In this document: one piece after another, positions 1 to 36,276 of the stretch
Numbering within the stretch: the stretch's first letter is position 1
Layout of the letters: each line of letters begins with the position of its first letter
NCBI GenBank assembly: GCA_903916555.1
Contig: CAIWXG010000412.1
Span: forward strand, 1-36,276
Source of the DNA: an uncultured Bacteroidota bacterium
GTDB lineage: Bacteria; Bacteroidota; Bacteroidia; Chitinophagales; Chitinophagaceae
DNA: 36,276 nt
Direction of reading: 5' to 3'
Translations under genes and position numbers: made by a program
The notes under the pieces: generated by a model
Told to the model about the DNA's origin: nothing
Databases searched by the model: none
What the model saw: the letters and a program-made list of their open reading frames with translations, nothing else

Positions 1-1
1 C

Positions 2-850
2 CAAAAAGAAGTATTACTTACAACAAAGAAAAAAACATTAGAAATCGGGCAGCAAAGTTCAACAAGCATAAAAGAAGAATATGACCCATTTATAACCGAC
101 TTTAATAATTTTAAACAAGAGAATACAAAAGAAACAATACAAGAAAAACCGCAACAAACAGTATATATTCAAGAAAAAGAATTTGCAAATAACAACTATG
201 AAGATGCGATTATTGAAGAAGTATATGAAACCAAAAATATTCCTGAAATACAACCCGAACACAATCATATAGTAGAGCAAACAAATGTTATAACAAATAA
301 CTTTAAAGAAAAAGCAAAGGCAGAAAGAATTAGAAGCTATGATGATGATAAAGAAATAATTGAACCCTTATATAGAACAGATTATTTTCAGCAACAAGGC
401 ATACCTAATACAAATGAAATACCTAAAATAATACAGGAAGAGTTACCTAATAATTTAAATAGAAATGTTGATAGTACTAAAAATGAAGAAGATAAATCTT
501 TAATGGTAGTAATGAGTTTTGCAGAGTGGCTATTATTTTTTAAGAAAAAAGAACTGGCAACTGCCGAGGAGATAGAAAGCAAGAGGGCTGTAAGGTCATT
601 ATGGCAAAAAGAAAAACTTGCAGCTGCTTTTCAAGAAGAAAATGATGAAATTCCTGAAAATGTATTCGATATGGCAGTCAATTCTATTACAATGGAAGAT
701 GATATGGCAAGTGAGTCTTTGGCAAATATATATATAAAACAAGAAAAGTATGATAAGGCAATAGAGATGTATCGCAAATTAAGTTTGTTATATCCCGAAA
801 AAAATCTTTACTTTGCCCGCAAAATTGATGAAATTTTAAAGGATAGATAA
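2..850 (+). CDS. TPR-containing protein, 5'-truncated by the window edge
   Basis: The reading frame is open without a stop from base 2 to the TAA at 848-850, so the gene enters from the left. The visible 282 residues have a long acidic, Gln/Asn/Glu-rich and probably disordered first half. From about residue 230 there is a recognisable tetratricopeptide unit (ESLANIYIKQEKYDKAIEMY), and the protein ends in a charged helix. An ATG at 503 would give only the last 115 residues, but the upstream frame has the same composition and no stop, so that start is probably internal. The gene ends 2 bp before secG. A TPR protein directly before secG is a frequent arrangement in Bacteroidota. A scaffold role at the envelope is inference; no enzymatic motif is visible. 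Confidence 0.75.
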   Translation, partial: QKEVLLTTKKKTLEIGQQSSTSIKEEYDPFITDFNNFKQENTKETIQEKPQQTVYIQEKEFANNNYEDAIIEEVYETKNIPEIQPEHNHIVEQTNVITNNFKEKAKAERIRSYDDDKEIIEPLYRTDYFQQQGIPNTNEIPKIIQEELPNNLNRNVDSTKNEEDKSLMVVMSFAEWLLFFKKKELATAEEIESKRAVRSLWQKEKLAAAFQEENDEIPENVFDMAVNSITMEDDMASESLANIYIKQEKYDKAIEMYRKLSLLYPEKNLYFARKIDEILKDR

Positions 851-852
851 TT

Positions 853-1137
853 ATGGTAATCTTAGTTACAATATTAATAATATTAGCGTGTGCGGTTTTG
901 GCATTTTTTGTATTAATACAAAGCCCTAAAGGTGGTGGATTAACGGGCTCATTTGGCAATATGAGTACGGCAGTTATGGGTGTAAAGCAATCTACCGACG
1001 TAATTGAAAAAGGTACTTGGGTATCGGTAAGTGTTATTGCAGGCTTATGTATAGTTTGTGTATTTTTCTTACATAAACCACAAGGTAGTGCAGATACTAA
1101 AAGTAAAGCACCAACTAGTAATACGAAGACAAAATAA
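853..1137 (+). CDS. secG: Preprotein translocase subunit SecG
   Basis: This 94-aa protein has the SecG layout: an N-terminal membrane helix (about residues 2-22), a cytoplasmic loop with the conserved LIQSPKGGGL motif and a Gly-rich stretch, and a second helix (about 55-74). It ends in a short hydrophilic Lys/Thr/Ser tail. SecG joins SecYE in the inner membrane and aids SecA-driven protein export. The ATG follows the stop of the TPR gene by 2 bp, so translation is probably coupled. Transcription is expected to stop at the long hairpin just downstream. Confidence 0.95.
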   Translation: MVILVTILIILACAVLAFFVLIQSPKGGGLTGSFGNMSTAVMGVKQSTDVIEKGTWVSVSVIAGLCIVCVFFLHKPQGSADTKSKAPTSNTKTK

Positions 1138-1151
1138 TTTTCATATTTTCT

Positions 1152-1205
1152 ATAACAATGAGGTATAAAATTTAATCTCTATTAAATTTTATACCTCATT
1201 GTTAT
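1152..1205. terminator. Bidirectional hairpin terminator between secG and lpxH
   Basis: A perfect 25-bp inverted repeat (arms 1152-1176 and 1181-1205, loop CTCT) lies between convergent secG and lpxH. It overlaps the lpxH stop codon at 1202-1204, and a T run follows on the plus strand. The position and symmetry fit termination in both directions. Confidence 0.85.
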
Positions 1206-1960
1206 TTTTTGTAAAATTTTAAGGATAAATTAGTTCCATCAAATACCGCATAACTGTCATAAATTATCCAGTCGCCAAGATTTATGTAATGACTTTTATC
1301 ATTTAAGATATAATCTATAGCTATGTGTCTATGCCCAAAAATAAAATAGTCGAAATATTCTACTTTCAATTTTTCATAACAAAACTGTACTAACCATTCT
1401 TTTTCAGGTCCTAAAAATGGTTTTTCAGGCATATCGGCATGTTTAGGTCCTAAACGGCTAAACCAAGAAGCTAAACCCACCCCTGTATCCGGATGCACTC
1501 TTCTATAAAGCCATTGTGAAAAATTATTGCGTAATACTTTCTTCAACATCTTATAACCATGGTCTCCCGGTCCTAAACCATCACCATGGCCTATATAAAA
1601 CTTTTTACCATTAAATGTTCTGCATATTGGTTCGTGATGTACCGGTATATTTAGTTCATCAGTAAAATAGCCTTTCATCCACAAGTCATGATTGCCCGAA
1701 AAAACCTCAATACTAATACCTTTATCGCTTAATTCAGCAATTTTACCCATGAATCTAAGAAACCCCTTTGGTACAACATTCCGATATTCAAACCAAGTAT
1801 CAAAAATATCTCCTACCAAATATATTTGAGCAGCATCTATTGAAATTTCATTAAGCCAAGCACATAAACGTCTTTCCCTCGCTATACTTGTTTGCAAATC
1901 CGGAATACCTAAGTGAAAATCAGAAGCAAAATATATCTTTTTACCTATTGGTAAATCCAT
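1202..1960 (-). CDS. lpxH: UDP-2,3-diacylglucosamine diphosphatase (LpxH-type)
   Basis: This 252-aa calcineurin-like metallophosphoesterase carries all the metal-binding blocks in order: SDFHLG (D14, H16), GDIFD (50-54), GNHD (89-92), GHGD and a late GHRH. This set and length match LpxH, which hydrolyses UDP-2,3-diacylglucosamine to lipid X in lipid A synthesis at the cytoplasmic membrane face. It lies 25 bp downstream of the DUF7009-like gene and so probably shares a transcript with fdhD. A related metallophosphoesterase of other specificity cannot be excluded, but the Bacteroidota LpxH family fits best. Confidence 0.88.
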   Translation of the reverse strand: MDLPIGKKIYFASDFHLGIPDLQTSIARERRLCAWLNEISIDAAQIYLVGDIFDTWFEYRNVVPKGFLRFMGKIAELSDKGISIEVFSGNHDLWMKGYFTDELNIPVHHEPICRTFNGKKFYIGHGDGLGPGDHGYKMLKKVLRNNFSQWLYRRVHPDTGVGLASWFSRLGPKHADMPEKPFLGPEKEWLVQFCYEKLKVEYFDYFIFGHRHIAIDYILNDKSHYINLGDWIIYDSYAVFDGTNLSLKFYKK

Positions 1961-1985
1961 TTGAATATATAATTAAAATATTTTA

Positions 1986-2357
1986 TTAGCAATTCTTGTT
2001 AGGATTTTCGTAATTGTCAGACTGGTCTTCACCGGAACCATTGTCAATACATTTAAAATCTTTTTCAACTAAAATAAATAATTGTTTTCCTTTCGTTAAA
2101 TCAATTTTATGCTCTAAACTAATAGTATCAGTATTTACCCAATTGTCAGCAATTCTTGTAGGTAAAAATACTGTAATAGTATTATTTGTCATGTTTGCAC
2201 AAATAGCGTCAACACTATTTTCTTTTTTTAGTACATAATACAAAGAATTCGTACCAAAATCGGTTTCAGCATTTATTATTCCTGTTGCTCCAAATGTAGC
2301 AACCTCTGTTTTGGAAAGCCTCAATCTGATGGAATTACTATTTATACGTAGTTTCAT
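1986..2357 (-). CDS. DUF7009-like small protein, fdhD neighbour
   Basis: This 123-aa soluble protein has no signal peptide or membrane segment and alternating short hydrophobic stretches suggesting a beta-rich fold. It starts MKLRINSNSIRLRLSKTEV and ends in an acidic Asn/Asp-rich tail after a conserved-looking VEKDFKC segment. From memory this matches the small family now called DUF7009, seen next to FdhD and molybdenum-cofactor genes in Bacteroidota. It starts 4 bp after fdhD ends, so the two are surely co-transcribed. A role linked to molybdoenzyme maturation is inferred from context only. The family name should be confirmed by profile search. Confidence 0.6.
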   Translation of the reverse strand: MKLRINSNSIRLRLSKTEVATFGATGIINAETDFGTNSLYYVLKKENSVDAICANMTNNTITVFLPTRIADNWVNTDTISLEHKIDLTKGKQLFILVEKDFKCIDNGSGEDQSDNYENPNKNC

Positions 2358-2361
2358 GATG

Positions 2362-3207
2362 CTAAATTACAATTCTTTGCGAACCTGTGTAAATATTAAA
2401 TTTATCGCCACGTAAAAAACCTATAAGTGTAATATTAAATTCTTCTGCAAGTTCTACTGCCAAGCTGGATGGAGCACCAACTGCAATAACCATTTTAATG
2501 CCTGCAATAATTGCTTTTTGTATTAATTCAAAACTGGCTCTACCACTTAATAATAACATAGATTCTATATTATTATTATTATTATTAATTAGTATTGCAC
2601 CTATTAGTTTATCTAATGCATTATGTCTGCCAACGTCTTCTTTTAATTCTATTAAATTGCCTTCAAGAGTAAAAAAAGCACATGCATGTAAACCGCCGGT
2701 TTGTTCAAAAACATTTTGATTTTTTCGTAATTTTTGAGGTAATGAACATATTAATTCGGCAGATACAGTAAAATCAAGTTTACATGCAGTACTTGGAAAA
2801 TCATTGTTATATAATACTCTTATTGCATTTATTGATGCTTTTCCGCAGATACCACAACTAGAAGTAGTATAAAAATTACGGTCTAATTTGTTAATATTAG
2901 GCATAAAATCTTTTTGCAATGTAATTATTACCACATTTTTGTCTGTACCCGGCACATAACATATTTTTTCAACATTGCTATAAGAAACTATAATATTTTC
3001 TGTAAACAAAAAACCTATTGCCAATTCAAAATCATTACCTGGTGTACGCATTGTTACGGAAATACTTTTATGTTTTAGTATCTCATTTTCATAATATTCA
3101 ATTCGCATTTCCAAAGGTTCTTCAACAGCAAGAATATCAATAGTATCAACAAATTGATTATTTGACAATTTCTTGATTGGTGTGTTTGTTATGGAAATAT
3201 TCTTCAT
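2362..3207 (-). CDS. fdhD: Formate dehydrogenase accessory sulfurtransferase FdhD
   Basis: FdhD passes sulfur from a cysteine desulfurase to the bis-MGD molybdenum cofactor, which formate dehydrogenases need for activity. The sequence shows the twin-cysteine loop (SSCGICGKASINAI), the following FDHD core, the GRHNALDKLIGA motif and a C-terminal GA-rich nucleotide-binding region. A longer frame reaches 3222, but I prefer the ATG at 3205-3207 (MKNISITN, 281 aa). A TAnnTTTG promoter element lies at 3212-3219, immediately before that ATG and inside the longer frame. The gene heads an operon with the DUF7009-like gene and lpxH. No formate dehydrogenase lies in the window, so the client enzyme is elsewhere. 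Confidence 0.93.
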   Translation of the reverse strand: MKNISITNTPIKKLSNNQFVDTIDILAVEEPLEMRIEYYENEILKHKSISVTMRTPGNDFELAIGFLFTENIIVSYSNVEKICYVPGTDKNVVIITLQKDFMPNINKLDRNFYTTSSCGICGKASINAIRVLYNNDFPSTACKLDFTVSAELICSLPQKLRKNQNVFEQTGGLHACAFFTLEGNLIELKEDVGRHNALDKLIGAILINNNNNNIESMLLLSGRASFELIQKAIIAGIKMVIAVGAPSSLAVELAEEFNITLIGFLRGDKFNIYTGSQRIVI

Positions 3208-3211
3208 TTTA

Positions 3212-3219
3212 CAAAAATA
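3212..3219 (-). promoter_or_regulatory. -7 promoter element of the fdhD operon
   Basis: Reads TATTTTTG on the minus strand, matching the Bacteroidota TAnnTTTG element, and ends 4 bases before the preferred fdhD ATG. The transcript would be nearly leaderless. No clear -33 TTG was found at the usual distance. Confidence 0.5.
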
Positions 3220-3412
3220 CAATATGCCGAAGAATTATTTGTTTATATATTTATATCAACAAAATAATGCAAGTTTATTTACTCCTAATTAATATACAAC
3301 ATATAAAATATGTTTTTTTATATACTACAATATTCTACAATGCAAATTCAATTAAAAAAAGTAATAGTGTTAATTCTTTTATTTGTGATTAGGTTTTTTG
3401 GTTTATAAAGTA

Positions 3413-3420
3413 TAGTTTTG
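3413..3420 (+). promoter_or_regulatory. Possible -7 element for plsY
   Basis: TAGTTTTG matches TAnnTTTG and lies 58 bases before the plsY ATG in the AT-rich divergent region between fdhD and plsY. No good -33 partner is visible. Confidence 0.35.
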
Positions 3421-3478
3421 TTTCTGTTTGAATGTATAAAAAATATTTTATTAATATAAATTCCAATTTAAATATAAA

Positions 3479-4120
3479 ATGACAATTGCAATTCTTCTCA
3501 TTCTATCCTATTTTTTTGGTTCCATACCTACTGCAGTATGGGTTAGTAAATGGTTTTTTGGTATAGATATTAGAGAACATGGCAGTGGTAATGCGGGTGC
3601 TACAAATGCATTTAGAATTTTAGGTTCAAAAGCAGGTTCTATGGTTATGCTTGTAGATATGATGAAGGGTTTTTTAGCAGTTAAATTAGCCTACTTTTCA
3701 GCATATACCATAAACAGGGAAGCATTTGTTAATCTACAAGTATTTTTAGGTTTGGCAGCAGTAGTAGGGCATATTTTTCCTATTTGGGCAGATTTTCGCG
3801 GTGGAAAAGGTATTGCAACACTTTTTGGCATGATATTATCAATTCAATATATGGTAGCATTTAGCCTGATAGGTGTGTTTTTGCTTATGTTGTTTATAAC
3901 TAGGTATGTATCTTTAAGTTCTATTACGGCAAGTATCGCTTTTCCTTTATTAATTCTTTTTATTTTTAATGAAAAAGAGTTGAGTTATAGGCTTTTTGCA
4001 ATTTCTACTGCTTGCTTGGTATTGCTAACACATCATAAAAATATTAGCCGTCTTTTGCATGGCAATGAAAATAAAGTTCCTTTATTTCGCAAACATAAAA
4101 TGCGAAATAAAACGGATTGA
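3479..4120 (+). CDS. plsY: Glycerol-3-phosphate acyltransferase PlsY
   Basis: PlsY is an inner-membrane enzyme that acylates glycerol-3-phosphate from acyl-phosphate, the first step of phospholipid synthesis. The 213-aa protein has about five membrane helices and the three family motifs: GSIPTAVW near the N-terminus, GSGNAGATNAFR around residues 37-48, and GHIFPIWADFRGGKGIAT in the middle. The basic C-terminal tail is expected on the cytoplasmic side. It stands alone between a divergent operon and the methyltransferase-like gene 82 bp downstream. Confidence 0.95.
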   Translation: MTIAILLILSYFFGSIPTAVWVSKWFFGIDIREHGSGNAGATNAFRILGSKAGSMVMLVDMMKGFLAVKLAYFSAYTINREAFVNLQVFLGLAAVVGHIFPIWADFRGGKGIATLFGMILSIQYMVAFSLIGVFLLMLFITRYVSLSSITASIAFPLLILFIFNEKELSYRLFAISTACLVLLTHHKNISRLLHGNENKVPLFRKHKMRNKTD

Positions 4121-4202
4121 TTTTTAATGAAATTATTTTTTTATCTAAAAGCTACTATTTCTTATTAAAGTTCCATTTCATAAAAGACTTCTAAGTTACT
4201 TT

Positions 4203-4814
4203 TTGCCTATTTCACTAAGGCGAAGTTCGAGTTTTTATAACGCTTATTTAGAATTGTTTTTACACAAAAACCACTATCAATTGGCTACTGAAAATGCTTA
4301 TTATTCAGATGGTTTAAATTATGCACCTGCATTTATTTTTATTGATAATATAAAGGAATCCTTACAAAACATTAAAAATGTATTAATATTGGGTGCAGGG
4401 GTGGGTAGCACTATACAAATATTAAATAGCATGGGTTATTATCCTGAATATACTATTGTAGATATTGATGAAGTAGTACTGAATATGGCAGTAGAATGTG
4501 TACAAGACTTTAAAAAAATAAAGCTAAATCCGGTATGTACCGATGCAAAAGAATATGTAAAAAAAAATAGTTTAAAATATGACCTTATTTTTATAGATGT
4601 TTTTCACGGCAGAGATGTACCTGAATTTGTAACTTCTACTGATTTTCTTATAAACTGTGGTAAGCTTTTAAATAAAGGAAGTTTTTTAGTTTTAAATTAT
4701 ATTATAAACGACCCTGTAAAATGGATTGAGGATAAAGAAACATTTACGTTACTTTATCCCCAGTATAAAATTCTTCCATTTGATATTAATAGAATCTTTT
4801 TAGCTACAACTTAG
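4203..4814 (+). CDS. Spermidine-synthase-like SAM-binding protein (TTG or upstream non-ATG start)
   Basis: The 203-aa frame contains a Rossmann SAM-binding fold of the spermidine synthase type. VLILGAGVGST (about 60-70) is the glycine-rich motif I, YTIVDIDEVVL holds the acidic ribose-binding residue, and YDLIFIDVFHG is the later acidic motif. Real spermidine synthases are longer and carry an N-terminal beta domain, which is reduced here, so polyamine synthesis is not assured. The only canonical-type start is TTG at 4203. The frame stays open back to 4149 with protein-like sequence (VPFHKRLLSYFLPISLRR), so the true start may be the ATT at 4164 or another weak codon. It overlaps the end of oxyR by 11 bp, tail to tail. 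Confidence 0.7.
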   Translation: MPISLRRSSSFYNAYLELFLHKNHYQLATENAYYSDGLNYAPAFIFIDNIKESLQNIKNVLILGAGVGSTIQILNSMGYYPEYTIVDIDEVVLNMAVECVQDFKKIKLNPVCTDAKEYVKKNSLKYDLIFIDVFHGRDVPEFVTSTDFLINCGKLLNKGSFLVLNYIINDPVKWIEDKETFTLLYPQYKILPFDINRIFLATT

Positions 4815-5760
4815 CACTTTGGATTCTTAAAACTTTACGGTTTTTCTTTTGTACTCTCATTTTTTCGGGTACGAGCTTCAATATCTCATCCATTAAGCTG
4901 TTTAAAACCGTTTCTCTTACAAAAAGGTCGTTAGTAACCAAGCTTATTTCTCTTACCGGTTCCGGATCTTCAAAATATCTTATATTATCCATTTGGTCTT
5001 CACTGAAATCTAATGTAGCCAATTCAGGTAATACAGTCATTCCACCATTTTTCTCTACCATTCTGCGTAATGTTTCAACATTACTAGATTCGTATCTATA
5101 AGGCCTGTCTGCTTGTAATCTTTGTAAATTATCACTACATAAATTAATAATTTGGTTACGCATACAATGCCCTTCATTTAAGAGCCAAATACGTTCCAAA
5201 TCAATATCATCCGGTTTTATCAAACGTTTGCTAAGTGCTTTTTCGTCTTTAGAAAAATAGGTCACAAACGGCTCAAAAAATAAAGGATATTCTCTAATTC
5301 CATTTTGCTCAAGGGGAGTACTTAATAGAGCCGCATCAATTTCATTATTGCGTAGTGCAATAATAATTTGATTTGTTTCCATTTCTTGCACCCGTAATTT
5401 AATATTAGGGTACAATTTTACATAATTCTGAAGTAAGCCGGGTAAAATGTTGGGAGCTACCGTAGGTATAACAGCTAGACGGAAAGAACCCGATAAATTT
5501 TTCTGTTGCAACTGAATAATTTCACCTATTCGTTCGCATTCGGATATTGCTATTTTTGCTTGGTTTACAACAATTTCTCCAATATCTGTAACTGTAATAG
5601 GGTGTTTATGTCTATCAAATAGCTTTACACCTAATTCGTCTTCCAGCTTTTGTATTTGCATACTAAGTGTTGGCTGTGTGGCAAAACACTTTTCAGATGC
5701 AACTACAAAACTTTTATACGTTGCAACCGCTACTATATATTCTAATTGTGTTATGGTCAT
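4804..5760 (-). CDS. oxyR: Peroxide-sensing LysR-type regulator OxyR
   Basis: This is a 318-aa LysR-type regulator. The N-terminal winged helix-turn-helix spans about residues 1-60, with the ATQPTLSMQIQKLEDELG recognition region, followed by a linker helix and a periplasmic-binding-protein-like sensor domain. In LLNEGHCMRNQIINLC the two cysteines fall at positions 199 and 208, the same numbers and spacing as the redox pair of E. coli OxyR. I chose the ATG at 5758-5760 (MTITQLEYIV) over the longer frame from 5805. LysR proteins start this way, and a TAnnTTTG element lies at 5781-5788 inside the longer frame. It probably activates catalase and peroxidase genes located elsewhere. Confidence 0.92.
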   Translation of the reverse strand: MTITQLEYIVAVATYKSFVVASEKCFATQPTLSMQIQKLEDELGVKLFDRHKHPITVTDIGEIVVNQAKIAISECERIGEIIQLQQKNLSGSFRLAVIPTVAPNILPGLLQNYVKLYPNIKLRVQEMETNQIIIALRNNEIDAALLSTPLEQNGIREYPLFFEPFVTYFSKDEKALSKRLIKPDDIDLERIWLLNEGHCMRNQIINLCSDNLQRLQADRPYRYESSNVETLRRMVEKNGGMTVLPELATLDFSEDQMDNIRYFEDPEPVREISLVTNDLFVRETVLNSLMDEILKLVPEKMRVQKKNRKVLRIQSAKL

Positions 5761-5780
5761 AATGAAAAATATTCTAGGAA

Positions 5781-5788
5781 CAAAGATA
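5781..5788 (-). promoter_or_regulatory. -7 promoter element of oxyR
   Basis: TATCTTTG on the minus strand, an exact TAnnTTTG match, 20 bases upstream of the chosen oxyR ATG. It supports the shorter start. Confidence 0.55.
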
Positions 5789-5847
5789 CATTGATTGTTT
5801 ACCAATAATGAAGAAAAGCTCCAACTTTATTGAGTTAAAAATGAAAT

Positions 5848-7020
5848 TTATGCAAATGCATCTTTTATTTTATCAAAAAAACCACGTTCGTCTCTTTCGT
5901 ATTTGGTATCTGTACCCGGCTTAAAATTTGGCGAATTTTTCATTTTCTCAATCATTTCCTTTTCGTCATGACTCAGATTTTGTGGTGTCCAAATTAGCAC
6001 TTCAACTAATTCATCCCCTTTTTCGTAAGACGATTGAAAAGCGGGGAATCCTTTACCCTTTAATCTAAAAATTTTACCACCCTGTGTGCCTGCCGGAATT
6101 TTAATTTTTGCTTTACCATCAATAGTAGGAACTTCAGTATTAATGCCCATTACGGCATCCGGAAAAGATAAATGCAGTTGGTAAATCACATCAAGTTCTC
6201 TGCGAGTAAGAAATTCGTGTTTTTCTTCTTCTATTTGTAGTAATAAATCTCCCGGAGGCCCGCCGCGTTCACCGGCATTACCACGTCCGTTCATACTTAA
6301 TTGCATACCATCTTGCACGCCTGGAGGTAAATCAAGGCTTAATGTTTCCTCACCAAAAACACGTCCTTCTCCTTTACAATTACCACATTTTTGAGTTATA
6401 GTTGCCCCTTCACCATTACAAGACGGGCAAGTACTCACTGTTTGCATTTGCCCCAAAAAAGTATTTGATACACGCCTTACCTGCCCTGTACCTCCACATG
6501 TACTACATGTTTGTATAGCACTTTTATCTTTAGCACCGTTCCCATTGCATAGGGTGCAGGTTATATTTTTCTTTACTTTAATTTTTTTATTAGCTCCATT
6601 GGCAATTTCCTCAAAGTTCATTTTTAGTTTTATTCTTAGGTTTGCTCCGCGAGTGCCTTGTCTGCGGCCACCGCCACCACCTTGCCTTGAGCCACCAAAT
6701 AAGTTACTAAAGACCTCTTCACCAAAAATATCTCCGAAATTAGAAAATATATCTTCGGGTCTCATACCGCCCGAACCACCAGCCGCACCGCTACCACTTA
6801 ATCCTGCATGACCGAATCTGTCGTATTGGGTACGTTTCTCAGGCGTACTAAGCACATCATAAGCCTCTGCTGCTTCTTTAAATTTTTCTTCGGCATCTTT
6901 ATTTCCCGGATTTCTGTCGGGGTGAAATTGCATCGCAATTTTTCGATATGCCTTTTTCAGTTCATCGGCAGTTGCACTGTTTGTAAGCCCTAAAACCTCG
7001 TAATAGTCTCTTTTTGCCAT
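5848..7020 (-). CDS. dnaJ: Type I Hsp40 co-chaperone DnaJ
   Basis: DnaJ delivers unfolded clients to DnaK and stimulates its ATPase in the cytoplasm. The 390-aa protein has the full type I layout. The J domain (1-70) has HPD at 33-35, followed by a Gly-rich and Arg/Gly segment (about 75-125). Four CxxCxGxG zinc-binding repeats follow ([32 protein letters not shown]), then the C-terminal substrate-binding domains (DLPPGVQDG onward). It lies 73 bp downstream of grpE and is probably co-transcribed. dnaK is not adjacent. Confidence 0.97.
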
Positions 7021-7093
7021 GTGTTATTATAAGAATTATGTATTAAATATAGTGTAAGGTAAATTTATGAAAATATATAATATAAAAAATAGT

Positions 7094-7726
7094 TTACAAT
7101 CTCACTTTACCTACAATAACTTTAGCATATCTTATTAATTTATCATTAAGATAGTAGCCCGGGTCAATAACATCAAAAATTTTACCTGCCAAATCATCAG
7201 TAGTAACGGCAATTTCTGTAATAGCTTCGTGTAGGTCGGGGTTAAATTCTTCTTTACCTGTTTCCATACGGCGCAACCCTTTTTGTTGCATAATACGTCT
7301 CATTTTGTCAAAAACTAATGTTACACCCTCGCGTATTAAATTAATATCTTTAGATGTTTCTAATTGTTTCGATGCTCTGTCCATATCATCCAGTACTTCT
7401 AATAGCGATTGGATTACTTCTTTATTTGCTGTTAGTTTTATTTCTAGATTTTCTTTTGCTGTTCTTCTTTTGTAATTATCAAATTCTGCTACCAAACGTA
7501 GATATTTTTCTTTTTGTTCGGTTAATTCAGCCTGTAGTTTTTGTTCTTTTTCTTCATTAGGCTCAACTAAGGCATCCATGTTTTCTTGGCTATCTCCGTT
7601 GGTATTTATGTTTGCTAAAACGTCTTCAATTGGTGTTTCATGTGCCATGTTGTCGGTATTAGAGTTCTCGTTTTTGTTTTTATTTAATTCATTATTGTGC
7701 ATAACCTTCTTTTTTTTGAAAAACAT
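7094..7726 (-). CDS. grpE: Nucleotide exchange factor GrpE
   Basis: GrpE releases ADP from DnaK and acts as a temperature-sensitive dimer. The 210-aa frame has a disordered acidic Asn/Glu-rich N-terminus (about 1-65), a long coiled coil containing LRLVAEFDNYKRRTAKENLE, and the C-terminal beta domain with FNPDLHEAI and the family-ending VIDPGYYLNDKLIRYAKVIV. A second Met at residue 9 (MHNNELNK) is an equally possible start. It is followed by dnaJ on the same strand, the usual heat-shock pairing. I saw no CIRCE operator. Confidence 0.94.
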   Translation of the reverse strand: MFFKKKKVMHNNELNKNKNENSNTDNMAHETPIEDVLANINTNGDSQENMDALVEPNEEKEQKLQAELTEQKEKYLRLVAEFDNYKRRTAKENLEIKLTANKEVIQSLLEVLDDMDRASKQLETSKDINLIREGVTLVFDKMRRIMQQKGLRRMETGKEEFNPDLHEAITEIAVTTDDLAGKIFDVIDPGYYLNDKLIRYAKVIVGKVRL

Positions 7727-7836
7727 ATTATTCAGTATTTAGTCAATAATTTTGCCAATTTCATTAGTACGACAAAATGGCATATATTGTATTATCAATT
7801 AAATATGCAAATTAGTGCTTTTTTTGTTGCAGTGGT

Positions 7837-8079
7837 TTACTTTTCATTTTCTAAACTTTCTAAATATAAATCTTCTACTTTTTTACGAGCCCAAGGTGTT
7901 TTGCGCAAAAACTTTAAGCTGGAGCTAATAGAAGGGTCAAACGTAAAGCAGCGTATGTTTATCCGCTCGCCCATTTCATCCCAACCATAATGTATAACAA
8001 GATGATTGAGTATGTGTTCTAAAGTCATACCATGCAATAAATTATTAGGCTGTGCTGGTTTGTAAGGAGGATTTGACAT
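7837..8079 (-). CDS. VF530-family small DNA-binding protein
   Basis: This 80-aa protein has the conserved core of the VF530/DUF2132 family: [20 protein letters not shown], then [31 protein letters not shown] and a C-terminal helix. Structures of this family show a compact helical DNA-binding fold; the target is unknown to me. It stands alone, 110 bp upstream of grpE on the same strand and 226 bp from rho. Confidence 0.85.
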
Positions 8080-8251
8080 AGGAAAATACTGATGTTAATA
8101 TTTATTGATTATTCGTATTTTGGTAATAATGGTAAAACCATTGGTATTTTATTTCTCAAAGCATTATTTAAAGTATGCATATATTTTGAACTTTAGAACG
8201 TTTGTTTTTGTCATTTAAGTCCATCTCCATACATAACAAGTGCAATTTAAC

Positions 8252-8280
8252 AAAAAAGGCAATACGTTAATATTGCCTTT
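8252..8280 (-). terminator. Rho-independent terminator of the rho gene
   Basis: Perfect 10-bp stem (8255-8264 with 8271-8280, loop of six) 26 bp beyond the rho stop. On the minus strand it is followed by a run of T, the standard intrinsic terminator form. Confidence 0.85.
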
Positions 8281-8305
8281 ATATTTATTCACTACTTTCT
8301 AATAC

Positions 8306-10681
8306 CTATTTATTCATTGTTGCTAAAAACTCTTCGTTGCTTCTTGTTCCTTTCATTTGTTTAAGCAGGAAGTTCATTGCTTCGTCTGTATTCATATCGG
8401 AGATATGGTTGCGTAACAGCCACATTTTATTTTGCACATCTTTATCTAAAAGCAAGTCATCGCGACGAGTGGAAGAAGATGTAATATCTATAGCAGGGAA
8501 TATACGTTTATTAGCCAATTTGCGGTCTAATTGCAATTCCATGTTACCAGTACCCTTAAATTCTTCAAAAATAACTTCATCCATTTTAGAGCCTGTATCT
8601 ATTAAGGCTGTAGCAAGAATAGTTAAAGAGCCACCGTTTTCTATTTTACGGGCAGCACCAAAAAATTGTTTTGGTTTCTGCATGGCATTCGCTTCCACAC
8701 CACCACTTAATACTTTACCACTTGCCGGTGCTACCGTATTATGTGCACGAGCCAAGCGGGTAATACTATCTAATAATATAACAACATCATGCCCAACTTC
8801 AACAAGTCTTTTTGCTTTCTGTAAAGCTATAGTAGATACCTTAACGTGTTTGTCTGCCGGCTCGTCGAACGTAGAAGCAATAACTTCAGCATTTACACTT
8901 CGTTGCATGTCTGTAACCTCTTCCGGACGCTCATCTACCAATACAATCATTAAATAGCATTCAGGGTGGTTGCGAGCAATTGCATTGGCAACCTCTTTAA
9001 GCAACATGGTTTTACCTGTTTTGGGTTGTGCTACAATTAAGCCTCTTTGTCCTTTACCAATAGGCGTAAACAAATCCATTATTCTTGTACTGTAATTGCT
9101 TCCGGTAGTTGTTAAGTTTAGTTTTTCGAAAGGAAATAGAGGGGTAAGATAATCAAAAGGAACTCTGTCTCTTATTTCATCGGGTAATTTCCCGTTTATA
9201 GATTCTACTTTAAGTAAGGCAAAATATTTTTCTCCTTCTTTGGGTGGTCTTACATTTCCTTTTACAGTATCACCTGTTTTAAGACCAAACAATTTTATTT
9301 GCGATGGTGATACATAAATATCATCAGGCGAGCTTAGGTAATTATAATCACTGCTACGTAAAAAACCATAACCATCCGGCATCATTTCCAAAACCCCTTC
9401 ACTTGCTACTACTCCTTCAAATTCCAAATTAAAAGTAGGTGCCTCACGTCTTTGTGGCTTATTAAAGTGTTGTGGTGGCGGTGTTGCAGATACCGGCTTT
9501 TCTGCTTCTATGTCTATTATTGCTTGTGGTGGTTGCACATCGGGTGTTTCGGCCGATGGCATGGTAATACCTGTGTTTTCTTCAATTTTAATTGGTTCTT
9601 CACTGTTCTCAGCTACTACATCTCCAATTAAAGTATCATTAATATTTTCTGTTTTTATTGTATCCCAATCTACGGGTGGTTTATTTTCTTTTTGTTCCGG
9701 TAGCTCTCTTGAAAACGTATTTTCACGTGGCAATTCGTCTTTGGGCCTTCTTAGTCTTCTCCTACGTTCTCCATTTTCGTCTAAAGCTCCTGCTGCATCA
9801 TTGTCACTAAGAATATTATTTTTGGAAGTCTGTTCCGTATTCGGCTCTTTACTTTGTGGCTGGTTTGTAGGGTTGGGTCTGTTTTCCCTATTATTTATGG
9901 GTCTTCTTTCTGATTCCCTTATTCTTGTGAAATTTTGATTTGTTTCTCTTTGTTGATTGGGTCTAATGTTATTATTTAAAGTTGTTTCTTTAGCTTCTAC
10001 AATAGGTATTGCAATTTCCTCAGTGTTACTTTTGGTATCGTTTGTTACAATAATTGGTTCGGTGCTTGGTTCTTGGGGTATGGTTTCAATTGGTTTTATT
10101 TCTTCAACAATTGCTAAAGATTCTTTTTTAATTTCCTCAACAATAGGATTATTTCTATTGATTGATTCCTTATTAGTATTTTCTTCTTTTTGTATTGTTT
10201 CTATTTTTTCTTCATTAATTATTGGGGCTGTAACGATAGTTGTTTCTATTTTTTGAGTACTATTTTTTGCCTGTTCAATAAGTATTTCAGGGTTTACTGC
10301 CGCAGCTCTAAGCGAAGCTTTTGTAATTGGTGCTTGTTTAGCAGTTTTAGTTACAGGCTGATTGCGAACGGGTTTAGTATTCGCATTTTGCGAATCAACT
10401 ATAGTTGTTGGCTTTACCGGTACTTCAATTACAGTTGGCTTTACATCTATTTCTACTTTTTGCTCCTTTTTATCCACATTTATTTCTTCAATATCGTCTT
10501 CTTTAGGTTTTCTGCCCCGTTTTTTTTTCGGTGGCATACTGTTTTCTACCTGTTGTTGCAGTATTTTATAAATAAGTGTGGTTTTATCGTCTCTACGTGT
10601 GTCCTGTATGTTGAGTGTATTAGCAACATCAACCAGCTCTGGTATGAGCATATCATTTAACTGCAATATGTCGTAAGGCAT
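8306..10681 (-). CDS. rho: Transcription termination factor Rho with long N-terminal insertion
   Basis: Rho is the hexameric RNA helicase that ends transcription. The 791-aa protein is about 370 residues longer than E. coli Rho. The first 45 residues form the Rho N-terminal helical domain. [13 protein letters not shown] follows at about 50, then a long low-complexity region of Glu, Ile, Thr, Pro and Asn to about residue 420. The RNA-binding cold-shock-like domain follows ([15 protein letters not shown]), then the ATPase core with Walker A AQPKTGKT at 551-558, Walker B VVILLDS near 632-638, and the R-loop [14 protein letters not shown]. Long disordered insertions are known in Bacteroidota Rho; some have been linked to phase separation. 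Antisense open frames over the insertion are composition artefacts. Confidence 0.96.
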
Positions 10682-10877
10682 GCTTCGCTTTTTTCTGAAT
10701 AATATTTTTTATATACTTAAAAATAGTTAATAATTATTAGGTAATGATTATTTATTTATTTTTTGAAATACTTGGTTAATTCACCGGGAATTCAATTTTC
10801 TATTACTGAAAGGATGGAACAATTACTGTTTCCTACTGCAATCTTACGAATGTTTTTGATAATAAAGAAAAAAAATC

Positions 10878-11864
10878 TTATTTTTTATTTTTTTCTGTTA
10901 GAAATACGTTTGCCATTTGCTCAATAGTTTGTTTAATTGGTTTGTATTGAAAATCAGGGAAATGTTTTAATAATTTTTGGTTATTAAAAAGAGTATTGGA
11001 ATGGGCAGAAATACTTGTTTCTTTTGTAATAGGAATTTCTTTTTTGCCTATGAAACTAAGCAATAAATACCATCGCCAAACAATACCGGTTAAAAATGAA
11101 TTTGCATAAATGTGTGGTGGCTTTTTATTCAGTGCATTGGCCATTAAAGTAATAACATCTTTAAATGTATAATTTCCACTACTTACCAAATAGCGTTCTG
11201 AATTTCTATTTGATTCCATAAGCATATATATTATTCTCACTACATCTTCCACATCAACCCAAGAAGTAATGCCTTTTGTATAAAAAGGAAATTCTTTATA
11301 AGCAATATTCATAATAGCAGCAGAACCATCTTGCCAATTGCCAGCACCTAATATTATGCCCGGATTAATAATTACGCCGTTTAAACCTTCGCCTATACCT
11401 CGCCAAACTTCTGTTTCTGCAAGGTATTTACTTATGCCGTAAGCAGAATTAAACGTACTTTCTCCCCACGACTCCTCTTCGCTAACTTCCTTTGAAGTAT
11501 CTGCTTGCCGCCCAATTGCAGCAGTAGAACTTATGTATGCAAATTTTTCTATATTGTGTTGTAATGCAGCATTAATTATATTTATGGTGCTTTCTACATT
11601 AAAATGCAACATTTCAGTTCTCTTCTCGGGTGCAAAATTTACAATTGCTGCACAATGATAAATTTGGGTAATGCCAAGTATGCATTCTTCAATATCAAAA
11701 ACATCTAAAAGATTACACGGCCTCCAATCTACACCACTTAAATTAATAAGGCTTTCTTTTGGCGGGTGATTAAAGTATAATGCACGTACTGCTTTACCCT
11801 GTGCCGATAGATATCTAACAAGATGCTGACCTAAAAAACCACTCGCGCCTGTAACTAAAACCAT
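10878..11864 (-). CDS. NAD-dependent epimerase/dehydratase (extended SDR)
   Basis: The 328-aa protein starts directly with the Rossmann motif VTGASGFLGQH (4-14). It has the catalytic YGISK pair (Y142, K146) after ISSTAAIG, and a substrate domain with INPGIILG. This is the extended short-chain dehydrogenase pattern of NAD(P)-dependent epimerases, dihydroflavonol reductases and 3-beta-HSD-like enzymes. The substrate cannot be read from sequence. It follows cyanophycinase by 84 bp on the same strand. No membrane anchor is evident, although a hydrophobic segment FLTGIVWRWYLLLSF occurs at about 260. Confidence 0.8.
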   Translation of the reverse strand: MVLVTGASGFLGQHLVRYLSAQGKAVRALYFNHPPKESLINLSGVDWRPCNLLDVFDIEECILGITQIYHCAAIVNFAPEKRTEMLHFNVESTINIINAALQHNIEKFAYISSTAAIGRQADTSKEVSEEESWGESTFNSAYGISKYLAETEVWRGIGEGLNGVIINPGIILGAGNWQDGSAAIMNIAYKEFPFYTKGITSWVDVEDVVRIIYMLMESNRNSERYLVSSGNYTFKDVITLMANALNKKPPHIYANSFLTGIVWRWYLLLSFIGKKEIPITKETSISAHSNTLFNNQKLLKHFPDFQYKPIKQTIEQMANVFLTEKNKK

Positions 11865-11948
11865 AGCTATTTACAAAATATTAAATACTATTTATGGTGA
11901 GCTGCAAATTAATACTAATTAATTATTTTGCTATTTAAGATGATTATT

Positions 11949-12827
11949 CTAATCCTCTGCCGATTGTGTAATGGGTGCACCATGAAATACTCTGTTTTCC
12001 AAATCATACGTATCGCCATTAGACATAATATTTACAATTAAGTTTTCTACTGAAATTGATTCTCCGAAACCAACTTCTGCAATATTGTTAAAATCTATTT
12101 TTCTGCCGTCAATTATTATTACCGTACCTTTACCTATAGTTCTCAATTTATAGCCTTCGCTAACTATAACGCCAGTATCCTCACTAAGGCCGACACCAAT
12201 TGTACCCGGCTGAGCAGCTACTGCTTGTGCAAGCCGGTTAAATCTACCACGTTTGTCAAAATGGGTATCAATTATAGATTTTTTAAGTAAACCAAGTCCT
12301 GTTGTAATTTTCACTTCGCCTTTAAGGTGTGCCAAAGATGCATTACCTTCATATATCATAGTGGCACTCATAGCCATCGCACCTGCACTTGTACCACCAA
12401 TTACAAATTTCTCTGTTTTATATCTTGTTTTTAGAATTTCTAAAAACTCTGTACCTCCAAATATAGAAGAAAGTCTTAATTGATTGCCACCTGAAAACAT
12501 GATACAGTTGCATGTTTTCAGTCTTTCAAGGTATTCAGGCATTGCCACATCTTCGCGATTACGGATGCGCATGTGTCCAAAATTACTAATGCCTAATTTC
12601 TCAAATGCATGCTGATAATTTGGAGCTATTTCATCGGGAATAGCAGAGGCTGTTGTTATTACTTCTACTCTCGGATTATCACCTTGTATTAAGTTGACGA
12701 TATTTTTAAGAATACCTAATTCAAAAAAATTGTTCCTATCTCTTTGAAAAATACCTTTTTCTAAATCTGTGCCTTTGTCTTCTGCGCCACCAACAGCAAC
12801 CAAATTACCTACTGGATAAGATGCCAC
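11949..12827 (-). CDS. cphB: Cyanophycinase
   Basis: Cyanophycinase is a serine-type exopeptidase of the S51 family that cuts the storage polymer cyanophycin to beta-Asp-Arg dipeptides. The 292-aa protein shows the family marks: GNLVAVGGAED at the start, a beta-strand followed by FSGGNQLRL (111-119), the nucleophile elbow GGTSAGA with Ser147, and the His-containing block IDTHFDKRGRFNRL (186-199). A secretion signal is absent, so it is cytoplasmic. No cyanophycin synthetase or isoaspartyl dipeptidase lies in the window. It may act on polymer made elsewhere or on another isoaspartyl substrate. Confidence 0.88.
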   Translation of the reverse strand: MASYPVGNLVAVGGAEDKGTDLEKGIFQRDRNNFFELGILKNIVNLIQGDNPRVEVITTASAIPDEIAPNYQHAFEKLGISNFGHMRIRNREDVAMPEYLERLKTCNCIMFSGGNQLRLSSIFGGTEFLEILKTRYKTEKFVIGGTSAGAMAMSATMIYEGNASLAHLKGEVKITTGLGLLKKSIIDTHFDKRGRFNRLAQAVAAQPGTIGVGLSEDTGVIVSEGYKLRTIGKGTVIIIDGRKIDFNNIAEVGFGESISVENLIVNIMSNGDTYDLENRVFHGAPITQSAED

Positions 12828-12931
12828 TTTGTAAATTTATTATATGTAAGAGTATAAAAACGGTAAAATTAAACTTATTTTGGAAATAGTAGTACATAGA
12901 AATAAAACATTAATACCTGTTTGCGTTTTTG

Positions 12932-13810
12932 CTACGGTACAATTACTTTTTGTGCACCTTTTTTTATAGTAAAAATTATTTTATTTTCACATGGAAATGC
13001 ATCTCCGTCTGTTTGCATTAATCGCAATAAAGGGTGCGTAATTGTAATTTTTTTGCCGGTATAATGCTTTACAAATGGACTATTAAGTAAACTGCCGGTA
13101 AGCCCACGAATAGCAATGATTGCCCCCAAAATTTTTGGAAAATTTCTAATGATTACTACATCAAGCACACCATCCGTATAACTTGCTGTTGGAGCTATTT
13201 TAAAATTATAACCAAATTGCTGTCCATTCGCAATGTTTACTACAAAAGCATGTTCTTTATATTCCTTACCATCAATTGTAATATGCCAATCCCATTCCTT
13301 ATACAGCCACAAGTGTTTGGTTATCAACCATGCGTACATTAATAGTCCACGTTGTTTACTTTTGGCAAATTTTTTAGATATTAATGCATCAAAAGCTACA
13401 CCGGCATTGCTAATAAATGTTTTATTGTTGGCAAAAGCCAAGTCCATTTCAGCTGTTTTTCCTATATTTATTAATTTCAATGCTTCTATGGTATCTAAAG
13501 GAATCCCAATTGTACGAGCCATACCATTACCCGACCCTTTTGGTATAATTGCCAATAATGTTTCAGTATCCATTAAGCCATTCACAATGTCATTTACCGA
13601 CCCATCTCCACCTACTGCAACAACACAATATGCATTATTTCTAGCGGCTTCTTTTGCCAATTCAGTACCATGTTTCGCAAATTCAGTATGTATTATTTCG
13701 TAACTAAATAGAGCTAAATCGAGCGTTATATCAATCGCTTTTTTTATTTCTTTACGTCTATCTATGCCTGAATTAGGATTGATTATGAAAACCAAATGCT
13801 TTTTACTCAT
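12932..13810 (-). CDS. Diacylglycerol/lipid kinase family protein (YegS/DgkB-like)
   Basis: The 292-aa protein has the DAG-kinase catalytic fold. INPNSG lies at 10-15 and the nucleotide-binding GGDGSVNDI at 67-75. PKGSGNGMAR follows at 90-99, with a C-terminal beta domain containing the DGDAF block near the end. These enzymes phosphorylate diacylglycerol or related lipids at the membrane. Its start codon overlaps the nadC stop by 4 bp (ATGA), so it is translationally coupled to nadC. That functionally unrelated pairing suggests shared housekeeping expression rather than a pathway. Confidence 0.87.
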   Translation of the reverse strand: MSKKHLVFIINPNSGIDRRKEIKKAIDITLDLALFSYEIIHTEFAKHGTELAKEAARNNAYCVVAVGGDGSVNDIVNGLMDTETLLAIIPKGSGNGMARTIGIPLDTIEALKLINIGKTAEMDLAFANNKTFISNAGVAFDALISKKFAKSKQRGLLMYAWLITKHLWLYKEWDWHITIDGKEYKEHAFVVNIANGQQFGYNFKIAPTASYTDGVLDVVIIRNFPKILGAIIAIRGLTGSLLNSPFVKHYTGKKITITHPLLRLMQTDGDAFPCENKIIFTIKKGAQKVIVP

Positions 13811-14646
13811 AATATTTGTGCTTTCAAGCTTAAATCCATACTTACCGCATGATGAATTGTTGCACCCACTGATATATAATCCACACCTGTTTTGGCATAG
13901 TCTATTATATTATCCAAATTCATACCGCCCGATGCCTCTGTTTCAAATTTGCCGTCAATTAGTTTTATTGCTTCTGCTAATTGTTGCGGCGAAAAATTAT
14001 CAAGCATTATTCTATTTACCTGCCCTATTGCCAATACTTTTTTTACTTCATCCAAATTTCTGGTTTCTATTTCAATTTTTATTTCTAAGTTTTTAGCTTT
14101 TAAATAGGTATTCGTTTGAATGATAGCATTTTCTATACCTCCGCAAAAATCAATATGATTATCTTTTAGCATCACCATATCATAAAGCCCCATTCTGTGG
14201 TTATAACCGCCACCAATCCGTTCTGCTTCTTTCTCAAATTGACGAAATAGTGGTGTAGTCTTTCTTGTGTCAAGTATTTTTACAGGATATTCTTTTACTT
14301 TTTCAACATATTTATGTGTAAGCGTTGCAATACCACTCATACGTTGCATACAATTTAATGCAAGTCGTTCTGCTTTTAATATTGTATGCACTGTTGCATA
14401 TACTTCAAATGCTATTTCTCCATTTTTTACTGCATCACCATCATTTTTAAATAGCCTAAATTTGGCATTCGGTTCTATAAAATGAAAAATCTCTTGTGCA
14501 AGTTGGATACCTGCAATTATGCCGTCTTCTTTTATTTTTAAGATAGCTTTACCGTTTGTACCATCGGGTATGCATGCCATTGTTGAAATATCTCCTGTGC
14601 CAACATCTTCTCTAAGCGACTCATTAATAAATTCTTGTATATTCAC
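13807..14646 (-). CDS. nadC: Nicotinate-nucleotide pyrophosphorylase (quinolinate phosphoribosyltransferase)
   Basis: NadC converts quinolinate and PRPP to nicotinate mononucleotide in de novo NAD synthesis. The sequence has the N-terminal LREDVGTGDIST block, LNCMQRMSGIATLT, the PRPP/quinolinate-binding LDTRKTTP and HRMGLYDMVMLKDNH, and the C-terminal EASGGMN and ISVGA barrel motifs. A frame from ATG 14703 exists, but I prefer GTG at 14644-14646 (279 aa). A TAnnTTTG element at 14665-14672 sits inside the extension, and NadC proteins normally begin only a few residues before the LREDV block. The gene overlaps the lipid kinase start by 4 bp. Confidence 0.93.
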   Translation of the reverse strand: MNIQEFINESLREDVGTGDISTMACIPDGTNGKAILKIKEDGIIAGIQLAQEIFHFIEPNAKFRLFKNDGDAVKNGEIAFEVYATVHTILKAERLALNCMQRMSGIATLTHKYVEKVKEYPVKILDTRKTTPLFRQFEKEAERIGGGYNHRMGLYDMVMLKDNHIDFCGGIENAIIQTNTYLKAKNLEIKIEIETRNLDEVKKVLAIGQVNRIMLDNFSPQQLAEAIKLIDGKFETEASGGMNLDNIIDYAKTGVDYISVGATIHHAVSMDLSLKAQIL

Positions 14647-14664
14647 GTTTTTAATAATTAGGTG

Positions 14665-14672
14665 CAAAAATA
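14665..14672 (-). promoter_or_regulatory. -7 promoter element of nadC
   Basis: TATTTTTG on the minus strand, 18 bases upstream of the proposed GTG start. It places the transcript start downstream of the longer frame's ATG. Confidence 0.5.
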
Positions 14673-14874
14673 ATGAATTAAATGTAATACTTATAGGTTT
14701 CAATATTAAGTTTTATAAGAAAATAAATGTCATTTAAATAAGTAAATTCGCAAGATTTTCAATAGTTAGGCAACTACATACCTCGTAAAATATAATATAA
14801 AAATTTAAACAAAAAGAAGCTAATTTTACAAATCAATTACCTTGCTTTAAATTGTATAAAGTAATTATAATATT

Positions 14875-16086
14875 ATGATATTAAACAAACCTTTTATACC
14901 CAATTTTTTAGGGAAACAACAATTTCTTATAAAAATTCTGTTCATAGCATTTCTTTTCTGTTTCCAGAAACAAAAAGCAATTGCACAATACGAAAATAGC
15001 TATTTGTCTTATGCTGATTTTTATGAAAATCTTGCCCCTTATGGTCAATGGATAGAAGATGAAACATTAGGTTATGTGTGGTCTCCGGATGTGGAAGGTG
15101 CTTTTAGACCCTATTTTACGAATGGACATTGGGCAATGACTGAATTTGGCAATACATGGGTGTCTGATTATATGTGGGGTTGGGCCTGTTTCCACTATGG
15201 TCGTTGGACATTTGACAGTTATTACGGCTGGTTATGGGTTCCGGGTTCAAATTGGGGGCCTGCATGGGTAATGTGGCGTTCAATTCCCGGTTCATTCGGT
15301 TGGGCTCCACTTAGCCCGGGTTATGTTATAAAAAAAGGTACTAATGCAATACAAGATAATTATGTTTGTCCTAAAGATTGGTGGGTATATATACCTGCAC
15401 AATATTTATATAGCGGCAATTATTATAGCTATTGGTCTGGAGCTAAGGGTAACACAATTGTATTAAAAAATACAGTACTAATAAAAAATACTTACGAAAA
15501 TGATGACAAAACATATATACCCGGTCCTTATGCAGCACAAATAAAATTAGTAACCAAAAAACCAGTGGAACAATTTCATTTATTACCCTCTAATAATTTA
15601 TCTACAAAGGTGCATTTAAAAGAAATAAGGATGTATAAACCTGCTGAGATAAAACCAACGCTTGAAGACGGCATAAAACCAATACCTCAACGATTGGTAA
15701 AAGCACCTCAACCGGTAACAACAAAACCGCAAACCATTAATTCGTTAGATGGTAAAACGACACCCACTTTTAGAGTTGAATTACCTAAATTACAACAACA
15801 AAAAGTAATAATTCCTAAGGTAGTACACCCTAAAAATGATGTACCCAAAATAATTGCACCCCAGCCGGTAGATGCCCATCCGTATGAGTGGGTGAATATG
15901 GAGCCTAAAGACCAACCCGATACAATAGACCATTTAATATTACGCAAAACAAAACCTGACCATGGTCCTGTACAAAAAATGGAACCATTGCCAACACCTA
16001 AACATCCACCTTTAAAGAAGCTTCCCGAACAACCGGCACAAGCCCCCGACCCAGTGAAACCGGAAGACCACGGTATCAAAAAATGA
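14875..16086 (+). CDS. DUF6600-type secreted protein with proline-rich tail
   Basis: The 403-aa protein has a signal peptide (hydrophobic 18-32, ending AIAQ at about 38). A Trp/Tyr/Gly-rich domain follows (about 45-170), with repeated W-x-W and YGRW-type motifs such as APYGQWIEDETLGYVWSP and GWLWVPGSNWGPAWVMWR. That is the DUF6600 pattern. The second half (about 230-403) is rich in Pro, Lys and Gln and probably disordered. It is expected in the periplasm or at the outer membrane; function is unknown. It is a single gene, convergent with the DUF4199 gene. No hairpin was seen between the two. Confidence 0.75.
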   Translation: MILNKPFIPNFLGKQQFLIKILFIAFLFCFQKQKAIAQYENSYLSYADFYENLAPYGQWIEDETLGYVWSPDVEGAFRPYFTNGHWAMTEFGNTWVSDYMWGWACFHYGRWTFDSYYGWLWVPGSNWGPAWVMWRSIPGSFGWAPLSPGYVIKKGTNAIQDNYVCPKDWWVYIPAQYLYSGNYYSYWSGAKGNTIVLKNTVLIKNTYENDDKTYIPGPYAAQIKLVTKKPVEQFHLLPSNNLSTKVHLKEIRMYKPAEIKPTLEDGIKPIPQRLVKAPQPVTTKPQTINSLDGKTTPTFRVELPKLQQQKVIIPKVVHPKNDVPKIIAPQPVDAHPYEWVNMEPKDQPDTIDHLILRKTKPDHGPVQKMEPLPTPKHPPLKKLPEQPAQAPDPVKPEDHGIKK

Positions 16087-16160
16087 GGATGAGTTTGGTT
16101 ATGGTATTTTTTATCTTGATGCAATTTATTAAAAAATGTTGCCCCTACCTTTCTATACAA

Positions 16161-16691
16161 TCAAGTTGTGATATTCTTTTTCTTTTTTAATACTAATGCG
16201 CTTATTAACGCTATTAATAAGCCTACTGGTACTATTTCGAAATAAGTAAGTAAAGCTACCATTATAGGGCTTTTGTACATCGTTTTATAACTTTCTATTT
16301 CTTTTAGTTTTGCAGCCATTTCGGTAGCACTTAATTTTAATGTTTTTGCATTTTCTAACATTTTAGCTGCATATATATCCATAAAATCTGGAATAAAAAC
16401 ATAGTATTCTATCATCCATGAAATTACATACATTGTAGATGCAATTAGAGTAATATATAACCCTATTGTAAATGCTTTGCCGAAACCAATATATCCATTT
16501 CCGATATTTGTCTTGTATTTTTTTATACCTACAAAAACCATAGAAAATGCAATTAGCATACCGGAATAACCTATTATCAATCCGTATTTTTCAAAATTCA
16601 TATCTTTGTGGTAACAAAGCATAGAAATTATCATAAATACAGACACAATAATACCTGCTAGTATTCCATAAGTAAGTGAATATTTTTTCAT
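16161..16691 (-). CDS. DUF4199 family membrane protein
   Basis: The 176-aa protein has four predicted membrane helices: about residues 9-27, 39-55, 72-92 and 142-166. An amphipathic helical loop follows the third helix (YAAKMLENAKTLKLSATEMAAKLKEIE). It ends in a Lys-rich tail. The layout, the MKKYSLTYGILAG start and the GFGKAF segment match DUF4199 proteins, common in Bacteroidota and without known function. It is transcribed alone, divergent from the CoA-transferase gene. Confidence 0.75.
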   Translation of the reverse strand: MKKYSLTYGILAGIIVSVFMIISMLCYHKDMNFEKYGLIIGYSGMLIAFSMVFVGIKKYKTNIGNGYIGFGKAFTIGLYITLIASTMYVISWMIEYYVFIPDFMDIYAAKMLENAKTLKLSATEMAAKLKEIESYKTMYKSPIMVALLTYFEIVPVGLLIALISALVLKKKKNITT

Positions 16692-16978
16692 ATTTTTTGT
16701 TTTATTCTTAAATATAATAGATAAATTATAGAAAACAAATTTATTCTTTTACATTTAATATTAAAAGTAAAAAACAGTACAGCTACTTTTTCTTGATGAA
16801 TATATACAACAACACTCATATATATTAAATTAATTTAACATATATAGCAAACCATAATTACATGTAATAAAACTTATTTTTTAGATTTGAATTATTAAAT
16901 CTTCATTAATCTACAGCTATTAGAATAGGACAAGAATATAAGTCTTAATTTTGCACTTTTTACAAACAAACAGAATTA
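16692..16978. other. Divergent AT-rich intergenic region
   Basis: 287 bp between the divergent DUF4199 and CoA-transferase genes. Apart from the -7 element at 16946-16953 I see no ORF, RNA fold or repeat. Confidence 0.5.
16946..16953 (+). promoter_or_regulatory. -7 promoter element of the CoA-transferase gene
   Basis: TAATTTTG, an exact TAnnTTTG match, 27 bases before the ATG. Confidence 0.5.
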
Positions 16979-18274
16979 ATGATTGACATAAAATATTCAA
17001 CTGCCGATGAAGCAGTGCAAATAATAAAAAGCGGTGAACGAGTTTTTTTACATGGAGGTGCTGCTACACCATTAAAATTGATAAACGCATTACTTAATAG
17101 ATATAATAGTCTTGAAAATGTAGAATTAGTATCTATAAGCTTAAATGGCAATATTGATTGGAATAGAAAAGAAGTATTAGAAAGTTTTTATTTAAATTCA
17201 TTATTTGTATCAGAAAATATTAGAGGATGGGCGAATTCGGAATATGGCGGATTTGTGCCTATATTTTTAAGCGAAATACCGCAATTGTTCGACAATGGTA
17301 TATTACCGTTAGATGTTGCATTATTACATGTATCTCCTCCCGACCAACATGGCTATTGTACCTTAGGCACATCGAGTGATGTTGCAATAAGTGCGGTTAG
17401 AAATACTAAGAAAATAATAGCACAGGTAAATCCTAAAATGCCCAGCGTTATGGGCGAAGGTTTTATTCATGTTTCTAAATTTAATGCAATGATTTGGGAA
17501 GATGTAGAATTGGAACAAGTTGATTATTCGTTGAAGGCAGATGAAGAAACAGTAAAAATAGGATATAATATTGCAACACTTATTGAAGACGGTGCAACAT
17601 TACAAATGGGAATTGGTGCTGTTCCAGATGCTGTTCTAAAATCATTGGTAAATCATAAAAATTTGGGCATTCATACAGAAATGTTTTCGGACGGTGTAAT
17701 ACCATTAGTAGAAAAAGGTGTGATTACAAATGCAAATAAAAATGTAGAAAGAGGGAAAATAGTTTGCTCATTTGTATTAGGCACACGTAAAGTTTATGAT
17801 TTTATTGACAATAATCCGCTTATTAATTGCATGAATGTAGATTTTGTAAACGATACTTCAGTAATAAGGAGAAATCCGAAAGTAATTGCTATTAATAGTG
17901 CTATAGAAATTGATATTACCGGGCAGGTATGTGCAGATTCTATTGGCACAATGCAATACTCCGGTATTGGCGGACAAATGGACTTTATGAGAGGTGCTTC
18001 TTTGTCTAATGGCGGTAAACCAATAATTGCACTACCTTCAACAACAAAAGGTGGTATTTCTCGCATTGTACCACACTTAAAAGAAGGGGCAGGTGTTGTA
18101 ACTACACGTGGCAATATACATTATATTGCAACTGAATATGGTGTAGTAAATCTATATGGCAAAAATATGCAACAAAGAGCAGAACTTCTTACATCTATCG
18201 CACATCCACAGCATAGAGAAATGCTTGAAAAGGATTATCATACTCGCTTTAAAAGACTCATAAAAGGAATATAA
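16979..18274 (+). CDS. Acetyl-CoA hydrolase / 4-hydroxybutyrate CoA-transferase family protein
   Basis: The 431-aa protein matches class I CoA-transferases of the acetyl-CoA hydrolase/transferase type. It has GAATPLKLI near the N-terminus, the LLHVSPPDQHGYCTLG block (115-130), and the catalytic glutamate E234 in GIHTEMFSDG. The GIGGQMDFMRGA CoA-site motif and the C-terminal TEYGVVNL motif follow. These enzymes swap CoA between acetyl-CoA and short acids such as 4-hydroxybutyrate, propionate or succinate. The exact acid is not readable and no partner pathway gene is adjacent. Confidence 0.88.
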   Translation: MIDIKYSTADEAVQIIKSGERVFLHGGAATPLKLINALLNRYNSLENVELVSISLNGNIDWNRKEVLESFYLNSLFVSENIRGWANSEYGGFVPIFLSEIPQLFDNGILPLDVALLHVSPPDQHGYCTLGTSSDVAISAVRNTKKIIAQVNPKMPSVMGEGFIHVSKFNAMIWEDVELEQVDYSLKADEETVKIGYNIATLIEDGATLQMGIGAVPDAVLKSLVNHKNLGIHTEMFSDGVIPLVEKGVITNANKNVERGKIVCSFVLGTRKVYDFIDNNPLINCMNVDFVNDTSVIRRNPKVIAINSAIEIDITGQVCADSIGTMQYSGIGGQMDFMRGASLSNGGKPIIALPSTTKGGISRIVPHLKEGAGVVTTRGNIHYIATEYGVVNLYGKNMQQRAELLTSIAHPQHREMLEKDYHTRFKRLIKGI

Positions 18275-18377
18275 AATTTAATTAAAAAAATAAGTTTTAG
18301 TAATTAGAACCAAACCTAAAACAAATGTTTATTTTTACGAAAGTACATTTTAAAATTGTAAAAATAAATGATAACCT

Positions 18378-19280
18378 ATGCAAGTTACCATACTTGGCAA
18401 TAATTCTGCACTTCCTGCTTTTGGAAGGCATCCTACATCACAGGCTGTGTCAATATGCGGAGAAATTATACTAATTGATTGTGGAGAGGGTACACAATCT
18501 CAAATGCAGCGTTATGGTATAAAGTGGAGAAATATACACAATATACTTATCAGCCATTTGCATGGCGACCATTATTTCGGTTTACCGGGACTAATTAACA
18601 GTATGAGCTTATTAGGAAGAACAATACCATTACATTTATTTGCTCCCGCTGCTTTATTACAAATTATTGATACTATATTACAAGTTGCTGATACAGTTTT
18701 AAGCTATGAACTTATCTTCCACCCATTACCGGACGGAACAGCGGTATTGGCAGACAATCCTATTTATAATATAACTTGCTTTCCCGTAGAACATAGAATT
18801 AAATGCCACGGCTTTTTAATAGAAACTAAAAACAAAGGCAGAAGAATATTACCTGATAAATGTAACGAATACGAAATACCTAATGCCTACTATAATGCTT
18901 TAAAACAAGGCGAAGATTATGAGCGTAAAGACGGATTTATTATAAAAAATGAATTGGTTACTGATGAAGGCCCCAAAGTAAAAAAATATGCTTTTTGTGC
19001 GGACACACTTTTTACAAAAAGTTTTATACATATAATAAAAGGAGCTGATACTATCTATCACGAATGCACCTATCTGGAAATTGATAAAGAAAAAGCAATT
19101 AACCGTTTTCACAGTACAGCCGCACAAGCAGCGCAAATAGCCATTCTTGCAGAAACAAAACAACTATTATTGGGTCATTTTTCATCAAAATACAAAGAAT
19201 TAGAGCCATTTGAATTAGAGGCAGCAGCTATTTTCGCAAATGTAAAAAATGGTTTAGAAGGCGTAACCTATGAAATTTAA
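18378..19280 (+). CDS. rnz: Ribonuclease Z
   Basis: RNase Z is the metallo-beta-lactamase-fold endonuclease that trims tRNA 3' ends. The 300-aa protein starts with the beta-strand and NNSALPAFGRHPTSQ block, then DCGEGTQ (34-40) and the zinc motif HLHGDH (60-65) followed by FGLPGL. Later ligands appear in PVEHRIKCHGF, CADT, HECTY and LGHFSSKY. Length and motif order fit the bacterial short form. It is followed by an intergenic region with a palindromic repeat and a bidirectional terminator. Confidence 0.94.
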   Translation: MQVTILGNNSALPAFGRHPTSQAVSICGEIILIDCGEGTQSQMQRYGIKWRNIHNILISHLHGDHYFGLPGLINSMSLLGRTIPLHLFAPAALLQIIDTILQVADTVLSYELIFHPLPDGTAVLADNPIYNITCFPVEHRIKCHGFLIETKNKGRRILPDKCNEYEIPNAYYNALKQGEDYERKDGFIIKNELVTDEGPKVKKYAFCADTLFTKSFIHIIKGADTIYHECTYLEIDKEKAINRFHSTAAQAAQIAILAETKQLLLGHFSSKYKELEPFELEAAAIFANVKNGLEGVTYEI

Positions 19281-19349
19281 TTTTCAGAATATATTGCCTT
19301 TCGCTGTTTGAAATGTATTTTTAATTGATTTCTCGATATTAGTATTATT

Positions 19350-19479
19350 ATACCATTTAGACATTAAAAAGTGTGATGAATATTTTATATCATATAGCCC
19401 TGAAAGGGCTTAATAGCATAACATGGGCATAGCCCTATGCTATGCGAGTGTGCGTAGCATTTTGATGTCCAATTGGTAT
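19350..19479. repeat. Compact palindromic (REP/MITE-like) element
   Basis: About 130 bp bounded by 20-bp imperfect inverted repeats (19350-19369 and 19460-19479, 17 of 20 matching) reading ATACCA-TT--GACAT-AAAA. Inside are two further hairpins. One is AGCCCT/AGGGCT with a GAA loop (19396-19410). The other is a nested stem TAGCATA/TATGCTA with inner GGGC/GCCC (19414-19442). The GC-rich palindromes stand out from the AT-rich surroundings. I recall similar AGCCCTGAAAGGGCT-containing intergenic repeats from other Bacteroidota, but copy number cannot be tested here. The rest of 19281-19710 holds only the terminator below. Confidence 0.65.
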
Positions 19480-19642
19480 CACATTATATCCCCCCTCTTC
19501 GGGATTAATATTTTGCGAATTATATTTTTTCTATAACAATACCACACTTTTCAGAATATTAATTTTGCGTACAAATCCGCTCAAATCCTTTATTTTATGT
19601 GTAGGCGCAAAGAGTTTTATTTGATAATTTGTGCGAGCATTT

Positions 19643-19695
19643 CATAAAATCAATAATGCCATTCCAAAATAGGGAATGGCATTATTGATTTTATG
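19643..19695. terminator. Bidirectional hairpin terminator between rnz and the outer-membrane protein gene
   Basis: Perfect 23-bp inverted repeat (19643-19665 with 19673-19695, 7-base loop), 15 bp beyond the stop of the leftward outer-membrane protein gene and 362 bp beyond rnz. Confidence 0.8.
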
Positions 19696-19710
19696 ATAGA
19701 TAGAATATTA

Positions 19711-20436
19711 CTATTCTTCTTCGTCTCTATTTTTAAATTTTTTGCTCGATTTAGGAGCAATTTCGTCTTCGTTATCTAATTTCTCTAAATCTCTATGAAA
19801 AACTTCATTGCCACCACTCAAATGCTTTGGAGAACATGTGCGGTGCATAGGGCAACAAAAAGATTTTTCAATGCCAATCCGTATAGATTGACCAATGTTA
19901 ACATTTACATGGTTTGATACACCTAAGTTATTATTATAATTTAATGAAGAATAACTTATTCCGCCAATGTTTAAAGTTAATGCGAAACCATGTGCTACAT
20001 TAATACCTAATGACGGTGTATAATTAATCAGAAAACCCGTACCTAAAAGCGAGTCGTTAGTTTCGGTAGCATAACTTGCATTTATTTGGTTAAAAAAGAA
20101 AAATGTTTTTCCTGCACAACAAGTATGTCTGAAAAACAAACCTACATTATTCATCTCTGAACTTAAATTAGTAGTAAGTTTTGCACCTTTATTTTGCATA
20201 AATGTACCTGTGTAACCACCCTGTAAACCTACAGCAAATCTGTTTGATAAATTATACCCGATACCAGGATTAAAAGACATTACAGATTGTGTATTGTTAC
20301 CACCATTATTGCTGGCGTTATCAAAACCGGCATTACCGTAAACCAACCAGTTATCACAAGACTTTGCACAATCTAACTGTGCAAAAGAAGCAGAAAGACT
20401 ACCTGCAAATAAAATAGATAAAATAATTTTTTTCAT
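19711..20436 (-). CDS. Outer-membrane beta-barrel protein, paralogue 1
   Basis: The 241-aa protein has a signal peptide (MKKIILSILFAGSLSASFAQ). The following strands with alternating hydrophobic residues and glycines fit a small OmpA/OprF-like or porin-family barrel (NNVGLFFRHTCCAG, GFALTLNIGGISYSS, NVNIGQSIRIGIEKSF). Six cysteines in CC or C-x-C type pairs are unusual. After the last strand comes a charged tail rich in Asp, Glu and Lys (about 205-241) ending RDEEE, very similar to the tail of the paralogue upstream. Function is unknown. A promoter and an 85-base leader precede it, and a terminator follows. Confidence 0.7.
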   Translation of the reverse strand: MKKIILSILFAGSLSASFAQLDCAKSCDNWLVYGNAGFDNASNNGGNNTQSVMSFNPGIGYNLSNRFAVGLQGGYTGTFMQNKGAKLTTNLSSEMNNVGLFFRHTCCAGKTFFFFNQINASYATETNDSLLGTGFLINYTPSLGINVAHGFALTLNIGGISYSSLNYNNNLGVSNHVNVNIGQSIRIGIEKSFCCPMHRTCSPKHLSGGNEVFHRDLEKLDNEDEIAPKSSKKFKNRDEEE

Positions 20437-20527
20437 CTTTAAAGTAAATTGTTTTTAATTTTTAAGCTTTAAAAGTAAACTAATATTTATTACTTTTATT
20501 AGTCGTTTCGTAAGTATTAAATCAGTG

Positions 20528-20557
20528 CAAAGTTATTCACAATTTCTACAAATGCAA
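20528..20557 (-). promoter_or_regulatory. Promoter of outer-membrane protein paralogue 1
   Basis: On the minus strand a TTG at 20557-20555 is followed after 19 bases by TAACTTTG (20535-20528), a full match to the Bacteroidota -33/-7 promoter. The transcript would have a leader of about 85 bases. Confidence 0.65.
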
Positions 20558-20584
20558 GAAGAACAAACATAAAATATTTTTTAA

Positions 20585-20623
20585 AGGGAATATCTACTAG
20601 TAACACTTTAGTAAATATTCCCT
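20585..20623 (-). terminator. Hairpin terminator after outer-membrane protein paralogue 2
   Basis: Outer stem AGGGAATAT/ATATTCCCT (20585-20593 and 20615-20623), one mismatch, then inner stem TACTA/TAGTA. It lies 10 bp past the stop of the leftward gene, with T-rich sequence after it on the minus strand. Confidence 0.7.
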
Positions 20624-20632
20624 ATAAATTAT

Positions 20633-21352
20633 TTATTCGTCTTCATCTCTGTTTCTTTCTTTTCTTTTTGGTTTTGGTGCTGCATCATCTTCATCATCCA
20701 ACCTGTCTAATTTTCTATGATTAATTTCATCACCCGGCTCGTGGCTAGCATGCATTTTGTGCCCTGTATTGAAATTTTTACTAATTCCAATGTTCATTGT
20801 ATGCCCGAAAGTAAAGTTGAATGCATTAGTACTGTAAACAACATTCGCATTTTGAGATTTATCGGTAGCATAATTAAGTCCACCAACAGAAAAATTAATA
20901 CAAAGACCTTTACAAATATTAATACCTAAACCAGGATAGATGCCGGAATAAATACCTGTGTGTTTGTTAGTAGCAGGGTCGCCTTCGTGTGTATGGTAAC
21001 CACCTTGATACAAGAAATCTAACTGTGCATACCAGAAAAATATTTCGCCTCTGTTAAAATAATGAGAGTAACGAGCGAAAGGACCTATTCTATACAAATT
21101 ATCTGTATTTTTAATGCCTGCACTGTCTTTTTTAGCTTCTTGTCCCCAACTAATGTTACCTCCTAAAGTCCAATGTTGATTAAATTGATAACCTACTCCA
21201 AAAGTAGCATCCCAATGAGTATCTTTATTTAAGTTGGAATCTCTAACTGTATTTAAGTTAAGATCTCCATAAACCAATAGACTTTTTGGTTCTTGAGCAT
21301 TTGCTGCTACAATCGTACCCGCGAATAAAAAAGCGAGAATCAGTTTTTTCAT
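20633..21352 (-). CDS. Outer-membrane beta-barrel protein, paralogue 2
   Basis: The 239-aa protein has a signal peptide (MKKLILAFLFAGTIVAANAQ), followed by about eight amphipathic strands (WDATFGVGYQFNQHWTLGG, GPFARYSHYF, IFFWYAQLDFLYQ, GLGINICKGLCINFSVGGLNY). Its charged tail (HRKLDRLDDEDDAAP onward, ending RDEDE) parallels the tail of the downstream paralogue. The pair probably arose by tandem duplication. Each has its own terminator, and paralogue 1 has a clear promoter, so they are separate transcription units. Function is unknown. It resembles the generic porin or outer-membrane beta-barrel families of Bacteroidota. Confidence 0.72.
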   Translation of the reverse strand: MKKLILAFLFAGTIVAANAQEPKSLLVYGDLNLNTVRDSNLNKDTHWDATFGVGYQFNQHWTLGGNISWGQEAKKDSAGIKNTDNLYRIGPFARYSHYFNRGEIFFWYAQLDFLYQGGYHTHEGDPATNKHTGIYSGIYPGLGINICKGLCINFSVGGLNYATDKSQNANVVYSTNAFNFTFGHTMNIGISKNFNTGHKMHASHEPGDEINHRKLDRLDDEDDAAPKPKRKERNRDEDE

Positions 21353-21380
21353 ACAGTGTGTATTTATTATTTTAGACTTG

Positions 21381-21388
21381 CAAATATA
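21381..21388 (-). promoter_or_regulatory. -7 promoter element of outer-membrane protein paralogue 2
   Basis: TATATTTG on the minus strand, an exact TAnnTTTG match, 29 bases before the ATG. No clear -33 TTG. Confidence 0.45.
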
Positions 21389-21470
21389 ATAGGGATTTTT
21401 AGAAAACCATAACTTTCTAAAATAAAATAAAAGTTTTTTGAAAAATATCTTTTTCGCATATCTTTTATTT

Positions 21471-21983
21471 CTACTTTAACCAAGAGCTATACATCAAGTA
21501 ATTATTTGCAATTCTTTGTATTTCTCCTTCCTGAAGTTCTATACTTATATCTTTAATTTTTTTTGCAGGCACACCGGCATAGATGCTGCCCGCAGGCACT
21601 TTTGTACCCTCCAGCACTACGGCACCGGCTGCTATAATACTATTCTCCCCTATCTCTACATTATCCATTACAATTGCTCCCATGCCTATTAATACATTAT
21701 TGGCTATTTTACAGCCATGTACTATTGCATTATGCCCTATAGATACATTATTGCCTAATTCTACAGTTGTTTTTTGATACGTACAATGTATGCAAGCCCC
21801 ATCTTGCACATTTACTTTATTTCCCATTCTTATACTATTCACATCGCCCCGCACTACTGCATTAAACCATATACTACATTCCTCACCCATAATTACATCG
21901 CCAATAATTGTTGCATTGGGTGCTATAAAACAACTTTCGGGTATTTGCGGGTATATTCCTTTTATTGATAAAATAATTGGCAT
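21471..21983 (-). CDS. Gamma carbonic anhydrase-like hexapeptide-repeat protein
   Basis: The 170-aa protein is a left-handed beta-helix of hexapeptide repeats (for example VIMGEECSIWFNAVVRGD and VLIGMGAIVMDNVEIGENS). It has the gamma-carbonic-anhydrase set: R45, Q60, D61 and zinc-type histidines H66, H84 and H89 (IHC and GHNAIVHG). It ends in the usual GVPAKKIK turn and C-terminal helix. YrdA, PaaY and CaiE-type proteins share this pattern, and many lack proven carbonic anhydrase activity. It is a trimeric cytoplasmic protein by family. It is a single gene; the 260 bp upstream to the next gene hold nothing I recognise. Confidence 0.85.
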   Translation of the reverse strand: MPIILSIKGIYPQIPESCFIAPNATIIGDVIMGEECSIWFNAVVRGDVNSIRMGNKVNVQDGACIHCTYQKTTVELGNNVSIGHNAIVHGCKIANNVLIGMGAIVMDNVEIGENSIIAAGAVVLEGTKVPAGSIYAGVPAKKIKDISIELQEGEIQRIANNYLMYSSWLK

Positions 21984-22243
21984 GTTCTTTTTTTAGGGTA
22001 AAGTTATAATTCTTTGTATGAAAGTGGAAAAGTAAGTAATGGTAGTTTAAAATCCCCGTTATTAAAACCCTCTTCCCCTCCAGGCATCAAGAAGCATCAA
22101 TAAAACCCGTTCTCTATACATATTCATAATATGTAGGCTAAATGAAAAGTACCATACCTAAAGCTTTACCCCAATATTCAATTTTTAAAAACACTCTTTT
22201 TCTTAAAAATAATTCGTTAATTTTATTTAAGAATTATTAAATA

Positions 22244-22942
22244 ATGAAAAAACTCTTTTTTTACTTAATTATATTTAGCCTTTTAACTACTATTGTTAAA
22301 GCACAAAGCCTATATATAGACAGCACAAGGTTTGTAGGTGGTGCTGATGCTTGTGGCGGAACAGAATGTAGATATGCATTTAAAACAGTAGATGGTAATA
22401 TATTTTTTAGCGGTGTTACTAATTGTGCTAATGGAGGTGGAAATATTCCTGTAAATTTCGTAGGAGAAGAGAATATTGTAGTCGGCAAATTAGACAGTAA
22501 TTTGAATGTAGTTTGGGTAAAGGTTTATGGTGGTTCCAGAAGTGATGTGCCAAAAAGTGCTGTTCAAACAAGAGATGGCGGTTATGCTGTTTTAACTACT
22601 ACCTATTCAAACGACCACGATGTTTCAGGTAACCATGATACCACAGGTAGTACAGGTGATTTATGGGTAATAAAGATAGATAGTAACGGGAATCTTTTAT
22701 GGCAAAAATGCTATGGAAGTATTAGCGATGAGCAGGCAATTTCTATTACTACAACCCAAGATAATGGATTAATTTTTTTTGGTAATAGCCAGGGACAAGG
22801 TGGTGATGTACCCTCCCATCATTATGGTTCTGCATGGAATTACGATTGGGTTGTAATTAAAACAGACAGCGTGGGTAATTTGCAATGGAGTAAAACTATC
22901 GGAGGTACAGGTGATGAAAGTTCTGTAGGGGGGGTATTATAA
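22244..22942 (+). pseudogene. T9SS-secreted repeat protein, N-terminal part, frameshifted
   Basis: This is the first 232 codons of a secreted protein with a signal peptide (MKKLFFYLIIFSLLTTIVKAQ). It contains repeats of the kind KLDSNLNVVWVKVYGG / KIDSNGNLLWQKCYG / KTDSVGNLQWSKTIGG separated by RDGGYAVL-type strands. That is a beta-propeller-like pattern frequent in Bacteroidota surface proteins. The frame ends at a TAA just after a run of seven G (22928-22934). With eight G the reading would continue VGGGIITANNGYY into the downstream frame, which carries on the same repeats. So this and the next entry are one gene of about 537 codons. Confidence 0.8.
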
Positions 22943-22962
22943 CAGCAAACAATGGTTATTAT

Positions 22963-23856
22963 ATGGTCGGTTCAAGCTGGTCTCGAGACTTTGATTGTAA
23001 CGATACTTTCTGGCATCCGAATGTTGGGTGCGGTATGGATTATTTTATGTTCAGGTTAGAAAATAATGGTAATATTTTGTGGGACAGCAGCTATGGTGGC
23101 AGCGGAAATGAATGGATTTATGGGGCTGTATTAGACAGCAGGGACAGCAGTATTGTAATTAACGGAAGCACATATAGTAATGATTTCATGGTAACCGGAT
23201 ACCACGGAAATGGAGATTACTGGGTAATAAAAACAGATAAGAATGGAAAATTATTGTGGCAAAAATGCCTCGGTGATTCTTTATTACAAGATGCGTATGG
23301 TATTTGCAATACACAAAATGGTTACATGGCTTATGGAAGTACCGGACCCGGCAGTATCGGTCAAACTGATGGATGGATTTTTCAATTAGACATGTTAGGT
23401 AATTCGATTACCAATAAACAATTTGGCGGACTACATTATGAAGACCCTGCAAGTATTTTAGCTTTTAAAAACGGTTTTATTGCAACCGGTGCAAGTAATT
23501 CTTTATATTTTACTGAAGGTAAAAATATAAGTTTTTTACCAGGTGCGGATGCCGATGCCTATTTTACTTATATTAGTAATGTGCCTTGTGAAGTAAGGTA
23601 TGTAAATTATAATACATGCAAACAAATAATTGCGTACCCAAACCCTATATATGATAAAGTTAATATTTTGCTACCAAATAAAAATGGAAATATAGTAATC
23701 AAAAATTATTTTGGTAAAAATATTTATCAAAGAAAAATAGTTGAAACAGATAAAGTTTTAGATGTCAATACAACAAATTGGAGCAAAGGTTTATACATAA
23801 TAGAGTGGATTGATGACGATGGTACATTTTTAACAAATAAAATTATTATTTATTAA
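22963..23856 (+). pseudogene. T9SS-secreted repeat protein, C-terminal part with sorting domain
   Basis: This is the continuation of the gene broken at the seven-G run. The 297 codons carry more repeats (RLENNGNILWDSSYGGSG, KTDKNGKLLWQKCLGD, DGWIFQLDMLGNS). They end in a type A Por-secretion C-terminal sorting domain: AYPNPIYDKVNI, strand segments, then WSKGLYIIEW and a final hydrophobic strand NKIIIY. That domain sends proteins through the type IX system to the cell surface. The ATG at 22963 is in frame but is probably not a native start, since homologous repeat sequence lies upstream in the same frame after the G run. Confidence 0.8.
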
Positions 23857-23872
23857 TTATAAAAATACAGTT

Positions 23873-24049
23873 ATGAAGCCAATTTTAAAAAGTGCAATTG
23901 CGATTTTGTTACTATGTATTAACGGCAAAGCATATTCCCAGTTATACAATGTTTCGGCACCTGTTGTAACAGTAAATAGTGCGGCAAATGCATTCAGGTC
24001 TAATTTGTCTGTAAGTAATACTCTTGAAGGGGTGGTCTTGACCAGTTAA
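23873..24049 (+). pseudogene. Truncated secreted-protein gene (N-terminal remnant)
   Basis: The 58-codon frame starts MKPILKSAIAILLLCINGKAYSQ's worth of signal peptide (residues 1-23). It continues with about 30 residues of Ser/Asn/Val-rich mature protein, then abruptly reads GVVLTS and stops. The change coincides with GGGGTGGTCTTGACC at about 24038-24052, which resembles an insertion-sequence end. It begins 16 bp after the T9SS gene, so it was probably its operon partner. The rest of the gene is not found on the far side of the island. Confidence 0.6.
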
Positions 24050-24135
24050 AGTTTTTCAATACATTTTGGTCAGAGCGGGTTTATAGGAACGATTCATCCG
24101 GGCATACAATGTTTGAACAATATCATAGAAGTTTA
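24037..24135 (-). mobile_element. Possible insertion-sequence remnant (one end)
   Basis: The segment begins with GGGGTGGTCTTGACCAG and a second TTGGTCAGAG box, repeated TGGTC-type motifs as at some IS21-like ends. On the minus strand a frame enters from the adjacent repeat and ends at a TGA (24058-24056) with DIVQTLYARMNRSYKPALTK near its C-terminus, plausible as the tail of a transposase. The other end is missing. The family is not determined and the call rests on pattern only. Confidence 0.35.
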
Positions 24136-24317
24136 TTGTGCCTTTGTTGGTGTTTTCACCAACAAACAACATCATAATCCAAAATAGCTAAGTTTTTTAT
24201 CTTTATATTCGCTTTGTTGGTGCTTTCATAAACAAAAACTTATTATAATTAAAATGGATTATACTCGTCATCGGAAGAACCAACTATTTGTTGGTGAAAA
24301 CACCAACAAAGGCGTAA
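24136..24317 (+). repeat. 182-bp MITE-like direct repeat, left copy
   Basis: It matches 27478-27659 with 6 mismatches and no gaps. The two ends form 31-bp terminal inverted repeats with 29 matches, and each end is itself a hairpin with arms TTTGTTGGTG and CACCAACAAA around TTTT or AAAA. A degenerate third hairpin lies in the middle (about 24212-24236). No long ORF is present. The size, terminal symmetry and lack of coding capacity fit a miniature transposable element or another structured repeat. Confidence 0.85.
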
Positions 24318-24383
24318 AAGAATATATTTGTTATTGCAAAGGTTTATATGTTTTTTGAATAAAAAAAATAAATATTCATAATA

Positions 24384-24415
24384 TTGTTAAATTATTTGAA
24401 AATAAGGTATCTTTG
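24384..24415 (+). promoter_or_regulatory. Promoter of the accessory operon
   Basis: TTG at 24384-24386 and TATCTTTG at 24408-24415 (exact TAnnTTTG) with a 21-base spacer. It lies just downstream of the left repeat and upstream of the start-less ORF and the HEPN-like gene. Confidence 0.55.
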
Positions 24416-24624
24416 ACCTGTATAACTACCAATCTTTTAATGGCAATAAGGAATATGATGATTTACTAAGAAGGAGTATAGAATGTATTGATGCTGAAAT
24501 TGTTTTTTACGTTAGGGATACTAAAGGCAATTGGCCTGAAAATCAGAAGGAAATACATTTTGGAAACGAAAACAGAAATGAAGTAAGGATTTGTGTAAAC
24601 GAAATAATAAAACATTTGAAATAA
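24406..24624 (+). pseudogene. Short ORF without a normal start codon, first in the accessory operon
   Basis: The frame is open from 24406 to TAA at 24622-24624 (72 codons). It reads like real protein, for example EYDDLLRRSIECIDAEIVFY followed by VRDTKGNWPENQKEIHFG and a final helix EVRICVNEIIKHL. It contains no in-frame ATG, GTG or TTG suitable as an early start, and the promoter element overlaps its first codons. It ends 3 bp before the ATG of the next gene, as expected of an operon member. It is either a decayed 3' end of a gene or is translated from an unusual codon such as ATT at 24487, ten bases after AAGGAG at 24471-24476. I do not recognise a family. Confidence 0.4.
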
Positions 24625-24627
24625 CAA

Positions 24628-25602
24628 ATGGAATATCATGTACCCGATGCAAGGTGGGCAATATTTGGAATGCCTGATTTTGAGAGCTACAATAATAAGC
24701 TTGTGGTTAAGGGACTATTTCATTCTGGTGTACCAAAAGATGTATTAGAAGCGTACAAAGTTGCCGAGTATATAATGGCACATGCTTATTATCACTACAC
24801 TCTTTATGAAGAAGCATTTTCAAAATTATTATTGATATTTGAAATGGCTATTAAATTAAGATGTGGACAAATGGGTATAACTTTAAACACCATTACCGTT
24901 AACAAGAAAACCCAGGAGAAGGTAACAACAGATAAAAAACTAAAAACCTTAATTGATGAATTATCTGTTAAAATAGATTTGAAGGATATTGAGGAACAAT
25001 TACAGATTCTTCGTGAAATAAGAAACACTAAAATGCACCCAATAACAAATGGAGTTTCCGGTGCAATATCTTTTAAGTCTATAAAAATCTCTGTTGTTCT
25101 TCTCAATAAGTTATTCTTACATGAACAAAAAATAAAGAATAGACAACTTAAAACAGTGGAAATCGAAACGGTTTTTGCAGCTTTTAAAATGGGTAATTTT
25201 GTTTTAGAGCGAGAAGGAAAAAGGTTCCTGAGTATAGGGATACTTATTCTTGATTCAGTTCAAGTTGATGAACAATGGTTTCACCTAATGGTATGTTTCC
25301 CTGTAATCGAAAAGTTAAACAACCTGATTGTTGAAAAGAAATATCCAAATCCTTTTATTTTTACTATTAGTAACATTGTCTTAGAAAAGAACCGTTTTTC
25401 TGCAATTGAAATTGAAAATAATAAGCCAGTTAAATTTTACAGAACAAATAATCCATTGGATTTAGGTAAGTTTAGTAATTTTCACAACGAAATAATAAAG
25501 GTAACTGAAGATGATAGAATAATTTATGATTCTTGGGTTCGTGATGAAATAAACTGGGAAAGAACTGATTTTTTGTATCAATGGTTATGGAGGGTTAAAT
25601 AA
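24628..25602 (+). CDS. HEPN-motif protein of unknown function
   Basis: The 324-aa protein is predicted soluble. Residues about 38-140 are helical (EAYKVAEYIMAHAYYHYTLYEEAFSKLLLIFEMAIKL, then LKTLIDEL and LQILREIRNTKMHP). The segment R132-N-T-K-M-H137 is a RxxxxH motif preceded by helical sequence, the pattern of HEPN domains, many of which are metal-independent RNases in defence and toxin systems. Residues about 170-324 are beta-rich with conserved-looking Trp pairs near the end (EINWERTDFLYQWLW) and match nothing I know. It is 3 bp after the start-less ORF and 54 bp before the ATPase gene. A HEPN RNase effector is inference; a structural HEPN without activity is possible. Confidence 0.6.
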   Translation: MEYHVPDARWAIFGMPDFESYNNKLVVKGLFHSGVPKDVLEAYKVAEYIMAHAYYHYTLYEEAFSKLLLIFEMAIKLRCGQMGITLNTITVNKKTQEKVTTDKKLKTLIDELSVKIDLKDIEEQLQILREIRNTKMHPITNGVSGAISFKSIKISVVLLNKLFLHEQKIKNRQLKTVEIETVFAAFKMGNFVLEREGKRFLSIGILILDSVQVDEQWFHLMVCFPVIEKLNNLIVEKKYPNPFIFTISNIVLEKNRFSAIEIENNKPVKFYRTNNPLDLGKFSNFHNEIIKVTEDDRIIYDSWVRDEINWERTDFLYQWLWRVK

Positions 25603-25656
25603 TTGAAACTTAGATAATATGCCTAATTTTGTAAAAGTCAGTCAAAAAATTAAACT

Positions 25657-26907
25657 ATGAGAAAGATTAAAATAAAAAATTTTGGACCCATAAAGGAAGG
25701 TTATCAAGATGGAGATGGCTTTATGGAAGTAAAAAAAGCAACTGTTTTTATTGGCAATCAAGGTAGTGGAAAAAGCTGTGTAGCAAAATTGATTTCTACA
25801 TTGAGTTGGATGGAGAAAGCAATGGTAAGAGGTGATTTTAAAACTCAAGACCTAACTGTTTATAACAGATTTAGAAAGCATTGTTCTTACCAAAATATTG
25901 GCAATTATTTTATTGATAGCACTTCTCCTATTCATGGTACAGTTATTGAATACCAGGGGAAGGCATATAATATAAGCTATAAAAACGGTGAAACATTAGT
26001 AGAAAAGAATGCCGAAAATGGTTATTCCTTTCCTAAAATAATGTATGTGCCGGCAGAACGTAATTTTGTGAGTGCTGTAAAGAATGTAATCAAATTAAAA
26101 GGACTGCCAAACACATTATATACATTTACGGAGGAAGATAACAAAGCAAAGGAAGATTTGAATAGTCCACTGGAATTACCTATCAACAAAGCAAAGTTTG
26201 AATACAGAAAGCCAAGTGGCGTATCATGGATTGTAGGCGATGGTTATGAAGTGAGGTTATCAGAAGCCTCAAGTGGTTTCCAGTCATCTGTTCCGTTGTT
26301 TCTTGTAACAAGATATTTAGCATTATCTATCAATAAAGAAAAGGATGGCTCTGTAAAAGAAATTAGCATAGAAGAAGAAAGAAGGATAAGAAAAGAGATT
26401 GAGAAAATTTTATCCAATCCCAATTTAACTGAAGATGTTAAAAAGGCATCATTAGAATTCCTTTCCGCAAAATTTAAATACTCTTGTTTTATTAATATTG
26501 TGGAAGAACCTGAGCAAAATTTGTTCCCAACTTCCCAACAAAATCTATTGAATAGTTTGTTGTCGTTTAATAATATGAACGAAGGGAATATGTTAGTAAT
26601 AACCACCCATAGCCCTTATATAATAAACTATCTTACCTTAGCAATTAAAGCCTTTTTTCTTTTGGGGCTAATAAAAACTACCGATAAAATAGATGAATTA
26701 AATACAAAACTGAAAGAAATTGTTCCACTTGAATCAACTGTCAATCCAGAAGAATTGGCAATATATGAATTAGATGACAAAGGGAATATTATTAAGCTTG
26801 GAAATTATAAGGGGTTGCCATCTGATGAAAACTATTTGAATGACAGGCTATCCGAAACAAATGACTTATTTTCTCAACTTTTAGATATAGAAGACTTATG
26901 CCAATAG
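25657..26907 (+). CDS. SMC/ABC-type AAA ATPase (AAA_21/AAA_15-like) of a putative defence module
   Basis: The 416-aa ATPase begins KIKIKNFGPIKEG, the usual first strand of OLD/RecF-like ATPases. It has Walker A GNQGSGKS (33-40), an ABC-signature-like LSEASSGFQS (201-210), Walker B CFINIVEEPE (277-286) with a D-loop-like region following, and a switch histidine in TTHSPY (H318). Between the Walker motifs lies a 150-residue insertion. There is no TOPRIM domain, unlike full-length OLD proteins. Such ATPases pair with a nuclease partner in Septu, PARIS, RloAB-like and other anti-phage systems. Its 3' end overlaps the next gene by 10 bp, so the two products are probably made together. Confidence 0.85.
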   Translation: MRKIKIKNFGPIKEGYQDGDGFMEVKKATVFIGNQGSGKSCVAKLISTLSWMEKAMVRGDFKTQDLTVYNRFRKHCSYQNIGNYFIDSTSPIHGTVIEYQGKAYNISYKNGETLVEKNAENGYSFPKIMYVPAERNFVSAVKNVIKLKGLPNTLYTFTEEDNKAKEDLNSPLELPINKAKFEYRKPSGVSWIVGDGYEVRLSEASSGFQSSVPLFLVTRYLALSINKEKDGSVKEISIEEERRIRKEIEKILSNPNLTEDVKKASLEFLSAKFKYSCFINIVEEPEQNLFPTSQQNLLNSLLSFNNMNEGNMLVITTHSPYIINYLTLAIKAFFLLGLIKTTDKIDELNTKLKEIVPLESTVNPEELAIYELDDKGNIIKLGNYKGLPSDENYLNDRLSETNDLFSQLLDIEDLCQ

Positions 26908-27395
26908 ATTTTTTTCAAGCGGGCTGTAGAACTGAATCATCTATTAAAATATTTGGACTTTGCGATAACCCTCCACCAGCTACCGACCCAGCATATATAG
27001 ATGAGTTAGATACTTCAAAATGGATTGGGGAGGTTGTCAAAGACGATGAATTACCAGTAGCATTTTATGCAATAGACCATTGTGTAGAAGTGCGCAGACC
27101 AAATAATGACCTGGCAAAGCGATGCGACGGAATTCTTGTTTATAGAGATAATATAACTTTTGTCGAATTAAAAGACAGGGGTTCAAGTGGTTGGGTTAGT
27201 GGTGGTAGAAAACAGCTTACTGAAACAATATTATTTTTCAAAGCAAACCATGACATTGGAGTTTATTCAATTGCAGATGCAAGGATTTGTAATAAACAAC
27301 AACCATTGGCTGTAACAAATATTGCCACAGAAATTCAAAAATTAAAGGATGATACTGGATTGAAATTAATTGTAGATAGGGCAATAAAAATTTAG
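26898..27395 (+). CDS. PD-(D/E)xK-like putative nuclease partner
   Basis: This 165-aa soluble protein contains CDGILVYRDNITFVELKD, with D77 then E90-L-K92, followed by GGRKQLTETI (Q106 on a helix). That is the strand-strand-helix order of PD-(D/E)xK nucleases (D, ExK, then Q). An upstream Glu (E64 in CVEVRRP) could be the additional acidic residue. The N-terminus (FFQAGCRTESSIKIFGLCD) is Cys-containing and unfamiliar. It overlaps the ATPase gene by 10 bp and ends 2 bp before the next start codon. I infer a DNA- or RNA-cutting effector controlled by the ATPase; I cannot name the family. Confidence 0.6.
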   Translation: MPIDFFQAGCRTESSIKIFGLCDNPPPATDPAYIDELDTSKWIGEVVKDDELPVAFYAIDHCVEVRRPNNDLAKRCDGILVYRDNITFVELKDRGSSGWVSGGRKQLTETILFFKANHDIGVYSIADARICNKQQPLAVTNIATEIQKLKDDTGLKLIVDRAIKI

Positions 27396-27397
27396 CG

Positions 27398-27529
27398 ATG
27401 TCTTTTAACGAACTCAATAGTGTTGAACATCTTATTATAAAGGAATTGACCGGTGTCAACCTGAATAATACCGAAATTTGTGCCTTTGTTGGTGTTTTCA
27501 CCGACAAACAACATCATAATCCAAAATAG
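27398..27529 (+). pseudogene. Truncated gene, possible N-terminus of type I restriction subunit HsdR
   Basis: The ATG 2 bp after the nuclease-like gene starts MSFNELNSVEHLIIKELTGV and continues to about residue 27, then runs into the right copy of the 182-bp repeat at 27478 and stops at 27529. From memory this beginning resembles a group of type I restriction R subunits in Bacteroidota that start SFNELNxVEHxII. The remaining gene, normally about 1000 codons, is absent. The tight spacing shows it was the fourth gene of the operon before the repeat removed it. The HsdR identity needs a database comparison. Confidence 0.45.
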
Positions 27530-27659
27530 CTAAGTTTTTTATCTTTACATTCGCTTTGTTGCTGTTTTCATAAACAAAAACTTATTATAATTAAAATGGA
27601 TTATACTTGTCATCGGAAGAACCAACTATTTGTTGGTGAAAACACCAACAAAAGCGTAA
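27478..27659 (+). repeat. 182-bp MITE-like direct repeat, right copy
   Basis: Same orientation and length as 24136-24317, with 176 of 182 positions identical. It interrupts the fourth gene of the accessory operon. Its first terminal hairpin carries one change (CACCGACAAA), leaving the right terminal hairpin intact. The terminal hairpins could also act as terminators for the operon. No duplicated target site could be defined with confidence. Confidence 0.85.
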
Positions 27660-27699
27660 TATATACCTTACAAAGCAAATAAAAAAAACCGGAGACAGC

Positions 27700-28899
27700 T
27701 TAGTATTCTCTACTTGTACCTAAGTTTAAATGGTTTCTTAAATCGCCGGATACAGCAGATTTATGTAGAAGAATAGCAGTAGTTTTATATTTTACATACG
27801 TTTTGGTAACGTACATATAGCCATTATGGTCATTTTTACTGTCCCATGAGTTTTTAACTTTATAGTATTTTTTATGATACTGGTCTTCTGCAATTCCTAC
27901 AATATGCATACCATGGTCATCTGTGGTTTCATAATTATCAAAAGCAGTTTGGCGCATACCCGGTGTTATAAAACGTTCTTTAAAAATAGGCCCGAAGAAC
28001 ATCATTTTCTTTTCATCTTCACTCATGTCATCCACTTCTTTTTCGGGTACATACGCAATACCGTTTTTCCAGCTAAAATATTTTTCGCTAATGTCTGCTG
28101 CCCAAGCTACCGTAAAACCATGATTGATAGCACGGTCTATTATATCGGTTAGGTCATCCATACGCACATTATATACTCTATTATAAGACCAGTTATCGGG
28201 TACCATAAGTATGGTTTTCTTATAATAAGGTTGATTTGAAAACGAAGAAAACTCAATATAATCTTCGGGATGAATACCTACTCTTTCGCGTGCAAAACTG
28301 ATAGGTGTATATCTTCTACCGTCAAATTTAAATGTTTCTGTCAATTCGCCTAAGTAGGCATCAAGGGTAGCACTAACAGCGTTTTTCCAGGCAGAAGTCA
28401 ATTTTCCGTTAGGGTTAGAAACAACTGCATCCAGCATTCCTTTAAGTACTGCAGCTAATTCGCCTGTTTTATTTTTTGTTGTACCATAATTTAATCCCGG
28501 ATAGGCATCGTAAGGCATAGCCCCATATTTAGAATACATATTTAATACATCATGACATTCCCCTCCATCGCCCCAAGCAATAGCACCATGCATTCTAACA
28601 TAATTCTCTGCTTTATCTAAATACACGCATCTTGTACTATACATCTGTGATAATTCAACCGGATTTTTGCCCATTCTCATCATTTCGCTCTCTAAAAACG
28701 AATTGGTAGAATAGCTCCAGCATGTACCCGAACTTGCTTGGTTCTTTATTGATGTATGTTCTAATGTAATAAGGTCTTTAAAATGAAATCTCTTATTGCA
28801 AAAGTTACATTCACTTGGTTCTATGTCTTTTATAAAATAATCCTGTGCATGCACCAATAATGGCATTATGCATAAAAAAAGGATAGTTAGTTTCTTCAT
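27700..28899 (-). CDS. Secreted C1-family cysteine peptidase (aminopeptidase C/bleomycin hydrolase-like)
   Basis: The 399-aa protein has a signal peptide (MKKLTILFLCIMPLLVHAQ) and a papain-fold peptidase of the C1B type. Q54 is the oxyanion glutamine, C60 in QASSGTCWSYS the nucleophile, H329 in DDHGMHIVG the base, and N350 in VKNSWD completes the set. The large insertion between Cys and His is typical of bleomycin hydrolase/PepC. Cytoplasmic PepC lacks a signal peptide, so this is the exported Bacteroidota variant, expected in the periplasm or outside. Its promoter region is shared with the divergent lytic transglycosylase gene. Confidence 0.88.
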   Translation of the reverse strand: MKKLTILFLCIMPLLVHAQDYFIKDIEPSECNFCNKRFHFKDLITLEHTSIKNQASSGTCWSYSTNSFLESEMMRMGKNPVELSQMYSTRCVYLDKAENYVRMHGAIAWGDGGECHDVLNMYSKYGAMPYDAYPGLNYGTTKNKTGELAAVLKGMLDAVVSNPNGKLTSAWKNAVSATLDAYLGELTETFKFDGRRYTPISFARERVGIHPEDYIEFSSFSNQPYYKKTILMVPDNWSYNRVYNVRMDDLTDIIDRAINHGFTVAWAADISEKYFSWKNGIAYVPEKEVDDMSEDEKKMMFFGPIFKERFITPGMRQTAFDNYETTDDHGMHIVGIAEDQYHKKYYKVKNSWDSKNDHNGYMYVTKTYVKYKTTAILLHKSAVSGDLRNHLNLGTSREY

Positions 28900-28925
28900 T
28901 TAAGAGATGAAATTTTTCAGTGTTA

Positions 28926-28933
28926 CAAATGTA
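28926..28933 (-). promoter_or_regulatory. -7 promoter element of the cysteine peptidase gene
   Basis: TACATTTG on the minus strand, an exact TAnnTTTG match 26 bases before the ATG. The other 130 bp of this divergent region show nothing else. Confidence 0.5.
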
Positions 28934-29066
28934 ATTATAATAACCAAATAATTGGTAATTTTTCAGGTAATGATGTTTCAAAAACAAGAAATACTTACTT
29001 TGGGCTTTTGTTTTATTTTTTATTAAAGATTTTGCTTAATTTTATTGCAGTAAATATATAATTATA

Positions 29067-29993
29067 ATGGTAAAAAATGCAAGAGTTTTCTTATACTTTT
29101 TTTCGGGTTTAGTATTAGGTTCTTTGTTAATAATCGTTTTAGCATCAAAGAAAAATGAGTCGGGAACTACCCCTATTGAGGTAAATAAAGATGGGAGACC
29201 AATCTATAAATGTTACACACCCATAATGCCAGATAAGCTGGATTTTTGTGGTGAAGAAGTACCTTTATATCAATGGGATGTAAGAGAACGAATGGAAAGA
29301 GAACTTTTAAGCAATTATTATCTTCGTGGCAGCGAATTATATATTCTTAAATTAGCAGGTCGTTATTTCCCTATTATTGAAGAACGATTGAAGGCAAATA
29401 ATATGCCCGATGACCTTAAATATATATGTGTTGCAGAAAGTTCGTTGCAACAAAATGTTCTTTCACCGGTTGGTGCAGCCAGCTTTTGGCAATTTATGAA
29501 GGATACCGGACCTAATTTCGGATTGGAAATTAATGATGAAGTTGACCAAAGATTTAATGTGGTAAAGGCAACGGATGCTGCTTGTAAGTATTTAAAACTA
29601 CTACACGATAAATTTGGCAGTTGGACTTCTGCTGCCGCTGCTTATAATTGTGGACAAGGTTCGTTTTCAAATCAAGTAGATTTTCAACAAGCAACTAATT
29701 ATTACGACCTTATTTTTCCGGAAGAAACAAACCGTTATGTATTTAGAATAGTGGCTTTGAAATATCTACTTACTAATGCAAAAAGTTTAGGAGTTATTTT
29801 AGAACCTTCGGAAGAGTACAAACCGCTTAAATACAGAACTGTTACAGTTGAGAAAACAGTTGATAATCTTACTGAATTTGCAAAAGCAAATAACACATCT
29901 TATAAAATGCTTAAAATTTATAACCCTTGGTTAAGGGCTCATAAGCTTACCATAAAACCGGGCAAAAAATATGAAATAGCATTGCCGTTGTAA
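29067..29993 (+). CDS. Membrane-anchored lytic transglycosylase (MltD/SLT type) with LysM-like C-terminus
   Basis: The enzyme cleaves peptidoglycan glycan strands. The 308-aa protein has an N-terminal membrane anchor (about 7-27). An SLT domain follows, with catalytic E124 in VAESSLQQN, then SPVGAASFWQFM (GAxxxWQ block) and AAAYNCGQGSF (the AYNxG motif). It ends in a LysM-like segment (about 255-308, TVEKTVDNLTEFAKANNTSY and IKPGKKYEI). It lacks a lipobox, so it is held by the N-terminal helix facing the periplasm. It is monocistronic and divergent from the peptidase gene. Confidence 0.88.
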   Translation: MVKNARVFLYFFSGLVLGSLLIIVLASKKNESGTTPIEVNKDGRPIYKCYTPIMPDKLDFCGEEVPLYQWDVRERMERELLSNYYLRGSELYILKLAGRYFPIIEERLKANNMPDDLKYICVAESSLQQNVLSPVGAASFWQFMKDTGPNFGLEINDEVDQRFNVVKATDAACKYLKLLHDKFGSWTSAAAAYNCGQGSFSNQVDFQQATNYYDLIFPEETNRYVFRIVALKYLLTNAKSLGVILEPSEEYKPLKYRTVTVEKTVDNLTEFAKANNTSYKMLKIYNPWLRAHKLTIKPGKKYEIALPL

Positions 29994-30043
29994 TACAACA
30001 CTGTTCGTTTTATAAAATAATATATTTTACTTTCACTCTTAAA

Positions 30044-31780
30044 TTAAAAAAAGGTATCATAAGCCCTTCTTGGTGCATTTATTCTGATGCCAAAATAATA
30101 TAAAGTAGTAGAGCTATTCCCAAATGTTTTCCCGGTAGTAGAGCTTAACTCTGTATTTATAATGCTTGCAACAAAATCGCGGGAAACAGAACCTAAATCT
30201 AAAAATACATTTCGGAACAATTGGTACGAAACATTTAAACCAAATGTATTACAATAAGTGCTTACACCGCTAATCCATGGCACACCACGCTCAGCATAAT
30301 GATTGGAATAATCTAAGAAAACATTGTTTCCGTAATTAATATTACCGGTATCTGCACCTTTGTTATAATGCATTCCTTTTAAAGTAAAATACAAGTTTTT
30401 AACAGGTTGGTATCTTGCAACAAAAAGCATTTCTATAAACCCTGAACCTAAAGGATGTGCGAGCGGTTGATTATAATTTGTATAATTAATAACTGTATCA
30501 TTATGAGAATAGGTAAAAGGTCTAACGCAGTTTAGCTCTGCCTGCAAGTCTAGATTTTTTATCCCTAGCGCATCAAATATTTTTCCCCCTAATTGAATTC
30601 CATATTTATTTGCCCAATAACCATGCCCACCAAAAAACTCTTTTGCTGTAAACTCATCAAGCATAAGTTGTCCATATAGTTGCAGTTTATGCGCTGCTAT
30701 TGCTTTAAAATTAAAACCTAATAATTCATTATCGGGGCTACCATTATAACGCTCTACGTAACGATACAGAATAATTGGGTTTAGGTAATCGATTTCATAA
30801 GAATTAGGACGATTAAAAACTACAGCTTCAAACACGCCTACATTTAGCCATTTATTTAAGTTTATACTTAAATGATGCATAGTAGCAAAATTATGAGGCA
30901 AACGTTCGCTTAGCTTCGAGAATTGTGGTGTAAGTTCTAAATAGAGATTTTGATAATTAAATTTCCATATTCTGGTTGTAATTTTTAAATAAGGAGTATT
31001 TGCAGATGCATCACTTAAAAACAAACTGCGAATACCATCCCCAATAAAATTTTTACCATTTCCAAAGGTTACATTAATTTTATTTTTTATTAATGCGAAA
31101 TCAAAATATCCTGATGCATGAAAATAATCTACTCTATTAGCTAAACTATTTACATATGTATAGTAATCTAAGCCCGGAATACTACGCCTACCCGTTGATG
31201 CATTAGCAATATAAGATGGTAGAGCCTCTTGATTATCAGTAATTAAGGTATAAAAACCAATTTTAGACATTATTCTCCCTCTCACTTCAAAATAATGAGA
31301 ATTAAATAACATCGGGTTTTTTATCAAAGCATTTTTTTGCTGGCTGCTTTCATGCGTTTCAGTTAAATTTATTACGGGGTTTAAAACAAGAAATAACTCT
31401 TTTGTATTTAAATGGAAGAAATCATATTGTTTTTTATAAAAAGTATTAAATAAAGAATGTTTAGAATTTATTGCCGCGTCTGTATCTCCTGCCCATTCTC
31501 CATTTTCAGAAATTAGCTGTTGTATATTATATTTCTCAACATGGTTAAGTTTAAAAAGCGTATCGTTCTTTTTTTGATTAATAAATTGTATTGCTCTACT
31601 CCTAGATTCTGCCTTTGCCGTTAAACAAAGCGTATCAGACAATCTACCGGAACGTGTTTCAAGTCTATCAAGTAAATAATTATCTTCAGATTCTAAAGGC
31701 AAATAAGTTGTTTGACCAACGGCATAAACTGTGAAGAAAAAAGAGGAAAGAAAAAAAAGGAAGGAGTATTTATATTTCAT
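30044..31780 (-). CDS. Capsule assembly Wzi-family outer-membrane protein
   Basis: The 578-aa protein has a signal peptide (KYSFLFFLSSFFFTVYAVGQ). About 130 residues of soluble N-terminal region follow. The remaining sequence is made of amphipathic strands typical of an 18-stranded barrel, with NKINVTFGNGKNFIGDGIRS, IWKFNYQNLYLELTPQ and the terminal TTLYYFGIRINAP strand. The FGxGKNFIGDGxRSLFLSD block is characteristic of Bacteroidota Wzi-like proteins. Wzi helps hold capsular polysaccharide at the cell surface. It is last in the leftward polysaccharide cluster, 58 bp after the sugar transferase gene. Confidence 0.78.
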   Translation of the reverse strand: MKYKYSFLFFLSSFFFTVYAVGQTTYLPLESEDNYLLDRLETRSGRLSDTLCLTAKAESRSRAIQFINQKKNDTLFKLNHVEKYNIQQLISENGEWAGDTDAAINSKHSLFNTFYKKQYDFFHLNTKELFLVLNPVINLTETHESSQQKNALIKNPMLFNSHYFEVRGRIMSKIGFYTLITDNQEALPSYIANASTGRRSIPGLDYYTYVNSLANRVDYFHASGYFDFALIKNKINVTFGNGKNFIGDGIRSLFLSDASANTPYLKITTRIWKFNYQNLYLELTPQFSKLSERLPHNFATMHHLSINLNKWLNVGVFEAVVFNRPNSYEIDYLNPIILYRYVERYNGSPDNELLGFNFKAIAAHKLQLYGQLMLDEFTAKEFFGGHGYWANKYGIQLGGKIFDALGIKNLDLQAELNCVRPFTYSHNDTVINYTNYNQPLAHPLGSGFIEMLFVARYQPVKNLYFTLKGMHYNKGADTGNINYGNNVFLDYSNHYAERGVPWISGVSTYCNTFGLNVSYQLFRNVFLDLGSVSRDFVASIINTELSSTTGKTFGNSSTTLYYFGIRINAPRRAYDTFF

Positions 31781-31838
31781 TATACATTTTTGAAAACCGA
31801 TAAAATCTTTACAATATATTAAATAATTTAAATAATAT

Positions 31839-32432
31839 TTATTTTTTAAATACCCTTTTAATCGTAAGGAAAATAATTTGAAAATAAAGTTTAATTGAAA
31901 TTTTTTGTATGTAAATTTTATTTAGACGTATTTTATTAGGTAAAATTGTATTTATATAATACCGTTCCGGGTCTTTTTGTTTTTCTAATAATGTATTTTC
32001 GTCTTGATATGTTACGGATGCCAAATCAGTAATTCCCGGTTTTATTGACAATACAATTTTCTGTTCTTCTGTGTATAAATCAACATATTTCTTTACTTCT
32101 GGTCTTGGCCCCACAATACTCATATTTCCTATTAATACATTCCATAATTGTGGTAGTTCGTCTAATTTATATTTCCTCAAAATATAACCAACATTTGTAA
32201 TTCTTGGGTCTCTACCACCAACCGTTAATAATAGCCCCTTCTTATCTGCATCAACAAACATTGAACGGAATTTTATCATTGAAAAAGGAATACCCTTTTT
32301 TCCAATTCTTGTTTGTTTATAAAAAAAAGGACCTTTAGAACTCAATTTAACCCAGATAGCAATAATAATTAAAATTGGGCTTAATAGTATTAAGCCCAAA
32401 AAGGAAAATAAAATATCAAACAATCTAATCAT
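31839..32432 (-). CDS. Undecaprenyl-phosphate sugar-phosphate transferase
   Basis: The 197-aa protein is of the short PglC-like monotopic type. An N-terminal re-entrant hydrophobic helix (about 5-28, ending in LSPILIIIAIWVKLSSKGP) is followed by the family signatures FYKQTRIGKKG, FSMIKFRSM, YKLDELPQLWNVL and MSIVGPRPE. It transfers a sugar-1-phosphate to undecaprenyl phosphate to start repeat-unit assembly. Its ATG directly abuts the stop of the aminotransferase gene. This is the same pairing as PglE/PglC-type amino-sugar synthesis, which suggests it loads a diamino- or amino-deoxy sugar. Confidence 0.93.
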   Translation of the reverse strand: MIRLFDILFSFLGLILLSPILIIIAIWVKLSSKGPFFYKQTRIGKKGIPFSMIKFRSMFVDADKKGLLLTVGGRDPRITNVGYILRKYKLDELPQLWNVLIGNMSIVGPRPEVKKYVDLYTEEQKIVLSIKPGITDLASVTYQDENTLLEKQKDPERYYINTILPNKIRLNKIYIQKISIKLYFQIIFLTIKRVFKK

Positions 32433-33644
32433 TTAAATAACCTCATTATATGCTTTTTCAATTTGTTGTGCAACATATAAACACTCTTCGTTTGTAAGTT
32501 GTGGATATATTGGCAACGATATTTCATGTGCATAATTCTCATAAGCAGCAGGATAGTCTTGTATTTTAAAACCCATGTTCTTAAATAAAGTTAACATAGG
32601 TAATGGTATAAAATGCACATTTGTACTTACTCCGGCTTCAGCTGTAATTTGTATTATCTTATCACGTTGTTCTTCTGTAATATTATTAATTCTTAATGGA
32701 AAAAGGTGAAATGACGATTTTCTATTTTCTGTATTTACAGGTGGCAAAACTGCCCAATCTTTTTGTTTAAAAAAATCATAATAAACGTAACAAACACGTT
32801 CCCTTTCTGGCAATAAAACATTTGCATACTTTCTCAATTGGGCCAATCCTAATGCTGCACATAAATCGGGCATATTAATTTTTAAACCTGGGGAAACAAT
32901 GTCATAACGCCAACTTCCTATTTGGGATTTTGCAAATGCATCTTTAGTCTGCCCATTTAAAGAATTCAATTTCATCCAATTATATATAGCAGCATTATCA
33001 AATGGAATTGGTAAATTCAAACAAATAACGCCACCCTCAGCAGTAGTAACATTTTTTACAGCATGCAAAGAAAATATTGTTATGTCGGATGCTAGTGCGG
33101 CAGATTTGGATTCATAGGTAGCACCTAAAGAATGTGCTGCATCTGATATTAATATAGGTCTTCCAAAACTATATTGAATATCATTTTTAGGAGAAAAACC
33201 GGCTTTTACTTTTTCAGAATCTAATACTTCTCTAATTTTTGCATAATCGCAGGGATATCCTGCTATATCAACAGCAATAACTGCTTTCGTTGCAGTTGTA
33301 ATTTTTTTCTTTATTTCTTCGTAATTGATGGTAAAATCATCTAAAATATCTGCCATAATTACAGTAGCACCTGTATGTATAACAGCCAAGGCTGTAGCAG
33401 AATAAGTATAAGCAGGTATAATTACTTCATCACCGGGGCCGATACCTAACCACTTAAGCACCAAAGCAGCACCGGATGTCCATGAATTTACACAAATGGC
33501 TTTTTCTACATTTACATATTCAGCACATAATTTTTCTAAATCTCTTACTTTAGGGCCTGATGTTATCCAACCACTACGTAGTGTTTCTACAACCTGCTCG
33601 GTAATATCGTCATCTATGTATGGTGGCGAAAATGATATCTTCAT
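32433..33644 (-). CDS. DegT/DnrJ/EryC1-family sugar aminotransferase
   Basis: This PLP-dependent enzyme aminates a nucleotide-linked keto-sugar. The 403-aa protein has the family blocks: RSGWITSGPKVRDLE (23-37), GPGDEVIIPAYTY (69-81), D168-A-A-H171 binding the cofactor pyridine, and the Schiff-base lysine K197 in FSLHAVKNVTTAEGG. The C-terminal HFIPL and PIYPQLT segments follow. It is directly followed by the sugar transferase gene with no spacer, so the pair forms a functional unit for an aminated sugar such as a bacillosamine or 4-amino-dideoxy sugar. The exact sugar is inference. A hairpin and a promoter element lie in its leader. Confidence 0.93.
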   Translation of the reverse strand: MKISFSPPYIDDDITEQVVETLRSGWITSGPKVRDLEKLCAEYVNVEKAICVNSWTSGAALVLKWLGIGPGDEVIIPAYTYSATALAVIHTGATVIMADILDDFTINYEEIKKKITTATKAVIAVDIAGYPCDYAKIREVLDSEKVKAGFSPKNDIQYSFGRPILISDAAHSLGATYESKSAALASDITIFSLHAVKNVTTAEGGVICLNLPIPFDNAAIYNWMKLNSLNGQTKDAFAKSQIGSWRYDIVSPGLKINMPDLCAALGLAQLRKYANVLLPERERVCYVYYDFFKQKDWAVLPPVNTENRKSSFHLFPLRINNITEEQRDKIIQITAEAGVSTNVHFIPLPMLTLFKNMGFKIQDYPAAYENYAHEISLPIYPQLTNEECLYVAQQIEKAYNEVI

Positions 33645-33663
33645 ATTTATGAATATTTTTTAG

Positions 33664-33708
33664 CTTATTATTTTGCTTAAATACATGTTTTTTAAGCAAA
33701 ATAATAAG
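33664..33708 (-). promoter_or_regulatory. 17-bp perfect hairpin in the leader of the aminotransferase gene
   Basis: Perfect inverted repeat (33664-33680 with 33692-33708, 11-base loop), ending 20 bp before the aminotransferase ATG. It could terminate the acetyltransferase transcript from upstream. Since the promoter-like element at 33773-33780 lies before it, it could instead act as an attenuator within the leader. Confidence 0.6.
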
Positions 33709-33772
33709 TCTGACTTTTGTAAATTTAAAAATTTTATATCAACAATACAAATCAATTTAAATATTTTCTTTA

Positions 33773-33780
33773 CAAAGATA
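33773..33780 (-). promoter_or_regulatory. -7 promoter element of the aminotransferase-sugar transferase-wzi unit
   Basis: TATCTTTG on the minus strand, an exact TAnnTTTG match. The transcript would carry a leader of about 120 bases including the hairpin at 33664-33708. Confidence 0.45.
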
Positions 33781-33861
33781 ATATTTATGTATAAAAACTA
33801 ACTATTTAAAAATAAAACAAATAAAAAACATACTATGCATTTCACGAATAGCAATACTATA

Positions 33862-34512
33862 TTAAACATATTTATACATTGTCATTCCCTTTCCATGTAT
33901 TGCGCCGCGCTTCCACCCGTTTCTTTCATCGGCTTTAATAGCTCTTTCATTGTCGATTAATACTGTTAGCTCTAATTTATTTACATTCAATCTTTTTGCC
34001 AGTTTATCTGATTCTTGCAACATTGCAGAGCCAACGCCTTTGCTAAATAATTCCGGATTTGTTCCCATTACAACAAGTGCTAAAACCGGAATATTTTCAT
34101 TGGAACTTTTAAAAGACTCAGGAGTAATAACATTACCTATTTTAAAAAATTTTCGCAATATGTTACTTATCATCAATTTGTATTTATTTTTCATCTCTTT
34201 ATGAAAAACTAACCATGGTCGTTTTATAAAAGCTATTATAGCATTATTAAAACTATATTGCAACATGCCGGATGCAGAACCTGTAGGAAGTACCCCGTCT
34301 TTAAGCATTGCACCTGTATATCCTACAATTTCGCCATCTTCATTTCTTGTATAATATAAATATGTTTTATTTGTTGACAAAAACCATTCTAACATTTTTT
34401 CTACATAAGTTTGTCCCATTGCAGTAGCCAAAGAATTAGGAAATGCTCTTCTGTGGATTGCAGCTATTTTGGGTAGTTCGGTTTGTGTAGCATTACACAT
34501 AATGTATTCCAT
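33862..34512 (-). CDS. GNAT-family N-acetyltransferase
   Basis: The 216-aa protein matches the GNAT fold. The N-terminal helix carries IAAIHRRAFPNS, strand YLYYTRNEDGEIVGYTGAML follows, and the acetyl-CoA loop comes late (VVMGTNPELFSKGVGSAML, equivalent to the usual Q/RxxGxG/A motif). It ends NERAIKADERNGWKRG. A 60-residue basic helical insertion (NAIIAFIKRPWLVFHKEMKNKYKLMISNILRKF) suggests membrane association. A second Met at residue 5 could be the start. It lies within the polysaccharide cluster, 27 bp after the ligase-like gene, so the acceptor is probably an amino sugar made there. Confidence 0.78.
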   Translation of the reverse strand: MEYIMCNATQTELPKIAAIHRRAFPNSLATAMGQTYVEKMLEWFLSTNKTYLYYTRNEDGEIVGYTGAMLKDGVLPTGSASGMLQYSFNNAIIAFIKRPWLVFHKEMKNKYKLMISNILRKFFKIGNVITPESFKSSNENIPVLALVVMGTNPELFSKGVGSAMLQESDKLAKRLNVNKLELTVLIDNERAIKADERNGWKRGAIHGKGMTMYKYV

Positions 34513-34539
34513 AATTAATATATTATTTATTTATTATAC

Positions 34540-35868
34540 TTAAATTATTTCTTTGGGCAATTTCGACAAAATTATTTGCGGCTTTCCTGATGCGGTTGCA
34601 GGTATTATATCAACAATAGTAAATCTTAAAGGAAAAATTTCAGTTGCTCTCTCAAATAATTTGTTTTTTAATGCATCTAAAATAGTATTACTAAAACCAC
34701 TATCTGGAATTACTTCAATTTCAATATCATCTATGCGGTGCTGAATAACCCTAAATTGTTTAATTTCACTAATATGTTCGCATATTCCTGTAAAAAAATG
34801 TACAATTAATCTTTTCCCATTTGGAGTGATTATTATATCTGTATCTCTACCAATTATCATATCCAGCATTGGCAATTTGCGGCCACAGAGGCATTCTTTG
34901 TCATTTTTACTTTTAATAGCTAAATCGCCTAAATAGTATCTAATTAATGGCATTGTATAAGCATCTAGTCTTGTAACAACAACATAACCTTGCTCACCTG
35001 GCGCAACTTCATTTCCGTTTCCATCTAATAGTTCAAGATAAACATGCGGAGTAATTATATGTTGATTACCGTGTTCGCATTCTGCTGATATGATTATACC
35101 TTCTGTACAGCCATAATTATCATATACTCTTGTATTAAAAACTTGCTCAATTTTTTTACGATAATGCGGAAACATTTTGTCTCCGAAAGAAATAACAGAC
35201 TTAAATTTTATATCATTTAATCCCTTCTCTTCTGCAATTTTTGCATAAGTATATAATCCTGAAGCATATCCACAAAAAAAACCATTCGTTCTTTGCTTTT
35301 TCAATACATCTACTACTATTTTTTCATCTATTTTATATGCATTTGTATAAGTAGTATTAAGTATTAGATCTTTTATACGTTTTACATGTGTTCTTTCTAT
35401 TGACATTCCTAATTGCAAAACGCTGTCTCCTAAATGATATCCCCCCCATTCCCATGCTAATATTTGCAAACCTTGCGAATATGACGCTTCTTTCTTAGAC
35501 ATATAAACAGTACTTTGAATGCCAGACGATCCACTGCTTGCCTCTTTAACTAAATTTTCAATTTCCGGTTTTATAAGCATTTCAGATAAATTATCTTTTA
35601 TCCTTTTCTTAGTTAACAAAGGAAATTGTTTAATCCATTCATAGGGGTTTGAGCATCTACTTACATTTATTTTTTTATAATAATTAATATTAGTAGTAGA
35701 ATATGTGAGTAAATCTTCTAATGCCTTCTTTTGTAACTTTTGCAACGAATCGGCGTCTTTATATTGTAAACTACGCCAATGTTTTAATCCTTTAATAAAA
35801 GAAGTACCAAGAACTTTATCTCCTACTGGTAAAATTATTTTTTCAACAATATTATTGTATAAATCCAT
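34540..35868 (-). CDS. CapK/phenylacetate-CoA ligase-like adenylate-forming enzyme
   Basis: The 442-aa protein belongs to the PaaK/CapK branch of the ANL superfamily. EASSGSSGIQS (109-119) is the phosphate-binding loop, VYDNYGCTEGI the acyl-adenylate motif (YG-TE), and MPLIRYYLGDLA holds the ribose-binding aspartate. A short C-terminal domain contains ASGKPQII with the catalytic-type lysine. CapK proteins are found in capsule and O-antigen loci. They probably activate a carboxylate, such as an amino or hydroxy acid, for attachment to sugars. The neighbouring phosphopantetheinyl transferase hints that the acyl group passes through a carrier protein. Confidence 0.82.
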   Translation of the reverse strand: MDLYNNIVEKIILPVGDKVLGTSFIKGLKHWRSLQYKDADSLQKLQKKALEDLLTYSTTNINYYKKINVSRCSNPYEWIKQFPLLTKKRIKDNLSEMLIKPEIENLVKEASSGSSGIQSTVYMSKKEASYSQGLQILAWEWGGYHLGDSVLQLGMSIERTHVKRIKDLILNTTYTNAYKIDEKIVVDVLKKQRTNGFFCGYASGLYTYAKIAEEKGLNDIKFKSVISFGDKMFPHYRKKIEQVFNTRVYDNYGCTEGIIISAECEHGNQHIITPHVYLELLDGNGNEVAPGEQGYVVVTRLDAYTMPLIRYYLGDLAIKSKNDKECLCGRKLPMLDMIIGRDTDIIITPNGKRLIVHFFTGICEHISEIKQFRVIQHRIDDIEIEVIPDSGFSNTILDALKNKLFERATEIFPLRFTIVDIIPATASGKPQIILSKLPKEII

Positions 35869-35941
35869 TTATATTATGTTATTCTTATTTGCTTTTTATA
35901 TAAGCCATATAGTGTTGATAGACAACGAATCTTTTTTATTT

Positions 35942-36262
35942 TCAAATAGCAATGGCAACAGCAACAGCCGTCTCATCTGTATGGGAAATTGAAAGAGAAT
36001 ATTCTTCAAAAAAAGGCTTTCCAAAATCATTATGTCTAATATCAATATCAATAAAATTTAAATTTTCTTTACTATACCCTGCTTTAAATATAGCCTCTTT
36101 TGCACAAAAAAGTCCTGCAAAACTTTGTATAGGGTTATTTTGCTTAATACAATAACCTATTTCCTGTTTTGTAAAATTACTTATATAAAACTCTTCTTCC
36201 CAAAAATTGTTTGTTTTTGGGAATTTATTAATTAATTCTATATCAATACCTATGCAAACCAA
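35942..36262 (-). CDS. 4'-phosphopantetheinyl transferase (AcpS-like), possibly 5'-partial
   Basis: This enzyme moves the phosphopantetheine arm of CoA to a carrier-protein serine. The 106-aa sequence shows GIDIE near the start, then FCAKEAIFKAG (metal- and CoA-binding WxxKEAxxK-type motif) and SISHTDETAVAVAI at the end. The start in view is a TTG at 36262-36260 inside a TA-repeat. The frame remains open to the window edge, so the true start may lie outside, although the family normally begins only a few residues before GIDIE. It precedes the adenylate-forming enzyme by 73 bp on the same strand, which fits loading of a dedicated acyl carrier protein. Confidence 0.8.
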   Translation of the reverse strand: MVCIGIDIELINKFPKTNNFWEEEFYISNFTKQEIGYCIKQNNPIQSFAGLFCAKEAIFKAGYSKENLNFIDIDIRHNDFGKPFFEEYSLSISHTDETAVAVAIAI

Positions 36263-36276
36263 TATATATATATATA

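Follow-up and report, generated by a model that had tools for sequence, protein, structure and literature searches.

A dispersed inverted-repeat element of an uncultured Bacteroidota genus, probably a MITE, shares its ends with IS630-family insertion sequences

Results

An inverted-repeat element between rnz and an outer-membrane protein gene

The window, i.e. the whole stretch of 36,276 nucleotides analysed here from an uncultured Bacteroidota genome, contains the 430-bp gap described in the initial annotation, bounded by the stop of rnz (19280) and a convergent outer-membrane protein (OMP) gene (19711). Of the gene labels, rnz is backed here solely by a metallo-beta-lactamase match, and the adjacent gene has a weak Pfam OMP match (E 8e-4). 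Within the gap lies an element of 130 bp (19350-19479) that is overlapped by no open reading frame (ORF) of at least 80 aa. Read directly from the sequence, its outer arms ATACCATTTAGACATTAAAA (19350-19369) and TTTTGATGTCCAATTGGTAT (19460-19479) are complementary at 17 of 20 positions, and the two GC-rich hairpins enclosed by them are likewise present as first described, together with a possible third (Table 1). The transposon boundaries fall one base inside the arms on both sides (TTA/TACC...GGTA/TCA, 19351-19478).

Scanning the window for arms matching at 17 or more of 20 positions with gaps of 50-110 returned this site and matches within two 182-bp repeats, and none in six order-1 Markov simulations of the window. 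The predicted single-strand fold of the element, calculated with DNA parameters, is more stable than that of 200 of 200 shuffles on each strand (z = -4.1 and -4.5).

Table 1. Features of the element and of the surrounding rnz-OMP gap
Feature	Position	Basis and remarks
Left target-site trinucleotide, TTA	19348-19350	Flank comparison among copies and exact terminus matches elsewhere
Left terminal inverted repeat, TACCATTTAGACATTAAAA	19351-19369	Conserved among copies; equals IS630-family IS termini (Terrimonas, same-genus genome)
Internal hairpin 1, AGCCCT-GAA-AGGGCT	19396-19410	In both subfamilies, larger in B; without covariation
Internal hairpin 2, CATGGGC-ATA-GCCCTATG	19422-19439	Sequence and fold of the minus strand; without covariation
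Alternative hairpin, GCTATGC-GAGTGT-GCGTAGC	19439-19458	Sequence and fold of the plus strand; one base shared with hairpin 2
Right terminal inverted repeat, TTTTGATGTCCAATTGGTA	19460-19478	Conserved in subfamily A; 17/19 against the IS630-type right end TTTTAATGTCTAATTGGTA
Right target-site trinucleotide, TCA, differing from TTA by a single base	19479-19481	Flank comparison
Perfect 24-bp inverted repeat, 7-nt loop	19642-19696	In the gap where rnz and the OMP gene converge; outside the element

In a second genome of the same genus (G002), the sequence alignable with the window resumes at 19642, exactly at the 24-bp inverted repeat, which is likely a bidirectional terminator and is kept in G002. 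The left alignable block ends at 19282 and the two blocks lie on different contigs with a different gene order; for the window copy, the empty-site comparison meets a region downstream of rnz in G002 that cannot be aligned. About four synteny breaks relative to G002 occur within 19 kb of the window, most of them away from the element, and with so high a base rate the break at the element is no evidence for its involvement.

An old, intergenic family with two subfamilies

The genome-wide searches proposed at the outset establish that the element is multicopy, with about 17 copies on 15 contigs of the 4.1-Mb draft genome when blastn, pattern scan and covariance model are combined. While blastn alone returned 10 places, to which the arm pattern added others, a covariance model derived from ten of the copies identified 17 distinct places at E <= 0.01, besides reverse-strand duplicates; the weakest of these (C136, C455 and C56) have no recognisable ends. 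Using stricter filters, the same model detected two copies in G002; it recovered no copy from 59 further relatives. The copies fall into subfamily A (about 120-130 bp), which includes the window copy, and subfamily B (about 145-150 bp), in which hairpin 1 is longer, the ends and architecture being common to both. Identities amount to 83-90% within A except for C90 (73-78%), to 73-80% within B and to 60-73% between the subfamilies, indicating that the family is old.

All 17 copies are intergenic, as none overlaps a predicted ORF of at least 80 aa. According to naive ORF calls, eight are located between converging and nine between tandem genes, and their absence between diverging genes (p about 0.008 under equal chances, gap lengths ignored) suggests that insertions into promoter regions have probably been removed by selection. 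The sister genome lacks the C406 copy at the orthologous site, between the two corresponding genes (G002:C77). Here, the right flank aligns to within about 10 bp of the element and the left flank has diverged, and the comparison hence demonstrates absence rather than an exact junction.

The 182-bp repeats of the window (24136-24317 and 27478-27659) are 97% identical, their ends being palindromic (TTTGTTGGTGTTTTCACCAACAAA...). In G002, similar sequence occurs at more than 20 places, several of them at contig ends. They represent a second, more abundant small family unrelated to the element at 19350-19479, which fits the earlier view that the genome harbours at least two small repeat families.

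Ends shared with IS630-family insertion sequences

The termini of the element, TACCAWTTAGACATTAAAA, are those of IS630-family insertion sequences (ISs) in Bacteroidota. A scan of the terminus pattern ATACCANTTAGACATTAAAA across a public collection of 84,980 genomes yielded 41 stretches, nearly all from Bacteroidota. As many as 24 of these are found less than 200 bases from a contig end in three Bacteroidetes MAGs (Umea_bin-01667, YR2_bin-1295 and MJ-time_bin-5332), presumably of freshwater origin given their names. The inner sequence next to the termini is near-identical within each MAG and, combined with the position at contig ends, this points to a multicopy IS that breaks the assembly. In all three, the inner sequence codes for a transposase C-terminus; that of YR2 matches the Terrimonas protein (9e-12), and those of Umea and MJ-time resemble the Terrimonas transposase as judged by eye only.

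An IS of 1.1 kb with both ends assembled is present in Terrimonas RI_572 (L052, 1156-2271), where TTA precedes TACCAATTAGACTTTTATA and follows TTTTAATGTCTAATTGGTA. Its two overlapping ORFs match the IS630 transposase NF033545 (3e-12, below the cut-off, and 2.6e-35, above it), as well as DDE_3 (PF13358, 8.4e-24). Within the genus, G002 carries a degraded IS with broken IS630 frames (L096, on C166), in which TTA flanks AACCATTTAGACATTTAAA...TTTCAATGTCTAATTGGTA on both sides, and a further copy (L091) with one end found and the frames broken. The transposase of L052 (1185-2265), L091 and L096 is distributed over two overlapping frames split near an A-rich run, which might reflect programmed frameshifting or decay.

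In the element's own genome, no intact IS with such ends was found, only a relic on C483, in which a degraded transposase piece (59% identity over about 50 aa, with internal stops) is followed by TTTAAACATCTAATTGATA and TAA; the partner IS is therefore deduced from relatives and this relic. Homology between element and IS is confined to the ends of about 19 bp, the interior of the element being without IS homology. Short elements with IS630-type ends, TWA flanks and unrelated interiors also occur in T7_bin-146 (L059, L081 and L085), there at contig ends, and in Arachidicoccus (L077), and these are candidates for additional MITE families that use the IS630-type ends.

Flanking trinucleotides indicate duplication of TWA

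Forty of the 41 exact terminus matches are preceded by TTA (19) or TAA (21). Seven copies of the genus have clean ends and are bordered by TWA on either side; of these, six have identical flanks (C365, C332, C406, C360, C17 and G002:C10), the exception being C245 with unequal flanks. Including the ISs L052 and L096 and the short elements L059 and L077, matching flanks are observed in 10 of 11 cases, against an expectation of one half, and this indicates that insertion duplicates TWA rather than the TA usual for IS630. Duplication of a 2-bp TA was considered and rejected: flanks match only as 3 bp, and in the Umea MAG one and the same IS end is found next to TTA as well as next to TAA, which excludes a TA duplication by an asymmetric element. 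The window copy, which has diverged, has the non-identical flanks TTA and TCA.

Two copies are associated with a difference in gene order. Two genes that are adjacent in G002 (C198; 70 bp apart, L168, 9326-9396) are separated in the own genome, where one is found on C245 and the other on C217, both beside a copy of the element (L171, C245, 3410-3554; L172, C217, 3729-3854), and on C245 homology to G002:C198 stops exactly at the start of the element (3410). The flanks, TAA/TTA on C245 and TTG/TCA on C217, would fit a reciprocal exchange after which two of the flanks each underwent a single change, which we regard as a lead only. In G002, the two outer neighbours, Y and X, are placed on C111 and C102, respectively, and their adjacency is not established; considering also the high base rate of synteny breaks, a rearrangement driven by the element is suggestive only and was not retained.

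Discussion

Based on the combined evidence, we propose that the element is a non-autonomous MITE, coding for nothing and moved in trans by an IS630-family transposase, with a probability of roughly 0.92. It is non-coding, dispersed in many copies and delimited by terminal inverted repeats in common with autonomous ISs of the IS630 family, 3-bp target duplications are evident at the level of the family, and a copy is absent from an orthologous site. The MITE option of the initial annotation is thereby favoured over the REP-like element and the structured RNA that had been listed beside it.

The ends of about 19 bp would serve as putative binding and cleavage sites of the transposase. In the past, transposase supplied in trans by an IS with the same ends would have moved the element into TWA (TTA or TAA), and the trinucleotide would have been duplicated on repair after insertion. 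Since only a degraded partner transposase was detected, we infer that the family is no longer active in its own genome, and the window copy, a genomic parasite left between two genes, is probably inactive, too. The internal hairpins, for which no sign of an RNA function emerged, are probably carried along passively.

A structured RNA, or a regulatory or terminator element in the 3' region of rnz selected for its fold, would agree with the strong predicted fold (z about -4), with the position of the window copy between converging genes and with the lack of copies between diverging ones. However, the inverted repeats account for the fold without any RNA function, no Rfam match was obtained in the window at the gathering threshold, counts of covarying pairs equal those of shuffled controls, the element is absent downstream of rnz in sister genomes, and a separate, perfect terminator-like hairpin (19642-19696), kept in G002, lies in the gap, making this explanation highly improbable. 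A single copy lacking covariation had originally been named as the observation that would speak against the element; covariation is indeed absent, but the element is multicopy, a combination expected of a transposon rather than of an RNA.

Even less credible is a REP- or BIME-like palindrome that owes its spread to a RAYT (Y1 tyrosine transposase), despite the intergenic, palindromic nature of the several copies and their GC-rich hairpins. The RAYT search suggested at the outset, with PF01797 (Y1_Tnp), gave no match in the own genome and was positive in control genomes. Moreover, REPs are characterised neither by long terminal inverted repeats nor by 3-bp duplications, the ends match IS630, and lengths of 120-150 bp in about 17 copies contrast with palindromes of 20-40 bp at high copy number. 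The copies could also be internally deleted IS remnants that never moved on their own, i.e. fossils rather than a MITE, as might be argued from their divergence and from the partner persisting only as a relic. Yet they have a common interior that is not IS-derived, form two defined subfamilies at many sites and bear TWA duplications on both sides; that this interior recurs at numerous unrelated positions speaks against independent deletions, and we give this origin hardly any weight.

These results tie a repeat family of an uncultured Bacteroidota genus, so far unannotated, to a probable transposase and remove a false lead, a structured RNA or REP, for the rnz-OMP gap. The exact terminus furthermore provides a convenient probe for such ISs and MITEs, a source of breaks in metagenome assemblies. 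Should it be confirmed, the 3-bp TWA duplication would be a departure, open to testing, from what is usual in the well-known IS630 transposase family. The target duplication of Zator elements is TWA. IS630/Tc1 elements duplicate TA (PMC7325037), and duplications of TAA and TATA are on record for Fot pogo-type elements (PMC7386202) and Sailor (PMC8533490), respectively. It is conceivable, though on balance doubtful, that the present elements, together with their ISs, constitute a separate IS630 lineage with TWA in place of TA as the target that is duplicated, a bacterial counterpart of the eukaryotic Zator/Fot-type choice, and that MITE copies have acted as recombination points.

The family is new, but its kind is already known. 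The nearest precedent is RUP of Streptococcus pneumoniae, with IS630-Spn1 as its proposed mobiliser (Oggioni and Claverys 1999, reviewed in PMC2229807). As summarised in that review, RUP is a non-coding intergenic repeat of about 107 bp with ends matching an IS630-family IS, the proposed mobilisation being in trans; compared by description, it uses a TA target and exists in 108 similar copies, whereas the present MITE uses TWA (3 bp), comprises about 17 old copies and resides in another phylum. Instead of the duplicated TA dinucleotide typical of RUP, flanks of TTA/TTA or TAA/TAA were found.

Nezha is reportedly linked to an IS630/ISY100-type partner and is said to use a TA target. A MITE of cyanobacteria (Zhou 2008, as cited in PMC10969869), it resembles the present one in having a probable IS630/Tc1-type partner and differs in sequence and host. 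The Correia/NEMIS and ERIC sequences are likewise palindromic intergenic repeats of about 100-150 bp able to fold as RNA, but, compared by description, they have TA termini and no partner IS is recognised for them in PMC2229807. Our survey of the open-licence literature found no IS630-related MITE in Bacteroidetes, those on record using IS5 or IS982 ends. BrickBuilt/MITE239 of Porphyromonas gingivalis, with IS5-family ends (PMC4596501), and MITECca01 of Cardinium, associated with IS982 (PMC9769881), belong to the same phylum and share their ends with a resident IS, yet the IS families and targets differ from those of the present MITE. Its ends and the transposase of its presumed partner are instead those of the IS630 family (NCBIfam NF033545), which duplicates TA, whereas the group described here duplicates TWA.
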